Positions 1-64,000 of a stretch of DNA of 64,000 nt are shown one piece after another. The translations under genes were made by a program, and so were the position numbers. The notes beneath the pieces are model-generated. The model saw nothing but the letters and a program-made list of their open reading frames with translations, was not told the origin of the DNA and did no database searches. How positions within the stretch are numbered: the first letter of the stretch is position 1; the number at the start of each line of letters is the position of its first letter. Source of the stretch: Hahella sp. KA22 (GTDB taxonomy: Bacteria > Pseudomonadota > Gammaproteobacteria > Pseudomonadales > Oleiphilaceae); NCBI RefSeq assembly GCF_004135205.1, contig NZ_CP035490.1:1054001-1118000 (forward strand), read 5' to 3'.

Positions 1-384
1 GGACAGTAGATCAGTAAACTCATTGATGTAGCGCGATGAGGCTTCGATATTTGAGGACAGTTGTTTGATGTCGGCCACACTTTGCTGGGTGGTGTCGACG
101 GTGCCCACCGCCACTTCCACGGACTGTTCCGTCACTCCTTTAATTTGTGCGGAGTGATCCATAAACGCTTCCAACTGATGGCAACTGTCCTGAATCTCAG
201 ACAGTCGCTTTTCCGTGGATTTCTTTACTTTGACGGCATTGTCGTGGATCGATTTCGCCATGGCCGCAGGGCTCTTCTCCATAAGCCTGTCTAGCAATTC
301 CGCTTTGCGCTCCAACTCCCGCAAGCGTGAGTTGTCTATGATGGTCTGGTCGTCATTTGCGCGTGGTTTGCCGAATCCGAACAT
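1..384 (-). CDS. Methyl-accepting chemotaxis-like protein, N-terminal part (runs off the left edge)
   Basis: An open frame on the minus strand starts with ATG at 384 and stays open for 128 codons to the window edge, so the C-terminal part is missing. The protein begins MFGFGKPRAND and continues as a polar, heptad-rich helix with no hydrophobic segment, so this part is cytoplasmic. Residues about 75-128 contain Ser/Thr/Gln-rich repeats (SVEVAVGTVDTTQQSVADIK) like the helical signalling hairpin of chemotaxis transducers. I infer a soluble transducer, but the conserved hairpin tip is outside the window, so another long coiled-coil protein remains possible. Its start lies 150 bases from the end of the diguanylate cyclase on the same strand. 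Confidence 0.6.
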   Translation of the reverse strand, partial: MFGFGKPRANDDQTIIDNSRLRELERKAELLDRLMEKSPAAMAKSIHDNAVKVKKSTEKRLSEIQDSCHQLEAFMDHSAQIKGVTEQSVEVAVGTVDTTQQSVADIKQLSSNIEASSRYINEFTDLLS

Positions 385-534
385 ATTCTTATCCGCCTGT
401 GGTCATGTTTTTGGTCATCGCCCGATTTTAGCGGGCCTGCGCCAGTGGATGGCGTCAAGGAGTATTCTTGAGTGTAGACGCAGGCGGTAAATTTCGCCTG
501 CGCAAATCTATTTAAAATTCATAAAGATGAGGGG

Positions 535-1752
535 TCAGTATTGCGGTCCTTTCTCTGAATTTACAGGCGTCAGAACGCCATCCAGCGATGACCAGAATAC
601 GCAATTGCGACCATAAGACTTGGCCTGATAGAGCGCTTTGTCCGCAAGCTCCAGGAGTTGTTTAGGGGGCATGGTCTCTCTGGGAACGCCACTGACCCCG
701 CCAATACTGATTGTGACGGATACTGGGTCCGATAGATTCCAGACAGCGCATGCCGCCACCGCTTTGCGTAGTTTCTCCGCCAGGGCGGCGGCTTCCTCCG
801 CATCGACGCCGGGCAAAATGATGCCAAACTCTTCTCCCCCATAGCGAGCCAGGACATCGCTGTTGCGTTGTAATTGGCGCATCAGAGTTTGTGCGGTTTG
901 CACCAGACATTCGTCTCCAACCAAGTGGCCGTAGCGATCATTGACCCGCTTGAAATGATCGATATCGATGAGCAGGAGCGATATGGGGTAGTTCAAGCGA
1001 GAGGCTCGCCGCAAATCGGCGTTCAGAATCTGATCGAAGTAACGGCGGTTTTTGACGCCTGTCAGACCATCTTGAATCGTCAGCTCGGTCAGGTATTTGG
1101 CCTGTTGTGACAGCTTTATGATGCTTAATACAGCGACTTCGTATTCGTGACGGGGCAGGGTGGAGATCCAGCTCATGCCCAGGCCGAAAGTCATCAGTAG
1201 AAAGCCTACCGCGCCAGGTTGGGTGGTGTAAGGGGAAAACAACGCCAGAGTCATGGGCGCCAGCAGGCAAATGATGAACAGATTCACCATGCGACCCAGA
1301 ATCGCCAGAGATGCGGCTCCACCGGCGCACAGTCCGAGAGTACAAGTAAGAAACAAAGGGAAGTGTGGTGCAAAAGGCGTAGGAAGCACCGATAGCGCAG
1401 CGATACCGCCCCACAGACCTGCGCTGAAGCTGGCGCCGAATAATAGAGGCATATAAGAAGCCTCCTTCCCTACTTCAAGCTTACGCATGAACTGGTGCAT
1501 CGCGTAATAACGATAGCCTGATACGGCGATGATCAGCAGGGCGACATAAGCCAGCCAAAGAGATTTCTCTGGCGTGGGTGAGCTGAACATGATCGCCGCG
1601 GAGATGAACACCCAGGTTGCGGGATAGAACAGGATTCCGGGGCGCTGGCGGTTGGCCAGGTCACGTTTGCGTTGCTGCTCCAGTTCATCTCGCAACTCCG
1701 GCGGGAGGTCCCGTTTATTTGGCGAATTGCGATGGAAGGCGAATCCTCGCAT
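535..1752 (-). CDS. Membrane-anchored diguanylate cyclase (GGDEF)
   Basis: This 405-residue protein makes cyclic di-GMP from two GTP. After a charged cytoplasmic N-terminus (about 45 residues, rich in Arg, Lys and Glu) there are about six hydrophobic segments up to residue 205. A GGDEF domain follows from about residue 225 (TIQDGLTGVKNRRYF). The active-site signature is GGEEF, and an RNSD tetrad exactly five residues upstream forms the inhibitory I-site (RxxD). Catalysis and product feedback are therefore both expected. The membrane module does not look like a sensor family I can name. It has no operon partner; ohrR is divergent 195 bases away. A second enzyme of the same plan lies at 5033-6151. 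Confidence 0.9.
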   Translation of the reverse strand: MRGFAFHRNSPNKRDLPPELRDELEQQRKRDLANRQRPGILFYPATWVFISAAIMFSSPTPEKSLWLAYVALLIIAVSGYRYYAMHQFMRKLEVGKEASYMPLLFGASFSAGLWGGIAALSVLPTPFAPHFPLFLTCTLGLCAGGAASLAILGRMVNLFIICLLAPMTLALFSPYTTQPGAVGFLLMTFGLGMSWISTLPRHEYEVAVLSIIKLSQQAKYLTELTIQDGLTGVKNRRYFDQILNADLRRASRLNYPISLLLIDIDHFKRVNDRYGHLVGDECLVQTAQTLMRQLQRNSDVLARYGGEEFGIILPGVDAEEAAALAEKLRKAVAACAVWNLSDPVSVTISIGGVSGVPRETMPPKQLLELADKALYQAKSYGRNCVFWSSLDGVLTPVNSEKGPQY

Positions 1753-1887
1753 GGGATGTTCCCAATAGGAGTAAATTTTTGACTATAAGCGCATACTGCT
1801 ACTTTTTCACGCCTTGAAACGCGCATGCCGGTTCCTCTGTCTCGACCCGACGGATGGATGGCGTACAATGCTCCGGGCAGCCTGCGG

Positions 1888-1902
1888 ATAATTTAAATAT
1901 TA
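1888..1902. promoter_or_regulatory. AT-rich imperfect palindrome upstream of ohrR
   Basis: ATAATTTAAATATTA lies 46 bases before the ohrR-like gene, in the 195-base gap between it and the divergent diguanylate cyclase. OhrR repressors bind AT-rich inverted repeats and often control their own gene, so this is a candidate operator. The two halves are not perfectly symmetric and the match is weak. Confidence 0.25.
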
Positions 1903-1947
1903 GCCGCTTTCCCCGCATAGAGCGCGCTGCAGGACTAGAAAAAGAGA

Positions 1948-2412
1948 ATGACGATTATGACGACCCCTCCCGGAAAGGCCTTAAAACTTGGCGAGCAGCT
2001 TTGTTTCGCTCTTTACTCCACTTCGTTGGCGATGAGTAAACTCTATAAACCCCTATTGAGCGAGTTGGGACTGACCTATCCGCAATATCTCATCATGCTG
2101 GTGCTTTGGGAGCAGGAAGGGGTGACCTCTTCGGAGCTGGCGAAACAATTGACCCAGGATCTCGGCGCTCTGAGCCCTGTGGTTAAGCGTCTGGAAAAAG
2201 AGGGACTGCTGCAACGCAAACGCTCAACGGAAGATGAGAGAGTCGTGCGTCTGTTTTTAACGGAAGCGGGAAAACAATTAAGGGACTCTGCGGAAAGCAT
2301 TCCAGAGCAAGTGTTGTGTATGTCTGGATTAGGAATGGATGAAGCGAAGGCGTTGCGGAAGCAACTGGAAGAGTTGCGTCAGGCGTTGTCAAAGCGCGAT
2401 AAGTTAGAGTGA
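1948..2412 (+). CDS. ohrR: OhrR-like MarR-family organic peroxide sensor
   Basis: This 154-residue winged-helix regulator resembles OhrR along its whole length. The N-terminal helix carries the OhrR signature QLCFALYSTSLAMSKLYKPLL, with the single reactive Cys that organic hydroperoxides oxidise to release DNA. The LGLTYPQYLIMLVLWE stretch follows, then the recognition helix around LSPVVKRLEKEGL and the DERVV wing. OhrR normally represses ohr, a peroxide reductase; no ohr lies next to it here, so the target is probably elsewhere. An ATG nine bases downstream (1957) has better spacing from the AAAGAGA ribosome binding site and may be the real start. A hairpin terminator follows the stop. Confidence 0.85.
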   Translation: MTIMTTPPGKALKLGEQLCFALYSTSLAMSKLYKPLLSELGLTYPQYLIMLVLWEQEGVTSSELAKQLTQDLGALSPVVKRLEKEGLLQRKRSTEDERVVRLFLTEAGKQLRDSAESIPEQVLCMSGLGMDEAKALRKQLEELRQALSKRDKLE

Positions 2413-2448
2413 GGCGCTGTTGCAAGTTAAAGGTTGAAAGATAAAACA

Positions 2449-2470
2449 AAGCCGGCGTTGCCGGCTTTTC
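2449..2470. terminator. Bidirectional intrinsic terminator between ohrR and the PEP-CTERM gene
   Basis: AAGCCGG and CCGGCTT form a 7-bp stem around a CGTTG loop. The sequence is T-rich on the right, and reads as a T-rich tail (GGCTTTGTTTT) on the minus strand. It lies between two convergent genes and can serve both. Confidence 0.8.
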
Positions 2471-2484
2471 TATTTAAGCGAGAA

Positions 2485-3216
2485 TTATGCCGCTTTACGG
2501 CGACGGGACAAGCCGAAGCCAGCCAGACCCAGGCCAATCAGCGCTACTGTCGCAGGCTCTGGAACATCGACAGTTTCGATGGTGACATGTCTCAGTTTGA
2601 AGTGGTCATTGTATGAAGACCAGCTCTCGCCGAAGGCAGGGTTGTATGCGCCAATCAACCAGAATTTGGATGCGATGTCCGTGCCAGTAGCAGTTTCGTT
2701 TTTCTTGGTGTCGGCGTAGTTGCCCGCTACGCTCCAGCCGTCGCCCAACAGATCGTTCCACTCTTTGTCATTCAGGTCATAAGCGGAAGCGCCGCCAGTG
2801 TAGGCCAGAATGGAAACGTCAGAGTCGGAGTAATACCAGCCGTTCTTGAAAGAGCTCAGGTTAACGGCTTCAGAAAAGGACAGCATGAGCATGTCGTAGT
2901 CGGCGCCGTAGCCGCTGTCGTTGTCAATGGAATGCTCAGGAGAGGCGCAACGATCAGCTCTGTACTCGTCGTCGTTACAAACGCCCAGGCCGTCCCAACG
3001 TCCCAGACGCGCATCTTCGAGTTTGTTGTCGGAAGAACCTTTGGTGTCGCTCCATGCGGTGACAGTCAGGCCCAGGCCGTCTTTAGAGTAAGAAATAGAG
3101 TTGTTGTAGGAACCGTAAGCAACGCCATCATTCAGGTCCCAGGAGATAGTGCTTGCGAATGCTGAGGAAACCGCCAGCCCGGAGACCAGTACGCTTTTTG
3201 CGATAAATTTGATCAT
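2485..3216 (-). CDS. PEP-CTERM exosortase-dependent surface protein (XDP1-like)
   Basis: This 243-residue exported protein has a signal peptide (about residues 1-21, cut after AFA). It ends in a canonical PEP-CTERM sorting tail: VPEPATVALIGLGLAGFGLS followed by RRRKAA. Such tails are recognised by exosortase (EpsH family) and the proteins are linked to extracellular polysaccharide and floc or biofilm formation. The body is rich in Asp, Ser, Gly, Trp and Tyr, with two cysteines around an Asp/Glu/Arg-rich loop (VCNDDEYRADRC), and it resembles the exosortase-dependent protein type XDP1; that family label is from memory. No exosortase is in the window. It is monocistronic, with a terminator behind it and a 391-base non-coding region in front. 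Confidence 0.85.
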   Translation of the reverse strand: MIKFIAKSVLVSGLAVSSAFASTISWDLNDGVAYGSYNNSISYSKDGLGLTVTAWSDTKGSSDNKLEDARLGRWDGLGVCNDDEYRADRCASPEHSIDNDSGYGADYDMLMLSFSEAVNLSSFKNGWYYSDSDVSILAYTGGASAYDLNDKEWNDLLGDGWSVAGNYADTKKNETATGTDIASKFWLIGAYNPAFGESWSSYNDHFKLRHVTIETVDVPEPATVALIGLGLAGFGLSRRRKAA

Positions 3217-3607
3217 GTCGTTACTCCATTAAGAAATATCTTTGAGGTTGTAGTGAAATTCTGGCTCATTAGATAGCAATAGGCGTGCCACATGTTTTAA
3301 AACAAAGAGTTAGGTGTATTGTTAAGGTTGATTGTGTAAAGGAATATGACGCTTTGTCTCGCCCAATAAAGTAGGTCTACGATAACTTTCTTTGTGCGTG
3401 GCCTTGGCGCGCAAGGCCTTCGGGGCGGATTGCATTTTTAGTGCGGTAGACTATTTTTTATACATGTGTAAAGGGAAATAGTGGGTGAAATTTCCCTGGT
3501 CGCTGATGCCTCTTCGATTCTGCTGGAGAACGCGCGATTGACGCCACGCTTGCCTGCGCCGACAAGGATCGAAGACCGGCCCGCAATGCAATACGGGGGA
3601 GGGATGT
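3217..3607. other. 391-base intergenic region between divergent genes
   Basis: This region separates the PEP-CTERM gene (minus) from the DUF2235 gene (plus). It is AT-rich near the PEP-CTERM start and must hold both promoters. No convincing small gene was found. GGGGGAGGG at 3595-3603 is the ribosome binding site of the downstream ATG at 3608. Confidence 0.5.
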
Positions 3608-4942
3608 ATGGGCAAGTCGATAGTTGTCTGCTGCGACGGTACTTGGAATAGACCGGAATCCGAACAGGATGTGAATTGTCATCCTACGAACGTGCTCAAA
3701 CTGGTGCGCTCTATTACGCCTTGTTACCAAGGGGCGCATCAGGTGGTGTTCTACGATATGGGCGTGGGTGTGAACGGTTTGTGGGACCGTTTTGTTGGGG
3801 GCGCGTTGGGTGCAGGACTGGCCGATAATGTCATGGATGCTTATCGCTTTCTGGCTAATAACTGGTCGGAAGGTGATCGCATTTATCTGTTTGGATTCAG
3901 CCGCGGCGCCTACACTGTCAGGTCTCTCGCCGGCTTCATTCATTTATTCGGGTTACTGCCGAAATATGAAATGAAAAATTTCCCTTTAGCCTACAGCTAT
4001 TATCGCACCCAGCCAGAGGAACGTGAGCAGTTGGCGCAGGCCTACACTGCCCGTCGCTTGATTGATCTGGTGGAGAGTCAGAATCGGCGCGTGGAAATTG
4101 AGTTCATGGGGGTGTGGGACACCGTTGGCGCGTTGGGCGCTCCCATTACGGGTTTGCGCGCGCTGTCCCGACGCTGGGTGGGGTTCCATGACACGCAGTT
4201 GTCCGATACGGTGAAGTTCGCCGTGCAGGCTCTTGCGATTGACGAGTTGCGCAAGCCGTTCTCCCCGGATCTGTGGACTCATCATCCTGACGCTTCCGAG
4301 CTGCGCCGTGACCGGGATAACCAGCGCATATTGCAGGTTTGGTTGCCGGGTAGCCATTCGGATGTGGGAGGCGGTTACAGTGAAGCGGAGTTGTCAGATT
4401 TGACCCTGGCGTTCATGAGTGAACAAGCCAGGGCTCATGGCCTCTACTCTGACCCGTCCATGGTGATGTCCACCGCTGAGGAGCATCGCGAAATGGGCTC
4501 CTTACATGATGAATTCAACGGCATTTATTCTGCTATGGGCGAATTCTGTCGTCCGATTGGTCCCCAGCAGCGAGAAGAGCTTGGGTTAGAACTGGGGGTG
4601 AATGAGAAAATTCATCACTTTGCGAAAGTAAGGTCGGACAATAAAGGCGCAGGGCTCAATAAGGGCAACTTGTACGCCGCATTCAATGATCATGTTCCGC
4701 TGTTCTATCCCCGTAGATGTGAGCGCATTCTTGTGGATGAAGCCGCAGTGAGCGCGACGCTTACCGGAACGGGAGAACTTTGCCGGGTGCTGGATTATTC
4801 CGGCGCTGGCGCCCGTTTGGAGGCGGTCGGCGCTATCAGCGAACACAATCGCGTTACCGTTCGGCATCCGTTATGGGGTGAGCGGTTTGCGGAAGTGAAA
4901 TGGCGTAATGGACAAGAGGCGGGATTGGCATTCGCCGCATGA
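3608..4942 (+). CDS. DUF2235 alpha/beta-hydrolase (Tle1-related phospholipase fold)
   Basis: This 444-residue protein is a DUF2235 hydrolase. The N-terminus KSIVVCCDGTWNRPES is the family opening motif. The nucleophile elbow is GFSRGAY (GxSxG) near residue 99, and a GSHSDVGGGY motif near residue 250 supplies the conserved His-Asp region. Some family members (Tle1) are type VI secretion phospholipase effectors, but there is no vgrG, PAAR or immunity gene here, and the protein has no signal peptide or membrane segment. It is more likely a stand-alone cytoplasmic esterase or lipase of unknown substrate. The start is supported by GGGGGAGGG four bases upstream of ATG. The next gene, a diguanylate cyclase, begins 90 bases downstream on the same strand and may be co-transcribed. 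Confidence 0.8.
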   Translation: MGKSIVVCCDGTWNRPESEQDVNCHPTNVLKLVRSITPCYQGAHQVVFYDMGVGVNGLWDRFVGGALGAGLADNVMDAYRFLANNWSEGDRIYLFGFSRGAYTVRSLAGFIHLFGLLPKYEMKNFPLAYSYYRTQPEEREQLAQAYTARRLIDLVESQNRRVEIEFMGVWDTVGALGAPITGLRALSRRWVGFHDTQLSDTVKFAVQALAIDELRKPFSPDLWTHHPDASELRRDRDNQRILQVWLPGSHSDVGGGYSEAELSDLTLAFMSEQARAHGLYSDPSMVMSTAEEHREMGSLHDEFNGIYSAMGEFCRPIGPQQREELGLELGVNEKIHHFAKVRSDNKGAGLNKGNLYAAFNDHVPLFYPRRCERILVDEAAVSATLTGTGELCRVLDYSGAGARLEAVGAISEHNRVTVRHPLWGERFAEVKWRNGQEAGLAFAA

Positions 4943-5032
4943 CGGATTAAGCGGTTCCGTTCCTTTGCGCCTGGAGATCAGCGTGGCTCCAGAGCGTAGA
5001 AATGGGTCAAAAGGAAAGGAGCGCGAAGGACA

Positions 5033-6151
5033 GTGAGCAGCAGCCTGGACGAACGGATCAAGAGCCATCAGCACATTCGTAAACGCCGCACACTGATGAC
5101 TTTTGGGTCTTACCTCCTCACCTTTGCCGTCGCCATGGCGGGATGGTCGTCTGGCTTGCTTGAACTGCGCTATGCGATGCATTTTCTCATCATGAGCGTC
5201 GCCATCAACGGCGGTTTTTATCTGTGCTTTCTGAGTAATTGGAATTTAAGCCGTAAGGATCCCAATCTTACGGAAGAGCAGATGCTGGTCTCGTTATTCC
5301 CCCCGCTGTATATCATGTACTTCATGGATGACAATCAGGCCCGCAGCGCGGTGGCGATGGTGGCTATTATCCCTTTGTTATACGGTATCCTCGGCATCGA
5401 CACTAAGCGTTATATTCGTGTTGCTGCAGCCTATTTCGGAGGTTATCTGGGGCTGCTGTGTTTGTTGTTATGGTTAAAGCCGCGCCTGGTGACGCCAAAC
5501 TCTGAATTTGTACTGTTGACTGCGCTTTTCATGGTGATGGCGCAAATGGCTCTGATCGGCGGCTTTATCAGTAAATTACGTGCGAGCCTCAGGGTAAAGA
5601 ATCATCAATTGAACGAAGCGCTGGAAAAAATCAGCGTGATGGCGAGTACGGATGAGTTAACCGGGCTCTGTACTCGACGTGAACTAATGAAGCAATTATC
5701 CAATGAGATCAGTCGTTGCCGGCGTAGTTCAGGGGCTTTGTCTCTCTGTTTGCTGGACATCGATCACTTCAAGCGCATCAACGATTCTTATGGTCACCAG
5801 GCCGGTGACGCCGTGCTGAAAAAAGTGGCGGAAACCATGCAGTCCCTGGTGCGCTCCATCGATTGTTTGGGACGCTATGGTGGCGAGGAGTTTTTGCTGG
5901 TTCTCCCGCAAACCCCTCTCGACGGCGCTTTCATTACGGCTGAGCGACTGCGACGGGCGGTGATGGATATTCCCTTTCCAGAAGTCGCGCCGGAGTTTCG
6001 CGTCACCATATCTCTTGGCGCGGCGGAGCTGGAAGAGGGAGAGGCCATGGAAGCCTTGATCGCCAGAGCGGATCAAGCCTTGTATGCGGCCAAAGGCGCG
6101 GGACGTAATCGAGTGGTATCCGCGGAGCAAACCGCGGACACCGTGCCCTAA
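5033..6151 (+). CDS. Membrane diguanylate cyclase (GGDEF)
   Basis: This 372-residue protein starts at a GTG preceded by GAAGGA. About six hydrophobic segments occupy residues 20-185 and a short coiled linker follows (LNEALEKISVMASTDELTGL). The GGDEF domain then carries GGEEF with an RSID I-site five residues upstream, so an active, feedback-inhibited cyclase is expected. The membrane part resembles that of the cyclase at 535-1752 in layout, though the sequences are clearly different. It converges on the di-haem peroxidase gene with only a 12-base gap. Confidence 0.9.
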   Translation: MSSSLDERIKSHQHIRKRRTLMTFGSYLLTFAVAMAGWSSGLLELRYAMHFLIMSVAINGGFYLCFLSNWNLSRKDPNLTEEQMLVSLFPPLYIMYFMDDNQARSAVAMVAIIPLLYGILGIDTKRYIRVAAAYFGGYLGLLCLLLWLKPRLVTPNSEFVLLTALFMVMAQMALIGGFISKLRASLRVKNHQLNEALEKISVMASTDELTGLCTRRELMKQLSNEISRCRRSSGALSLCLLDIDHFKRINDSYGHQAGDAVLKKVAETMQSLVRSIDCLGRYGGEEFLLVLPQTPLDGAFITAERLRRAVMDIPFPEVAPEFRVTISLGAAELEEGEAMEALIARADQALYAAKGAGRNRVVSAEQTADTVP

Positions 6152-6163
6152 AACAGCTTAATA

Positions 6164-7519
6164 TCAGTCGCTGACTGCAATGCCGCTGGGAACCTGGCTG
6201 GGAATCAGTTTACGGAGATTAAGACTGTCCGTATCCGTTAACGTGTGCAGAAAGGCGATTAATGCGCTGACTTCCGCATCGGATAACGGGTTAGGGCGCA
6301 GCTCGTTGTTCTGAGCGATCTTGTCCCGTAACGAAACATCCTCATACCCCTGAAAGTCAATCTCGTCCAGGTCGCTGCGCGAGGGCATCAACACTTGCGA
6401 TCTGTCGTAGTTGTCCAATGACTCCAGCGCATTCAGGTGATGCCTGACGACGCCCTCCAGTGATGCATAAGCGCCGCTGTGGCCGTATGGGGCAGTATGC
6501 GCGACGTTACGCAGCGAGGGCGTTTTGAACTTGGCGAAATCGCTCTGTTCACGACTGGCTTCCGTCCGACCGCGATCCTCTAACGGCATGCGCACCTCCG
6601 GTCCGGGGCCAATCTGTGGCATGGCGATGTTATGGAAGCTGTGGTCGGTCTGGAATTTACCGCTATGACAGCTGTCGCAACCCGCCGCGCCATAGAATAA
6701 ATTCATACCTTCCACTTCCTTCGGACTGAGTGCGTCGACATCGCCTCGCAGATACTGATCAAAACGGCTGTTATCGGCGCGAAAGGCGCTGGTTTCAAAG
6801 GCGGCGATGGCGTTTGCATAATGGGCGATCTTGATATCTTCAGGCAGACTGATGTTGGGATACGCGGCCTGGAATAACTCGACATATTCGGGAATGGCGC
6901 GGATGCGTTTTAGGTAGCCCTCCCAAATGGGACGGAAGCGACCATTGCCGGGGCGGACGGAATCGGCGATTTCATTCTCGCCGCGCTGCCCGATCATTTC
7001 ATTGAGGTTGGCGATGGGAAACAGCGCCTGTCCGGCCAGGACGTTATCCAGTCCACCTGGTTTTTCCGGGCCGGCCGGAATACTGATTTCGCTGGGCTTG
7101 TCTGCATTGCCCTCCATGATGCCCTGCCAATTGAGATGGATGAACTCCCGCGCGCCCAGGTTATAAAGGTGTGGCGCATGTCGGCCTATACGACCGGGCA
7201 CGGCGTCGTCGCCGGAACCTGTGGTGCGATAAGGACCAATAAAACGCCCACCTTCGCCAATGCCCAAAGACAGACCATCCGTTGTGGCGAGCAGTGGGTT
7301 ATGACAGGTGGCGCAGGATATATTGCGATTGCCGCTCATGATCTTGTCGAAAAAGAGCATGCGCCCCAACTCATATTTAGCCGGAGCCGGATCGCCATTA
7401 TCGTAGTAATCCGAATCGACGACAGGCATTGGTAAAGGCCCGGCAAAGGCGCGTGCGCTGGTTAAGATAGTAAGTGCGATAGAACGACGTAAGAGATTAT
7501 TTTGATTGGAATGAGTCAC
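6164..7519 (-). CDS. Periplasmic di-haem cytochrome c peroxidase / MauG-family protein
   Basis: This 451-residue protein has an N-terminal signal sequence (hydrophobic stretch around residues 12-25, ending ARAFA). It carries two haem-binding CxxCH motifs: CATCH near residue 70 and CDSCH near residue 280. The first is preceded by LGRMLFFDKIMSGNRNISC, typical of bacterial cytochrome c peroxidases and MauG-like enzymes. Near the C-terminus, FKTPSLRNVAHTAPYGHSG is the other family hallmark. The enzyme should reduce peroxide, or oxidise an unknown partner, in the periplasm. It is longer than classical CcpA-type peroxidases (about 330-350 residues) because of insertions after the first haem. The neighbouring LysR gene runs on the same strand but is 291 bases away. 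Confidence 0.85.
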   Translation of the reverse strand: MTHSNQNNLLRRSIALTILTSARAFAGPLPMPVVDSDYYDNGDPAPAKYELGRMLFFDKIMSGNRNISCATCHNPLLATTDGLSLGIGEGGRFIGPYRTTGSGDDAVPGRIGRHAPHLYNLGAREFIHLNWQGIMEGNADKPSEISIPAGPEKPGGLDNVLAGQALFPIANLNEMIGQRGENEIADSVRPGNGRFRPIWEGYLKRIRAIPEYVELFQAAYPNISLPEDIKIAHYANAIAAFETSAFRADNSRFDQYLRGDVDALSPKEVEGMNLFYGAAGCDSCHSGKFQTDHSFHNIAMPQIGPGPEVRMPLEDRGRTEASREQSDFAKFKTPSLRNVAHTAPYGHSGAYASLEGVVRHHLNALESLDNYDRSQVLMPSRSDLDEIDFQGYEDVSLRDKIAQNNELRPNPLSDAEVSALIAFLHTLTDTDSLNLRKLIPSQVPSGIAVSD

Positions 7520-7810
7520 AGCATTCTCCCTGTAAAAGCTGTCGCAGTAATACTCCCTCTGCTTTGTATTATTTGTTGTTAGCTTGTATGAGGCGACGCG
7601 GGTTTTAGCGTCATTTTTCGTATTTTGGTTAACCCGGAGCCTCTGAAATTGATCCGACTTTGTATTTTTGGTGGCGTAGCTCTCCTTTGCTTTCTCGTTA
7701 GGTAGGTGTATGCGACTTTATTAAAATGAATTTTCTTTGTAAACAGAATGTTACGTTTCTTTCAGGAGGCCATCGGCTCCCGTCAGATGAGGCAATTCCT
7801 GACTCAATAT

Positions 7811-8695
7811 TTAGCTTGGCGGCGGTAACGTCGCCTGATCGCTAAGAAAATCTATAAAGGCTTTTATTCTGGCGCTGGTGAGGCGGCGGCTGGCGTGTAG
7901 GGCCCAGACTTCCACTGGTGGGGTGGGCAGGCGTCCCCAGTCGACCAGGGTTCCGTTAGCCAGATCCTGCGCGATTAAAGCATAGGGCAAGATGGCGACC
8001 AAGCCGCCAGTTAGAACAGCGTCGCGCTGCATCAGCGGGGAGGGCAGGCGTAGGGCGCTGCGAAGCAGGTAAGCCCGTTCGTTTGGGCCATCCAGTACGC
8101 GTAGCGTGCGCTCGTCTGGCGTGCTGGAGCGAGTGACCGCTGGTATGGGAACCGTTTCATCACGGGGGCGCGACATCCCGGCCCGGGCCACGAGGTGTTG
8201 GACGTTGCGCAGTATGCAGCGTCCAACGAGTTGGCTATCCGGGCGGGGATTGACGCGAATGACGACATCATATCCTTCTTCAATCAGGTCCACTTCGCGC
8301 TCTTCCACCGTCACTTCCAATTGGATTTCCGGATAGGCCTGCGCAAATTCGGCGGCGCGACGTCCCATCACCATATGTCCAAACATCATCGGGCAACTGA
8401 CGCGCAGGCGGCCGCGGGCAGGAGCGTGGTCGTGGGTCAATGCGGTCACCGCTTCATGCAGATCGGCCAGTAGGTCGCGTGTTCGCTCGTGCAGCCATCG
8501 TCCTTCTTCAGACAAGGCGAAAGCCCGATTGTCGCGGTTGATCAGACGAATCCCCAGCTGATCCTCTAATCCTCGAACCTGTCGGGAGAGCGTGGCCTTG
8601 GGTTTGCCAGAAGCCTGTTCCGCTCGACTGAAACCGCCATGGCGCGCGACGAGGTCGAAGTGAGCCAATGCGTCCAGGACAATTGGGTGTTTCAT
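7811..8695 (-). CDS. LysR-family transcriptional regulator
   Basis: This 294-residue protein has the N-terminal LysR winged helix (residues 5-65: FDLVARHGGFSRAEQASGKPKATLSRQVRGLE). A substrate-binding domain from about residue 90 (RGRLRVSCP) follows, of the CrgA/AaeR-like subgroup. It is divergent to the broken esterase gene, 169 bases apart. LysR proteins commonly regulate the divergent neighbour, so the esterase is the probable target. If the esterase is truly inactivated, the regulator may be left without its target. Confidence 0.88.
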   Translation of the reverse strand: MKHPIVLDALAHFDLVARHGGFSRAEQASGKPKATLSRQVRGLEDQLGIRLINRDNRAFALSEEGRWLHERTRDLLADLHEAVTALTHDHAPARGRLRVSCPMMFGHMVMGRRAAEFAQAYPEIQLEVTVEEREVDLIEEGYDVVIRVNPRPDSQLVGRCILRNVQHLVARAGMSRPRDETVPIPAVTRSSTPDERTLRVLDGPNERAYLLRSALRLPSPLMQRDAVLTGGLVAILPYALIAQDLANGTLVDWGRLPTPPVEVWALHASRRLTSARIKAFIDFLSDQATLPPPS

Positions 8696-8864
8696 TTATG
8701 GAACGCTCCGTCGGAATACTGGTTATTTATTCTCATTTATGGGATGACCTATTCTACCGGAGTTCCATTCACAGGGCGCAAGCAGACGGCGCTTAAACCC
8801 CGGCGCGTAGCGGTTGTTGTATCGCGCCTGTCGTAAGTTGTTTGAGTTACAGAGGTGTAAAAAG

Positions 8865-9790
8865 ATGTCCCGAGACCAAAACGAACTCTTCACCAACCAT
8901 CCCGTCAGCCCGGCCGACCTAGCCGTAGTAGACGCCATACGCCAGCAAACCGCTCCTTTCAAAGGCATGCTCAATGGGCCGCAGGCCCGTGACAGCTATA
9001 ATCAGATGATAGAAGAAACGCCCGCCGCCGCTGGAGTTGAGTATCACCCTGATACCGTGGGCGGTGTACCGGGAGTCTGGGTGCAGGTTAAGAACGCGCT
9101 TTCTGACGCCGTTATTCTCTACTTGCACGGCGGAGGTTATGTGGTTGGTTCAGCGCATGCCTACCGGCATTTTGCCGGGCAATTCGCCGCGCGGACGGGG
9201 ATCGATGTGTTTATCGCAGATTACGGACTGGCGCCTGAGCATCCGTTTCCGTCAGCGTTGAATCAGGCGAAGGCGGTATACGCGGGGCTGATTGCAGCAG
9301 GACGCCAACAGATTGCTATCGTAGGGGATTCCGCCGGCGGCGGGCTCGCTCTCTCACTGGCTGAGCAGATCGGCGCTGACAAAGATGGCGCATATGGGCA
9401 TGCGCCGGTTTGCTGCGTGACCATGTCGCCATGGACCGATCTGGCTCGAGCCATGAAGAGCGCGCCGACGAGGAGTTCTATCTCACGTATGACGCCGTGG
9501 CGGCCTTTGCCGGATATTACCTTGTCGGCCACAATGCAGATGATCCAAAGGTTTCGCCCCTGTATGGTCAGCATTCCGGACTGCCTCCGTTGCAGATTCA
9601 TGTAGGGACGGCGGAGATACTGCTGAGCGACTCCCTGGCGTACGCAGAGAAGGCGCAGGCAGCCGGAGCTGTAGTCAGCGGGCATGTCTGGGAGGCGATG
9701 CCGCATGTCTTTCCTAATGGATTCGCTCAGATTGAAGCAGCGGAACGCGCCATGCAGTTGATGTCTGAGTTTCTTGTTTCTCATTTTTAG
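8865..9790 (+). pseudogene. HSL-type alpha/beta-hydrolase (esterase) split by a frameshift near 9440
   Basis: The reading frame starts at ATG 8865 (AGAGGTG ribosome binding site). It encodes a hormone-sensitive-lipase-type esterase with the oxyanion motif HGGGYVVGS and the nucleophile GDSAGGG. Just after SPWTDL the family sequence leaves this frame. It resumes in the frame one base back (SGSSHEERADEEFYLTYDAV) and continues to the stop at 9788-9790, including the expected Asp and His regions (AEILLSDS, MPHVF). The original frame instead runs on with unrelated sequence to 9605. A one-base loss between about 9438 and 9446 explains this. Without correction the product lacks the catalytic Asp and His. 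It is either a recent pseudogene or a sequencing error. No slippery heptamer is present, so programmed frameshifting is unlikely. Confidence 0.85.
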
Positions 9791-10060
9791 GACGAGTCGC
9801 GGGGAGCGTCATCGTGGCGCTTGGGCGAAGATTCGCCTCGCCAGTGCTTTTTGACGCTCTTCTCCTGCTCTTTCGATTGCCGCGATATTGAACCGCAGTA
9901 AGAGAATTGGCGGGGAATGGGCTATAAGTACTTGTTATAGTGATGGGTTCCCAGCCCGCGCTGCAAGCGCGTGACGCACTTATATTTAGCGATATCCGCC
10001 GGCGCGTCCTAACGCAGGCTGTAGTTCAACACTGACTCTGATAGCGACTGATATATCATT

Positions 10061-11908
10061 ATGCGACGTTCCAGTTCCGCCACCGATGCGCCGGACAACG
10101 AAGCGGGGATCAAAACTCTCCGTTCTTTGTGGCCTTATCTACTTGAGCATAAGCGCCGGGTTTCATTGGCTTTGTTATGTTTGATGGGAGCGAAAGGCGC
10201 CAGCGTCGGCTTGCCGTTTATTCTTAAATACATTATCGATGGCCTCGATTCGGGGCGCGCCAACATTGTGGTGGGATTGCCTCTGGCCTTGTTGTTGGCC
10301 TATGGCGCGGCAAGGCTTGGCAATGTGCTATTCGGCGAAGTGCGCGATGCCCTGTTTGGGAGAGTGACGGAGCGGGCCATGCGGCGCATCGGCTTGCAGG
10401 CGTTTCAACATTTGCACTCCCTGGATCTTGATTTCCACTTGAATCGCAATACCGGCGGCTTGTCTCGGGATATCGAGCGTGGGCTGTCCGGCATCAGCTT
10501 TCTAATGCGGTTTATGGTGTTCAATATCGCGCCCACGCTGCTGGAAATCCTCATGGTGATCGGCCTGCTGTTGATGAACTACTCGCTGTGGTTCGCGCTG
10601 ATCACCTTTGTCGCCGTGGTGTTGTACGTCGCTTACTCGGTGGTGGCGACGGACTGGCGCACGGAGCATGTGCGGGAAGCCAATCGCGCGGACTCTGAAA
10701 GCAATACCCGGGTTGTGGATAGCCTGCTCAACTATGAGACGGTGAAATATTTCACCAATGAAGAATACGAAGCACGGCGCTATGACGCCGTGCTGGCGCG
10801 TTGGGAGCAGGCGCGCCGCAAAAACCGCTTGTCGCTGTTTGTGTTGAACGGCGGACAGGCGTTTATTGTGGCGCTGGCCATGACGTCGATGATGATTTTG
10901 GCTGCGCAAAATGTCGTGGCGGGAGAGATGACCTTAGGTGACTTCGCCCTCATCAACGCTTTTATGATGCAGCTGTTCATGCCGCTGAATTTCCTGGGTT
11001 TTATCTATCGCGAGATGAAAGGCTCGCTCGCCAACATTGAGCAACTGTTCGTACTGTTGCGCAGAACCTCGCAAGTGCCTGACAAGGTCGGCGCCCCCGA
11101 GTTGCAGGTGGGACAGGGGGCGCTTGAATTTTCTGACGTCCATTTCGGTTACTCGACCCAACGCCCCATATTGCAAGGCGTCAGCTTCCGCATTGAACCG
11201 CAACGCAAAGTGGCGGTGGTGGGAGGCAGCGGGGCGGGGAAGTCGACGCTGGTCAAACTGCTGTTTCGTTTCTACGACGTCAATGGCGGCGCCATAAAAG
11301 TGGATGGGCAGGACATTCGGGAGGTGGCGTTGAAGTCGCTGCGCTCCGCGATTGCGATTGTGCCTCAGGATACGGTGCTGTTTAACGACAGCCTATACGA
11401 AAACATCCGCTATGGCCGGATTGATGCGACGGAGGAAGACGTCTGGCGCGCTATCCGTATGGCGCATCTGGAAGAGTTTATCCAACATCTGCCGGATGGT
11501 GTGAATACCTTGGTGGGAGAGCGCGGATTGAAGTTGAGCGGCGGCGAAAAGCAACGCGTCGCCATTGCCCGCGCGATTTTGAAGAACCCGCCCATACTGG
11601 TGTTTGACGAGGCGACCTCTTCGTTGGACAGCAAGTCCGAACAAAGCGTGTTGCAGGCGATCAGGGAAGTCTCTCAGGGGCAGACCAGTCTGGTGATCGC
11701 CCACCGGTTGTCTACGGTTATCGACGCCGACTTGATCGTGGTGCTGCAGGACGGAAAAGTCGCAGAGCAGGGGACTCACTCTGAACTGCTGGCGCTCAAT
11801 GGCGTTTACGCCAATCTATGGCGCATCCAGCAACGCGAGGATACGGAAACTCCGGCCGTCAGGCCGGAGCAAGAAGCCTCAGACGAGCACTATTCAACGC
11901 CCAGATAA
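10061..11908 (+). CDS. Atm1/HMT1-type ABC half-transporter (fused permease-ATPase)
   Basis: This 615-residue protein has an N-terminal transmembrane domain (about residues 25-315, six helices) fused to an ABC ATPase. The ATPase shows Walker A GGSGAGKST near residue 387, the signature LSGGEKQRVAIARAIL and Walker B ILVFDEATSSLD. The NRNTGGLSRDIERG and NYETVKYFTNEEYE stretches in the membrane domain are typical of the Atm1/HMT1 class, which exports glutathione-linked metals or sulfur compounds and acts as a homodimer in the inner membrane. The glutathione synthetase gene in this window (42341) is compatible but unlinked. The 3' end overlaps the convergent DUF1993 gene by 19 bases. Confidence 0.92.
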   Translation: MRRSSSATDAPDNEAGIKTLRSLWPYLLEHKRRVSLALLCLMGAKGASVGLPFILKYIIDGLDSGRANIVVGLPLALLLAYGAARLGNVLFGEVRDALFGRVTERAMRRIGLQAFQHLHSLDLDFHLNRNTGGLSRDIERGLSGISFLMRFMVFNIAPTLLEILMVIGLLLMNYSLWFALITFVAVVLYVAYSVVATDWRTEHVREANRADSESNTRVVDSLLNYETVKYFTNEEYEARRYDAVLARWEQARRKNRLSLFVLNGGQAFIVALAMTSMMILAAQNVVAGEMTLGDFALINAFMMQLFMPLNFLGFIYREMKGSLANIEQLFVLLRRTSQVPDKVGAPELQVGQGALEFSDVHFGYSTQRPILQGVSFRIEPQRKVAVVGGSGAGKSTLVKLLFRFYDVNGGAIKVDGQDIREVALKSLRSAIAIVPQDTVLFNDSLYENIRYGRIDATEEDVWRAIRMAHLEEFIQHLPDGVNTLVGERGLKLSGGEKQRVAIARAILKNPPILVFDEATSSLDSKSEQSVLQAIREVSQGQTSLVIAHRLSTVIDADLIVVLQDGKVAEQGTHSELLALNGVYANLWRIQQREDTETPAVRPEQEASDEHYSTPR

Positions 11909-12396
11909 TCGGCTTTACCTATGTCCACACCGTTGTGGCGCAGGATGGCGTAGGCGGTAGTAATGTGGAAATACAGATTGGGCAGCACGAAGTGCAACAG
12001 GTAGCGCTGACCAGTGAAAGTTGGCGTGTAAGAGCCCAGCTTCAGTTGAATGGTCTTTTCTTCCGTATTGTCGATCTGCTCTGGAGTGAAGGTTTTTACG
12101 TAATCAATGGTCTTGGTGACCCGGGCGGATAACTCCGCCAATGTGATTTCGTTGTCCTCGAAAACCGGCGGCTGCTGGTCGGAAAGCCGCGCGACGCAGC
12201 CTTTCACTGTATCGGTGGCGATCTGAATCTGAGAAGAAAGCGGCAACATATCCGGATACAGGCGGTAATTAACCAAGTTTTGAGGGTTGAAGCCTTTTTT
12301 CTCCGCGTGGGCGGCGGCTTTCTCCAGGATCTGGTTGAGGTTGCCGAGCATGCGGATGAAGATGGGGACGGAAGTCTGGTACATGGATATAGACAT
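11890..12396 (-). CDS. DUF1993 family protein (DinB-like fold)
   Basis: This 168-residue soluble protein matches the DUF1993 pattern: MYQTSVPIFIRMLGNLNQILEKA at the N-terminus, LYPDMLPLSSQIQIATD in the middle, and LPNLYFHITTAYAILRHNGVDIGK-type sequence at the C-terminus. The family is predicted to be a DinB-like four-helix bundle of unknown function. It converges on the ABC transporter gene, sharing the last 19 bases. No partner gene suggests a role. Confidence 0.85.
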   Translation of the reverse strand: MSISMYQTSVPIFIRMLGNLNQILEKAAAHAEKKGFNPQNLVNYRLYPDMLPLSSQIQIATDTVKGCVARLSDQQPPVFEDNEITLAELSARVTKTIDYVKTFTPEQIDNTEEKTIQLKLGSYTPTFTGQRYLLHFVLPNLYFHITTAYAILRHNGVDIGKADYLGVE

Positions 12397-12601
12397 AATA
12401 TCGCCTCCGGCGATGATAAGAGTTGGTTATTTGCGGTCATAAGGCCGGTGATGGCCGGTAAAATACAAGCTAACCAGACGGCGCCGACAGATCCTGGCGC
12501 CGGGCTCCCCATTCTAACTGGCTCCGAGTGGGAAAACGTAACTTAATAACATACTTTTTAGCGGTTACGGTTTTCCGACGTGCGATTGGTTAAAATTTGA
12601 G

Positions 12602-12607
12602 TATAAT
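12602..12607 (+). promoter_or_regulatory. Candidate -10 box of trhO
   Basis: A perfect TATAAT lies 60 bases upstream of the trhO ATG, in an AT-rich stretch. No good -35 hexamer is visible at the normal distance, so this is only a candidate. Confidence 0.35.
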
Positions 12608-12666
12608 GTCGCCCGCAAATTTTTTGCTCTGGTTTTACGTTCCAGCACGCAATATAGGAAAAGTGA

Positions 12667-13662
12667 ATGTCACAGTATGTTATCTGTGCGCTGTACAAGT
12701 TCGTCGCCCTTGACGACTTTGAGGCGCTGCGCGCTCCATTGCTTGAAGTCATGGAGAAAAATGAAATCAAAGGCACCCTGTTGCTGGCCCGCGAAGGCGT
12801 AAACGGCACGGTCTCCGGAACCCGCGAGGGGATGGACGCGCTGCTGGCCTGGCTGAAGTCTGATCCTCGTATGGCGGACTTGAGCTACAAAGAATCCTAC
12901 GATGAGAACGTTCCGTTCTATCGCACCAAAGTCAAACTGAAGAAAGAAATCGTCACCATGGGCGTGGAGGGCATTGATCCGAAACGTGTGGTGGGCACTT
13001 ACGTCAAACCGCAGGATTGGAATGCGCTGATTACCGATCCTGAGGTGTTGCTGATCGACACCCGTAACGATTACGAAGTGCAAATCGGCAAGTTTAAGAA
13101 TGCGATCAACCCGAATACGGAAACATTCCGTGAGTTTCCAGATTACGTCAAAAGCAATCTTGATCCGGCCAAGCACAAGAAAGTGGCGATGTATTGCACC
13201 GGCGGCATTCGCTGTGAGAAATCCACTGCTTACCTGAAAGAGCTGGGCTTTGAGGATGTCTATCACCTGGAAGGCGGCATTCTGAAGTATCTGGAGGAAG
13301 TGCCTCAGGAAGAATCAACCTGGGAAGGCGAGTGCTTCGTATTCGACAATCGGGTGGCGGTGGACCACGGCCTCAACAAAGGCAGCTATGACCAGTGCCA
13401 CGCCTGTCGTATGCCCATCAGCGCGGAAGATATGCAGAGCGAGCATTACAAGAAGGGCGTCAGCTGTCCTCATTGTCATGACAAGGTCTCCGAAGACCAG
13501 CTTCGCCGCTTCGCAGCGCGTGAGCAGCAGATTGAACTGGCCAAGTCGCGCGGAGAAGAGCATATCGGCTCTGAAGCGGCCAAAGCGATTAAAAAGCGCC
13601 AGGCTGAGAAGAAGCTGAAGCGCAAAAACTATCATCAGCACCTGACTCAAGGCGCTGAATAG
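12667..13662 (+). CDS. trhO: tRNA uridine(34) hydroxylase TrhO (rhodanese-like, YceA)
   Basis: This 331-residue protein is the TrhO/YceA family enzyme that hydroxylates U34 of some tRNAs on the way to 5-methoxyuridine or cmo5U. It has an N-terminal acylphosphatase-like domain (residues 1-95). A rhodanese domain follows with the active-site loop [12 protein letters not shown] near residue 180, which holds the catalytic Cys. The C-terminal CHACR/CPHC cysteine pairs suggest a metal site, followed by a Lys/Arg-rich tail. The length fits the family. It is a single gene with its own candidate -10 box and a strong terminator. Confidence 0.93.
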
Positions 13663-13663
13663 C

Positions 13664-13693
13664 AAAAAGGCCGGCTTAATCGCCGGCCTTTTT
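13664..13693. terminator. Strong bidirectional terminator between trhO and cbpM
   Basis: AAAAAGGCCGGC pairs with GCCGGCCTTTTT around a six-base loop (TTAATC). T-runs lie on both strands, and the element sits between convergent genes. Confidence 0.92.
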
Positions 13694-13712
13694 CGTTGTG
13701 GTTTCCCCTGCC

Positions 13713-14051
13713 TTAATCCGTAATCAGGCGGCTGAGTTGTTGGTTCAGTCGCGCCACTTCGCGTCGGAGTTCGTTGACCTCGTCCAATAAATCCAGGGAC
13801 ATGGCGAGTCCGGGCAGGTTGAGCTGCAGGTCACGCTGCAGACGCATCGCCCGGCTTAATCGCGCCAACGCCAACGTATTGAACTGCCATTGGTGGGCCG
13901 GCCGCTCCTCCACGGGCGCGATGACGCCATAACTGACCAGTTCAATAACGAACTCGGCGTTGACGCCGCCGCGCTCGCATAATTCGCGCAACGTGTAGGT
14001 GTCGCTTTGTCCAAGCACTTCCACCGTGCTGACGATCGTTTTACGCGTCAT
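13713..14051 (-). CDS. cbpM: CbpM-type modulator of the CbpA co-chaperone
   Basis: This 112-residue protein has a MerR-like helix-turn-helix fold (LRELCERGGVNAEFVIELVSYGVIAP) followed by a C-terminal leucine-rich coiled coil (LLDEVNELRREVARLNQQL). CbpM proteins bind the J-domain of CbpA and inhibit its co-chaperone activity; they do not usually act as DNA-binding regulators. The assignment is supported by its position, three bases downstream of cbpA on the same strand. Confidence 0.85.
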   Translation of the reverse strand: MTRKTIVSTVEVLGQSDTYTLRELCERGGVNAEFVIELVSYGVIAPVEERPAHQWQFNTLALARLSRAMRLQRDLQLNLPGLAMSLDLLDEVNELRREVARLNQQLSRLITD

Positions 14052-14054
14052 CTC

Positions 14055-15020
14055 TCACACCCCCAACTTGCTGCGCGGATTATAGGATTTTTCTTTTTCC
14101 GCAAGCTCCTTATAAAGCGCTTCCGCATCTGCGCTATGGGACTTGGGCAAGGTTACCTGCAGTACGATAATCTGGTCTCCGGCGGGATTGCCGGGCAACC
14201 CTTTGCCTTTCAGTCTCAGTTTTTGTCCGCTGCTGGCGCCTTTGGGAACTTTCACGTTGACCTTACCGCTCAATGTTGGCGCTGTCACGGTGGCCCCCAG
14301 CGCAGCTTCCCATGGCGAGACAGGCAGAGTCAGATAAATATCTTTGCCGTCGACGGAGTACACCGGATGGGGCGCCAGCTCCACTTCCAGAAACAGGTCG
14401 CCGTTCTCAGCTCCGCCAAACCCAGTTGCGCCCTGACCGCGTAAACGGATGTGCTGTCCGGGACCCATTCCGGCTGGAATTTTCACATTGAGAGATTTAC
14501 TGCGATGACCTACCAAGCCGTATTCGTCGATTTCCGGCACTTGCACCTGAACTTGTTTCTCACACCCGTGGAAAGCTTCCTCCAGGAACAAGGCGATTTT
14601 GGCATGCACGTCCTCGCCGCGCATGCGGAAGCTCTGTTGATGACCTTGTTTATAGGTGCGATGGGCGGAACCGCCGCGGCCGAAGATCGATTCGAAAAAG
14701 TCGCTGAAGTGACGCGAGTCCGCCTCGGTGAAGCCGCCGCCGTTGAAGTTTGACGCGGACTCCCAATCCGGCGGCGGGCGGAAACGACCGTCTTCGCTGT
14801 AAGCTCCCATGCGCTTGAGCTGATCGTATTCCGCGCGCTTTTCCGGGTCTTTCAAAACCTCATAAGCTTCGCCGACTTCTTTGAATTTGACCTCCGCATC
14901 CTTTTCTTTACTGACATCCGGATGATACTTACGGGCGAGCTTGCGGTACGCTTTTTTGATGTCATCGGCGGACGCTGCTTCCGCGACGCCGAGAATCTTG
15001 TAATAGTCTTTGAATTCCAT
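14055..15020 (-). CDS. cbpA: DnaJ-class co-chaperone CbpA
   Basis: This 321-residue protein has a J-domain at residues 4-70 with the HPD motif in [14 protein letters not shown] Gly/Phe-rich linker around residues 90-130 follows, then two C-terminal substrate-binding domains. There is no CxxCxGxG zinc finger, so it is the type II (CbpA) class and not DnaJ itself. It stimulates DnaK and may also bind DNA, as described for E. coli CbpA. It forms a tight two-gene operon with cbpM. It is divergent to rlmJ, with 167 bases between them. Confidence 0.92.
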
Positions 15021-15187
15021 AGATTTTTACCAACCTTCACAGACCCTGCGTCTCATTGCCGTTAGAATATCCAGCCCAAGGTCGGGCGGGCATTGCCTTA
15101 GGTCAGATATAATGCTGAAAAGGCGACATTCAACGTCGGACCACATAAAATAGGCGGCTTTTTCTGGGGAAGGAGTCAGCGCCCTCT

Positions 15188-16030
15188 ATGCTGAGCTATC
15201 AACATGTCTATCATGCAGGCAACTTCGCCGATGCGCACAAGCATTGGGTGTTGTCTTTATTGCTGCAGGCGCTGTGTAAAAAATCCACGCCCTGGCGCTA
15301 TCTGGAAACCCATGCAGGCCGTGGCGACTATGACCTGACCTCCGAGGAAGCGCAAAAAACCTCAGAGTGGACGGCGGGTATTTTGCCGCTGATGCAGGCC
15401 AAGGGGACCTGTCCGCCGGAATTCGACGCCTATTTGGCGGCGGTGAGAGGGTTGAACCCCGACGCTGGAAAACTGACCCGCTATCCTGGCTCTCCGGCGA
15501 TCGCCGCTGGTTTCCTGCGTGAGACGGATCAGTTGGCTTTGTGCGAACTGCACCCTAAAGAATACGCGGAACTTAAGCGCCAATTCGGACGGAACAGGCA
15601 AATCCATATTCACCAAAGAGATGGCTTCGAGGGCGTTATGGCGATGTCGCCGCCGCCGGAAAAGCGCGGCTTGGTGATGATTGATCCCAGCTATGAGCTG
15701 AAGGACGACTATCAACGTATCCCCGCTTATATAAGCAAGCTGACCAAGAAGTGGTCGAACGCGGTTATCGCCATCTGGTATCCCGTACTTGCGGAGAAGC
15801 GCCACGAACAAATGCTTGAGTTGATGCGCCAGCTTCCTTTGCACAAGACGCTGCGCAGCGAGTTGATCTTAACGCCGGTGGCGCGCGGAATGTACGGAAG
15901 TGGTATGCTTGTGGTCAATCCGCCCTGGCGGCTCGATGAGCAACTGCAGGCGGGTTGGGCGCACCTCAGCGAAGCCCTTCGCGGCGATCCAAAAGCCTCC
16001 TGTAGCGCTGATTGGCTGATAGCGGAGTAA
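15188..16030 (+). CDS. rlmJ: 23S rRNA (adenine-2030-N6)-methyltransferase RlmJ
   Basis: This 280-residue protein begins with the RlmJ signature MLSYQHVYHAGNFADAHKHW. It has an SAM-site region YLETHAGRGDYDL and the catalytic DPSYE tetrad-like motif (MIDPSYELKDDY) near residue 164, which corresponds to the DPPY of adenine-N6 methyltransferases. The length equals the E. coli enzyme. A GGGGAAGGAG-like ribosome binding site lies a dozen or so bases before the ATG. It has no operon partner; folM starts 109 bases downstream. Confidence 0.93.
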   Translation: MLSYQHVYHAGNFADAHKHWVLSLLLQALCKKSTPWRYLETHAGRGDYDLTSEEAQKTSEWTAGILPLMQAKGTCPPEFDAYLAAVRGLNPDAGKLTRYPGSPAIAAGFLRETDQLALCELHPKEYAELKRQFGRNRQIHIHQRDGFEGVMAMSPPPEKRGLVMIDPSYELKDDYQRIPAYISKLTKKWSNAVIAIWYPVLAEKRHEQMLELMRQLPLHKTLRSELILTPVARGMYGSGMLVVNPPWRLDEQLQAGWAHLSEALRGDPKASCSADWLIAE

Positions 16031-16139
16031 TTCCGCAGCGACAAGTCGGCCTGGGAGCGCCGACGCTTGAGGATGACACAAAGGGTATGCGGCCGGCGCC
16101 GCAGCCTACTGGACATGAATTCATTGGATACAGGTTTGT

Positions 16140-16868
16140 GTGGTGAATTGGACTAGCCAAGGAACAATATTAATAACCGGAGCGGCCCAAAGGGTTGGGC
16201 TCCATTGTCTGCAGCGGCTGCTTGAAAAAGGCGAGCGGGTCGCCATGACCTATCGCTCAGAGCGGCCGGAAATCGCCGAACTGCGGGAGCGCGGGGCGAT
16301 ATGTCTGCAGGTGGATTTTACGGAACAAGGCTCCGTCGAACGGCTGATACGACGGTTAAAGGAGGAAGTGGGTCCACTTAGGGCGTTGATACATAACGCG
16401 TCCTCATGGGCTCCCGACCGGAGTGAGGATACGGACTACCGGGCGGTGATGCAGGATATGGTGGCGATACATATGACGGCGCCTTACCTGCTGAATATGC
16501 ATTGTTACGACCTGCTGGAGCAGGGGCGTAACCCATGGTCCGATATCATTCATATTTCCGATTACGTGGTTGAAAAAGGAAGTGACAACCATATTGCGTA
16601 CGCCGCCGCGAAAGGGGGAATGGAAAGCATGACCCGATCTTTCGCCAAGCGCTACGCGCCGCATATCAAGGTAAACACTATCGCTCCGTCGTTATTGATG
16701 TTCAATGACGGCGACGATCCGGACTACCGAACTAAAACCTTAAGGAAGTCCGCCCTTGGGATCGAACCCGGTCCCGACGTGGTCTGGCAGGCAATCGCCT
16801 TTATCCTGGACTGCTCGTATATGACCGGGCGGGAAATCAAGCTCGATGGCGGACGTCATATCCGTTGA
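16140..16868 (+). CDS. folM: Dihydromonapterin reductase FolM (short-chain dehydrogenase)
   Basis: This 242-residue SDR enzyme has the Rossmann motif TGAAQRVG near residue 14 and the HNAS motif (ALIHNASSW). The catalytic Tyr-Lys is in YAAAKGG, here after HIAYAAA. FolM reduces dihydromonapterin to tetrahydromonapterin, a bacterial pterin cofactor. Its placement directly before folE, 35 bases apart, supports FolM over a generic SDR. The start is a GTG with a second GTG immediately after it; either could be used, and the ribosome binding site is weak. Confidence 0.85.
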   Translation: MVNWTSQGTILITGAAQRVGLHCLQRLLEKGERVAMTYRSERPEIAELRERGAICLQVDFTEQGSVERLIRRLKEEVGPLRALIHNASSWAPDRSEDTDYRAVMQDMVAIHMTAPYLLNMHCYDLLEQGRNPWSDIIHISDYVVEKGSDNHIAYAAAKGGMESMTRSFAKRYAPHIKVNTIAPSLLMFNDGDDPDYRTKTLRKSALGIEPGPDVVWQAIAFILDCSYMTGREIKLDGGRHIR

Positions 16869-16903
16869 TCATAATGATCCATAGGTAATGTAGAGGAACC
16901 AAC

Positions 16904-17470
16904 ATGTTAGACAAACTGGTCGCGCAGTACAGCGCAATTATTGAATCCCTCGGAGAGGATGTTAACCGTGAGGGACTGCGCGATACGCCTAAGCGTGCCG
17001 CCAAAGCGATGCAGTTTCTGTGTCGCGGCTATAACCAGTCGTTAGAGGAAGTCACCAACGGGGCGATTTTCGAGTCGGATACGGACGAAATGGTTCTGGT
17101 TAAGGACATCGAATTATACTCCCTGTGTGAACACCATTTGCTGCCTTTCATCGGGCGTTGCCACATTGCCTATATTCCGAATGGCAAAGTGTTGGGCTTG
17201 TCGAAGTTTGCGCGCATCGTGGATATGTTCGCGCGTCGTATGCAGATTCAGGAGAATTTGACCCGGCAGATCGCAGAAGCGGTTTTGGAAGTCACCAACG
17301 CGCACGGCGTTGGCGTCATTATCGAAGCGCGTCACATGTGCATGATGATGCGAGGCGTTGAGAAGCAGAACTCGGTTATGAGTTCATCCGTCATGTTGGG
17401 CTCCATGCGCAACAATCCTTCCACCCGCAGTGAGTTCCTCACGCTGGTGCATAGCCGTCGGGCGCTGTAA
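16904..17470 (+). CDS. folE: GTP cyclohydrolase I
   Basis: This 188-residue enzyme opens GTP to dihydroneopterin triphosphate, the first step to folate and monapterin. The zinc site is visible as CEHHLLPF (Cys and His ligands) and the later Cys in [30 protein letters not shown] is the family core. The size fits homodecameric bacterial FolE. GAGGAACC upstream of ATG is a good ribosome binding site. Together with folM it makes a short pterin operon. Confidence 0.96.
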
Positions 17471-17523
17471 GCAGTCACCGACAGGGACGCCGCGTGTAGC
17501 GGCGACCTCCACACAGGCGCTTA

Positions 17524-18567
17524 TCAGGTGATGGGCGCTTCGCTGCGGGAAATATGATCCTCCATATCGGAGTGGAATGTCTCCACTACCTGTTCCGCCA
17601 GGTCCACCTGATTAAAGCGAGCAATGTGAAAGATCGCCTCGCCCTCGTGGGCCAGCGGCAAGTTGCTGCGTCCAATGATGATGCCGGAGCAGGGCGATAA
17701 AATGGGTTCTCCCTGGCTGTCCAGGGGGCCATTCAGATAACCCAGCAAATCCCCTTTGTTAACCCGGCTTCCCAGGGGTTTCAGCGCACGTAGAAATCCG
17801 CCTACTGGCGCCCGCACCCATTGCGAGGAACGGGCTACCACAGGCGTGGCTTTGGCTCTTTTCACGCGCATCTTGATCATGCCCAGTTCTTCCATTACCC
17901 GGCGCACGCCACGAACGCCAGCGGCGATGCAGTTCTCATCAAAGCGCAGCGCTTCACCCGCTTCATAGGTGATGATCGGTACGCCAAGGTCGTCACCGGC
18001 GCCACGAAAGGAGCCGTCACGGATTTCAGCATCAATAATGACGGGCACGCCAAACATATGCGCTAGCTCCGCCGCTTTCTGATTGTCCAAATGCACTCGT
18101 ATTTGCGGAAGATTGCTGCGGTCGATCGCTCCTGTATGAAGGTCAATGGCGCAATCCGCCTGTTGCAATACGCAGGTGGTGAACAGGTGCGCCATACGCG
18201 CCGCCAGTGAGCCTTTCTCGCTGCCGGGAAAGCATCGGTTGAGGTCGCGTCGGTCAGGCAGGTAACGGGATCGATGAATGGTGCCCAGCACGTTCACGAT
18301 GGGAACGGCGATCAGGGTGCCTTTCAGATTTTTCAACCAGGTGGCGTGCAAGACGCGTCGCACGATTTCCACGCCGTTGAGTTCATCGCCATGTATGGCG
18401 GCGCAAATCAGCAGACGTGGACCTTTAGACCTGCCGTGCACCACTTCGACAGGAATGGATACATCGGTCTGGGTGTAGAGCTGTCCGACGGGAAGCTCGA
18501 ATTGTTGACGATGTCCCGGCGCGACCTGCGCGCCAAGAAACTCAAAAGGTTTGGACTTAACCGCCAT
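17524..18567 (-). CDS. Succinylglutamate desuccinylase/aspartoacylase-family metallohydrolase
   Basis: This 347-residue protein belongs to the M14-like AstE/AspA superfamily. Zinc ligands are visible in AAIHGDELNGVEIVRR (His and Glu) near residue 57 and CAIDLHTGAIDR (His). The C-terminal region (from about 260: RAPVGGFLRALKPLGSRVNKGD) is a biotinyl/lipoyl-like barrel common in this subgroup. The substrate is unknown: arginine succinyltransferase pathway genes are absent, so AstE itself is unlikely. It converges on folE with a 53-base gap; the SIMPL gene lies upstream on the same strand, 55 bases away. Confidence 0.85.
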   Translation of the reverse strand: MAVKSKPFEFLGAQVAPGHRQQFELPVGQLYTQTDVSIPVEVVHGRSKGPRLLICAAIHGDELNGVEIVRRVLHATWLKNLKGTLIAVPIVNVLGTIHRSRYLPDRRDLNRCFPGSEKGSLAARMAHLFTTCVLQQADCAIDLHTGAIDRSNLPQIRVHLDNQKAAELAHMFGVPVIIDAEIRDGSFRGAGDDLGVPIITYEAGEALRFDENCIAAGVRGVRRVMEELGMIKMRVKRAKATPVVARSSQWVRAPVGGFLRALKPLGSRVNKGDLLGYLNGPLDSQGEPILSPCSGIIIGRSNLPLAHEGEAIFHIARFNQVDLAEQVVETFHSDMEDHISRSEAPIT

Positions 18568-18622
18568 TGTTGCACATCCTGACTGTCTTCAAGCAGCGGC
18601 GTCGTCCGAAGTTCGCCAAGCG

Positions 18623-19306
18623 TTATCGCACCAGTTCGATTTCGCCATTGACGGTCATGGTGACCGTTTGCGTGCCGGCTGCTACGGCAGGCGTCGCCAT
18701 CTCGGCCATTTTGGCTGCGCCGAAGCTGCGCATTTCCTGGCGCGCATAATAGACGGGACCGCTGCTTGAAATATTCATGTTTACGATTTTGTAGCTCTGC
18801 GCTCCCAGTTGGGAGGTAATCAACTTGGCGCGCTCGCCAAATGATTTCAGCGCTTCGCCGATTAGTTCGTTTTCTTTGGACGCTTTCAGAGCGTCAGAGG
18901 CGTCGAATTCCACATTTTGTACTTTCAGACGCTCCTGCAGTTCGCCAATAAGGCCGGACAGCGCTTCGATATCTTTACTTTCCAGCTTCAGGGACTGCTC
19001 CGCATTCCAGGCTACGATTTTTTGCTCTTTGTAGCGGGGATCAGTGCGGTAATCCTGGGTCTGGTACTTCACGCTTTTGGCGGATTTTACTTCATCCAGC
19101 GCCCAACGCATGGCTTTGTTTACATCATCCGCCGCCTGTTGTGCGGTTTTCTGCTGTGATTGGGAGTGTAGTACGACGCGCATGATGTCGTTCTCCAGTT
19201 CGCCTTTGGCTTCAGTGGAGAGTTGAACGCGGTCGTAATTGGTTTGCTCAGCAGCGAACGCAGGCATGGCCAGAACGCTGAGTACAAGAAATCTGCTTAT
19301 CGACAT
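18623..19306 (-). CDS. SIMPL-domain (DUF541) exported protein
   Basis: This 227-residue protein has a short signal peptide (MSISRFLVLSVLAMPAFAAE). A SIMPL/DUF541 domain follows, with the repeated beta-alpha pattern VQLSTEAKGELENDIMRVVL, KYQTQDYRTDPRYKEQKIVAW and the C-terminal TQTVTMTVNGEIELVR strand. Family members are periplasmic or outer-membrane proteins (for example E. coli YggE, linked to oxidative stress); their biochemical role is uncertain. It may share a transcript with the aspartoacylase-family gene downstream. Confidence 0.88.
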   Translation of the reverse strand: MSISRFLVLSVLAMPAFAAEQTNYDRVQLSTEAKGELENDIMRVVLHSQSQQKTAQQAADDVNKAMRWALDEVKSAKSVKYQTQDYRTDPRYKEQKIVAWNAEQSLKLESKDIEALSGLIGELQERLKVQNVEFDASDALKASKENELIGEALKSFGERAKLITSQLGAQSYKIVNMNISSSGPVYYARQEMRSFGAAKMAEMATPAVAAGTQTVTMTVNGEIELVR

Positions 19307-19477
19307 GATTTTCTCCCTAATCCTAAAAATAGTTGCTGTTCAGCAACATAGCAAAATGATCCTGAGGGCTAAAGATAAATTTAGTTAAGGAGAAGCGATG
19401 GTGAGTGAATTTACGAGGGGCGCGTTAGTAAAGAAGGGGAGGGAGAAGAGAAATCAGAAACGTGCTTTATTCAGGGC
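19307..19477. other. Intergenic region between the SIMPL gene and the small-peptide gene
   Basis: This stretch holds the promoter of the SIMPL gene (minus). On the plus strand AAGGAG at 19387-19392 precedes an ATG at 19398, but the open frame from it runs straight through the terminator and antisense to the 34-codon gene, so I do not call it a gene. Confidence 0.4.
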
Positions 19478-19506
19478 AAAAAAAAACCGCGAAATAAATT
19501 TCGCGG
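19478..19506 (-). terminator. Intrinsic terminator of the 34-codon gene
   Basis: Read on the minus strand, CCGCGAAA and TTTCGCGG make a perfect stem around a four-base loop, followed directly by nine T residues. It lies 41 bases after the stop codon of the small gene and points the same way, so it marks a real transcription unit there. Confidence 0.92.
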
Positions 19507-19547
19507 CAGGAATTGTGCACTTTCATCAGGCTGGAGTCCAAAGGGTG

Positions 19548-19652
19548 TCAACAGTAGTAGATGCTGTTGAGATACTCGTCCAACGCTGCAAAATTTGCTT
19601 GCTCTTGGTCAGTATTTGGAACACAAACTTTCCAATTTTCATCATACATCAT
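19548..19652 (-). CDS. Small 34-residue Cys-terminated peptide, unknown function
   Basis: On the minus strand, ATG at 19652 opens 34 codons ending TGA at 19548-19550. The peptide begins MMYDENWKVCVP and ends LDEYLNSIYYC; it is acidic and aromatic-rich, with one internal Cys (residue 10) and Cys as the last residue. AGGGAGAGA, seven or so bases before the tandem ATG ATG, is a good ribosome binding site, and a strong terminator follows 41 bases after the stop. There is no hydrophobic signal sequence, so it is cytoplasmic or a leaderless precursor. I do not recognise the family. It is divergent to an AraC-type regulator 316 bases away, which could control it. Possible roles (inference only) are a small regulatory protein or a precursor of a modified peptide; no modification enzyme is adjacent. 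Confidence 0.7.
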   Translation of the reverse strand: MMYDENWKVCVPNTDQEQANFAALDEYLNSIYYC

Positions 19653-19968
19653 ACTTGTCTCTCCCTAAGTCAAGTGGCCTGAGTCGGTTCTCTAGGGCCT
19701 GAAAACACAGTTAAACGATGGCTACTGCTTCACGTTTACGGGATTCATATTATCAAGGTGAAAGAAATCCGGCTTGACCGCCTGTGTTAAGCTTTTGACA
19801 TTCTGTTGCAACTTTGCGCAGCTATGGTCGGCTTCTTCTTTAATTGCTACAGCGTCTGCATTGTTGCGGAAAAATCGCCCCCGACTCTTACCGCCATACG
19901 TGGATGATTGTTATATTGGCCGCTAATAATAATTAACAGTCCCATTTAAATGGTTGAGATTAGTTGAT
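19653..19968. other. 316-base divergent promoter region (small peptide gene / AraC regulator)
   Basis: The region should contain the promoters of both flanking genes. It is AT-rich toward the AraC gene (CTAATAATAATTAACAG at 19922-19938). I found no coding sequence and no clear inverted repeat that would define an operator. Confidence 0.45.
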
Positions 19969-20970
19969 ATGGATCAGCCCACTGTCGCCGGTTCCACCGT
20001 TAAAGCGCTTTGCTTTTGGCTTGCTGAGCGAGGGATGGATATCAATGCTTTGGCGCGTGAGGCTGAGCTGGATCTCTCCATGCTGGAAGATCAGGACTAT
20101 CGAGTCCCATTACCGGCTTATAATTTGTTGTGGTCTCGCGCCGAAGAAACCCTGAAGGACCCTGCTGTTGGCCTGCATGTAGGAGAGTGGGTTGATTCAC
20201 GCCGCATGGGGGTGATTGGACACATCATCTTCAACAACCGCACCCTGGAGCAGGGTTTAAAGCAATACGTGCGCCTGTCTGCGCTAGTGAACGAGGGGGT
20301 GCGTACGGAATTTCACCTGCAGGGGGACGATGCGGTCATTGAGTATCATTGCGAACGGCCCGAGTATTATCATCGCGCGGGTATGGATCGGATGCTGGCG
20401 TTGTCGGTGACCAGGGCGCGGCGCTTTGTCAGCGAGAAGATCTACCTGACCAAAGTGGGCTTTGCTCACCCTGCGCCTGAGTATGTCGCCGAATACGAGC
20501 GCATCTTTCAATGCCCGGTGAGCTTCGGCCAGCCCTGTTGCTCTCTCGCCTTCAATAAAGACTTTCTCTCCTTTGAACTTCCCCAGCGTAATCCTTATTT
20601 GCATCAGGCGTTAACTCGCCAAGTGGAGGCGCTGCTGCAGAAGCTGTCTCTGCGCCGTACGGTGTCGCACAAAGTGAAGGCGATTGTGGCCAAGCGCCTG
20701 TCCCGAGGCGATATCGAAGCGGAAAAAGTGGCGGAGAAAATGAATATGTCGCGTCACACCCTGTACCGCAAACTGAAACAGGAAGACGTGTCATTCCAGG
20801 AACTGGTGGAGCAGGTGCGTAAGGATAAAGCCTTGGATTATCTGCAGAAAGGTAAGTATTCCCTTAGCGAAATCGCCTTCCTGCTGGGGTTCTCCGAGCT
20901 GAGCGCATTCAGCCGCGCGTTTAAGCGCTGGACCGGGGAAAGCCCCGCCAACTATCGCAGTCAGCAATAG
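19969..20970 (+). CDS. AraC-family transcriptional regulator (OruR-like)
   Basis: The protein is 333 residues if ATG 19969 is used; an in-frame TTG at 19954 has no ribosome binding site. Residues about 15-200 form the arabinose-binding-like N-terminal domain of the OruR/ToxR-regulated type (ALAREAELDLSMLEDQDYRVPL). The C-terminal AraC helix-turn-helix pair is clear: VAEKMNMSRHTLYRKLKQE and LSEIAFLLGFSELSAFSRAFKRWTGESPANYR. The ligand is unknown. It is divergent to the 34-codon gene and convergent with the CHASE-like gene. Confidence 0.9.
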   Translation: MDQPTVAGSTVKALCFWLAERGMDINALAREAELDLSMLEDQDYRVPLPAYNLLWSRAEETLKDPAVGLHVGEWVDSRRMGVIGHIIFNNRTLEQGLKQYVRLSALVNEGVRTEFHLQGDDAVIEYHCERPEYYHRAGMDRMLALSVTRARRFVSEKIYLTKVGFAHPAPEYVAEYERIFQCPVSFGQPCCSLAFNKDFLSFELPQRNPYLHQALTRQVEALLQKLSLRRTVSHKVKAIVAKRLSRGDIEAEKVAEKMNMSRHTLYRKLKQEDVSFQELVEQVRKDKALDYLQKGKYSLSEIAFLLGFSELSAFSRAFKRWTGESPANYRSQQ

Positions 20971-20993
20971 CTGGCGTCACAAGGCTTAGCCTT

Positions 20994-21914
20994 CTAAAAC
21001 CCTTCCGCTTCGTTGGCCTCACCGCTCTTTCGCGTGGGGCGGGCGAGCAGTAACGACAACAGAATGCTGATGATGGCGCCGGAGATAAACAGGGTGACGG
21101 TGTAACGGTTATTGGTTTGATCATGGAAGGCCTGATTGGGCGTGATGCGCAGTAGCCATTGTCGTCCCGGCAGTTCCAGCGTATCGCTATACAGCCAGGA
21201 TTTGCGTTTCTTAATATTTTCCTCACCGTCCTGCGGCAGCACCAGCTTCACTAATGGGTCGCTGGCGTAGCGCATCAAGTCAAACATGGATAGGGTGAAG
21301 CCCTCCGGTTTGTAGTCGACGACCGCGGTTTTCAGACTATGTTCCAGATCGAAACTGATAGCGATGAGCATGTCGTCCACCCGACGGATATAGCGAACTT
21401 CGCCGCGGTAGGCGGGATTCTGGGAGTTGATGCGGGTCACCGGCGTTGCGATGGTTTCCCCACTGCGCCAAGCCTCGTCGAAGGCGGGTTGAAGCTCGGG
21501 CAATTCGGTGACCCGCTTGATGTCGTTGAGCGTCAGGGATTGCAGGCTGTTGATGTCCGTCACGCTGAAACGACGGCCGTCATCGGCGGATTTTGCGATA
21601 ACCAGATGCTCAATGGTGCTGATGTTGGGAAATCCCTGCAAAAACACCCGTGTGGCGTCAGTGGCGGCGTCTTCCGATTCGGGACGAGCGCTGCACATAC
21701 GGAACCACAATTCCGCGGCGGCGCGATTTTGTTCAAACGTGCGGCGGACCGTTTGTGCAATGAACTGCGCTTCCTGAACAAAACGCGCATGAGCGTCTTT
21801 TTCTTGCTGCTTATTGGAAAAATAGGACATCGCCGCGGTTAGCGACAGCCCCACCAATAGCGCCAGGAGTGATGGCAGAGAAAGTAAAAACCCGTACATA
21901 TTGCGGGACTGCAT
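20994..21914 (-). CDS. CHASE-like periplasmic sensor membrane protein with no output domain
   Basis: This 306-residue protein has one membrane helix near residues 10-32, a periplasmic domain of about 230 residues and a second helix near residues 272-293. It then ends after a short cytoplasmic tail (RPTRKSGEANEAEGF). The periplasmic part has CHASE-domain features: FVQEAQFIAQTVRRTFEQNRAAAE, then a long region with AYRGEVRYIRRVDD, and PGRQWLLRITPNQ before the second helix. CHASE domains normally feed a kinase, cyclase or phosphodiesterase; none is encoded here or next door. It could be a truncated receptor or a stand-alone ligand-binding subunit. Confidence 0.7.
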   Translation of the reverse strand: MQSRNMYGFLLSLPSLLALLVGLSLTAAMSYFSNKQQEKDAHARFVQEAQFIAQTVRRTFEQNRAAAELWFRMCSARPESEDAATDATRVFLQGFPNISTIEHLVIAKSADDGRRFSVTDINSLQSLTLNDIKRVTELPELQPAFDEAWRSGETIATPVTRINSQNPAYRGEVRYIRRVDDMLIAISFDLEHSLKTAVVDYKPEGFTLSMFDLMRYASDPLVKLVLPQDGEENIKKRKSWLYSDTLELPGRQWLLRITPNQAFHDQTNNRYTVTLFISGAIISILLSLLLARPTRKSGEANEAEGF

Positions 21915-22045
21915 TGAATCCTCCGGATAATTGCCGCCCCCAGGCGGTTACCAACCTGTTTCCGCTGAAAGCGTAATCCATATTCGTGACAGCCGGTAAC
22001 TATAGAGTTCCCCATTATCCGCATCAAGCGGAAGCCTGAAAGCCT

Positions 22046-23791
22046 TTATCTTTGATATACATAAGTGCCCGGTGCGTCACAAAGTTGCGGATAATCGGAA
22101 TCTGGCGCACCAAGCGGCGGAGGCGAGGTTTGCTCAGAGCTGCTGTGATCCCGCAGCCACTGGCTCCAGGCCGGCCACCAGGAGCCGTCATGGCGAGTCG
22201 CAATGTTGAGCCAGTCGTCAGGGCTGTAATTGCGGTCCTTGCCGTAACGGGTGTTGATTTGATAACTGCGCCTCGGATGACCGGGTTCGCTGATGATGCC
22301 CGCGTTGTGACCGCCGCTGGTCAATAAAAAAGTAATCTCTGCGGAACTGGTAAGGCGGCGGATTTTATAAACGGATTTCCAGGGCGCGACATGATCTTTG
22401 GTGGCGCCAACGACGAAGATGGGAATACGGATGTCCCTTAAGAATATCGGACTGTCATCCACTTCAAAACGGCCTTCGGCGAGGTCGTTATTCAGAAACA
22501 GACTGCGCAGATATTGCGAGTGCATGCGGTAGGGCATGCGAGTGGTGTCCGCGTTCCAGGCCATCAGATCGTTCATCTTACTGCGTTCGCCCAGCATGTA
22601 TTCGCGCACGATGCGCGACCACAGAAGGTCCTTTGAGCGCAGCATCATGAAGGCGCCGGACATTTGCGTGGCGTCCAGATAACCCTGCTCCCACATCAGG
22701 TCTTCCAGGAAGGTGAGCTGACTTTCATTGATGAACAACATCAGTTCTCCAGCTTCCTTGAAGTCTGTTTGCGCAGCGAAAAGGCTGATGGTGGCGAGTC
22801 GTTTATCTTCATCTCTCGCCATCGCAGCGGCGGCGATGCTGAGCAGGGTGCCGCCAAGACAATAGCCGACGCCGTGTATCGGTGGCGCGTCGGGAACGAT
22901 GGCGGAGATTGCGTCCAGCGCTTCCATCACTCCCAGTCGCAGATAATCCTGCATACCGAGATTGCGATCTTTGCCATCCGGGTTCAGCCAGGAAATCATA
23001 AACACCGTATGGCCCTGTTCCACCAGATAGCGCGCCAGGGAGTTGTGCGGCGACAGGTCGAGAATGTAGTACTTCATGATCCAGGCGGGAACGATAAGCA
23101 CCGGTTCTTTGTACGCGCTTTCTGTCGTAGGCGCGTACTGGATCAGTTCTATCAGGCGATTGCGATAAATCACTTTGCCTGGGGTCACGGCGAGATTCTC
23201 GCCAACCCTGTAGTTTTCCGAGCCGACAGGCGGGTCGCCATTGAGCAGGCGCTGAGCGTCTTCGCGCCAGTTCTCCAGGCCGTCGAGGAAATTTTTGCCG
23301 CCGGTTTCCAGGGTTTTCTTGATGACCTCCGGATTCAGCCAGGGAATATTAGACGGAGACATCAAATCTAATATCTGACGGGCGCAAAAGGAGACGATAT
23401 TTTCGTTGCGGGGCGACACGCCGGGAATATCCGTAGTTGCGTAGTGCCACCACTGCTCATAAAGCAGGAACCATTGGTAGGCCAGATTAAAGGGAAAGTG
23501 GCCCCATTCCTCGTTGCGAAAGCGAATATCCTGGGGAAGGGGTTCAATGACCGGCTCCGGGTTCTGGTTGGCGATGGCGCGGGAGCAGTAGACGCCATAA
23601 CGCAGCAGGTTGCGGGAGATGTTTTTGGCCAGTTCAGCCTGTTTTCCGGGCGCCATCAAGGCATGGCTGACCCAGTCTGTGTAGGCCTGGATGAAAGCGG
23701 CGGGAGAATTGCCGCCAGTGCCGTACCCGATAAACGCATGCAGGAGGCGGTCAATCGCCTTTGATTCCGCAAATAAAGAGCTGTCGTCCAC
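22046..23791 (-). CDS. phaC: Polyhydroxyalkanoate synthase
   Basis: This 581-residue protein polymerises hydroxyacyl-CoA into storage polyester. The lipase-like box is GYCLGG with catalytic Cys near residue 311. The Asp is in VGATKDHVAPW and the His in TSGGHNAGIISEPGHPRR, completing the triad. WNPEVIKKT-like and KVIYRNRLIELIQYAPTT stretches are typical of the family. The length fits class I enzymes, which work without PhaE or PhaR. No phaA, phaB, phasin or regulator gene lies beside it, so it is a solitary synthase gene and monomer supply must be encoded elsewhere. Confidence 0.92.
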   Translation of the reverse strand: MDDSSLFAESKAIDRLLHAFIGYGTGGNSPAAFIQAYTDWVSHALMAPGKQAELAKNISRNLLRYGVYCSRAIANQNPEPVIEPLPQDIRFRNEEWGHFPFNLAYQWFLLYEQWWHYATTDIPGVSPRNENIVSFCARQILDLMSPSNIPWLNPEVIKKTLETGGKNFLDGLENWREDAQRLLNGDPPVGSENYRVGENLAVTPGKVIYRNRLIELIQYAPTTESAYKEPVLIVPAWIMKYYILDLSPHNSLARYLVEQGHTVFMISWLNPDGKDRNLGMQDYLRLGVMEALDAISAIVPDAPPIHGVGYCLGGTLLSIAAAAMARDEDKRLATISLFAAQTDFKEAGELMLFINESQLTFLEDLMWEQGYLDATQMSGAFMMLRSKDLLWSRIVREYMLGERSKMNDLMAWNADTTRMPYRMHSQYLRSLFLNNDLAEGRFEVDDSPIFLRDIRIPIFVVGATKDHVAPWKSVYKIRRLTSSAEITFLLTSGGHNAGIISEPGHPRRSYQINTRYGKDRNYSPDDWLNIATRHDGSWWPAWSQWLRDHSSSEQTSPPPLGAPDSDYPQLCDAPGTYVYQR

Positions 23792-23960
23792 GTTAGCCTC
23801 TTTGTTTTAGTAGACGTTAAAACATGACGCGAAACGCAGGAGCGCGTCCTGGGTGGATCCGGGGACTGCTTGTGGAATGATCACAGTAAGGAGTTGGGGC
23901 TTTGAAAGCAACCGTGAAAGACGGCCGGCGAAACGCAACGCTCGCCGGCTTTGCTGTGGG

Positions 23961-24752
23961 TCAAGCGTGGCGTAGACGGTGTGCGCCCATGCTGCCTAAA
24001 AACAGGACGAACGCCGCGACGACGACCGATGGCCCGGCGGGAGTGTCCCACCACCAGGACAGGCTCAGTCCCGCCACCACCGCGAAGACGCCGCTGGCGA
24101 TGGCGAGCGCCGCCATTTTTTCCGGTGTATCGCTGAAGGGGCGGGCCGCGGCGGCGGGGATAATCAGCAAGGAGGTCACCAGCAGTACGCCGACGACTTT
24201 CATGGCGAGAGCGATGACTAGCGACATCATCAGCATCAATTGCAATTGAGTGCGTAATACGTTGTAGCCTTCTACCGCTGCGAGATCTTCATTCAGGGTC
24301 ATCATCAACAGGGAGCGCCACAGGAGTTTGAGCATGATGATGGCCGCCACCGCACCGGCGAAAATCCAAATGACATCCTGATAATTGAGCGCCAACAGGT
24401 CGCCGAACAGATAGCTCATCAAGTCCACTTGCTGGTCCCGCATAAAGCTCAGCGCCACTAGGCCCAGAGACAAGGAGCTGTGCGCCAGGATGCCCAGCAG
24501 CGTGTCGGTAGCGATGTGTTTTTGCCTCTGCATCAGGGCCAGCGTCAGGCCCATTAATACGCATCCGGCGGTGATGGCGAGGCTGACGTTCACCTCCAGC
24601 ATCAAGCCTAACGCGACGCCCATCAACGCGGAATGGGACAGGGTGTCTCCGAAATAAGACATGCGCCGCCACACCACAAAGCAGCCCAAAGGCCCGGTGA
24701 TAAAAGCCAGGCCAATGCCCCCCAACAGGGCGGGAATGAGAATATCAAGCAT
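23961..24752 (-). CDS. znuB: Zinc ABC transporter permease ZnuB
   Basis: This permease has about eight hydrophobic helices and the ABC-3 family opening MLDILIPALLGGIGLAFITGPLGCFVVWRRMSYFGDTLSHSALMG. It moves zinc across the inner membrane with ZnuC as ATPase and ZnuA as binding protein. An upstream in-frame ATG (24803) exists. I chose ATG 24752 because it overlaps the znuC stop as ATGCTTGA, a typical translational-coupling arrangement, and matches the family N-terminus. It is the last gene of zur-znuC-znuB. Confidence 0.92.
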   Translation of the reverse strand: MLDILIPALLGGIGLAFITGPLGCFVVWRRMSYFGDTLSHSALMGVALGLMLEVNVSLAITAGCVLMGLTLALMQRQKHIATDTLLGILAHSSLSLGLVALSFMRDQQVDLMSYLFGDLLALNYQDVIWIFAGAVAAIIMLKLLWRSLLMMTLNEDLAAVEGYNVLRTQLQLMLMMSLVIALAMKVVGVLLVTSLLIIPAAAARPFSDTPEKMAALAIASGVFAVVAGLSLSWWWDTPAGPSVVVAAFVLFLGSMGAHRLRHA

Positions 24753-25512
24753 GTTGGCCGCCGTGAGAGCATTCGCTGCCTGCGGCGACGGTGCCGTCGG
24801 CATGGTGATGATGATCGTGATGGTGGTGGTAGACCGCCAGCGAGCGCGCCGCCTGGGTCCCGAACAGATTGATGAAAGCGGGCTCGTTGGACACTTTTTC
24901 TGGGTGTCCGGCGCAGCAGATATGCCGGTTCAGGCACAACACTTGATCCGTAGAAGCCATCACCAAATGAAGATCGTGAGAGACCAGCAAGGCGCCGCAG
25001 TGCAGATCATCCCGCAGCGAACGGATAAGGCGGTACAGCTCCGCCTGGCCGGTAACGTCCACTCCTTGCGCGGGTTCATCCAGCACCAACAAGTCCGGCG
25101 CCCGTTGCAACGCGCGCGCCAGTAGCACCCGTTGCAGCTCGCCGCCGGATAAGGTGTGCATGGGCTGTTTGGCGACGTGCTCCATTTCCACTCTTTGCAG
25201 GGCTTCACGCCAACGTTGCGGGTTGTGCGCCAATTGCAGAAAGCGTTTAACGGTCAGAGGCAAAGACGCGTCAATGTGAAAGCGTTGCGGCATGTAGCCG
25301 ATTTTCAGGCCGGGACGGCGCAGCACTTCACCACGGCTCAACGGCTGTATGCCCAAGAGCGCTTTGGCCAGCGTGGATTTGCCAGCGCCGTTGGGACCAA
25401 TGACCGTGATTATTTCGCCGGGGTTGATATCAAAAGTGATGTTTTCGATCAGTGTGCGGCCTTGAATTTCGACAGTGACGTCTTGCAGGCGTATCAATGG
25501 CGGCGAGTTCAT
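24745..25512 (-). CDS. znuC: Zinc ABC transporter ATPase ZnuC
   Basis: The ATPase has Walker A GPNGAGKST, signature LSGGELQRVLLARAL and Walker B LLVLDEPAQGVD. The C-terminus is His-rich (HHHHDHHHHADG), as expected for a zinc-linked protein. Start ATG 25512 overlaps the zur stop (ATGA), showing coupling; the longer frame from 25536 would begin inside zur and lacks a ribosome binding site. ZnuC energises zinc uptake with ZnuB. The periplasmic binding protein gene znuA is not in this operon or window. Confidence 0.93.
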   Translation of the reverse strand: MNSPPLIRLQDVTVEIQGRTLIENITFDINPGEIITVIGPNGAGKSTLAKALLGIQPLSRGEVLRRPGLKIGYMPQRFHIDASLPLTVKRFLQLAHNPQRWREALQRVEMEHVAKQPMHTLSGGELQRVLLARALQRAPDLLVLDEPAQGVDVTGQAELYRLIRSLRDDLHCGALLVSHDLHLVMASTDQVLCLNRHICCAGHPEKVSNEPAFINLFGTQAARSLAVYHHHHDHHHHADGTVAAGSECSHGGQHA

Positions 25513-25997
25513 TGGGCTGTCCTGCAGGCAGTGCACAGGCCGCTGATTTCCAGCGTCATGCTTTCCACTTCGAAATCCTGCTCCTGCGCCAGGCTCAACA
25601 ACTGCTTGCGCAGCGCGTCTTCAGTAATTTCCTGTGCGCGTTTGCACTGTTTGCAAATCAAAAAGCCGCCTTGGTGGCCTTCCTGAGGGCAAACGCAACC
25701 CATGAAGGCGTTCAGTGACGCAATGCGATGCACAAGACCGTTTTCCTGCAGAAACTCCAGCGCCCGGTATACGGTCGGCGGCGCGGAATTACGACCTTCC
25801 TGTCCAAACTGAGCCAGGATGTCGTAGGCGCCAATGGGCTTGTGAGATTGCCAGATCAGCTCCAACACCCGCAAGCGGGTGTCAGTCAGTCTCAGACCGC
25901 GTTCTTTACAGAGTTTCTTGGCGGTAATCAGCGCGTCATGAATGCAGGAGGCGTGATTATGTTGCTGAAACACGGCGTTGTCGGATTGGCTGTTCAT
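25509..25997 (-). CDS. zur: Zinc uptake regulator Zur (Fur family)
   Basis: This 162-residue Fur-family repressor has its helix-turn-helix in LRLTDTRLRVLELIWQSHKPIGAYDIL. The structural zinc cysteines are in GCVCPQEGHQGGFLICKQCKRAQE and the C-terminal CTACR. The N-terminal NHASCIHDALITAKK matches gammaproteobacterial Zur and not Fur. With zinc bound it represses zinc uptake genes. It is first in zur-znuC-znuB, and a palindrome at 26060-26077 looks like its own operator, so the operon is probably autoregulated. Confidence 0.93.
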   Translation of the reverse strand: MNSQSDNAVFQQHNHASCIHDALITAKKLCKERGLRLTDTRLRVLELIWQSHKPIGAYDILAQFGQEGRNSAPPTVYRALEFLQENGLVHRIASLNAFMGCVCPQEGHQGGFLICKQCKRAQEITEDALRKQLLSLAQEQDFEVESMTLEISGLCTACRTAQ

Positions 25998-26361
25998 AAT
26001 GATTCCGCAAGAGTTGCAATGCTGGCGTTAGCGCCGTCGTCGGCGGAGGCGTAAGAAATGTAATGTTATAACAATTGAGCTTGCGCTGAAACCGTCAACG
26101 GCGTTCATAGCGGCGTCTGGCGTGAAGCAAGTCGCCAAAGTAGCTAAATTTCGCGTTTTTATAAGGTTACTTGTATGCAAAACCGCCGGTTAGGGTCCAT
26201 AATCCTTGGCTGGACGTTCGGCAGGCGCTTGTCGACGTCCGTATTATAAAAATATAAATCAGGGCGGAATGAAACCGGCGTATGCCGGATTGCCAGGAAG
26301 GTCGCGCTGAGTCCTCGGGTCGAGACTTCGAACCCCGTGAGACTTCAGAGGTAAAATAAGA
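25998..26361. other. 364-base divergent region between zur and the MalE-like gene
   Basis: This region contains the candidate Zur operator near its left end and the promoter of the MalE-like gene on the right. The AGAGGTAAAATAAG sequence just before ATG 26362 is that gene's ribosome binding site. A stretch at 26300-26330 superficially resembles a tRNA T-arm but no tRNA folds there. No gene is seen. Confidence 0.5.
26060..26077. promoter_or_regulatory. Candidate Zur operator
   Basis: The site GTAATGTTATAACAATTG has a perfect central palindrome TGTTATAACA. Gammaproteobacterial Zur boxes have the same core (GTAATGTTATAACATTAC type). It lies 63 bases upstream of the zur start, in the position expected for autorepression of zur-znuC-znuB. 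Confidence 0.75.
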
Positions 26362-27591
26362 ATGTCAGCGCTAAAGAACCTTTTCACACTGGCGTTATGC
26401 TTAGTCAGCGCTTTCGCCTGCGCGTTTGAAAAAGACTCTCTCATCGTCTGGATAGGAGCCGACAAAGGCTCAAAAGGCGTCGCCGAAGCGGGCGCCGCAT
26501 TCACTGCCGCCACTGGCATGAAAGTGAAGGTAGAGACGCCGGACGATCTCACCGTTCAATTCGACCGCCTCGCGCCTACGGCGCAGGGCCCGGATATTGT
26601 CATATGGGCCCATGAACGTTTTGGTCCCTGGATCAATGACGGCTTTCTGGAGCCGGTTACTCCCACTCAAAAGATGCGTGACAGCGTAGCGCCTTTCACT
26701 TGGCGGGCGCTGACGGTTGGCGATGATATATATGGCTTTCCCATCGCCATTGAAGCGGTGAGCCTGATCTATAACAAGGCGCTGGTGAAGGCGCCTCCGC
26801 GTACGCTACAGGATGTCATTGCGCTGGATCGCGATCTGCGGAAACAAGGCAAGAAAGCCATTGAATGGGACTATAAGAATACTTACTTCAGCTGGCCTTT
26901 TATCGCTGGCGCCGGCGGCTACAGTTTTGGCAAGTCAGACGGCGTTTATAATCTGGCGGACGTCGGCTTCGACAGCCGTGGTTCTGTCGATGCAGTGCAA
27001 GCCATCAAGCAGCTGCTGGATCAGGGCGTACTGGAGAAGACCGCTGACTACGGCTCTATGATGAATGGCTTTAAGAAAGGCGAAGTGGCGATGATCATCA
27101 ATGGTCCCTGGTCTTGGCGTGAGATCCGCGACGCGGGCGTCAATTTTGGCGTGGACTATATTCCCGGGCTGACGGCGGAGCATCCAGGGCGTCCTTTTGT
27201 CGGCGTGCTGGCGGCGGGAATCAATTCCGCGGGAAGAAACAAAGAGGCCGCCCAGCGTTTCCTGGAAGACTATCTGCTGACGTATGAGGGACTAAAGAAA
27301 GTAAATACAGACAAGCCCTTGGGAGCGGTAGCCAATGTTCAGTTAATGAAAGAGCTTTCCGCTGATCCTTTGATCCGCCACACCTTCATATCCGCAGAAA
27401 AAGGAGAGCTGATGCCGGATGTGCCGGAAATGAAGCGTTTTTGGGGATTATTTACCTATAAGTTGCCAGCGATGCTGAAAGGAGAGGCGGCGATCAGCGC
27501 AACGCTGAACGATATGGCGGATCGACTGCGGAAACTGGATGAACTAAAAGGCTGGGGTCGGCGGCACTATCTTTCAGATAAGGAAAGCTAA
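26362..27591 (+). CDS. malE: Maltose/maltodextrin-type ABC substrate-binding protein (MalE-like)
   Basis: This 409-residue periplasmic protein has a signal peptide (cut near SAFACAFE). The mature protein reads like MalE: SLIVWIGADKGSKGVAEAG, PDIVIWAHERFG, FPIAIEAVSLIYNKALV, GVLAAGINSAG and the C-terminal RFLEDYLLTYEGLKKVN. It should bind maltose or maltodextrins. The usual partners malF, malG and malK are not adjacent on either side, so it is a solitary gene here. A GC-rich hairpin without a T-run follows the stop and separates it from the convergent chpC. Confidence 0.88.
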   Translation: MSALKNLFTLALCLVSAFACAFEKDSLIVWIGADKGSKGVAEAGAAFTAATGMKVKVETPDDLTVQFDRLAPTAQGPDIVIWAHERFGPWINDGFLEPVTPTQKMRDSVAPFTWRALTVGDDIYGFPIAIEAVSLIYNKALVKAPPRTLQDVIALDRDLRKQGKKAIEWDYKNTYFSWPFIAGAGGYSFGKSDGVYNLADVGFDSRGSVDAVQAIKQLLDQGVLEKTADYGSMMNGFKKGEVAMIINGPWSWREIRDAGVNFGVDYIPGLTAEHPGRPFVGVLAAGINSAGRNKEAAQRFLEDYLLTYEGLKKVNTDKPLGAVANVQLMKELSADPLIRHTFISAEKGELMPDVPEMKRFWGLFTYKLPAMLKGEAAISATLNDMADRLRKLDELKGWGRRHYLSDKES

Positions 27592-27612
27592 GCGTTGATT
27601 ATATAAACGACT

Positions 27613-27630
27613 GGGGCGCATGAGCGCCCC
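27613..27630. other. GC hairpin between convergent malE and chpC
   Basis: GGGGCGC and GCGCCCC form a 7-bp stem around ATGA. No T-run follows on either strand, so this is at best a weak or Rho-assisted terminator. Confidence 0.4.
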
Positions 27631-27640
27631 GGTAAATCGA

Positions 27641-28111
27641 TCAGCGTGCGGAAACCGCCTGCAGTGCGAGCAGCTCCATTTGCTCCAGAGAGGGAATAAT
27701 GGCCTCTTCGCCGCTGACCTTCACCATCATCTTGTCCATAGGGCCCAGATCGGCTTTTTCATGGGCGCTGACTTCTTCGCTCCGCACTTTCATCAAACGA
27801 GGCAGGCCCTGAGTGACGAACGCCATAAACGGCAGTTGTTTATGCTTGTCGCCAATGGTATTGGTGACGGCGATCCGAGTATGGGCGGATTGTGCGCCTG
27901 AGGCGGATTTATTGGCCTTGTCATAAGACATCAGCGGCAGACGCAGACCGCGCCAGCGGATATAGCCCAGGAGCCAGTCCGCGCCGTCTTCAACGGGCTC
28001 TGGCGCCTGATAGTCAACGATTTCAGCGATGCTGGCGTTGGGTAATAGCAAGTTCTTTCCCTGTACGGGAATCAGTAAACAGGAGATCTGTCCGGAGGTT
28101 TGCTCCACCAT
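27641..28111 (-). CDS. chpC: ChpC, CheW-like coupling protein of the Pil-Chp system
   Basis: This 156-residue protein is a single CheW domain: ISCLLIPVQGKNLLLPNASIAEIVDY at the start, LGYIRWRGLRLPLMSYDK in the middle and an Ile/Leu-rich C-terminus. As last gene of the pilG-chpC cluster it corresponds to ChpC, a second coupler (besides PilI) between receptor and ChpA. The 136-base gap to chpB is the largest inside the cluster's distal part and includes an inverted repeat (28210-28235), so it may have separate expression. Confidence 0.88.
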   Translation of the reverse strand: MVEQTSGQISCLLIPVQGKNLLLPNASIAEIVDYQAPEPVEDGADWLLGYIRWRGLRLPLMSYDKANKSASGAQSAHTRIAVTNTIGDKHKQLPFMAFVTQGLPRLMKVRSEEVSAHEKADLGPMDKMMVKVSGEEAIIPSLEQMELLALQAVSAR

Positions 28112-28209
28112 GAATCTATCCTCGAAATCGTTTGTCTTACCTGCGCCTGTCTCACGGCGGGCGCGAATATCTTCTCTGGACCAGCCGCAGGTCCAAGCCG
28201 ATAGAGCTT

Positions 28210-28235
28210 CAGTCTGAGTCTAGCTTAACAGACTG
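28210..28235. repeat. Inverted repeat in the chpB-chpC gap
   Basis: CAGTCTG and CAGACTG form a perfect 7-bp inverted repeat with a 12-base loop, 13 bases left of it being unpaired. There is no T-run. It could be an RNA processing site or a protein-binding site; position between chpB and chpC is the only support. Confidence 0.35.
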
Positions 28236-28247
28236 GGTTAGGGAACG

Positions 28248-29294
28248 TCAGGCCAGACCGCGCTTGCGCTTCGCCAGTTCCTCAAGTTCTACGGTTTTCA
28301 GTAATTTTTCCGCTAGCTGATGCGGTGTCCCGCGAAATTCCACGCATCCCGTCGCAGCGACGGAGTCCGGCATTGAGCTGTTGGCGCAGGTGTCCGAAGT
28401 CTGTGACCATATCCGGCTGCCATAGGCGCGCAACAGAGGACCGGCGAGAGAACCGTCGTTTCCCATGCCGCTGAAAATAATCGCATTACAACGGCCGCTA
28501 TAGTAGCCGCCGACATTCAACATGACCTGATCAATGGATGGTCCATAAGGACCCGGCCAGGCGTTTTCTCTGACTTCCATCGTTCCCTCAACGCTGAACA
28601 CCACTTCGTGGTCGACAGGCATGATCACCACTTCGCCATAATGCAGGCGCGCGCCGTGCTGCACTTCTTTCAGATCGAAGGCCGAATGACGACCTAACAC
28701 TCGCACCAGCACATTGGCGGCGTTCTGGTCGATATGCTGAGCATAAACGAAGGCGACGGGCAGGCCTGAGGGCAAGCAGTCGAGAAAGCTCTTCACCGCC
28801 GCCGGGCCGCCTAAAGACGCGCCTAGAATCCATACCCTTTCCACAGGATCGTTAACGCCGCCGGGCCGGATATGATGAGGCAACGGCAGTGCGGAAGGGC
28901 CGCTTGGCGAGGCTTCCAGTGCGGTTAAAGAGGCGCTGGCCTGGGTGAGCGTGGGCGGTTCGCCCAGCAACTCCACCAATTTGGTGAACAGGCGCCGCTC
29001 CCACTTGGCGTAATCGAGACTGTGCTTATTGGGCGCTTCCCCTAATCCGAACAAGACGGGGGCTTCGCTATGATCGATCAGCGTATCAATGGCGTCCGCC
29101 CAACGGTCTTCGTCGGTCAGTATAACGATCCACACCTCGGCGGCGGCGTGGCGCTCCAGGAGCGCCGTGCTCAGCCGGGAAGGATCACAGCTGGCGATCA
29201 CCGAAAAACCGTATCCTTCCACCGCGCTTTGCATGATATGCCGCTGTAAAGGGCAGTCCGAAATAATGCCAACTTTTGCAGCCTGCACTGACAT
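28248..29294 (-). CDS. chpB: ChpB, CheB-type receptor methylesterase
   Basis: This 348-residue protein has an N-terminal receiver-like region that is degenerate (VGIISDCPLQRHIMQSAVEGYGFSVIAS) and a C-terminal CheB methylesterase domain. The catalytic features are GASLGGPAAVKSF (Ser), VYAQHIDQNAANVL (His) and IFSGMGNDGSLAGPLLRAYGS (Asp). It removes methyl groups from the PilJ receptor, opposing PilK. It begins 4 bases after the chpA stop on the minus strand, so the two are probably translationally coupled. Confidence 0.9.
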   Translation of the reverse strand: MSVQAAKVGIISDCPLQRHIMQSAVEGYGFSVIASCDPSRLSTALLERHAAAEVWIVILTDEDRWADAIDTLIDHSEAPVLFGLGEAPNKHSLDYAKWERRLFTKLVELLGEPPTLTQASASLTALEASPSGPSALPLPHHIRPGGVNDPVERVWILGASLGGPAAVKSFLDCLPSGLPVAFVYAQHIDQNAANVLVRVLGRHSAFDLKEVQHGARLHYGEVVIMPVDHEVVFSVEGTMEVRENAWPGPYGPSIDQVMLNVGGYYSGRCNAIIFSGMGNDGSLAGPLLRAYGSRIWSQTSDTCANSSMPDSVAATGCVEFRGTPHQLAEKLLKTVELEELAKRKRGLA

Positions 29295-29298
29295 CCAG

Positions 29299-32200
29299 TT
29301 ATTCCACTAGTCGTTCTATCGTCTCAAGCAGAATTTTTTCCTGGAAGGGTTTACCGAGATATTCGTTAACGCCGATTGAAATCGCACGCTCGCGGTGTTT
29401 CTGTCCGGTACGCGAGGTGATCATAATGATCGGCACATCTTTCAGACGCTCGTCGTGACGCACCAGACTCGCCACTTCGAATCCATCCATACGCGGCATT
29501 TCTATATCCAGCAGCATGACGTCCGGTTTGTGATCCTGTAACAGCGCGATGGCGTCCACACCGTCCTTCGCGGTAATGACTTCCATACCGTTCCGTTCCA
29601 GCAGACGGGAAGTAACCTTCCGTACTGTAACCGAGTCGTCCACCACCATAACGGTAGTTGGGCCGGATGCTGCGCGCGCAGGCTCCGCGGCTGGTTTGAG
29701 CGTTGGCATGAGGCCGGGGCCGTAGTGAGACATGTCGCTGCGGATAAGCGCAGGCAAGTCAAGAATCACGACCACGCTACCATCCCCCAGGATGGTGGCG
29801 CCGGAGACGCCGCGCACTGAGGAGAACTGGGTGCCGAGACCTTTTACAACGATCTCACGGGAGCCCATCAAGCTGTCCACCTGCAGGGCCAGAGGCTGAT
29901 CGCCGCCGCCACGCACCAGAATGACCGGCAAGGGCAGGGGCTGACCTTGCAGTTTTGGATGGTGTTCGCTCTTCAACAGGCTGCCCAGGTACTGCAGACG
30001 ATATTTTTGGCCTGCATACTCGTACAGCGGCGCGTCGGGCTTGTAGTACTCCTCCAACTCGTAAGTGCTGACGCGAACGATACCTTCAATCGTGTTCAAC
30101 GGAATCGCGTAATAGTCTTCGCCGGTGTTCACCATCAGCGCCCGGTTCACGGAAACCGTGAACGGCAGGTGGACAATAAAGCGCGTGCCGTGGCCGGGCT
30201 TGGAGTCGATGGTGACGCGTCCGCCAAGCTGTTTGATCTCGCTGGCCACAACGTCCATACCGACGCCGCGTCCAGAAATCTGGGTGACTTTTTCCGCGGT
30301 GCTGAAGCCAGCCTGGAAGATAAACTGCAGCATATCGTGATCGCTAAGGTGCGTGCCTTCGTCGATCAAGCCGCTCTTAATGGCTTTACGTCTGACCGCG
30401 TCGACGTTGATGCCGCCGCCGTCGTCGGAAAGAATCAGTACGACGTCGCCGCCTTCACGGCCTACCGAAAGCTCAATGCGTCCGGTTTCCGATTTGCCTT
30501 TGGCGCGACGCTGCTCGGGCATTTCCACTCCGTGGTCGATCGCGTTACGCAGCATGTGCTCCAATGGCGCCAGCATGCGCTCCAATACGGTACGGTCCAG
30601 CTCGCCTTCCGGGTTGTACACTTCGAAGTCGGCTTTCTTGCCAAGCTCGGAGCTTACCTGCCGGATGATTCGGCGCAGTCTGGGTACGATCGAGGTGAAC
30701 GGAACCATGCGGGTTTTCATCAACCCTTCCTGCAGCTCCGTATTGATGCGGGATTGTTGCAGCAACAGGGTTTCTGCGTCACGGGCCTTATCCATCATGG
30801 TTTCACGAAGGTCGGTCAAGTCCGAGGAGGACTCGCTTAACGCTCGCGACAACTGCTGAATAGAGGAGTAACGGTCCATTTCCAACGGGTCAAAGTCTTC
30901 GTATTTGACGCCGCTCTCTTTTTCCATGCGGAACAGAACCTGAGCTTCCGTCTCCATGTCCATCCGACGCAACTGCTCGCGCAGACGGTCGATGGTGGAC
31001 TGCATCTCTTCCAGGGTGTAGGTGAAGTCACTGATCTGCTGTTCAAGCAGACCACGGGTAATACTGGTTTCGCCGGCGAGGTTAACCAGGTTGTCGAGCA
31101 GGTTGGCGGAGACTCTGACGGTTTCCGCGGCCGCCTGACGTTGCGCCGCAGGTTGTGCGGGCTGTATCTCGGTTTTGGCCGGTTCTTCTTTTTTGACAGC
31201 GGGAACGGTTTGCTCTCGCTGCATCTGCACCATACGCTCAGCCAGGGCCTCAGTTTCGCTCTTCGGCGCTTCCGCCGCGGCAGCTTCCACCTCAGCTTCC
31301 TGCTGACTGCTGTAGAAGTTTTTAACCTGACCGATTTCGCTCTTCAGGCGATTGAACAGGATCTCGATTTCACTGCGCAGGGCGTCGTCCAGCTCATGCT
31401 TGTGGTCATAAGCTTCTTTAACGATGGATTCGATTTCCTGCGCCAGGTCGCCGATGTTGGTCAAGGTGGCCAGACGCGCGCCCCCTTTCAACGTATGCAG
31501 GGCGCGGGACATGGAGTCCGCATGCACGCTGTTGCGAGGCTCGCGGGTCCAGTCGTTGAACTCGCGCTCCAGACTGGTCTGCAGCTCATTCGCCTCTTCT
31601 ACGAAGACTTGCAGGATTTCCGGGTCGACATCCAACGCAAACTCGGAGGCGGGCAGTTCTTCGCCGCTGCCAACTTCTTTCAGCTCGCGGATCAGCTCAT
31701 TGGGAACTTCTGGTTGCTCCAGTTGTTCAATCTGATCCAGCAGACGGCCGATGTAACGGATGGAGCGGTCCACCAGCGTGATCAGTTCGTCAGGCACCTG
31801 ATGCTTGCCGTCGACGACGCTTTCCATACGCTCGGTCAGCGCTTCAGTGAGAGCGTGCACGCTGTCGATATTCGCCAGCTTGGCGCCGCCGTTCAGGGTT
31901 TGCAGATCCCGAACCAGCTCTTTCGCCGGCGTAATGTTATCTGGATTGGCTTTCCACCGATCAAAGCAGTCAATCACTGCGTCCATGATGTCCCTGGACT
32001 CGTCCAGGAAAATGCTGCGCAGGTCCTCGTCGCTGGTTTCCTGAGAGGACTCCAGCAGTGACTGCTGTTCGCGCTCGATATCCAAAATGGTGTCTTCGCG
32101 ATCATGAGGGCCTTTCGCCGCCAGATCGTGTTGCGCGCAGTATCTGATGACTTGCTGGGCGAGATCGTTCGCCGCGCGCACCGGACTGTTGCTGGTGACG

Positions 32201-35200
32201 CTATCCACCATCTCCGCCAGACGGTCATGGCAGGCCAGCATCAAATCAGACAGTGACGGCTCCGCCAGGAAACGACCTTCGACAATGCCCTCGAACAATG
32301 TTTCCAGTTCATGAGCCAAATCGCCGATAGGCTTGATTTCCGCCATGCGCGCGCCGCCTTTCAAGGTGTGCAGGGCGCGCTGCAGTTCTTTCACATGCTC
32401 GATATTTTCGAGTTCGCCCAACCAGCTTTGCAGGTTGCGGGCGGTAGAATCCACCAACTCATTGGCTTCTTCCAGGAATATGGAAACCAGCTCCTGATCC
32501 AGGCCACTGATGTCGTAAACCGGATTCTCGATGGGCGCTTCTTCAACTGGCGCAGGCTCTGCTGTGATCTCTTCGGCGTCCGCAAGACCTCCCAGCTCTA
32601 CCTCCATCTCGTCCGCCTGGGGTTCAGGAGACGTTTCAACGGCGGCTTCCATTTCTGGATGCGCATCAACGATATAGTCGTCTTCGCCGTCCGCGTAATG
32701 ATGACCAGCGCCTTGCGCCATGTCGTGGACGCGGCCGATCAAGTCGCGAGCAGGGGAGGCTACCTGGTTCTGGGCGACGGCGTCCACCATGCCCGCCAGA
32801 CGGTCGTGACACTCCATCACCAGACCAACCATGGCAGGCTCTGGCGCCAGACGGCCTTCAGTCATTCTCTCAAACAGTGTTTCCAGCTCGTGAGCCAAGT
32901 CGCCGATGGACTTGATCTCCGCCATTCTGGCGCCGCCTTTCAGCGTATGCAGATCACGCTGCAGTTCTTTCAAATGCTCCAGATTGCCCAGCTCTTCAGA
33001 CCAGCTGTGCATGGTCTCGCCGGTGCGCTGGATAATGTCCTGGGCTTCCTCAAGGAAGATTTCGACCATTTCTGGATCAAGGGGAGCGACTTCCTCAAGA
33101 ACGGGAATCTCTTCCTCTTCGCTTAGATCCATTGTTGGCAGACTGGCCTCGTCGTAGGAAACCTCATCGCCTTCATCTTCATCGTCTTCCGCCGAGCGCT
33201 CGCCGGACAGGTATGCGTGCAGGGCGTCTATCAGGTCCTGGGCGTCATTACAGGTGCGCGTGGCGGTGACAGAGTCGACCATGCCCGCCAGGGTGTCGTG
33301 CGCCAGCAGAGATAGGTTGCTGGCCTCTTCATCCGGCGTGACGCGCTGTTCTACGATGCCTTCGAACAGGCTTTCCAACTCATGGGAGAGGTCGCCGATA
33401 GGGGGAATTCCCGCCAGTCTGGCGCCGCCTTTCAAGGTGTGCAGATCGCGCTGTAATTGCTGAACTAACGCAATGTTATGAAGATCCTGCGACCATTGCT
33501 GCATCACGTCAGCAGAGGATTGAATGATGTCCTGTGCTTCTTGCAGGAACACATCCGCCAGTTCTGGGTCCAGTTCGTACACCACGCCGCCGGAAGCGAC
33601 AGGCGCAGGCGCTTCTTCGATCTCCTCCATGAAGCTTGCAGAAGGCTCAATCGCCTCTGGTTCTTCAGGTAGACCGATATCAAAATTAATATCTTCGGCG
33701 AGCTCGTCGTCTTCCGCCTCTTCGATGATTACGTCGTCCAGGAGAGGAATCTCGTCATCCGCTGAGTGGACGACTGGCTCAAGGCCTTCTTCTTCGGCGA
33801 CTTCCGCGACGGGAGGAACATCCTCCGCAGGCGCAGATTCTACTGGCTTGGCCAAGGCGTAGAGCTCTTGAATCAGAGACGCGTCAGGTTGAGTGGCGAG
33901 GCCTGCCGCAACCTGATCCATCATGCTGATCAACACGTCATGACCGCGTTTCGCGATAGTGAAGAAACGATCGTCCGTGTTGGCGCCGCCGGCTTCCGCC
34001 AGCTCATAGGCGGTTTCCAGGGCGCGGGAAAGTTCTGCGACATCTTCCAGGCCGGCCACTTCTGCGCCGCGGGATAATGTGGTCAGCTCAGTGACCAGCT
34101 TGTGCAGATCTTCTTTGGAGTTCGGGTCCTGACTCCACTCGTTAAGGATACGCTCGGCGTCCAGCAGAATATCCACGCCTTCCGTCAAGAACAGATTGAT
34201 CAGTTGCGGATCGGGTTTGCTGGTGGCCTGCAATACATCACTTTGCGCGGCGTTAGTCAGGATGCGATTGCTGACGGTAGCCAGCTTCTCCAGGTATTCG
34301 TTGGCGCCGTTCAGCGGTTTCAGCGGAGTGCTTTCAATTTGATCCAGGCCGCGACGCACAAAGCTTGCGCCTTCCTGCAGCAGTTCGCGAATATCGCTGT
34401 CCACACTGATGCCGCGTGCACGGGCTTCTTTGACAAATTTCTCAAGCGGCACCACTACAGTGGCGATAGGCTCAATGCCAGCGGTATTGGCGCTGCCTTT
34501 GAGCGTATGCATGGCGCGGGAGATTTCATCTGTAATCGGCGTCGGCTCACCATTTGCGGCGGCTTTAGCGGTGAACGTCGCCAGCGTCTCAAGGTGGCTC
34601 TCTGTTTCCGCCTTGAAAATGTCTTTCAGGGCCGGGTCGATGTCCAGGGTTGGCTCGCCTGACTCTGTGTCGGAAGCATCCTGATCGAGCTTCAATGGCT
34701 TGGGAATCTCACCCTTGGCGATGGCGTGAGCCTGATCCATATACGGCTGCGTATTATGGCTGGGCTTACGACGCAGTTTAAAGTCTTCGACAAGATCAGG
34801 AAGGATCTTGGTCACAGCCTGCATCAGCTCGCCAATATCCTGGCTCATGAAAATCGTGCCGTCGATAATACGGTTCAGCAGATTTTCAATAGACCACGCC
34901 AGTTCGCCGACAAGCGCAGCGCCAACTAAACGGCCGCTGCCTTTCAAGGTATGGAAAGCGCGACGAACTTCAATCAGCGCTTCCTGATTGTCGTAACTGG
35001 CCACATAAGAGGGTAGATACTGACCAATGGTGTCCAGTACTTCAGCCGCCTCTTCAACGAAGATCTCGATGATTTCGTCATCGATCATGTCATCTTCGTC
35101 TTCTTCCTCCAGCACTGGAACCTCTACGGTTTCAGCGACAGGCTCGGGTATAGATGGAGGCTCAATGGGCTCAGGCTGCGTTTCTTCAACGACAGGCGCT

Positions 35201-37476
35201 TCCGGCTCGGAAGCCGCTACAGGCTCTTCAATTGGAGCAGGAGCGGGCTCTTCTTTGGGGACGGACAGATCGATATCAGAAGCGGCGCTTTTTTCGCGAG
35301 CGAGACGACGGGCTGCCGCCAGCGCTTCGGCTTTGGCGACGAACTGATCGACATCGTTGATTTCCTGACCCGTTTTAAAGCGCTCAATCAGCTCAGGCAG
35401 CTTGTTGATAACGCCTTCCAGCAGCTCGAACATTTCCAGTGTGGCGGTAATGGAGCCGTCGATCACGCGGTTAAGCATGTTCTCCACACTCCAGGCTAAT
35501 TCGCCCAGCGTGGTGGCTCCGACCAAACGACCGCTGCCTTTAAGGGTATGGAATGCGCGACGGATTTCCGCCAGAGCGGCCTGATCGTCTGGGTTGCTCT
35601 GGAAGCTGGGGAAATAATTGTGAATGGTCGCAAGAACTTCTTCTGCTTCTTCGACAAAGATTTCGACGATTTCGTCATCGATAAGCTCTTTGTCGGAGGC
35701 TTTGTCGCGTGACGACTCGGGCGGCGCGGACATTGTCGGCGCAGTGCCCGCCACGGTCTGTGGCGCTATGGCGACGGCGTCGCCCACCGGATACCCCAGT
35801 TGTGCGAGGCTTTCTTCCGCAACCTGTAGAATCAGCTCGTTGTCCTGGCTGCCTTCGCTCAGGCGCTCCAGGTAATACTCAATACTGGTGATGGCGTCAG
35901 CCAACGTATCCAACTGGTTCCAGTCTGGAGATTGGTCACTGTCGAGCAAACGGTCCTGGATATAACGCGCGGAGGCGTCCAACAGGTCAGCGGCGCGCTC
36001 CAGCGGGATAATGCGCAGCCCGCCGCGGATGCTCTGCAACAGCTTCGGCACGTTTTCGATTTCTGAGCGGTCCCAATGAGAGGCGATATACTCGACGATA
36101 TCGGTCTTCGCCTGTTCCAGGCCGTTACGGGCTTCACGAATAACCGCTTCATGAGCGTTGTCGACTTGCTCTTTCGGAATAGCTGCGCCGCCGGCGTCGC
36201 TGCTGCTGGCGCGCTGTGAGCCTGCGTCGTCGCTGAAGCCGCTGAGCGTGGCTTCGACATAGAGGAGGGCGCCGGCGATGTCCATCAAGACATTGTCGTC
36301 TGGCGTATCTGTACCGGAGGACAGAGTATCAATTAAATCGATCTGCTCTTGCACCACTTTCCGGGGAATACCCAGACCCAGAACCGCCATGGTGTTGGCG
36401 ACCTGATGCAGCCCCGGCAATAGTTCCGCCAGGTCGCTGCTATCTTTGAATTCGCCTCGAACGAACAGGTCCAGTTGGTCTTTAACTCGGGCCAGCTCTT
36501 CGTTAAGCGCTTCTACTACGGATTCAATCGCGCCTTTGTCCGGGCCGGACATTTTCTGGCGCTCGATATCCACTTCTTCGTCGCTGGGGAGAGCCTGATC
36601 CAGACGGTAATCTTCACGCACGCCTTCTATGGCGGGGGTGCGGGCCTCGGATCGGGCGACGTAGTAGAGCAAGTGCTTCAGTAAATCTTCAGGCGGCGCC
36701 TGCACCAGAATGTCGATGTTCTCATCAATGACTTTCTTGATGCGGTAATCCAGCGCGCGCAACAGGTTCTTGATCGCGGAAGACAGTTCGATGCCGTTAT
36801 TCACCAAGGCTTCGATGAAGGCATGGGCGACTCGCCAGATCTGTCCTTGCGCGGTATCGCGGCAGAGGGACTCAAGGCGTTTGAATACCTTGCCCATATA
36901 GCTGAAGTTAGCCGGCAGCTCGCTTTCGCGGATAACTCCGGCGAGGGCGAACTGATACATTTGCCGCAGCTTACGCAACTGCATGATGACTTTGTCGTCG
37001 TGCAGGCGCTGATTCACTCCTGGCGGCGCCGCGATGCGAGCCATGGAAAGATCAGGGGTGAACAGTGAGGTGTCGGAAAGCAGCGATTCACCGCGCGAAG
37101 CGCGCAGGTCGTTCAAAATCGGCAGCAGAATGACGGGCAGATCGCGCCGGCTTGACTGCAGGCGGTTAAGATAATTAGGCAGTTGCAGAATCGCCCGCAT
37201 CAGCACTTCGATGGCTTCATCGGGGTGCGGAACGGTTTCCTGCAGGACTGCCTGCGCCAACTTCTCCATTTCTTCCGCCAACAAGGCGGCGCCATAGAAC
37301 TCGACCATCTGCAGAGTTCCATGGACCTGATGTATGTAGTTCAGACAAAAGCGTAATTTGGCGCTGTCTTCAGTGTTGTTGACGTAGTCCTCAAGCGCTA
37401 ACTGCGCTTGCTTAAGTGTACTGTCGATTTCGCCCTTAACCCAATCAAGAGCTACATAGTCATGGTTGCCCGCCAT
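29299..37476 (-). CDS. chpA: ChpA, giant hybrid chemosensory kinase with multiple phosphotransfer modules
   Basis: This 2725-residue CheA-type kinase controls twitching motility through PilG and PilH. Domains in order: an N-terminal FimL-like region with HQVHG (residues 49-53), and a degenerate module near 480 (QSIRGG). HPt modules with HTLKG follow near residues 644, 843, 990, 1346, 1510, 1702 and 1994. Modules near 1136 (TTLSRG) and 1857 (QTLNGG) have the His replaced by Thr and Gln. Next come the dimerisation helices (about 2130-2230), the ATPase domain with NAIDHGVEMPE and GRGVGMD, a CheW domain (about 2440-2580) and a receiver (VMVVDDSVTVRK, acceptor Asp in LLDIEMPRMDG near 2655). Modules are joined by acidic, Pro-rich linkers. 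P. aeruginosa ChpA is shorter, at about 2470 residues. Confidence 0.97.
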   Translation of the reverse strand: MAGNHDYVALDWVKGEIDSTLKQAQLALEDYVNNTEDSAKLRFCLNYIHQVHGTLQMVEFYGAALLAEEMEKLAQAVLQETVPHPDEAIEVLMRAILQLPNYLNRLQSSRRDLPVILLPILNDLRASRGESLLSDTSLFTPDLSMARIAAPPGVNQRLHDDKVIMQLRKLRQMYQFALAGVIRESELPANFSYMGKVFKRLESLCRDTAQGQIWRVAHAFIEALVNNGIELSSAIKNLLRALDYRIKKVIDENIDILVQAPPEDLLKHLLYYVARSEARTPAIEGVREDYRLDQALPSDEEVDIERQKMSGPDKGAIESVVEALNEELARVKDQLDLFVRGEFKDSSDLAELLPGLHQVANTMAVLGLGIPRKVVQEQIDLIDTLSSGTDTPDDNVLMDIAGALLYVEATLSGFSDDAGSQRASSSDAGGAAIPKEQVDNAHEAVIREARNGLEQAKTDIVEYIASHWDRSEIENVPKLLQSIRGGLRIIPLERAADLLDASARYIQDRLLDSDQSPDWNQLDTLADAITSIEYYLERLSEGSQDNELILQVAEESLAQLGYPVGDAVAIAPQTVAGTAPTMSAPPESSRDKASDKELIDDEIVEIFVEEAEEVLATIHNYFPSFQSNPDDQAALAEIRRAFHTLKGSGRLVGATTLGELAWSVENMLNRVIDGSITATLEMFELLEGVINKLPELIERFKTGQEINDVDQFVAKAEALAAARRLAREKSAASDIDLSVPKEEPAPAPIEEPVAASEPEAPVVEETQPEPIEPPSIPEPVAETVEVPVLEEEDEDDMIDDEIIEIFVEEAAEVLDTIGQYLPSYVASYDNQEALIEVRRAFHTLKGSGRLVGAALVGELAWSIENLLNRIIDGTIFMSQDIGELMQAVTKILPDLVEDFKLRRKPSHNTQPYMDQAHAIAKGEIPKPLKLDQDASDTESGEPTLDIDPALKDIFKAETESHLETLATFTAKAAANGEPTPITDEISRAMHTLKGSANTAGIEPIATVVVPLEKFVKEARARGISVDSDIRELLQEGASFVRRGLDQIESTPLKPLNGANEYLEKLATVSNRILTNAAQSDVLQATSKPDPQLINLFLTEGVDILLDAERILNEWSQDPNSKEDLHKLVTELTTLSRGAEVAGLEDVAELSRALETAYELAEAGGANTDDRFFTIAKRGHDVLISMMDQVAAGLATQPDASLIQELYALAKPVESAPAEDVPPVAEVAEEEGLEPVVHSADDEIPLLDDVIIEEAEDDELAEDINFDIGLPEEPEAIEPSASFMEEIEEAPAPVASGGVVYELDPELADVFLQEAQDIIQSSADVMQQWSQDLHNIALVQQLQRDLHTLKGGARLAGIPPIGDLSHELESLFEGIVEQRVTPDEEASNLSLLAHDTLAGMVDSVTATRTCNDAQDLIDALHAYLSGERSAEDDEDEGDEVSYDEASLPTMDLSEEEEIPVLEEVAPLDPEMVEIFLEEAQDIIQRTGETMHSWSEELGNLEHLKELQRDLHTLKGGARMAEIKSIGDLAHELETLFERMTEGRLAPEPAMVGLVMECHDRLAGMVDAVAQNQVASPARDLIGRVHDMAQGAGHHYADGEDDYIVDAHPEMEAAVETSPEPQADEMEVELGGLADAEEITAEPAPVEEAPIENPVYDISGLDQELVSIFLEEANELVDSTARNLQSWLGELENIEHVKELQRALHTLKGGARMAEIKPIGDLAHELETLFEGIVEGRFLAEPSLSDLMLACHDRLAEMVDSVTSNSPVRAANDLAQQVIRYCAQHDLAAKGPHDREDTILDIEREQQSLLESSQETSDEDLRSIFLDESRDIMDAVIDCFDRWKANPDNITPAKELVRDLQTLNGGAKLANIDSVHALTEALTERMESVVDGKHQVPDELITLVDRSIRYIGRLLDQIEQLEQPEVPNELIRELKEVGSGEELPASEFALDVDPEILQVFVEEANELQTSLEREFNDWTREPRNSVHADSMSRALHTLKGGARLATLTNIGDLAQEIESIVKEAYDHKHELDDALRSEIEILFNRLKSEIGQVKNFYSSQQEAEVEAAAAEAPKSETEALAERMVQMQREQTVPAVKKEEPAKTEIQPAQPAAQRQAAAETVRVSANLLDNLVNLAGETSITRGLLEQQISDFTYTLEEMQSTIDRLREQLRRMDMETEAQVLFRMEKESGVKYEDFDPLEMDRYSSIQQLSRALSESSSDLTDLRETMMDKARDAETLLLQQSRINTELQEGLMKTRMVPFTSIVPRLRRIIRQVSSELGKKADFEVYNPEGELDRTVLERMLAPLEHMLRNAIDHGVEMPEQRRAKGKSETGRIELSVGREGGDVVLILSDDGGGINVDAVRRKAIKSGLIDEGTHLSDHDMLQFIFQAGFSTAEKVTQISGRGVGMDVVASEIKQLGGRVTIDSKPGHGTRFIVHLPFTVSVNRALMVNTGEDYYAIPLNTIEGIVRVSTYELEEYYKPDAPLYEYAGQKYRLQYLGSLLKSEHHPKLQGQPLPLPVILVRGGGDQPLALQVDSLMGSREIVVKGLGTQFSSVRGVSGATILGDGSVVVILDLPALIRSDMSHYGPGLMPTLKPAAEPARAASGPTTVMVVDDSVTVRKVTSRLLERNGMEVITAKDGVDAIALLQDHKPDVMLLDIEMPRMDGFEVASLVRHDERLKDVPIIMITSRTGQKHRERAISIGVNEYLGKPFQEKILLETIERLVE

Positions 37477-37487
37477 AACTTCTCCAA

Positions 37488-38381
37488 TTAACTGTTGCGC
37501 TCGTTTCGCCTGATAAAAGCGAGAGTTTTGTCACTTCCGACCCGCTGCAAAAGAGGGTGGGTCCAGTCAACGATTTCTCCCAGTCCCAATACCAGTATGC
37601 CACCTGGCACCAGGCGTTCAGCCAAGCGGTTGAGAATTTCCTTCCGCCGCCAGCGTCTGAAATAAATCAATAAGTTCTGGCAGAAAATAATGTTCATGCC
37701 ATGCATCGGCGCGTCTTTAAGGTTAAGCACGTTAACCCTTGCAAAACACACTCTCTCTTTCAAGCGCGGGATAACTGCGTAGAGATTCCCGTTACGCTTT
37801 TCAAAAAATTTCTCTTTGCGTTCTTCGTTCAGGGTGACCAGTTTGCGTGCCGGGTAAACAGCGGTTCGAGCCTTCTCCAGCACCGGCGAGGATATGTCCG
37901 TGCCGGTAACGCCGTAGTACTTGGCCAATCCCAGAGCTTCAAGACACTCTTCAATGATCATGGCCAGCGTGTAAGGCTCTTCTCCGGTTGAGCAGCCAAC
38001 GCTCCAAGCTTCGATGGTGGACTTGGCCAGTGCTTCAACCGGCCGGGTCAGCAGATAATCCTTGACCAATCCAAACGCATCTTCGTCTCTGTAAAACCGG
38101 GTTTCCTGAACCGTCAGCCGATCTACCAGGATGGCCCATTCGACGACGCCGGATGGACTGTCAACGATTTTGTGAAAGTACTCCTGATAGGAGGGGCAGC
38201 CGATTTCCCGCATCCGAATGCCCAAGCTGGTCTGCAGAAATGTCTTGCGCTGTATAGGCAAGTTCATTCCAGTACGCTTCTCCAGCAACGCCTGCCACCG
38301 GAAGAACTCCTGATCTTCCATTGGCGGCAGGGTTTTTAAACTCCATGATCCCTCAACTTCAGTGCCATCATTGATCGCCAT
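37488..38381 (-). CDS. pilK: PilK, CheR-type receptor methyltransferase
   Basis: This 297-residue protein is a CheR-family SAM-dependent glutamate methyltransferase. It has the N-terminal helical domain (residues 20-95, with FLQTSLGIRMREIGC), the SAM loop SVGCSTGEEPYTLAMII and the IFCQNLLIYFRR motif of the catalytic domain. It methylates PilJ and is opposed by ChpB. Eleven bases separate it from chpA downstream, and pilJ lies 64 bases upstream, consistent with one operon. Confidence 0.92.
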   Translation of the reverse strand: MAINDGTEVEGSWSLKTLPPMEDQEFFRWQALLEKRTGMNLPIQRKTFLQTSLGIRMREIGCPSYQEYFHKIVDSPSGVVEWAILVDRLTVQETRFYRDEDAFGLVKDYLLTRPVEALAKSTIEAWSVGCSTGEEPYTLAMIIEECLEALGLAKYYGVTGTDISSPVLEKARTAVYPARKLVTLNEERKEKFFEKRNGNLYAVIPRLKERVCFARVNVLNLKDAPMHGMNIIFCQNLLIYFRRWRRKEILNRLAERLVPGGILVLGLGEIVDWTHPLLQRVGSDKTLAFIRRNERNS

Positions 38382-38445
38382 AGTGGCGCCTTAGTCGTGT
38401 CCTTGCTGTTGTCGGACGATAGGTCATTGGAACATCAACACAGGT

Positions 38446-40512
38446 TTAGGCGGCGTCGATGTCCAAGTCTTCCTCATTGCTGTGACCTACCTGGTCAGGC
38501 AGCTTGAAACCTGCTACAGAGTTACGCAGCTGGTTGGCCAGTTCCGCCAGTTTACCGATGGACTTCGCTGTCGCGTTCGTACCTGCGGAAGTCTGCGAGG
38601 TGATTTCCTGGATAACGTTCATCGTATTGGAAATGTGGCCTGCGGAAGACGACTGCTGACGTGCGGCGTTCGAGATGTTCTGGATCAAGTCCGCAAGGTT
38701 TTTCGATACGTTCTCGATTTCTTCCAGGGCGACACCCGCGTCTTGTGCGAAGCGAGCTCCACGCACCACCTCTGCGGTGGTTTGTTCCATGGAGATTACC
38801 GCCTCGTTGGTGTCTGTCTGGATGGTTTTTACCAGTGCTTCAATCTGCTTGGTCGCTGCAGAGGAACGTTCCGCAAGGCGCTGTACCTCGTCCGCAACAA
38901 CCGCGAAGCCTCGACCTGCGTCACCGGCCATAGATGCCTGGATTGCAGCGTTCAGAGACAGAATGTTGGTTTGGTCGGCAATGTCGTTGATCAACGATAC
39001 GATATCCCCGATCTCCTGGGATGACTCACCCAGACGCTTGATCCGCTTGGATGTTTCCTGGATCTGCTCACGGATGTTATCCATGCCGCGAATAGTAGAC
39101 TGTACGATTTCCGCGCCTTTCTTCGCGATCGCAACCGACCGCTCCGCAACCGCTGCTGATTCGGCGGCGTTGGAAGATACCTGGTCGATAGAAACGGCCA
39201 TTTCGTTGATCGCGGCGGATGCGCCAGCAATTTCCTGCGCCTGGTGCTCGGAAGCGTCAGCCAGATGCATCGCAGTCGCCTGGGTTTCCTGGGCTGCGCC
39301 CGCGACCCGTACGGCGGTTTCGTTAATGGAGGTTACCAACTGACGCATCTGGTCGATCGCGAAGTTGATGGAGTCAGCGATGGCGCCCGTGAAGTCCTCG
39401 GTTACCGTCGCCTCTGTAGTCAGGTCGCCGTCCGCGAGGTCGGCCAGTTCGTCCAGCAGTCGCAGGATCGCGTTCTGGTTCTGTTCGTTCTGAGAAGCCT
39501 CTTTTTCGTAACGCTTCTTGGATTCCTGGGAACCGATGTAGAAGATGATCAATATCGCAACGATGATGAGGAACAGCAGGGCGTAACCCAAGCTATCACT
39601 AACCAGCCGGCCTTCCGCCTGGGTCTGGAATACTTCGTTCAGTTTAGAAGTCTCGGTCAACAGCGCCTGAGATTTCTCAAAGATGTTGTTCGCAGCTTCA
39701 CGCACCCGGAATAGTTCAGGGGACGTTTCAAGAATGGTGTCTACGTTTTCGTTAACGAATTCGAATAGTTCAGCGATGGCTTCCAGACCGAAGGTGGCGT
39801 CTTCGTCAGCCACTTTGGTGATGCCCATAACCTGGTTGCCTTCAACCATCCCGTTCAGTACGCGACCGAACAAGTTTACGTCGCGGCCGAAACGGTCCGC
39901 TGCGGTTACTGCATCCTCGCCACCGGCGAGTACTTTGTTAACGCTTCGTACAATACGTTCCGCCAGCAGTGACTGACGCTGGGCTACCGCGACCTGATCG
40001 GCGGGCGCGTTGTTTTCCAAAAGAATCTGTACAACGTCGTCATACTCAACCTGTAGCTGGGGAATGGTGTCGTTGAGTGTGATGGCGACCTGGTGCAACT
40101 GCAGAACGGTGTCTTTGGAGCCGAGGATCTGGTCCGCCGCCTCACGTACGTCGTCCCACAGGCCGGTTACGTTAGACATCTGCACGTTTTCAACGGCAGG
40201 CAGGTTACGCTCAGGGTTGCCTTTGGTCAGATAATCCCACAAGCGTTGGAAGTCGTCCCGGGAGCGGCGCAATTCTTCGAAAGCCTGCGATTTACCGTCC
40301 GCGGCCTCCGAGGAGTTCTTTGCGATCTCCTGAGAAAGTACCCGCAGCTCGGAAGCGTAACTGATGTACGTCTTATCCTGACTCGCGTTAAGGTTTACCG
40401 TAAATATAACGTAGAGAAGGGCGATTACCGCCACAATCACCACGCCATACATGGCTAGCTGAATAGGGTTCGCACCCTGTCCGGACGAAGTTTTTCCAGA
40501 TATTGATATCAT
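38446..40512 (-). CDS. pilJ: PilJ, methyl-accepting receptor of the type IV pilus chemosensory system
   Basis: This 688-residue receptor has a membrane helix near residues 19-40. A periplasmic region follows, made of two PilJ-type helical domains (to about residue 300), then a second helix (YALLFLIIVAILIIFYIGS) and a HAMP-like segment. The cytoplasmic signalling hairpin has the highly conserved tip NAAIQASMAGDAGRGFAVVADEVQ. It senses surface contact or pilus-related signals and passes them through PilI and ChpC to ChpA. The size and order match P. aeruginosa PilJ. Confidence 0.95.
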   Translation of the reverse strand: MISISGKTSSGQGANPIQLAMYGVVIVAVIALLYVIFTVNLNASQDKTYISYASELRVLSQEIAKNSSEAADGKSQAFEELRRSRDDFQRLWDYLTKGNPERNLPAVENVQMSNVTGLWDDVREAADQILGSKDTVLQLHQVAITLNDTIPQLQVEYDDVVQILLENNAPADQVAVAQRQSLLAERIVRSVNKVLAGGEDAVTAADRFGRDVNLFGRVLNGMVEGNQVMGITKVADEDATFGLEAIAELFEFVNENVDTILETSPELFRVREAANNIFEKSQALLTETSKLNEVFQTQAEGRLVSDSLGYALLFLIIVAILIIFYIGSQESKKRYEKEASQNEQNQNAILRLLDELADLADGDLTTEATVTEDFTGAIADSINFAIDQMRQLVTSINETAVRVAGAAQETQATAMHLADASEHQAQEIAGASAAINEMAVSIDQVSSNAAESAAVAERSVAIAKKGAEIVQSTIRGMDNIREQIQETSKRIKRLGESSQEIGDIVSLINDIADQTNILSLNAAIQASMAGDAGRGFAVVADEVQRLAERSSAATKQIEALVKTIQTDTNEAVISMEQTTAEVVRGARFAQDAGVALEEIENVSKNLADLIQNISNAARQQSSSAGHISNTMNVIQEITSQTSAGTNATAKSIGKLAELANQLRNSVAGFKLPDQVGHSNEEDLDIDAA

Positions 40513-40589
40513 TGCTTTGGCTCCCCAGCCTTTTCAACTCTAACCATCTAACAGCGTAGCAGACGCTGTAATAGCTGCGCAGCGATTTC

Positions 40590-41132
40590 TCACTGCGCTA
40601 CGTTTATGAAATTGGAATCTGCCACCAGACTGGTCGTATCGAATACAATCCAGCGTTCGTTACTACGGGCGTAAAAGCCGCTTACGTAAGGTCTCAGCAC
40701 TTCCGGGATATCCGGCGCGTCCTTTTGGAAGCTGTCCACCGGGAAGTACTGCATGCCAAGCACGCCGTCCACTATCAGGCCGCTGAAAACATCGCCCTGC
40801 TCAATGACCAGTACGCGCCTGTTTCTCGTGCTGCGGGTTTGTTGCGGCAGCTCGAAGAAAGAAGTCAGGTCCATTATAGGAAGAAGTCGCCCACGTACGT
40901 TGGCGACGCCCTGCATCCAGGTTTTAACGCCCGGAATCTGTGTGAAACGGGGGACCGGGAGGATTTCAACCACCTCTCCCATAGCTGCGACGAAGTTAAG
41001 TCCCGCCAGAGAGAAACCGATTCCGTTCCATAACTCAATGACGTCTTCCTGCGCAGGCAAACCCTCTGCTAAGGCCTTGCTCTTGGCTTCAATCTCGGCA
41101 AGTACGGCAAACGGGTCCGTAGTAATTGACAT
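40590..41132 (-). CDS. pilI: PilI, CheW-like adaptor
   Basis: This 180-residue CheW-domain protein begins after a short N-terminal extension: WNGIGFSLAGLNFVAAMGEVVEILPVP. MQGVANVRGRLLPIMDLTSFF and VLVIEQGDVFSGLIVDGVLGMQYF follow. It links PilJ to the ChpA kinase. It lies between pilH (18-base gap) and pilJ, in the canonical order. Confidence 0.93.
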   Translation of the reverse strand: MSITTDPFAVLAEIEAKSKALAEGLPAQEDVIELWNGIGFSLAGLNFVAAMGEVVEILPVPRFTQIPGVKTWMQGVANVRGRLLPIMDLTSFFELPQQTRSTRNRRVLVIEQGDVFSGLIVDGVLGMQYFPVDSFQKDAPDIPEVLRPYVSGFYARSNERWIVFDTTSLVADSNFINVAQ

Positions 41133-41150
41133 GATAAAAAGTGGCTCCGC

Positions 41151-41513
41151 CTATCTGATGAGCTCGTTGATCGTATTGATCAGATCGCTTTCATTGACAG
41201 GTTTGACCAGATAGCCCTTGGCGCCCTGACGCGTACCCCATACGCGGTCAGTTTCCTGGTCTTTGGTAGTGACGATAACCACCGGAATGTTGGCGGTTTC
41301 TTCTGCGCGAGTCAGCTGACGAGTCGCCTGGAAACCGTTCAATCCGGGCATAACGACGTCCATCAGGACAAGGTCAGGTTTTTCCGAGCGGGCCAGCGCC
41401 ACGCCGTCGGCGCCGTTGTCGGCGGTTAAGATTTCGTGTTGATGCTTTTCCAGAATGCTTGAGATCTTGCGGACCTCAGTTGGCGAATCATCTACGATAA
41501 GTATGCGAGCCAT
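41151..41513 (-). CDS. pilH: PilH, CheY-like response regulator
   Basis: This 120-residue single receiver domain has the acidic pair in ILIVDDSPTEVRK, the acceptor Asp in LVLMDVVMPGLNG, Thr in VIVTTKDQETD and Lys in GYLVKPV. It accepts phosphate from ChpA; in P. aeruginosa PilH is linked to pilus retraction and signal decay. It is the second gene of the cluster, 59 bases downstream of pilG. Confidence 0.94.
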   Translation of the reverse strand: MARILIVDDSPTEVRKISSILEKHQHEILTADNGADGVALARSEKPDLVLMDVVMPGLNGFQATRQLTRAEETANIPVVIVTTKDQETDRVWGTRQGAKGYLVKPVNESDLINTINELIR

Positions 41514-41572
41514 AATTCCCCCGAAAACTCATGTGTAACCCTGTAAAAAAAGTGTAGCTTAATAAACTGACA

Positions 41573-41959
41573 TCATTTCTTCGGCAAATGATTTCGAATT
41601 GTACCCAGTAGTTCGTCCTTGCTGAAAGGCTTGGTCAAATACTGGTCCGACCCCACAATGCGTCCCTTGGCCTTGTCGAAGAGTCCGTCTTTGCTTGACA
41701 GCATAATAACGGGAGTGCTCTTGAATGCGCTGTTGTTTTTGATAAGTGCGCAGGTCTGGTAGCCGTCGAGCCGGGGCATCATTATATCGACAAAAATGAT
41801 GTCCGGGTGAGAATCGGCGATTTTTGCCAAGGCGTCGAAACCGTCTGTCGCGGTAATTACAGTGCAGCCGACTTTTTTCAGAAGCGTTTCGGCCGTGCGA
41901 CGAATCGTCTTACTATCGTCAATCACCATAATTTTGAGGTTTTCAAAGTTATCTTCCAT
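41573..41959 (-). CDS. pilG: PilG, CheY-like response regulator
   Basis: This 128-residue single receiver domain has IMVIDDSKTIRRTAETLL, the acceptor Asp in IIFVDIMMPRLDG, and Lys in YLTKPFSKDE. PilG promotes pilus extension and cAMP signalling in P. aeruginosa. It is the first gene of the pilG-chpC cluster and is divergent from gshB across a 381-base promoter region. Confidence 0.95.
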   Translation of the reverse strand: MEDNFENLKIMVIDDSKTIRRTAETLLKKVGCTVITATDGFDALAKIADSHPDIIFVDIMMPRLDGYQTCALIKNNSAFKSTPVIMLSSKDGLFDKAKGRIVGSDQYLTKPFSKDELLGTIRNHLPKK

Positions 41960-42340
41960 CTCAATATGGCCCTGGTAATGAGGTCATGTTTTCGTTGTGT
42001 GAGTCACTAATTCGGCTGGCTGATTTACGTCGGAAAGCGGCGTCAGACATGTTAATGGCTTTTTTAACATAGAATTACAACGCAATCTATAAGTAAATAC
42101 TATTTATAGTTCAGATGCCCAGTAAGGCAAAGAAAATCTTTGTGTATAAATGTCACAAAACCACTAACGACCTTAACAATTGGAACCTGACTACCTTTTA
42201 ATTAGCAGATTAGTACAGAAAATAAGATAGTACAGAAGTGGGCTTTAGGCCCGGAAAGTGGCATCATTATGCCCGCCCGTTTCCCGGGCGCCCAGTTAAT
42301 TTTTGCAACCGTCTTTTAACGCATTTAAGTAGGTGCGGAT
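41960..42340. promoter_or_regulatory. 381-base divergent promoter region of pilG and gshB
   Basis: The region has no gene. It is AT-rich in its centre, and the decamer TAGTACAGAA occurs twice (42211-42220 and 42228-42237, 17-base period). A hairpin CGCCCG/CGGGCG (42274-42290) is followed about ten bases later by TTTTT, just before gshB; this could be a leader hairpin. Nothing identifies the regulator. Confidence 0.4.
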
Positions 42341-43309
42341 ATGACTATCAGGTTGGGTGTGGTGATGGACCCCATCGCCGACATCAACGTTAAAAAAGAC
42401 AGCACGCTCGCGATGCTGTTGGCGGCCCAAAAACGCGGTTGGTCCGTGTATTACATGGAACAGGAAGATCTGTACCTGGAGCAGGGGCGGGCTTATGCGC
42501 GGATGCGCACGCTGCAGGTGGCGGACGACCCTTCCAATTGGTTCGAGATTCAGGATGAATTTGTGGGTGCGCTAGCGTCGCTCGACCTGATCCTGATGCG
42601 CAAAGATCCGCCAGTGGATAGCGAATTCGTATTCGCCACCCACATTCTCGAAGCCGCTGAGCGCGAGGGCGCGTTAGTGGTTAATCGGCCCCAGAGCCTG
42701 CGCGATTGTAACGAGAAGTTATTCGCCACCCAGTTCCCGGATCTGTGCCCGCCTGTATTGGTCAGCCGCGACGTAATGCGCCTGCGCCGCTTTTTTGCGG
42801 AGCATGAAGACGTGGTGTTCAAGCCGTTGGACGGCATGGGCGGCAAGTCCATCTTCCGGGTGAAAGCCGGGGACTTTAACCTTGGCGTTATTCTCGAAAC
42901 GCTCACGGACAATGGGCGTCGCCAGATTATGGCGCAGCGCTATCTGCCAGAGATCAAAGACGGCGACAAGCGTATTCTGATGATCAACGGCGAGCCGGTT
43001 CCCTATGCGTTGGCCCGTATTCCGTCGCAAGGCGAAAACCGCGGCAATCTGGCGGCGGGAGGCAGCGGCGAAGGTCGTGAACTGAGCGAGCGGGATAAAG
43101 AAATCTGTGCGCGCGTTGGACCGGTATTAAAAGAGAAGGGTCTGCACTTTGTTGGACTGGATGTAATTGGCGACTACCTCACAGAAATAAATGTCACTAG
43201 TCCTACCTGTATTAGAGAGTTGGATAAACTTTATCATTTGGATATAGCAGGACAATTAATGGATTATTTGTCGTCTTTATTAAAGTCACGTCGGGATATT
43301 GTTGTTTAA
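42341..43309 (+). CDS. gshB: Glutathione synthetase
   Basis: This 322-residue ATP-grasp enzyme joins gamma-glutamylcysteine and glycine. The N-terminus MTIRLGVVMDPIADINVKKDSTLAML is the GshB signature. The ATP site includes VFKPLDGMGGKSIFRV, and the C-terminus has EINVTSPTCIRELDKL. It is the first gene of a run of same-strand genes (gshB, tonB, algH, ruvX, pyrR, pyrB, pyrC') in the same order as in Pseudomonas. Confidence 0.97.
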   Translation: MTIRLGVVMDPIADINVKKDSTLAMLLAAQKRGWSVYYMEQEDLYLEQGRAYARMRTLQVADDPSNWFEIQDEFVGALASLDLILMRKDPPVDSEFVFATHILEAAEREGALVVNRPQSLRDCNEKLFATQFPDLCPPVLVSRDVMRLRRFFAEHEDVVFKPLDGMGGKSIFRVKAGDFNLGVILETLTDNGRRQIMAQRYLPEIKDGDKRILMINGEPVPYALARIPSQGENRGNLAAGGSGEGRELSERDKEICARVGPVLKEKGLHFVGLDVIGDYLTEINVTSPTCIRELDKLYHLDIAGQLMDYLSSLLKSRRDIVV

Positions 43310-43315
43310 ATAGAT

Positions 43316-44209
43316 ATGAGTGATAAGTCGCTTTCTTCTCCGGCTGCGGGAGTCACCGCTTTTGATCGCCTGGGTTTTTGTATGTTCTTCGCTATCGCCG
43401 TGCATGCGGCGATCGTGTTGGGAATCACCTTTACTATCGAGCCAGAGCGTCCTGCCCCTCTGACAGTCGAGGTCACCCTGGCTCAATTTGATGATAAAGA
43501 AGAGCCGGAGGACGCCGACTTCCTCGCGCAGTCAAATCAAAAAGGCAGCGGTTCGGAAGAAGATAAGAAAGAGCTCACTACCACTGAGCAGGCGGACTTT
43601 CGTGATATAGAAACCCATGAAGTCGCGCAGCTTCAGCCTGAAGCGGTAAAACCCAAGGAAGTATCTGCTGAGCGCCAGGTGGTTGCGAACAAGACTTCCG
43701 ATCGTGATATGAGCATGTCGGAAAAGCCCAAGAAGGATAACCCTGAAGAGGCTCCCCCGGAAGAACGCAGTCAGTTGCTGCAGCGCAGTCTGGAGATCGC
43801 CAGTTTGGAAGCGAAGCTTTCCGAACAGCAACAGGCGTACGCCAAGCGTCCCCGCGTGACGCGTCTGACGGCGGTATCAGCGAGAAAGACCGCCAGCGCG
43901 TATTATATGGAAGAGTGGCGTCGGGAGTTGGAGCGCATCGGCAACATCAACTATCCGGAAGAGGCGCGTAAGCGCAAGCTGGAAGGGAAAGTTCGCGTAG
44001 CCGTTATCATTCAGCCAGATGGGCAAGTGCAGGAAATTAATATACTGGCTTCTTCCGGCGCCAAAATCCTGGACGACGCTGTGGTCCGGATTATCCGCCT
44101 CGCTGAGCCATTCCCACCGTTTACCGAAGAGATGCGCAAAGAGTCGGACCTGTTGGAAATCATCCGGACCTTCTCTTTTGGCGAGCGCATGTACGCTACT
44201 GATTCATGA
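43316..44209 (+). CDS. TonB-family energy transducer (TonB3-like, linked to twitching)
   Basis: This 297-residue protein has one N-terminal membrane anchor (about residues 18-40). A long charged, Glu/Lys-rich periplasmic spacer with a predicted coiled coil (QRSLEIASLEAKLSEQQQAYAK) follows. The C-terminal TonB domain shows NYPEEARKRKLEGKVRVAVIIQPDGQV. It lies 6 bases after gshB. The equivalent P. aeruginosa gene, tonB3, also sits between gshB and algH and is required for normal twitching and pilus assembly, so a role with the adjacent Pil-Chp genes is plausible. The spacer lacks the long Pro-Lys repeats of classical TonB. Confidence 0.87.
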   Translation: MSDKSLSSPAAGVTAFDRLGFCMFFAIAVHAAIVLGITFTIEPERPAPLTVEVTLAQFDDKEEPEDADFLAQSNQKGSGSEEDKKELTTTEQADFRDIETHEVAQLQPEAVKPKEVSAERQVVANKTSDRDMSMSEKPKKDNPEEAPPEERSQLLQRSLEIASLEAKLSEQQQAYAKRPRVTRLTAVSARKTASAYYMEEWRRELERIGNINYPEEARKRKLEGKVRVAVIIQPDGQVQEINILASSGAKILDDAVVRIIRLAEPFPPFTEEMRKESDLLEIIRTFSFGERMYATDS

Positions 44210-44303
44210 CAACTTTCCGGTTAATCCCTTTGGTTTTTTGCCGCATCGGGGTTAACTGGTTTATGCTTAGAACTATACAGGCAGTTAAAAAGGCCGCAAC
44301 TGC

Positions 44304-44861
44304 ATGAGTTCATCAATGTCTACATTACGCAATCAATTTCTGATTGCCATGCCTCACCTCAAGGACCCTAATTTCGAGGGGACCATCAGCTATATCTGCG
44401 ACCACAATGACGAAGGCGCCATGGGGATCGTCATCAATCGGCCTTTGGATATTCGGCTTAGCGATATGCTGGCGCAGCTTGAACTGGGTGGAGAAGGCAT
44501 CGCCATGCCGGTGTATTCCGGCGGTCCCGTGCAGATTGAGCGAGGCTTCGTTCTGCACTCGCCTCTAGGCGACTGGCAGTCCTCCATTGAGATCGCTCCT
44601 GACATTTGCATCACTACCTCCAAAGACATTCTGGAGGCTATGGCCCGTGGCGTCGGACCGGACCGCACCCTGGTGGCGCTTGGCTATGCCGGGTGGGGCG
44701 CCGGCCAATTGGAGAAGGAAATCTCCAACAATTTCTGGATCACCTGTCCTGCTGACTCCGCTATCATTTTCCGTACGCCGGACAGTGACAAAGTCGTTTC
44801 CGCATTGGGGCGGGTGGGTATCGATTATCACCGTCTCTCGTCAATTTCCGGGCATGCCTGA
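44304..44861 (+). CDS. algH: AlgH/YqgE family protein (UPF0301)
   Basis: This 185-residue protein has the family core LRNQFLIAMPHLKDPNFEGTISYICDHNDEGAMG, VYSGGPVQIERGFVLH and ALGYAGWGAGQLEKEI. The biochemical function is not settled; in P. aeruginosa AlgH was found through alginate regulation. An in-frame ATG 12 bases downstream (44316) could be the start. It precedes ruvX, as in most gammaproteobacteria. Confidence 0.93.
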   Translation: MSSSMSTLRNQFLIAMPHLKDPNFEGTISYICDHNDEGAMGIVINRPLDIRLSDMLAQLELGGEGIAMPVYSGGPVQIERGFVLHSPLGDWQSSIEIAPDICITTSKDILEAMARGVGPDRTLVALGYAGWGAGQLEKEISNNFWITCPADSAIIFRTPDSDKVVSALGRVGIDYHRLSSISGHA

Positions 44862-44904
44862 AGCTGTGACGCAGAGGACGTTCGGGAGTCTCGACACGTA
44901 AATT

Positions 44905-45381
44905 ATGGCGACAGTGGTAGGCTTTGACTTCGGGCTCAAGCGCTTTGGCGCGGCAGTCGGGCAGTCGGTATCGATGACGGCTTCTCCTCTCAAGGAAATT
45001 CCCGCTCAGGACGGCATTCCCCGATGGGAGGCGATTGAAGCGCTATTGGAAGAATGGAAGCCTGCGCTGGTTATCGTGGGGGAACCTTTGAATATGGACG
45101 GCAGCGTCAGTGAAATGGCGTTGCGCGCCAGGAAGTTCGCCCGGCGTTTGCACGGAAGATATAATCTGCGCGTCGAAATGGCGGACGAGCGACTCACCAG
45201 CAGCGAAGCCAAATCCATGGTGAGAGAACGCTACGGACAGCGCGACTTCGGACGGTACGCCGTGGACTCCATCGCAGCGGTCTTTATCGTGGAAAGCTGG
45301 CTGGAAACCCACGCCGACAATCTGGACGCATTTCTTCATCCTCCTCGTAAACAAGGAAAATCCGATGACATCATTGATTGA
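44905..45381 (+). CDS. ruvX: RuvX/YqgF, pre-16S rRNA nuclease / Holliday-junction resolvase family
   Basis: This 158-residue RNase H-fold protein has the opening Asp in VVGFDFGLKRFGAAVGQ and Glu in VIVGEPLNMDGSVSEMALRARKFA. A DERLTSSEAKSMV stretch with the later catalytic Asp in YAVDSIAAVFIVESWL completes the core. YqgF proteins mature the 16S rRNA 5' end and are also annotated as putative Holliday-junction resolvases. The last 17 bases overlap pyrR. Confidence 0.93.
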   Translation: MATVVGFDFGLKRFGAAVGQSVSMTASPLKEIPAQDGIPRWEAIEALLEEWKPALVIVGEPLNMDGSVSEMALRARKFARRLHGRYNLRVEMADERLTSSEAKSMVRERYGQRDFGRYAVDSIAAVFIVESWLETHADNLDAFLHPPRKQGKSDDIID

Positions 45382-45880
45382 TGTTGATGCGGCCATGCGG
45401 GACATGGTCGAAAAACTCAAACTGCTCTGCGCGGAACGCAATATAGACAAGCCTGCGCTTGTAGGCATCCATACTGGCGGCGTATGGGTTGCGCGAAGAC
45501 TGCAAAGCCTGTTGGGCTGGGATGGCCCGGTAGGCGAGCTGGATATCTCATTCTATCGCGATGACTTTACCCGCATCGGCTTGAACCCCAAGGTTAAAGC
45601 CTCGTCTTTGCCTTTCGAAACAGAAGGTCGGGACGTGGTGCTGGTGGACGACGTGATCATGAGTGGAAGAACGATTCGGGCCGCCATGAACGAACTTTTT
45701 GACTTTGGCCGGCCGGCAAGTATCCTTCTCGTCGCGCTCATGGATGTGGGCGGTCGCGACCTTCCCATACAGCCGGATGTGGTCGGCGCCAGCCGACGGC
45801 TCGAGTCAAATCAACGTGTGAAACTGCTGGGGCCGGCCCCTTTGGCGGTGGAGCTGCGGGAGAAGACAGGCTCCAGCTGA
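45365..45880 (+). CDS. pyrR: PyrR, pyrimidine regulator / uracil phosphoribosyltransferase homologue
   Basis: This 171-residue phosphoribosyltransferase-fold protein has the PRPP loop VVLVDDVIMSGRTIRAAMNEL and the GIHTGGVWVARRL hood region. In Gram-positive bacteria PyrR attenuates pyr mRNA. In Pseudomonas-type gammaproteobacteria it sits before pyrB and is thought to regulate pyr transcription by another route. The start overlaps the ruvX end by 17 bases, and pyrB follows 59 bases after the stop. Confidence 0.92.
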   Translation: MTSLIDVDAAMRDMVEKLKLLCAERNIDKPALVGIHTGGVWVARRLQSLLGWDGPVGELDISFYRDDFTRIGLNPKVKASSLPFETEGRDVVLVDDVIMSGRTIRAAMNELFDFGRPASILLVALMDVGGRDLPIQPDVVGASRRLESNQRVKLLGPAPLAVELREKTGSS

Positions 45881-45939
45881 CAGACCTCAGCGACAAGTTC
45901 ACACATGGGCGAAATCCATCAACCTGAGAATTGATTTCC

Positions 45940-46944
45940 ATGCCTAGCATAGACGACGAACTCAGTCCCCTGCAGTTGAACCGGTTTCAGCATCTTCGAC
46001 ATTTTCTGACCATCGAAGGGCTGAGCCGGAAACATCTCACGGACATTCTGGACACGGCGGACACCTTTATTGAAGTCGGCTCCAGATCAATCAAGAAAGT
46101 TCCTTTACTCCGCGGCAAAACCGTCGCCAATTTATTCTTCGAAGCAAGCACCCGCACCCGCACTACTTTTGAACTTGCCGCCAAACGTTTGTCGGCGGAC
46201 GTTCTGAATATCAATATCACTACCTCAGCCACCAGCAAAGGCGAATCATTGTCCGACATGCTGCGCAACCTGGAAGCGATGGCGGTGGATATGTTCGTGG
46301 TGCGCCACGCTCAGAGCGGCGCGCCGCATTTCATCGCGAAATCGGTGACGCCGAGAGTCTCCGTCATTAACGCTGGCGATGGCCGCCATGCGCACCCGAC
46401 TCAGGCGATGCTGGATATGCTGACCATTCGCCAGCACAAGCATAAGTTCGAAGGGCTGAAGGTCGCTATTGTGGGGGACATCCTGCACTCGCGGGTGGCG
46501 CGCTCACAGATTCAAGCCTTAAACCTGCTTGGAGCGGAAGAAGTCCGCGTTATTGCGCCGGATACGCTGTTGCCCCCCTATATCGATCAATTCGGCGTCA
46601 AAGTGTTTAGCTCCATGAAGGAGGGGATGCGGGACGTCGACGTGGTGATCATGCTGCGCTTGCAGAAAGAGCGGATGGAAGGGGCGTTACTGCCCAGCGA
46701 GCAGGAATTCTTCCGACTCTACGGATTGTCCCAGGACAAACTGGCCCTGGCCAAGCCTGATGCGATTGTCATGCACCCCGGGCCGATTAACCGCGGTGTG
46801 GAGATAGAGTCCGCAGTCGCCGACGGTCCGCAATCCGTCATATTGAACCAGGTGACCAATGGCATTGCGGTGCGGATGGCGGTCATGTCCATGGCGATGA
46901 GCGGCCAGATAGCTGAATTGACAGCGGATGAGGAGGTTGCGTGA
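45940..46944 (+). CDS. pyrB: Aspartate carbamoyltransferase catalytic chain
   Basis: This protein of about 334 residues joins carbamoyl phosphate and aspartate. The carbamoyl-phosphate loop [11 protein letters not shown] is clear, as are [16 protein letters not shown] and [27 protein letters not shown] is the C-terminal signature. ATG 45940 is preferred over the in-frame TTG nine bases earlier. The gene ends in a 4-base overlap (GTGA) with the dihydroorotase-like gene, so both are made together. In Pseudomonas this PyrB needs the inactive PyrC' to form an active dodecamer. Confidence 0.97.
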
Positions 46945-48236
46945 GCGGGCGGATACTCATAAAAGGCGGTCGAATTATCGACCCCTCTCAAAGTCTGGAC
47001 ACCCATTCGGACTTATATATTGCTGACGGTGAAGTGGTCGCAATCGGCGCAGCGCCGGGCGACTTCAACGCAGATATGGTGATTGACGCCGCTGGTTCCT
47101 GGGTGACGCCCGGGTTGGTGGATCTGTGTGCGTATCTGCGCGAGCCAGGTTATGAACATAAAGCAAGCATCGCCAGTGAGTCGCTGGCGGCGGTAAAGGG
47201 CGGCTTTACGACGCTATGCTGTCCTCCGGCGACATCCCCCGTCAATGACACTGCGGCGGTGACCAATCTTATATACGATCAGGCGCTGACCGCAGGTAAG
47301 GCGAAGATACTGCCCATCGGCGCGCTGACCAAAGGGCTGGCCGGCGAGCAACTGAGCGAAATGCACGCACTGCGCGAGGCGGGCTGCGTTGGCGTTTCCA
47401 ATCTGCGCTATCCTTTCCGGGATAATCAGGTCATGAAGCGCTGTCTGGAATACGCCTGCTCTCAGGACATCACGGTATTCGTTTGTCCAGAAGATCACGC
47501 ACTGGCGAAAGACGGCTGCGTACATGAAGGCGCCACTAGTGGCTTGCTGGGGCTGAGCGGTATTCCCTCTATTGCGGAAACCATGGCGGTGGCGCAGTGG
47601 TTGATTCTGGCGGAGGAGACTGAGGCGCGGATACATCTTGGACAGTTGTCCTGCGCAAAATCGGTTGAGCTGATCGCAGACGCTAAACGTCGCGGCTTGA
47701 AAGTCACCTGTGATGTGGCGCTGGCGAACTTGATTTACACCGATGCGGTGATCAAAGACTTTAACCCTGCATTTCATGTGCGTCCTCCGCTGCGACGGGA
47801 GGAAGACCGTAAAGCGCTGCTGAATGGCGTGAATGACGGCGTGATCGACGCCATCTGTTCTCATCATCAGCCCCACGAAAGCGCGGCCAAGCTGGCGCCA
47901 TTCGCGGAAACTCGCTCAGGCATGTCGGTGATTGAAACGGTGCTGCCGCAGATTCTGGCATTGACGACGTCTGGCGAGCTGCGTCTGGACGCGGCGATGC
48001 GGGCGCTGACATCTGGGCCGGCGCAGGTACTGGAACTATCGATGGGGAGCCTACAGGTTGGAAGCGCAGCGGATGTGGCGCTGATCGACCCGACTGAGAA
48101 GTGGCTGGTGACCGAGTCCGATCTGGTGTCCAAAGGCAAGAATTGCCCATGGCTGGATACGGAATTGGTTGGACTGGCCTATAAAACCATTGTGGAAGGA
48201 CGTGTGGTGTATGATCGTTCGATGATGATGGAGTAG
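46941..48236 (+). CDS. pyrC': Dihydroorotase-like PyrC' (non-catalytic ATCase partner)
   Basis: This 431-residue protein has the amidohydrolase fold of dihydroorotase but has lost active-site residues. The metal-binding HxH of active enzymes (in DxHxHLREPG) is replaced by Cys63 and Tyr65 in [10 protein letters not shown]. The catalytic Asp in the TDHAPH motif is replaced in the matching ICSHHQPH. It therefore fits the pseudo-enzyme PyrC' (PyrX), which holds PyrB in an active complex in Pseudomonas. The start GTG overlaps the pyrB stop. A functional dihydroorotase must be encoded elsewhere. Confidence 0.93.
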
Positions 48237-48312
48237 CATTCCACGTTCACTTATTGGAGACGGTTGTCAGTTTTGACGAGACAATGACGAGTTGATTGAA
48301 GGAGGTTGGGAA

Positions 48313-48702
48313 ATGGGATCTTTCATCCTGTTTATAGCGGTATTGGTTATTATTTATCAGTTATCGAACATCTCCCGCAATACTGCGGACGCATTAGATA
48401 AACAGGTGGCGTTGCAGTATGAAATCGTCGCTGTCGAGAAGCGCATGGATGAGTTAGCCGAGTTGCTGAGCGCACGACAATCTGAGGGTGAGCTGGAGAG
48501 CGCAGCCATGGCCGATGCGGATGAGCTGGTCAACATTAATCACGCTACGCTTAAGCAGCTGACTACTTTGCCCAAAATTGGCCGCGCTACGGCTCAGAAG
48601 ATTGCTGAAGCGAGGCCGTTCTCCAAACCGGAAGACCTGAAACTGGTGCAGGGAATCAATGAAGATATCTTTGCGGATCTGGCGGAAAAAATAACGGTCT
48701 GA
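48313..48702 (+). CDS. Membrane-anchored helix-hairpin-helix (ComEA-like) protein
   Basis: This protein of about 129 residues starts at ATG 48313, preceded by GGAGG. An N-terminal hydrophobic segment (MGSFILFIAVLVIIYQL) is followed by a short coiled coil (EIVAVEKRMDELAELL) and an acidic stretch. A C-terminal helix-hairpin-helix domain follows (LVNINHATLKQLTTLPKIGRATAQKIAEARPF), of the type that binds DNA non-specifically. The layout resembles ComEA, the DNA receptor in natural transformation, but the anchor faces a coiled coil and the domain could also lie in the cytoplasm. It sits just after the pyr genes. Confidence 0.8.
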   Translation: MGSFILFIAVLVIIYQLSNISRNTADALDKQVALQYEIVAVEKRMDELAELLSARQSEGELESAAMADADELVNINHATLKQLTTLPKIGRATAQKIAEARPFSKPEDLKLVQGINEDIFADLAEKITV

Positions 48703-48749
48703 GTCCGTTGCTTACAACCTCCTGATCCTTCAGGTCTTCCTAGACTTCT

Positions 48750-48813
48750 GCGGCGGAAGCGCCCTGTTCCCGCCTGACCGGACGGATAGCGGGCAGGGCG
48801 GGGCTTCCGCCGC
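48750..48813. repeat. Long imperfect palindrome downstream of the HU gene
   Basis: The outer arms GCGGCGGAAGC (48750-48760) and GCTTCCGCCGC (48803-48813) are perfect complements. Inside them, GCCCTG pairs with CAGGGC and CCCGC with GCGGG, separated by small bulges, around a 15-base loop. The whole 64-base element can fold into a stable hairpin in either strand. There is no T-run, so it is not a textbook terminator, although it lies between the convergent HhH and HU genes. Confidence 0.75.
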
Positions 48814-48818
48814 TAATA

Positions 48819-49094
48819 TTATTTATTGACCGCATCCTTCAAGAGCTTGCCAGCCTTGAACCCAACGGTTTTGCTGGCGGGAATTTTAATAGCGGCCCCA
48901 GTCTTGGGGTTTTTACCTGTACGTGCGCTCCTATTGCGCTGACTGAAGGTTCCGAATCCGATCAGTGAGACGGTTTCGTTACGGGATACCGCGTCGGCTA
49001 TTTCATCGGTTAACGCGTTCAGTACCTCCGCAGCTTTGCTTTTCGACAAATTCGTGCGTGCTGCAATCGCTGCGGCAAGTTCAGGTTTGCGCAT
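48819..49094 (-). CDS. HU-family nucleoid DNA-binding protein
   Basis: This 91-residue histone-like protein begins MRKPELAAAIAARTNLSKSKAAEVLNAL. The beta-arm region has GFGTFSQRNRSARTGKNPKTGAAIKIPASKT and the C-terminus ends FKAGKLLKDAVNK. The KTGKNP-like arm with the Pro that intercalates into DNA is intact. It is more like HU-beta than IHF. It is a single gene, divergent from the lipoprotein gene across a 341-base region. Confidence 0.93.
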   Translation of the reverse strand: MRKPELAAAIAARTNLSKSKAAEVLNALTDEIADAVSRNETVSLIGFGTFSQRNRSARTGKNPKTGAAIKIPASKTVGFKAGKLLKDAVNK

Positions 49095-49435
49095 ACTCTT
49101 CTCCTATCGGGTTTGTATTGTTATTGGTGGCGAACGCTGTGAGCCGAAGTCCTACAAACCCTGCTTCAGGCCCAGCGCTCCTTTAGTTATAGCGGCTCCC
49201 GGAGCCCTGTCAAATGCGCGGCGGCGTAATTTCGGCCTTTTTTGAAAGGGGCTTTGGTAACGGTATTTATCGTTTTTTGTCTTTTTGCGCCAAATTTGTT
49301 GCGCTTTGTGCCGTTCATCTCACAAAAAACCTTCCAGTTTGTCCATAATCTGGCCCGTCCTAAGCATAAACCCCTATGCTCGCCCGGCTGCGGCGACATC
49401 AAAGAATAAAGACAAAAGGCAACTGGGAGGTTTTT
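49095..49435. other. 341-base divergent region upstream of HU and the TRAP-like cassette
   Basis: The region must hold the HU promoter and that of the transport cassette. The stretch 49376-49435 is open in frame with the lipoprotein gene but lacks a good ribosome binding site, so I treat it as leader. No other gene or clear operator is seen. Confidence 0.45.
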
Positions 49436-50518
49436 GTGAGCCCACATTTCTTGAGGTTTTCATCCGCATTACTGCATTGCGTAGGACCCGTCCGACAGCG
49501 GTTTTCCATCAAGGGCGCGGCGGTTCTCGCCACGACTCTGGCGCTTGCTGGATGCGGCGCGACGCGCAATGTGATGTACAAGACCACTGGTGACGTCATG
49601 GTGGGCTTCGCGCAGGAACATCAGACTCCTTTTGTTCTCAGCACTGACGATGTCTCCATGAACTGCGGCATGTCGGAAGCCCTGGCGCCGATGTTGATGT
49701 CCTTCGGTCGCGTCCGTGATGAACCCCATTCTCTTGCCGTCATGATCTACGGTTCCGCGGGTATGTGCGCAGAATCCCGCGCGCTCAATGAAGAACTGCG
49801 CTATATACGTGCGATCCGGGATCAGGACGCAGCGGAAGCCGAGGATGCGTTGATCGCGCAGAAACGCTTCAACACGCTTGCGGCCAAGCGCAACTACGAA
49901 GCCTATCAGCATCTCGTCGCCCAATATGGCGAGCCCGGTGGAGCGTGCCCGGAACTTGACGAAGACTACGACGAATTCATATGGATGATGGGTATGATCG
50001 CCGGCTTGCAGGCGCTTAACAACGAAATTGCGTCGGGCGCAGGGCTGGGCGTACCCAAGAATATCGCGGCGAAAGTCGAACGCTCCGCAGCCTGTGTGGA
50101 TGACGACAAGTGGTGGGGCGCGCCCATGGCGATTCGCGCGACAGTGTGGTCCATGCTGCCTGGCGCTGAACCCAAGGGCGAGGACGCCTCATTGAGATTG
50201 GCTGCTGCGGCGAAGAAAGGCGAGCACGCTGGCGTGCGTCTGGCTCATGTATTTCAGGCTCTGGCGGCATATGGGAAAGGGGATGTGGCTGCTGTGAAGC
50301 AGGTTATTCGCGCCCACGCCAAGTCCAAGGCTAACAAAGAAGCCCCTCCCGAGGCGCGTCTGTTGGACGAATTGGCGACGACTATGCTGACCGGGTTGTC
50401 TGACCGCATGTGGACGGAGAATACCGGCCATCGCACGCCAATGGGGGCGTTGGGTAAGTTCTGGGACGATAAGAAGCAAACCACAGCAGAGACTGTGGAT
50501 CTCAGCGATATTTTGTAG
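49436..50518 (+). CDS. Lipoprotein of a TRAP-like transport cassette (possible TatT component)
   Basis: This protein of about 360 residues starts at a GTG with GGGAGG five bases before it; an upstream in-frame ATG (49376) lacks such a site. A signal peptide ends in the lipobox LALAGC, so it is a lipoprotein. The mature protein is helical and Cys-containing, with repeats rich in Ala and acidic residues and a DDKWWGAPMAIRATVW segment. It precedes a solute-binding protein and a TRAP-type permease gene on the same strand. TatT-type lipoproteins are known partners of some TRAP systems, and this is my best guess, based mainly on position and helical character. Confidence 0.6.
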   Translation: MSPHFLRFSSALLHCVGPVRQRFSIKGAAVLATTLALAGCGATRNVMYKTTGDVMVGFAQEHQTPFVLSTDDVSMNCGMSEALAPMLMSFGRVRDEPHSLAVMIYGSAGMCAESRALNEELRYIRAIRDQDAAEAEDALIAQKRFNTLAAKRNYEAYQHLVAQYGEPGGACPELDEDYDEFIWMMGMIAGLQALNNEIASGAGLGVPKNIAAKVERSAACVDDDKWWGAPMAIRATVWSMLPGAEPKGEDASLRLAAAAKKGEHAGVRLAHVFQALAAYGKGDVAAVKQVIRAHAKSKANKEAPPEARLLDELATTMLTGLSDRMWTENTGHRTPMGALGKFWDDKKQTTAETVDLSDIL

Positions 50519-50581
50519 CTGGCCGGCATGGCGGGAGCGCACCGGATCAATCTCAAAGAAGCTAACGACTGGGAAATTAAA

Positions 50582-51598
50582 ATGAAAACAAGGGCGATAA
50601 AAAAACAACTGGCGGCTCTGACGTGCGCCGCCATGACACTGGCGGGTTTCGCCAGCGCGGAAACGACGGAGCGTTCGTTCTGCGTGTTTGATCCGATTGG
50701 GGCCAACGGTCCGCTGTTCAACATCATGAAGACGGCGAAGCCATCTGCGCTGGGTTGGGGTGTGAACCTGGATTTGCGCGCTTACACCGACGAGAAGGTG
50801 GCGGCGGAGGACTTCAAGGCCGGACAGTGTGACGCTGTTCTGTTGACGGGCACTCGCGCCAGAGAGTTCAACCAGTTTACCGGCACCTTGGAAGCGATGG
50901 GCGCTATCCCTGGCGACGAGGAAATGAAACTGCTGCTGCAGACGTTGAATCAACCCAAGGCGGCGGCGCTGCTGACGCAGGGGGAGTTTGAAGTGGCTGG
51001 CATTCTACCTGCCGGCGCCGTTTACCTGTTTATTCGAGATCGTAATCTGGATTCCGTAGAGGAACTGCAAGGCAAAAAGGTCGCCACGCTGGATTACGAC
51101 AACGCGGCATTAACAATGGTGCGCCGTGTAGGCGCATCGGTAGTGAGCGCTAACTCCAGCAACTTCGCCGGTAAATTCAATAATGGCAATGTGGATGTCG
51201 CCTACGCTCCAGCGGTGGCCTACACCCCATTGGAGCTTTATAAAGGGCTGGAGCCAGATGGCGGTGTATTCAATTACAAACTGGCGCAGATGAACTTCCA
51301 GATCATTATTCGTAAGGACCGCTTCCCTGAAGGGTATGGCCAATTGTCACGGGAGTACGCAGCGGGCCGATATGAGGAAGCCTACCAAATTATCCGCGAT
51401 GCGGAAGCGGAGATTAAGGACGAGTATTGGATGCACCCGGCGGCGCAACAACTTGAAGGGTATGACAAGTTGCTGCGCGAGGTGCGTCTAGCTTTGCGGG
51501 ACGAGGGCGCCTACGACAGTCGTGCTCTGACGCTGATGCGTAAAGTCCGTTGCAAGACCAACCCCACTGCCGCGGAATGCGTGGAAAACCTCGAATAA
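50582..51598 (+). CDS. AdeT-like periplasmic solute-binding protein
   Basis: This protein of about 338 residues has an N-terminal signal peptide (MKTRAIKKQLAALTCAAMTLAGFASA). ATG 50582 is preferred over the in-frame 50528 because of the signal sequence and the GGGA spacing. The mature protein opens ERSFCVFDPIGANGPLFNI and has ALGWGVNLDLRAYTDEKVAAEDF and QCDAVLLTGTRAREFN. These features recall the putative solute-binding family that includes Acinetobacter AdeT. AdeT was linked to aminoglycoside resistance, but the fold looks like a TRAP-type binding protein. It likely delivers an unknown solute to the permease 79 bases downstream. Confidence 0.75.
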   Translation: MKTRAIKKQLAALTCAAMTLAGFASAETTERSFCVFDPIGANGPLFNIMKTAKPSALGWGVNLDLRAYTDEKVAAEDFKAGQCDAVLLTGTRAREFNQFTGTLEAMGAIPGDEEMKLLLQTLNQPKAAALLTQGEFEVAGILPAGAVYLFIRDRNLDSVEELQGKKVATLDYDNAALTMVRRVGASVVSANSSNFAGKFNNGNVDVAYAPAVAYTPLELYKGLEPDGGVFNYKLAQMNFQIIIRKDRFPEGYGQLSREYAAGRYEEAYQIIRDAEAEIKDEYWMHPAAQQLEGYDKLLREVRLALRDEGAYDSRALTLMRKVRCKTNPTAAECVENLE

Positions 51599-51677
51599 TC
51601 GGCGCCGTTCCGGCTTGGGCGCAGAGTCCCAGAGGCTGACGGGCGGTCATTGAACATCATCTGGATTGCACTAAATC

Positions 51678-53768
51678 ATGAATGGTTCCCTAGCCTATGA
51701 GTCCGGCGCAGCCATCGGCCGGACCAAGCGGGAGTGGTTTTCATCATTTCCGGTTTGTCTGCTTTTGGCGGCGGTGGTGGCGTTCGGCGCCGCCAGCGAT
51801 ATCCATAATAAAATTCTGCAAATGGGGCAGGCGATTTGGCCGGGATATTACGAGCTGCGCACCGAGCCGGTAGCGCCGGAGTGTAATCCCAATCCCAATA
51901 TTGAGTCTGAGTTGCAGCGATTGATGGCGCAACGGCAAGCCCCCGCCGACGATCTGGGGTTGTTCGAGCCGGACCCTGTTGATCCTGCGATATTGCGCGC
52001 GTCCTTACTCAACGCCAAGGCCGCATGCGTCGAGAAGTTCCAGCGTTATGAGGCCACCAAGGATCGCATCACCCCAGGCTTGAGAGCGTTCCGGGCTGGG
52101 GAGTTGTTTGTGGCGGACGTCATTGCTTTTGGCCTGACTTCTCAGCGCTTTATCCTGGTCATTCTGGTGTTAATCTGCGCCGCCACTGCGACCGCGGGTC
52201 GTCATCATATCGCCATGAGGCCGATGGTGACGGCGCTGGATCATCGTGTTTCCACTGCGTTGCAACTGATCGCCAACGCTATGTTGTTCATGTCTTCCTG
52301 GTCTTTCCGTGAGTTGGGGGTGGCTCATGGCGGCGAGTCGCCGCAACGGGACGCATTGCATTTGTTGTGGATGTCCGGATTTGGCGCTCTGACTCTGATG
52401 AGCCTCTGGCAGCTGATCAAAGCGCCGGATGACGTCAAGCCAGGAGGCCGCCTCGGCGGAGCGTTACTGAGCGTGCCGCTGTATACCACCATGTGTCTGA
52501 TCTCCGGAACTTACTTCATGCTGGAAGGCCATGTTGCGGGCGTTGGTATCTATCTGGATAAGATGATGGACTTATCCGACATGTTCCTGAATGTCGGGCT
52601 TTACGTCTGGATTGGCATGATGCTGAAGGAAACAAGACTCGCCAGCCTGGTGTTTAACGTATTTCATCCTTGGAAGATGCCCCCGGAAATGCTCGCCTTT
52701 GTGGCGATCGCCGTCGCAGCCATACCTACGGCGTATACCGGCGCTTCAGGCATATTCGTGATCGCGGCGGGCTCGGTTATCTATCTGGAACTACGTAAAG
52801 CCGGGGCGCGCCGCCAGCTGGCTTTAGCGGCTACGGCTATTTCCGGCAGTCTCGGCGTGGTGCTGCGTCCCTGTCTGCTGGTGGTGATCATCGCCTACTT
52901 GAACCGGGAAGTGACCACGGATCAGCTGTTCGGCTGGGGTGGCAAAGTATTCGTGCTGACGCTTATGCTGTTCGCTGCCTTCAGTATGACGATGAACCGA
53001 TGCAGCCCTATTGCGCTGGCTCCGGTGCGCGTCGCCGCGCCGGCGATGCTGGCGGCTTTGAAACCACTGATTCCCTATGTTTTGGTGATCAGCATCGTTG
53101 CTCTGGTTTATTCTTGGGGATTGGGCGTTGCTCTCAATGAGTTCACCGCCCCACGCATATTGCCAGTGATGATGCTGACTATCCTGGTATACGAGCGCTA
53201 TCGAAAGCCGAGCGTGGCGGAAAGAAAAGGACCTTCCGAAGAAGGAAAACAGGCTGGTTTCGAGAAAGCATTGCGCTCGGCGACGAACGAGACGACAACC
53301 CATATCGGCGCTTTGTTATTCTTGATGGGGCTTTCCGTCAGCGTGGGCGGCGTGATAGAGCGTTCTGGCCTGATGGAAATCTTCCCGCACAGCTTCGCCA
53401 GCGTCTGGATGGTTATGCTGATGTTGGTGGCGATACTGGTGGTGATAGGGATGGTGATGGACCCTTATGGCGCAGTCATTCTTGTCAGTGCGACCATCGC
53501 CAGAATCGCCTATGACAATGGCGTTGATCCGGTCCATTTCTGGATGGTGACCCTGGTGGCTTTTGAGTTGGGCTATTTAAGTCCGCCAGTGGCGCTTAAC
53601 CACTTATTGACCCGGCAAGTGGTTGGAGAAGAGGAAATCCGTCTGGCGCAAATGGAGGAGGGAGGCTTCTATCAACGCCATGAACGTATTCTCATGCCGC
53701 TGCTGGTGCTGGGTAGCGCTTTGATCATCGTGGCTTTCGGGCCTTTAGCTTACCAAGCGTGGAGCTAG
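51678..53768 (+). CDS. TRAP transporter permease with fused small and large subunits
   Basis: This 696-residue inner-membrane protein combines a DctQ-like N-terminal part and a DctM-like C-terminal part. The first helix is near residues 24-42. A hydrophilic stretch of about 110 residues with several Pro and Asp follows, which is unusually long, then three more helices and the many-helix DctM domain from about residue 265. Typical DctM stretches are GASGIFVIAAGSVIYLELRKAG, GLSVSVGGVIERSGL and DPYGAVILVSATIARIAY. It should be a sodium- or proton-driven uptake system using the AdeT-like binding protein. Substrate unknown. Confidence 0.75.
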   Translation: MNGSLAYESGAAIGRTKREWFSSFPVCLLLAAVVAFGAASDIHNKILQMGQAIWPGYYELRTEPVAPECNPNPNIESELQRLMAQRQAPADDLGLFEPDPVDPAILRASLLNAKAACVEKFQRYEATKDRITPGLRAFRAGELFVADVIAFGLTSQRFILVILVLICAATATAGRHHIAMRPMVTALDHRVSTALQLIANAMLFMSSWSFRELGVAHGGESPQRDALHLLWMSGFGALTLMSLWQLIKAPDDVKPGGRLGGALLSVPLYTTMCLISGTYFMLEGHVAGVGIYLDKMMDLSDMFLNVGLYVWIGMMLKETRLASLVFNVFHPWKMPPEMLAFVAIAVAAIPTAYTGASGIFVIAAGSVIYLELRKAGARRQLALAATAISGSLGVVLRPCLLVVIIAYLNREVTTDQLFGWGGKVFVLTLMLFAAFSMTMNRCSPIALAPVRVAAPAMLAALKPLIPYVLVISIVALVYSWGLGVALNEFTAPRILPVMMLTILVYERYRKPSVAERKGPSEEGKQAGFEKALRSATNETTTHIGALLFLMGLSVSVGGVIERSGLMEIFPHSFASVWMVMLMLVAILVVIGMVMDPYGAVILVSATIARIAYDNGVDPVHFWMVTLVAFELGYLSPPVALNHLLTRQVVGEEEIRLAQMEEGGFYQRHERILMPLLVLGSALIIVAFGPLAYQAWS

Positions 53769-53805
53769 CCAGCTTCGGATGTGTTGAGGGTAAACCCGGG
53801 ACATA

Positions 53806-53831
53806 AAAAAACCCGGCGGACCGGGTTTTTT
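53806..53831. terminator. Bidirectional intrinsic terminator between the TRAP permease and pckA
   Basis: AAAAAACCCGG and CCGGGTTTTTT form a perfect stem around CGGA. T-runs lie on both strands between convergent genes. Confidence 0.95.
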
Positions 53832-53845
53832 GACAGAGCCGTCGC

Positions 53846-55381
53846 TTAGTCCAAAGAAGGACCCGCTGCGCGGATAGCGTCGGAAACGTCGAACTTTTTG
53901 AAGTTCTCCACGAACTGCTGGATCAGATCCTGCGCCTTGGCGTCGTAAGCTTCTTTGTCCGCCCAGGTGTTGCGCGGGTTCAGCAGTACGCTGTCTACGC
54001 CTTCCAGTTCTTTGGGAACGGTCAGGTTCAGCTTTTCCAGGCGCTCCGTTTCGACATCCGCCAGCTCACCGCTTTGGATGGCGCTGATGATGGCGCGAGT
54101 CACAGGAATGCTGAAGCGTTTGCCTACGCCGTGGGAGCCGCCGGTCCAGCCAGTGTTGACCAGATAAACCTTGCTGCCGAATTCTTCCATACGCTTCATT
54201 AACAGCTCTGCGTAAACGCCTGCAGGGCGAGGGAAGAAGGGGGCGCCGAAGCATGTGGAGAAAGTGGATTTCAGCTTGGAGCTGGAGCCCATTTCGGTAG
54301 AGCCTACCAGGGCGGTATAGCCGCTCAGGAAGTGATAAGCCGCTGCTTCTTTGCTCAGGATAGATACGGGAGGCAATACGCCAGTCATATCGCAAGTCAG
54401 GAAGACGATCGCAGACGGTTCGCCAGCGCGATTTTCCAACACGCGCTTTTCCACGTGCTCAAGCGGGTAGGCGCAGCGAGTGTTTTCGGTCAGGGATACG
54501 TCAGTGTAGTCCGGCGTGCGGTCTTGATCGTCAATGACGACGTTCTCGACGATGGCGCCAAAACGAATAGCGTTCCATATAACCGGCTCGTTTTTCTGGC
54601 TTAGATCGATACACTTCGCATAGCAGCCGCCTTCCACGTTGAAAACCGTGCCACGTCCCCAGCCATGCTCATCGTCGCCGATCAGAAAACGGGACTCGTC
54701 AGCGGACAGCGTGGTTTTGCCGGTGCCGGACAAACCAAAGAACAGGCATGTCTGACCATCTTCACCGACGTTGGCGGAGCAGTGCATGGGTAGCACGTCT
54801 TTTTCCGGCAACAGGAAGTTCTGCACGGAGAACATCGCCTTCTTCATTTCCCCTGCGTACCGCATGCCAGCCAGCAATACTTTGCGGCGCGCAAAGTTGA
54901 TGATCACTGCGCCATCGCTGTTGGTTCCGTCGCGCTCAGGCTCGCACACGAAGTCTGGAATGTTCATCACTTGCCATTCCTGCTTGTCCGCCGGGTTGTA
55001 ACGCTCGGGGCGGATGAACAGATTACGGCCAAACAGGTTGTGCCAGGCAGTTTCGGTGGTGACTTTGATAGGTAAGTAGTGCTCGGGATCAGCGCCTACG
55101 TGCAGGTGGGAAACGAATCGGTCGCGGGTGGAGATGTAATCTTCGACGCGGTCCCAAAGTGCGTCGAATTTCTCTGCATCGAAGGGGCGGTTAATCGCGC
55201 CCCAGTCGATCGCGTCCGCAGTGCTGGGCTCCTGTACGATGAAACGATCCATTGGGGAGCGTCCCGTTCGTTTTCCGGTGTTGACCACCAGGGAGCCGTT
55301 GGCGGCCATGCGGCCTTCTTTACGGCAAATAGACTGTTCAACCAATTCGGCTGAACTAAGATCTGTATATATATTGCTCAC
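53846..55381 (-). CDS. pckA: Phosphoenolpyruvate carboxykinase (ATP)
   Basis: This 511-residue enzyme converts oxaloacetate and ATP to PEP, the entry to gluconeogenesis. The P-loop is [13 protein letters not shown]. The metal/oxaloacetate site includes [11 protein letters not shown], and the adenine-binding C-terminus has [17 protein letters not shown]. Family lengths are 520-540 residues, so it is slightly short at the N-terminus but complete in catalytic motifs. Its position beside hslO, hslR and yrfG is the common gammaproteobacterial arrangement. Confidence 0.96.
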
Positions 55382-55542
55382 TTAACCTCGCCCTCATTAT
55401 AACAATCATAGGCGCAGACGCCGCCGTTCTTTTAGGTTTTGTTATGCTCGGGACGCGCTGCGTTATCGCAAACAGGGGCGCTATTATGCCAAAAGCAGGT
55501 TGAAAAGACGACAGTTTCCGGGTGTGCGTAAGGCCTAGTCCT

Positions 55543-55561
55543 GCGGGCGTTTCCGGCCCGC
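55543..55561. other. GC hairpin downstream of hslO
   Basis: GCGGGC and GCCCGC form a 6-bp stem with a seven-base loop, followed directly by CCCC/GGGG which can form a second short stem. No T-run follows. It lies between hslO and pckA, in the 230-base gap upstream of pckA. Confidence 0.35.
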
Positions 55562-55611
55562 CCCGTGGGGGCTGGCCGGGGTGCGCGAAACGGTTCGCTC
55601 GCGCGTCAGGT

Positions 55612-56469
55612 TCAGTGAAGGGTGGGGGAGTCGAATAACTGCTCTATGCGCTCGCGACCAAAGCTGTAGCGCTGCAGGCAAAACTGGCAGTTCATTTCTA
55701 TTTCTCCGCTCTCATCCAGGATGGAGAAGGCTTCTTCGCGGCCGATAGACTTAACCACTTCCAGGGTTCGCTCTTCTGAGCAAGAACACCAGAAACTGGC
55801 GGGTTCTTCCTGCAGGACTCTGACAGATTCCTCATGGAACAAGCGATGTAATACTTCTTCCGCAGGTAAACTGAATAACTCGTCCGCTGTTAACGTAGCA
55901 GATAGCGCAATGATACGCTCCCAGTTTTCAGCGGAGTGCTCGCCACCACGGGCTGCGGGAAGTTGTTGCAGCAGCAGGCCGCCCCAGCGTCCGTTCGATT
56001 CATACAGCCATATTCTGGTGGCTAGCTGCTCGGAACGTTCAAAATATTCTTCCAGACAGGCGGAAAGTGAATCCGAAGTGAGGGGCACTATGCCCTGGTA
56101 GCGCTGACCATTTTGAGGCGTAATGGTTATCGCCAGAGCGGCGCGATTTCCCAGCAATTGCTTTAATGACGTGCAGCTCGGCGTCCCTTCCCAGCGTGCG
56201 ATGCCGCGGGCAGTGCGGCGATGGGTCGCTTCCGCCATCAATAGACGTAACTCGCCTTCGCCGGTGGCTTGCAGGGTGGTGTCGCCTTTGATTTTGAGCG
56301 TCGCGCTTAGCAGCAGGCCCGCACTTAATGCTTGGCCCAACAAGGACTGGATGGCCTGTGGGTAGTCATGGCGAGACAGTGCGTCCTGTACGGTTTTTTC
56401 CAAAACCAGCAACTCGCCGCGGATGTCCAGTTCGTCAAAAATAAAGCGTTGTAGTAAATCAGCTTTCAT
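55612..56469 (-). CDS. hslO: Redox-regulated chaperone Hsp33
   Basis: This 285-residue holdase is activated by oxidative unfolding. The C-terminal zinc cysteines are present as CSCSEE (CxC) and CQFCLQRY (CxxC). The N-terminal domain has MLRRFIFDELDIRGELV-type sequence, here starting ADLLQRFIFDELDIRG. The order hslR-hslO on the minus strand (30-base gap) makes an Hsp15-Hsp33 heat-shock pair. Confidence 0.95.
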   Translation of the reverse strand: MKADLLQRFIFDELDIRGELLVLEKTVQDALSRHDYPQAIQSLLGQALSAGLLLSATLKIKGDTTLQATGEGELRLLMAEATHRRTARGIARWEGTPSCTSLKQLLGNRAALAITITPQNGQRYQGIVPLTSDSLSACLEEYFERSEQLATRIWLYESNGRWGGLLLQQLPAARGGEHSAENWERIIALSATLTADELFSLPAEEVLHRLFHEESVRVLQEEPASFWCSCSEERTLEVVKSIGREEAFSILDESGEIEMNCQFCLQRYSFGRERIEQLFDSPTLH

Positions 56470-56499
56470 GAGTGAGGAAATATCCTGCTCTAATCAATA

Positions 56500-56913
56500 T
56501 TAATCGTGTTCAGCTTGTTCTTTGAAGCGGTGAATCATACGCCGTTGCTTCTTGGTCGGTCTGCGCGCCGGCGGCAATTGCGCCGCCTGAATCTGCTTTT
56601 GCTGCCAGGCCAGTTGCTCGCGTTTTTCGACGCTGGCTTCCGTTTCTTGATATAGCTTCTGCGCCACGGGAGCCGGGCCGCGTTTCTCGGAGATATCCAA
56701 TACCAGCACGGTCTTTTCCGACCAGCCCTGTTTAAGTGTGACCTCCGCCCCGGCTTCAACTACCCGTCCGGGCTTAACGCGGGCTCCATTATAGTGCACT
56801 CTGCCGCCTTCTATGGCCTCTTTGGCGAGGGTGCGGGTTTTGTAAAAGCGCGCGGCCCATAACCATTTATCCAACCGCACTTTGTGTTCTGTCGCTGAAG
56901 CCTGCTCCTTCAT
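56500..56913 (-). CDS. hslR: Hsp15, S4-domain ribosome rescue protein
   Basis: This 137-residue protein begins with an S4 RNA-binding domain: VRLDKWLWAARFYKTRTLAKEAIEGGRV. A basic C-terminal tail (RRPTKKQRRMIHRF) follows. Hsp15 binds stalled 50S subunits carrying nascent chains. It lies between yrfG and hslO; 13 bases separate it from yrfG. Confidence 0.94.
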   Translation of the reverse strand: MKEQASATEHKVRLDKWLWAARFYKTRTLAKEAIEGGRVHYNGARVKPGRVVEAGAEVTLKQGWSEKTVLVLDISEKRGPAPVAQKLYQETEASVEKREQLAWQQKQIQAAQLPPARRPTKKQRRMIHRFKEQAEHD

Positions 56914-56926
56914 TTATTACCTGTCT

Positions 56927-57604
56927 CTAAACTTTACTGTTGACGAAGACGTTGTCAGGCAAAATCTGGTCGAAGTGCAGAATGCCCTTAAATTCCGTCT
57001 CTTCATTTGCGGGGCGCTTACTGTCCGGGTGCAATACCGCCAGCAAGTGCGCGACGCCGTATTCTTTAGCTGAACGCAGCACGGGTAAGCTGTCGTCTAT
57101 CAAAAGCGCTCTGTCCGGCTGGAATGGTTCAACCTCCTGCAAACGGCTCCAGAACGCGACGTCCTCTTTGGGGACGCCAAAGTCGTGGGAGCTGACAATG
57201 TTGTCAAAATAAGGCGTCAGGTCGACTTGGCGTAACTTGAGATCAAGGCTCTTACGATGGGCATTGGTCACCATGACGACCCGGCAATGGCTGTCCCGCA
57301 TTGTCTTGAGGAACTCCTCAACAAAGGGGCGATAGCCAATAAGATGTCGGACTTCCTCTTTTAGAGTAGGAATGTCGACGTCAAGCTCACGGCTCCAATA
57401 GTCGAGACAGTACCAGTTCAGCTGCCCCTGTAGTTGGCGGACTTTATCGAGCAAGTCTTTGCTCACGACCTCTGGATGAAGATCTTTAAGCTCCGCCAAG
57501 CGTTTTGGCAGGTGCTCCATCCAGAAAAAATTGTCGAAATGCAAGTCCAGTAATGTGCCATCCATATCAAGCAATATGGTATCGATGGCGCTCCAATCCA
57601 GCAT
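56927..57604 (-). CDS. yrfG: GMP/IMP nucleotidase YrfG (HAD family)
   Basis: This 225-residue HAD phosphatase has the nucleophile motif LLDMDGTLLDLHFDNFFW, motif II VMVTNAHRKSLDLKL and the Asp motif ALLIDDSLPVLRSAK. YrfG dephosphorylates GMP and IMP. It is first in the yrfG-hslR-hslO run on the minus strand and divergent from cysQ. Confidence 0.92.
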   Translation of the reverse strand: MLDWSAIDTILLDMDGTLLDLHFDNFFWMEHLPKRLAELKDLHPEVVSKDLLDKVRQLQGQLNWYCLDYWSRELDVDIPTLKEEVRHLIGYRPFVEEFLKTMRDSHCRVVMVTNAHRKSLDLKLRQVDLTPYFDNIVSSHDFGVPKEDVAFWSRLQEVEPFQPDRALLIDDSLPVLRSAKEYGVAHLLAVLHPDSKRPANEETEFKGILHFDQILPDNVFVNSKV

Positions 57605-57719
57605 GCAATAACCTTCTTTACATCATGAGTAAGTCTGTTAGATTGTAACTCTTTCAAAGAGCACAGGACAGGCGCGCGCAAAGATGGCGTCGTCCCCCTT
57701 CCCATCAGGACAAGGTTAC

Positions 57720-58553
57720 ATGATAGATAAAAACACCATTGAGCGGATGCATGCCGAAATTCAAGGGATTATGAATGCGGCCGGCGCAGCGATTCTTGAT
57801 GTATACGAAAAAGCGGAATCCATTGAAATCACCACCAAAGACGACGACTCTCCACTGACCCAGGCGGATCGTAGAGCCCATGCCATTATTGCTGAAGGTC
57901 TGCGAAAAATGCCGGAAGGGTTTCCTGTGCTGTCGGAGGAGTCCACCTTGCCGGACTACGAAGAGCGCCGCCAATGGACGACTTATTGGCTGGTCGACCC
58001 GCTTGACGGCACCAAGGAGTTTATCAACCGAAATGGTGAGTTCACCGTCAATATTGCATTGATTCATGAAGGCTTTCCGGTTGCAGGTTGGGTATATGTG
58101 CCTGTGAGAAGCCAGTTATATTATGGCTGGAGCCTAGATGGCGGCGCCGCTGCGTTTTTGGCGGAAAATGGCGAATCTCATGCGATCACCGCCCGCAAGC
58201 TGAACCCGGAAGCGGAAGTCGTGGTGGTGGCCAGCCGTCGTCATGGAGGCGAAGCGCTGCAGCCTATGTTGGATAAAGCGGAAGCGCGTTTTGCGAAACT
58301 AGAGCGCAAGAGCATCGGCAGCTCTCTTAAAATTTGTCTGGTGGCGGAAGGTAAAGCGGACTGGTACCCCCGTTTGGCGCCGACCTCTGAGTGGGATACC
58401 GCTGCTGCCCATGCTGTGCTGCTTGGCGCTGGGGGCGTTATGGTGGACGCAGAATACAAACCGTTGCGTTATAACTCTAAAGAAAGCATCTTGAATCCGC
58501 ATTTTCACGCTATCGCAGACGATGGCGAAGTATGGAAAGAGCTGGTGCTCTAA
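57720..58553 (+). CDS. cysQ: 3'(2'),5'-bisphosphate nucleotidase CysQ
   Basis: This protein of about 277 residues hydrolyses PAP, the by-product of sulfate assimilation. The inositol-monophosphatase-family metal site is VLSEES and DPLDGTKEF. WDTAAAHAVLLGAGG is the C-terminal signature. ATG 57720 is preferred over the in-frame 57684 because it has AAGG upstream and matches the family N-terminus (MHAEIQGIMNAAG). A strong terminator follows. Confidence 0.93.
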   Translation: MIDKNTIERMHAEIQGIMNAAGAAILDVYEKAESIEITTKDDDSPLTQADRRAHAIIAEGLRKMPEGFPVLSEESTLPDYEERRQWTTYWLVDPLDGTKEFINRNGEFTVNIALIHEGFPVAGWVYVPVRSQLYYGWSLDGGAAAFLAENGESHAITARKLNPEAEVVVVASRRHGGEALQPMLDKAEARFAKLERKSIGSSLKICLVAEGKADWYPRLAPTSEWDTAAAHAVLLGAGGVMVDAEYKPLRYNSKESILNPHFHAIADDGEVWKELVL

Positions 58554-58595
58554 TATTGCGGAAGCCCATGCATTAAAGGCGTGGGCATTACAACG

Positions 58596-58621
58596 AAAAA
58601 GCCGGCGCATGCCGGCTTTTT
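58596..58621. terminator. Bidirectional terminator between cysQ and the small membrane protein gene
   Basis: AAAAAGCCGGC and GCCGGCTTTTT form a perfect 11-bp stem around GCAT, with T-runs on both strands. Confidence 0.95.
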
Positions 58622-58645
58622 GTATTTTAAGAGTAATCCGTCGAC

Positions 58646-58990
58646 TTAGTTTTGAGCGCTTTCGTCGCCCAAAGTCACCACCTTCTCTTTACGGCCAACC
58701 CGGGTGCAACCCAGGCAGCGTACGAATGTGGTTTTGGCCGGGCCGATAACCAAAGTCTCCGCCGCTTCGCCAGCGTTTCCACCCAAGGCGGAGAAGGGCA
58801 GTGAAGCGACATAGACGACAGAGCCGATAACGGTGATGCCGAACAGCACTGGACGGGCGAACAGAGCGTCACCAGTCATGGCCAACGCGGATGGCTTTTC
58901 CTCCACGGTTTCGCTGTATCCTGCAGTAGGCATGACAAAAGCTGCAGTGGCGACAACAATACTAATCCAACGAACAAGCGTCTGGCGCAT
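58646..58990 (-). CDS. Small exported/membrane protein of unknown function
   Basis: This 114-residue protein has an N-terminal signal-like hydrophobic stretch (residues 8-24, then GYSE). A second hydrophobic segment (ALFARPVLFGITVIGSVVYVASLPF) follows, and the sequence ends with a conserved-looking RCLGCTRVGRKE tail. Similar small proteins are annotated as hypothetical or, without real support, as multidrug transporters. The Cys pair near the end could bind a metal or be oxidised. It is monocistronic, with a terminator shared with cysQ. Confidence 0.7.
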   Translation of the reverse strand: MRQTLVRWISIVVATAAFVMPTAGYSETVEEKPSALAMTGDALFARPVLFGITVIGSVVYVASLPFSALGGNAGEAAETLVIGPAKTTFVRCLGCTRVGRKEKVVTLGDESAQN

Positions 58991-59192
58991 GGGTGAACTC
59001 TCCCAATTAACAAATCCAATAGTCTATCTATTAAGACAAATATAACAGGCTTTTGAAAACTTTCTAAAAAAGAATCAGCTGTTTTGCAATAATATTTTGT
59101 GTATTTTCTAACTTTGCTGCGCCCCTGTCGACGCCTTTTGTTGAGTTTGTGACATTCTCCCATCAGGCGCCTGTAGCGATAATCGGCATATC

Positions 59193-60008
59193 TTACCGTT
59201 GGCAGGAGGGACAGAACACGCTGGCCCGCTGGCCTAATTTGATTTCTTTGAGTTCCGTTTTACACACCGTACAGGGTTGTCCGCCACGACCATAGGCCCG
59301 CAGCGTTTGCTGAAAGTAACCTGGCTTGCCGTCCCCCCCTACAAAATCACGCAAAGTGGTGCCGCCCATGTTGATGGCGTCGCTTAGTACTTTTCTTACC
59401 GCTTCCGCCAGAGCCTGATAACGTTTGAGACTAACCTCTCCCGCTGGCCGTGTAGGTCTGATGCCCGCCAGGAACAGAGCCTCATTCGCGTAAATATTGC
59501 CAACGCCGACCACGATAGCCTGGTCCATCAAGAATGTTTTAATCGGTGACTTGCGTTGCCGGGACAACTTATAAAGAAGCTCTCCACTGAACTGATCGCT
59601 TAAGGGCTCAGGACCGAGATGTCTCAGCAGGGGATGTTCCTGCGTTGGCGGATTTAGCAGCAACAGGCAGCCGAAACGTCGCGGATCGTTGTAACGCAAA
59701 GTTATATCGCCTTCGAGCAATATATCTACATGATCATGCTTCATTCGTGGAGTTTCCGGGGCCACGATGCGCAGATTGCCGGACATTCCCAAATGAAAGA
59801 GCAGCTCATTTTCACCCAGATTGATTAACAGATATTTGGCGCGCCGTGTGACGTCCTGCACTGTTTTGCCTCTGGCGGCGGCAGGCAAGTCGGCTGGCAC
59901 CGGCCAGCGTAGCCGTGGTTCATAGACATTTACTTTAAGAATTTTACGGCCGGTGATGTGGGGCGCGACGCCTCTGCGGGTGGTTTCCACCTCTGGTAAT
60001 TCTGGCAC
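59193..60008 (-). CDS. mutM: Formamidopyrimidine-DNA glycosylase
   Basis: This 271-residue repair enzyme removes 8-oxoguanine and related lesions. The N-terminus [12 protein letters not shown] contains the catalytic Pro and Glu. The helix-two-turn-helix has [19 protein letters not shown], and the C-terminal zinc finger is CTVCKTE ... CPSCQR. It is complete and normal in length. Confidence 0.97.
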
Positions 60009-60323
60009 GGGGTAAACCTTTGTCTTCGAATTTGGTTAGAGGGTGAACGCTATCGGCTTGATTATACCCCACGGAAAAGGTGGAGCTCTGAGCATTCGCC
60101 GCGTAAAAATCACAGTCTAACCATGAGGTTGCGAAAAACCTATAGAGAACTTCCCCGAGACAGCATGAGTTAGCCTTTGTAATCGCTGATTGCAGAGTGC
60201 GAACATCGTCCCGTTTCAGGCCGGTTTTTCAGCAATTTCTTACAAACTTTAATATGCGGGCGCGCAAAGTTTAGCGTACACTTGTACGCTCAAATTTCGG
60301 GATACAACAAGAGAGATTTCCAC
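60009..60323. other. 315-base divergent region between mutM and the desaturase
   Basis: The right half carries a candidate promoter (TTTTCA near 60226 and TAATAT at 60250-60255, about 18 bases apart) and the palindrome at 60273-60290. The left half serves mutM. No gene is seen. Confidence 0.45.
60273..60290. promoter_or_regulatory. FabR/DesT-type operator in front of the desaturase gene
   Basis: AGCGTACA-CT-TGTACGCT is a perfect 8-bp inverted repeat with a two-base centre. E. coli FabR sites before fabA and fabB have the same AGCGTACA...TGTACGCT core, and Pseudomonas DesT sites are related. It lies 34 bases before the desaturase ATG, so an acyl-responsive TetR-family repressor is likely to control the gene. 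The regulator gene is not in this window. Confidence 0.8.
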
Positions 60324-61517
60324 ATGTGGTATGAAGGCCTGCTGGGGCTGACTGCTTGGCAAACCGTCCTGGCGACCCTGATTCTTACGCAAATCACCAT
60401 TGTGAGCGTCACTGTTTACTTACACCGTCATTCGGCTCATAACTCAGTCGATCTGCATCCGGCGTTAGCACATTTTTTCCGTTTCTGGCTGTGGCTGACA
60501 ACAGGCATGATTACGAAAGAGTGGACAGCTGTACACCGTAAACATCATGCGAAGTGTGAGACTGAAGAAGACCCGCACAGCCCGGTGAAAAAAGGGCTGA
60601 AGACCGTATTTTGGAGTGGCGCGGAGCTTTATAAAGCCGGCGCCACGGAAGAAACCCTTAAGCGTTATGGGCAACGTACCCCGGAAGATTGGTTGGAGCG
60701 TAACCTTTACGCCCCCTATAACTGGATTGGCATCACCGTTATGGCGGTGATTGACCTGCTGCTGTTCGGCGCCAAGGGCATTACCGTTTGGGCGGTGCAG
60801 ATGATGTGGATTCCATTCTTCGCCGCTGGCGTTATCAACGGGATTGCGCACTTCTTCGGCTATCGCAATTTTGAGTGCACTGACAACGCCAGAAATATTT
60901 CACCCTGGGGCTTTTTCATCGGTGGTGAAGAGCTGCACAACAATCATCACACCTATCCACACTCGCCCAAGCTTTCCGTTAAACCATGGGAGTTTGATAT
61001 TGGCTGGATGTGGATCAAGATTTTTGAGTTTCTTCGTCTGGCGAAAGCCAAGCCTGTCGGGCCTATTGCGCATCAGGTGCCCGGAAAGGCGCTGCTGGAT
61101 GTGGATACACTGATGGCCATCGCCAACAACCGCTTTCAAGTGATGGTGCAGTATCGTAAGAAAGTGCTGGCTCCGTTACTAAATGAGCGCAAGCTGCAAC
61201 TGCCGCCGGAAGAGCGCACATTACTGCAGAAAGTGCGTAAGTTGATGTATCGGGAGGAATCTCTGATTCATCCGCAAGAACATCACCGCTTGCAGGAAGT
61301 GCTGGCGAAGCATGAAACCCTGCAGATGATTTATCAAAAGAGCAAAGAACTACAGGCGATCTGGAAGCGTCAGCCTGGTATGCAATATCAGGATAAGGTT
61401 GCGGCTTTGCGTGAATGGTGTCATCAGGCGGAGCAAAGCGGGGTGCGTCACCTGGAGGAATTTGCCGCCTGGCTGAAGTCCTTCTCTTTGGTCCCTGCGC
61501 CTGCTGTGGCGCGATAG
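60324..61517 (+). CDS. Acyl-CoA/fatty acid desaturase (membrane di-iron, DesA/DesC type)
   Basis: This protein of about 397 residues has the three histidine boxes of delta-9-type desaturases: HRHSAH, HRKHH and HNNHH. Membrane helices flank them. It should introduce a double bond into saturated acyl chains. From about residue 260 there is an extra C-terminal part of some 130 residues rich in Leu, Gln, Glu and Lys (coiled coil likely), longer than in many bacterial desaturases. ATG 60324 has AGAGAG upstream; an in-frame TTG at 60282 overlaps the operator and is not likely. Confidence 0.92.
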   Translation: MWYEGLLGLTAWQTVLATLILTQITIVSVTVYLHRHSAHNSVDLHPALAHFFRFWLWLTTGMITKEWTAVHRKHHAKCETEEDPHSPVKKGLKTVFWSGAELYKAGATEETLKRYGQRTPEDWLERNLYAPYNWIGITVMAVIDLLLFGAKGITVWAVQMMWIPFFAAGVINGIAHFFGYRNFECTDNARNISPWGFFIGGEELHNNHHTYPHSPKLSVKPWEFDIGWMWIKIFEFLRLAKAKPVGPIAHQVPGKALLDVDTLMAIANNRFQVMVQYRKKVLAPLLNERKLQLPPEERTLLQKVRKLMYREESLIHPQEHHRLQEVLAKHETLQMIYQKSKELQAIWKRQPGMQYQDKVAALREWCHQAEQSGVRHLEEFAAWLKSFSLVPAPAVAR

Positions 61518-61545
61518 CGGTTTCCGCTGCCAGACATATCTCTAG

Positions 61546-61572
61546 AAAGACCGGCCGAAGCCGGTCTTTTTT
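61546..61572 (+). terminator. Intrinsic terminator of the desaturase gene
   Basis: AAAGACCGGC and GCCGGTCTTT form a 10-bp stem around CGAA, ending in a run of T residues. Confidence 0.93.
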
Positions 61573-61665
61573 CTCCTCTTTCCCCAATCTTTGACCATAC
61601 TTTCCTCTGATTCAGGCGAGAATCAGTCCGCCGTACTTTGCGCTGCTCATCTATCAGGAGGAAAC

Positions 61666-63294
61666 ATGAAAAGCGAAAGAACAGTCAGGTCTCTCTTATA
61701 TATTTTCTTGGTCTCCTTTCTCTCCCTTGGCGGGTGTGACTCTGACAACAACACCTCAGGTAGCGACAATAGCGGAAGCGTGTCTGCTACGGTGGAGTTC
61801 CCTTCTGGCGTGACCGTAGCAAGCCCGGTGGACGCCTCCAGTGGCTTGGGCGCGCTAAGTGCTGGCGACAAATCACAACAAAAGGAACTTCCCAGCGCGC
61901 GGATTTCCTCGTTGGCGGTAGCGTCGTCAAGCGCTTACACGGAAACGTCTGCGACAATCTCTCGGGTTTTGAGCGGAGACTTGGCGTTGACTGCGAGCTT
62001 TGATCCGACGGCGTTCTTTAGCCGCAGCGGTAATGCCGCCTGCTACGGACCGACGCTGAAGTGGCAAAATCATCCTGATGCGGGGATGGGCGACCCTGGC
62101 TCGGGCGAGTTGCCAAGTGGAGATCTGGGTATTTGGAGCGCCAGTACGTCAGACGGTGAAGCCTGTGCGGCGGCCCAGTTGAACGCGCGAATGCGGGATG
62201 TCCAAGCGCGTGTAGGCATGGGGATGCTGACGTTGGCGGGCATGGTGGCGGTGTACGAGTCCACTGGCGCGACCTGGCCGGACGATATCAGCCCGGGAAC
62301 GAGTGTCGATCTGACGGCTGAGCTGAATGCGTTGAGTCTGAGCCGTATGACCTTTAACAGTGCAGTCATGAGCCTGGATGCAGGCGGCTCTGTCTGGTCT
62401 TACAGTTTGTCCGTGAGCTACGACGACGGATCTGGGGCGCGCAATATCTCCTTGAGCTTGCAGCATGCCATTACTGATCGTGATGCGGGCTTGTTCGAAG
62501 GGCTTTTTTCCTATCTTGTAGAAGATGTCTTCGCCGGCGGTAATTGCGGGATGGGAGATAACAATGTCTCCCACAATGGCTCGGTGCATTACAAGAAAAC
62601 GGGCTCCACCAACGTCACTTTGCAATCAAGAAGCGCCACAGCCTGTGGTTGGGCCAGTACGACGCCAGCGGCGGATATCCGGGACAATCTGGTTTCCTCC
62701 ACGGTATTGAGCGATGCCTTTGCTGTCGATCCGGGTGGAGCGTGGGCGGATAATTTCAATGTATTTACTGCTGAGTTTAATACCGACAGTCTGCTGGGCC
62801 TCTATTCCTATTCGTGGCAGGCGGGTTCAGGCGACTCCCATGCGCGGATTTTGGATATAGGTATAGAGACCACGGCCGGAGGCGAAGCCTACTTTGGTTT
62901 TGGCGACAGAGTTCAGGATAGCCTGAGTGGTCAAATTAACGGATTTATCTGCAACTGGGCCGGTCCGGGAAATGATCATAGCCCGACTGACTTTAGTCAG
63001 TATGCGCAGAGACAGTTTCTGACCTATGACTCGGCCAGCGACAAGTACATCGTCTCCAGCGACGGCTCGTCCGACATTACCTATGCGCCAACCAACATCT
63101 GCATGTATGCCGGCGGCGCTTTCTTATATGACCGGGATCTGGATGGCGATCTAAGTGATGAAAACGCCAGCACCGTCAATGTTGTGGACGGCGGTTCGCC
63201 ACTGGATTTTGACTTAATGACAGTATCTGACTCGGAAGCCAATATTTGGGAGCATATTATCGCTCGCGGCTACAGTCTTCCCGTATATCCATGA
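61666..63294 (+). CDS. Large secreted lipoprotein of unknown function
   Basis: This protein of 542 residues starts at ATG 61666 with a strong AGGAGGA four bases upstream; an in-frame ATG at 61591 has none. The signal peptide ends in the lipobox LSLGGC. It is followed by an Asn/Ser/Asp-rich low-complexity linker typical of surface lipoproteins. The remainder is rich in Ser, Gly, Asp and Thr with scattered Cys and Trp, suggesting a beta-rich extracellular domain. I recognise no family. It lies between the desaturase terminator and rsmD and appears monocistronic. Confidence 0.75.
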   Translation: MKSERTVRSLLYIFLVSFLSLGGCDSDNNTSGSDNSGSVSATVEFPSGVTVASPVDASSGLGALSAGDKSQQKELPSARISSLAVASSSAYTETSATISRVLSGDLALTASFDPTAFFSRSGNAACYGPTLKWQNHPDAGMGDPGSGELPSGDLGIWSASTSDGEACAAAQLNARMRDVQARVGMGMLTLAGMVAVYESTGATWPDDISPGTSVDLTAELNALSLSRMTFNSAVMSLDAGGSVWSYSLSVSYDDGSGARNISLSLQHAITDRDAGLFEGLFSYLVEDVFAGGNCGMGDNNVSHNGSVHYKKTGSTNVTLQSRSATACGWASTTPAADIRDNLVSSTVLSDAFAVDPGGAWADNFNVFTAEFNTDSLLGLYSYSWQAGSGDSHARILDIGIETTAGGEAYFGFGDRVQDSLSGQINGFICNWAGPGNDHSPTDFSQYAQRQFLTYDSASDKYIVSSDGSSDITYAPTNICMYAGGAFLYDRDLDGDLSDENASTVNVVDGGSPLDFDLMTVSDSEANIWEHIIARGYSLPVYP

Positions 63295-63357
63295 TAATCG
63301 CGTACTGAAGATGACAGCCTGATGGCGGCGCTCTTCGGTAGTGAGCGCCGCTAAGAA

Positions 63358-63951
63358 TCAGTCTGGCTGGCGGACCAGACATAATGCATATTGCACTTGT
63401 CCGGCTGTCTTATGACGGGAAATAGCCCAGCCGGGAGGCAGTGGAAGCGGATTGAGCTCTACCTCCGCTTCGATGTACACATAAGCGTTTGCTGCCAGCA
63501 GTCTTCTTTCCGCCAGGATTTGCAGGGCGGGAGCAAGAAACTCTTTTCTGAAAGGCGGATCAAGAAATACAACCTCCCAGGGCTTGTTCGGCGACGCGGC
63601 TCTTAACCAACTCAGTGCGTCTGCGCTCGCCACGCTGGCGTTATCCGCACGTAAAAGCTGTATCTGGCTTTTCAAATGAGATGCAATCACTGGGCTTTGA
63701 TCAATAAAGGTCACATCCGCCGCGCCACGGGAAAGCGCCTCTAATCCCAGCGCGCCGCTGCCGCAGAATACATCCAGGCAGCGAGGTCCAGGAAATATGG
63801 GCATTAGCCAGTTGAATAGCGTTTCCCGCACCCGGTCTGGAGTCGGGCGCACGCCGTCTAAAGCGGGGAATGTCAGTTTTCTACCCCGGTGGGAGCCGCC
63901 GATAATGCGCAATTGACCCAACTCAGGGGCGGACTTGCCTTTATGTCTCAT
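63358..63951 (-). CDS. rsmD: 16S rRNA (guanine-966-N2)-methyltransferase RsmD
   Basis: This 197-residue methyltransferase begins with the family sequence LRIIGGSHRGRKLTFPAL-type motif, here residues 14-30. The SAM loop is LDVFCGSGALGLEALSRGA and the catalytic motif is VFLDPPFR. ftsY commonly lies divergent to it, but that region is beyond the window. It converges on the lipoprotein gene. Confidence 0.95.
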   Translation of the reverse strand: MRHKGKSAPELGQLRIIGGSHRGRKLTFPALDGVRPTPDRVRETLFNWLMPIFPGPRCLDVFCGSGALGLEALSRGAADVTFIDQSPVIASHLKSQIQLLRADNASVASADALSWLRAASPNKPWEVVFLDPPFRKEFLAPALQILAERRLLAANAYVYIEAEVELNPLPLPPGWAISRHKTAGQVQYALCLVRQPD

Positions 63952-64000
63952 GCTATGTGTGTGGTCCGAATGAAATGTAAATTACCAGGCGCTTAGGGCG

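Follow-up and report, generated by a model that had tools for sequence, protein, structure and literature searches.

A conserved microprotein gene divergent from an AraC-type regulator in Hahella sp. KA22, with a possible link to fatty-acid synthesis

Organization and conservation of the microprotein gene

The window analysed here is a stretch of 64,000 nucleotides from Hahella sp. KA22 (contig NZ_CP035490.1), and positions are counted from its first letter. Its minus strand carries a microprotein gene of 34 codons (19548..19652, stop included), identified from the sequence, the list of open reading frames, conservation and pN/pS. The gene starts with ATGATG at 19652 and stops with TGA at 19550-19548; its translation is MMYDENWKVCVPNTDQEQANFAALDEYLNSIYYC, with Cys at positions 10 and 34. 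A ribosome-binding site, AGGGAGAGA, was read directly upstream on the same strand (19658..19666), and its GGGAG is invariant in all seven congeneric genomes. Further upstream lies a predicted -10 box, TAATAT (19747..19752, minus strand), placed by its aligned position in 34 rows of operator sites, where T is found in 28 and A in 25; transcription would accordingly begin near 19740. This -10 promoter (19752-19747) is not among the sites listed by a sigma-70 scan of the locus. Next comes a predicted AraC operator on the minus strand (19772..19805), recognised by family conservation as a direct repeat of GTCAA (19799-19795 and 19778-19774) with a period of 21 bp, the second half-repeat being near the -35 position of the microprotein promoter. 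On the other side of the gene, a 21-nt element of the 3'UTR, CTCCAGCCTGATGAAAGTGCA (19516..19536, minus strand), is invariant in a seven-genome alignment and is a candidate base-pairing region. It is followed by an intrinsic terminator (19478..19506, minus strand) that consists of a perfect 8-bp hairpin, CCGCGAAA-TTTA-TTTCGCGG (19506-19487), and nine T residues (19486-19478). The gap between the stop and the hairpin is 41 bases. The regulator gene, with Arabinose_bd and HTH_18 domains, is divergent from the microprotein gene on the plus strand (19969..20970 from its ATG; the mechanical start is a TTG at 19954).

Much of this arrangement had been anticipated. The double ATG, the length of the frame, the stop and the hairpin with its T run are all confirmed in the sequence, as is the claim of a ribosome-binding site (19666-19658) and a terminator belonging to the gene itself, the hairpin being listed as a terminator-like site in the scan. 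The original prediction mentioned neither an operator nor a lipid link, and it included neither the paralogues nor the 3'UTR element that is invariant.

The microprotein frame is strongly conserved in relatives, which is the test that the original prediction had set. A tblastn search with the 34 residues gave matches in 35 of 58 relatives (E <= 1), and a profile search found the microprotein in 129 of 151 family genomes (E <= 0.001), the named carriers being mainly Marinobacter but also Halospina and Oleiphilus. Among 54 distinct 27-codon cores, pN (0.25) is lower than pS (0.73), indicating purifying selection, and differences at the first, second and third codon positions amount to 0.25, 0.25 and 0.57. 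Four residues (E17, N20, L24 and Y27) are invariant in a 28-member alignment. The emphasis that had been placed on Cys holds for the window peptide, which has both residues, but neither is universal in the family: position 10 is Cys in 13 of the 54 cores and Phe in 39, and the final residue is Cys in 49 of the 54, a set that excludes loci not fitting the search pattern, some of them without the final Cys (for instance those ending in IPAFN or YYGN). In several species another residue (A, R or W) stands in place of the final Cys, or the Cys is lost.

Searches of Pfam, NCBIfam and PHROGs gave no match to the window microprotein, its family profile has none in the PDB, and further matching gave nothing beyond weak one-member matches. 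AlphaFold predicts one helix (residues 15-28), with residues 10 and 33 each as a single bridge residue (pLDDT = 83.8, pTM = 0.48). Judged from its conservation and substitution pattern, the microprotein gene is a real, translated gene.

The AraC-type regulator and its predicted operator

Both domains of the regulator score well above their curated cut-offs (PF12625, 148.6 versus 27.6 bits; PF12833, 79.8 versus 33.6 bits), so the divergent AraC-type regulator of the original prediction is borne out. Its nearest NCBIfam models, those of the AraC-type activators QhpR (229.3 versus 250 bits) and GliR (182.2 versus 570 bits), are both below cut-off. In Pseudomonas, GliR (PA3027) is described as an activator of glycerolipid genes whose motif overlaps the -35 (PMC8151288). 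Its reported motif A (YYGGCGHTDTYSGMC) differs from the GTCAA-N16-GTCAA found here, and the text of that paper nowhere uses the term 'small protein'. The closest solved structure is VirS, an AraC protein of Mycobacterium tuberculosis, with 16 % identity in the compared domain; nothing here ties VirS to the operator or to the microprotein.

The microprotein and the regulator are closely linked. Among the 151 genomes, 127 possess both genes and 21 neither, with the peptide occurring alone in two and the AraC alone in one (Fisher p = 2e-22, ignoring kinship), counts that are dominated by one genus, Marinobacter. The two genes are divergent neighbours within 1 kb in 122 of the 127 pairs (median gap 181 bp), while the remaining five pairs belong to one genus and lie about 6 kb apart; in the four of these that were examined, the peptide still has the site. 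Across 32 peptide loci, six of which are from the window's own genus, the AraC is kept at 28 and the ten other neighbours in the window at 3-7 (11 neighbour genes compared). These ten reach at most two loci outside the genus, and hence none of them is a travelling maturation or export gene. Seen from the AraC side, peptide and site occur together at 32 of 80 AraC loci, all inside the 36 loci L270-L305, where L296, L302, L303 and L304 are without the peptide; the 44 AraC loci that are more distant than these all lack the peptide. Two genomes depart from the pairing. One (G466; L364 1761-1901) has an AraC reduced to both of its ends by an internal deletion, with operator and peptide intact, and in the other (G515) the peptide remains, the genome giving no AraC match and the 5 kb that were read containing no site. 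At another locus (L130, G024), the peptide-side AraC has one in-frame TAA inside the match.

The repeat GTCA-N17-GTCA is present upstream of the peptide at 32 of 32 family loci and at 33 of 36 peptide loci overall. The resulting motif, CnnnnnGTCAAannnTTGnnACAggnnGTCAAGC, is followed about 22 bp further by a conserved TA that fits the -10 box; it was built from 34 sites, namely 31 of the 33 repeat-bearing loci (two near-duplicates were dropped) and three others. The exact consensus has one match in the window's own genome, at the microprotein promoter. Allowing one mismatch gave 41 further matches versus 81 for a reversed control pattern, and we therefore regard these as background. Allowing three mismatches gave four non-peptide matches in the same genome, of which the three examined are all inside mechanical open reading frames. 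Eight loci were read from the corresponding scan of relatives: L266 alone is a fabA site, already included in the counts below, and the other seven share no recurring gene class. The position weight matrix (PWM) was made from 23 sites, all of them peptide promoters, and some of the scored loci of the AraC survey are among these. The I1 and I2 sites of AraC likewise have a 21-bp period and are placed at the -35. The predicted operator, sharing this spacing and placement, thus suggests activation. Taken on comparative sequence grounds, the gene, its partnership with the AraC and the operator are well supported.

Many of the distant AraC relatives (L306-L345, mostly alphaproteobacterial) have a similar, GTCATG-like repeat, also with a 21-bp period, in the roughly 75 bp that precede the start of the AraC match. 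At L307, L343 and L344 the gene divergent from the distant AraC is DUF2306-like (below cut-off in L307).

Fatty-acid genes, paralogues and the proposed role of the microprotein

A related repeat, [GA]TCAA-N16-[GA]TCAA, is found upstream of fabA at 10 of 24 family loci, with three more at a PWM score of at least 19.7, and at the single f7 locus (1/1); 11 of the 24 family loci are without the site, as are all 11 fabA loci of other families. The script missed three of the 36 fabA loci, which on direct reading have no site. The site-positive loci are not independent, four coming from one genus and four from another. The pairs at fabA differ in strength: that of G014 (PWM = 2.4) is inside its shuffle range (maximum 7.6), and those of G016 (10.8) and G021 (13.5) are weak, scoring above their shuffle maxima (2.0 and 0.3, respectively). 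At one fabA locus from another family (G043) the score reaches 11.7 although the pair is missing. No fabA match was obtained in 9 of 34 AraC-bearing family genomes. NCBIfam identifies FabA above cut-off both in L358 and in the window's own genome. The site was observed at none of the five fabA loci examined in the window's own genus, and the fabA of the window's own genome is also without it. The same is true of the four fabA loci read in genus g12 (Marinobacter), one of which (G017) is without AraC. With the site missing in these two genera, and from 11 of the 24 family loci altogether, the lipid link is indirect for the window.

Several other AraC proteins of this kind lie beside genes of fatty-acid metabolism. 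In genus g7, for instance, a fabA-fabB-fabV-carboxylase cluster has an AraC paralogue at its end. The site also occurs in G421 (PWM = 23.4), upstream of a gene for an AMP-binding, acyl-CoA-ligase-like protein that converges on the AraC; the best NCBIfam model for this gene is long-chain fatty acid-CoA ligase, below every cut-off shown. In G015 an acyl carrier protein gene adjoins the AraC paralogue, and in one Pseudomonas a distant AraC relative (32 % identical) is divergent from a fatty-acid desaturase. In the phylogenetic tree, the fabA-linked AraCs group with those of L303 and L304 in a supported subclade, next to some of the peptide-linked AraCs, while the L367 AraC is placed elsewhere, outside this subclade. 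The fabA-adjacent AraC thus belongs to a paralogue subclade and may have a separate role of its own. A lipid role for the regulator and microprotein system is, on this comparative evidence, moderately supported. A full-text literature search found no report of fabA-type synthesis being under AraC-type control in this bacterial group, and none of a small protein or small open reading frame with AraC or fatty acids in Marinobacter or Hahella.

The g7-type clusters have a composition of their own. In L358 (2575-13185) and L357 (918-11630), fabA, fabB and fabV are followed by a fused carboxylase of 1525 aa, whose ACCA, biotin carboxylase and biotinyl domains were read in L358, and the whole constitutes a self-contained fatty-acid synthesis cluster. 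The AraC paralogue is convergent at the carboxylase end, and an acyltransferase is divergent.

Microproteins are also found apart from the regulator. Two f7 genomes possess four microprotein classes, with the site at one class and absent from three. The f28 microproteins (e.g. MKITFNTDVLFSLTSAEEEKMLEALHEYLDNMFFAN) are homologous by profile comparison (97.3 %), and at most of their loci no AraC adjoins the microprotein. Since these proteins persist without AraC or site, we favour the view that the microprotein is an output which binds a partner common to them. The f28 genomes (L107-L120), which belong to another family, hold three microprotein types overall, each genome giving one or two matches (E <= 0.1), and several of these lie near a short-chain dehydrogenase, an alpha/beta-hydrolase and a phosphotransferase-family gene.

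The reading that we prefer, to which we give a probability of roughly 55 %, is that of a lipid-responsive AraC activator with a dedicated microprotein as its output. The AraC would respond to a lipid or acyl signal, bind the repeat of 21-bp period and activate transcription from the -10 at 19752-19747, its only strict-consensus site in the window's own genome being that of the microprotein gene. The 34-aa protein, predicted to be a helix with short extended parts on either side, would bind a cytoplasmic protein and by this binding tune fatty-acid or membrane-lipid synthesis after translation. From other promoters, related microproteins lacking AraC or site probably serve a partner of the same kind. 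The earlier suggestion of a small regulatory protein fits a transcription unit that stands alone and has an AraC regulator dedicated to it. A protein of similar size that tunes a metabolic enzyme is known from Vibrio cholerae, where the 29-aa VcdP raises citrate synthase activity and the VcdRP RNA also has a conserved base-pairing part (PMC8672173). The likeness is one of size and kind of action, and VcdRP differs in being repressed by CRP and in having a known partner.

The 3'UTR element, alternative readings and significance

The 3'UTR element suggests that the transcript may be a dual-function RNA. All of its 21 columns are invariant in the seven congeneric genomes, against 56 of the 105 columns in the coding part and 27 of the 88 in the 5'UTR, and the longest invariant run after 2000 permutations had a mean of 6.4 and a maximum of 14; four of the seven genomes are near-copies, so these figures reflect about four independent lineages. 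The 21-mer occurs exactly once in the window's own genome. Moreover, TGACY precedes the terminator in 16 of 23 Marinobacter-like 3'UTRs (2.0 in shuffles), a motif that was picked after the sequences had been read and a count uncontrolled for kinship; the set comprises the 24 Marinobacter-like loci among 32 peptide loci, less one in which no T run was found. The order of parts recalls SgrS, for which transcription factor, small open reading frame, conserved region and terminator follow one another, and the 21-nt element sits where SgrS has its base-pairing region (PMC4021124). The two systems share a dedicated adjacent transcription factor gene, a short transcript, a small open reading frame and a conserved region lying between this frame and an intrinsic terminator. 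This likeness to SgrR-SgrS/SgrT is in layout alone and does not draw on the peptide sequences; the pairing here is a candidate, the regulator is of AraC type and not SgrR, and the context is lipid and not the glucose-phosphate (sugar) context of enterics.

That the transcript of about 260 nt additionally uses its 3'UTR to pair with mRNAs, the peptide forming a second arm, is compatible with the preferred reading, and we hold it as a tentative possibility at well short of even odds. Against it, neither a simple search for 11-nt complements nor a small duplex test yielded a conserved RNA target among the seven genomes: no matched 11-nt complement upstream of an ATG was common, letter for letter, to more than four of them, and those four are nearly identical. 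Rfam gave no match above gathering, and up to E = 1 a single sub-threshold match, to Hrs1 on the other strand; the SgrS covariance model did not match, and folding of the transcript is not unusual (z = -1.32). A wider scheme, in which an AraC lipid sensor would drive a dual-function transcript whose microprotein of about 30 aa, from a new family, binds an enzyme of fatty-acid synthesis or of lipids while the 3'UTR pairs, the two jointly adjusting membrane fatty acids and the paralogues, under other promoters, bringing further signals to the same partner and so making up a multi-input hub for membrane homeostasis in marine Gammaproteobacteria, seems to us rather doubtful. In one relative (G042), a 16-bp unit (TAATTACTGCTATTAG-like) is repeated in tandem about four times after the peptide stop (L066 5353-5420).

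The peptide might instead be a feedback inhibitor, made under AraC control and binding the AraC so as to shut it off. The divergent linkage and co-occurrence of the two genes and the operator at the peptide promoter would agree with this, and the small ANR proteins (Aar, Rnr) are reported to act on AraC-type virulence activators by protein-protein contact (PMC10148876). However, a pure inhibitor is not expected to outlive its target, and homologues persist without AraC or site (G515, three of the four f7 classes and most f28 loci), which argues that the microprotein is not merely a feedback inhibitor. It also has no Pfam or NCBIfam match, and weak one-member matches at most. We consider this reading unlikely. 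A leader peptide, a secreted signal or a RiPP precursor with a modified Cys, akin to the peptide precursor that had been proposed originally, would suit a small, acidic peptide ending in Cys in most cores but is very improbable, because no maturation or export gene is co-conserved among the 11 window neighbours compared, of which the AraC alone is widely kept beyond the genus, because several species have lost or replaced the Cys, and because the gene has its own terminator 41 bases past the frame, leaving no cotranscribed gene to attenuate.

The microprotein is unnamed in any library searched, yet it is present in 129 of 151 genomes of the family of Marinobacter, Halospina and Oleiphilus, and the trio of regulator, operator and peptide renders its biology testable. 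If the lipid link is true, this family would possess an AraC-type regulator of fabA-type synthesis, and a microprotein would be the output where an enzyme would be expected.
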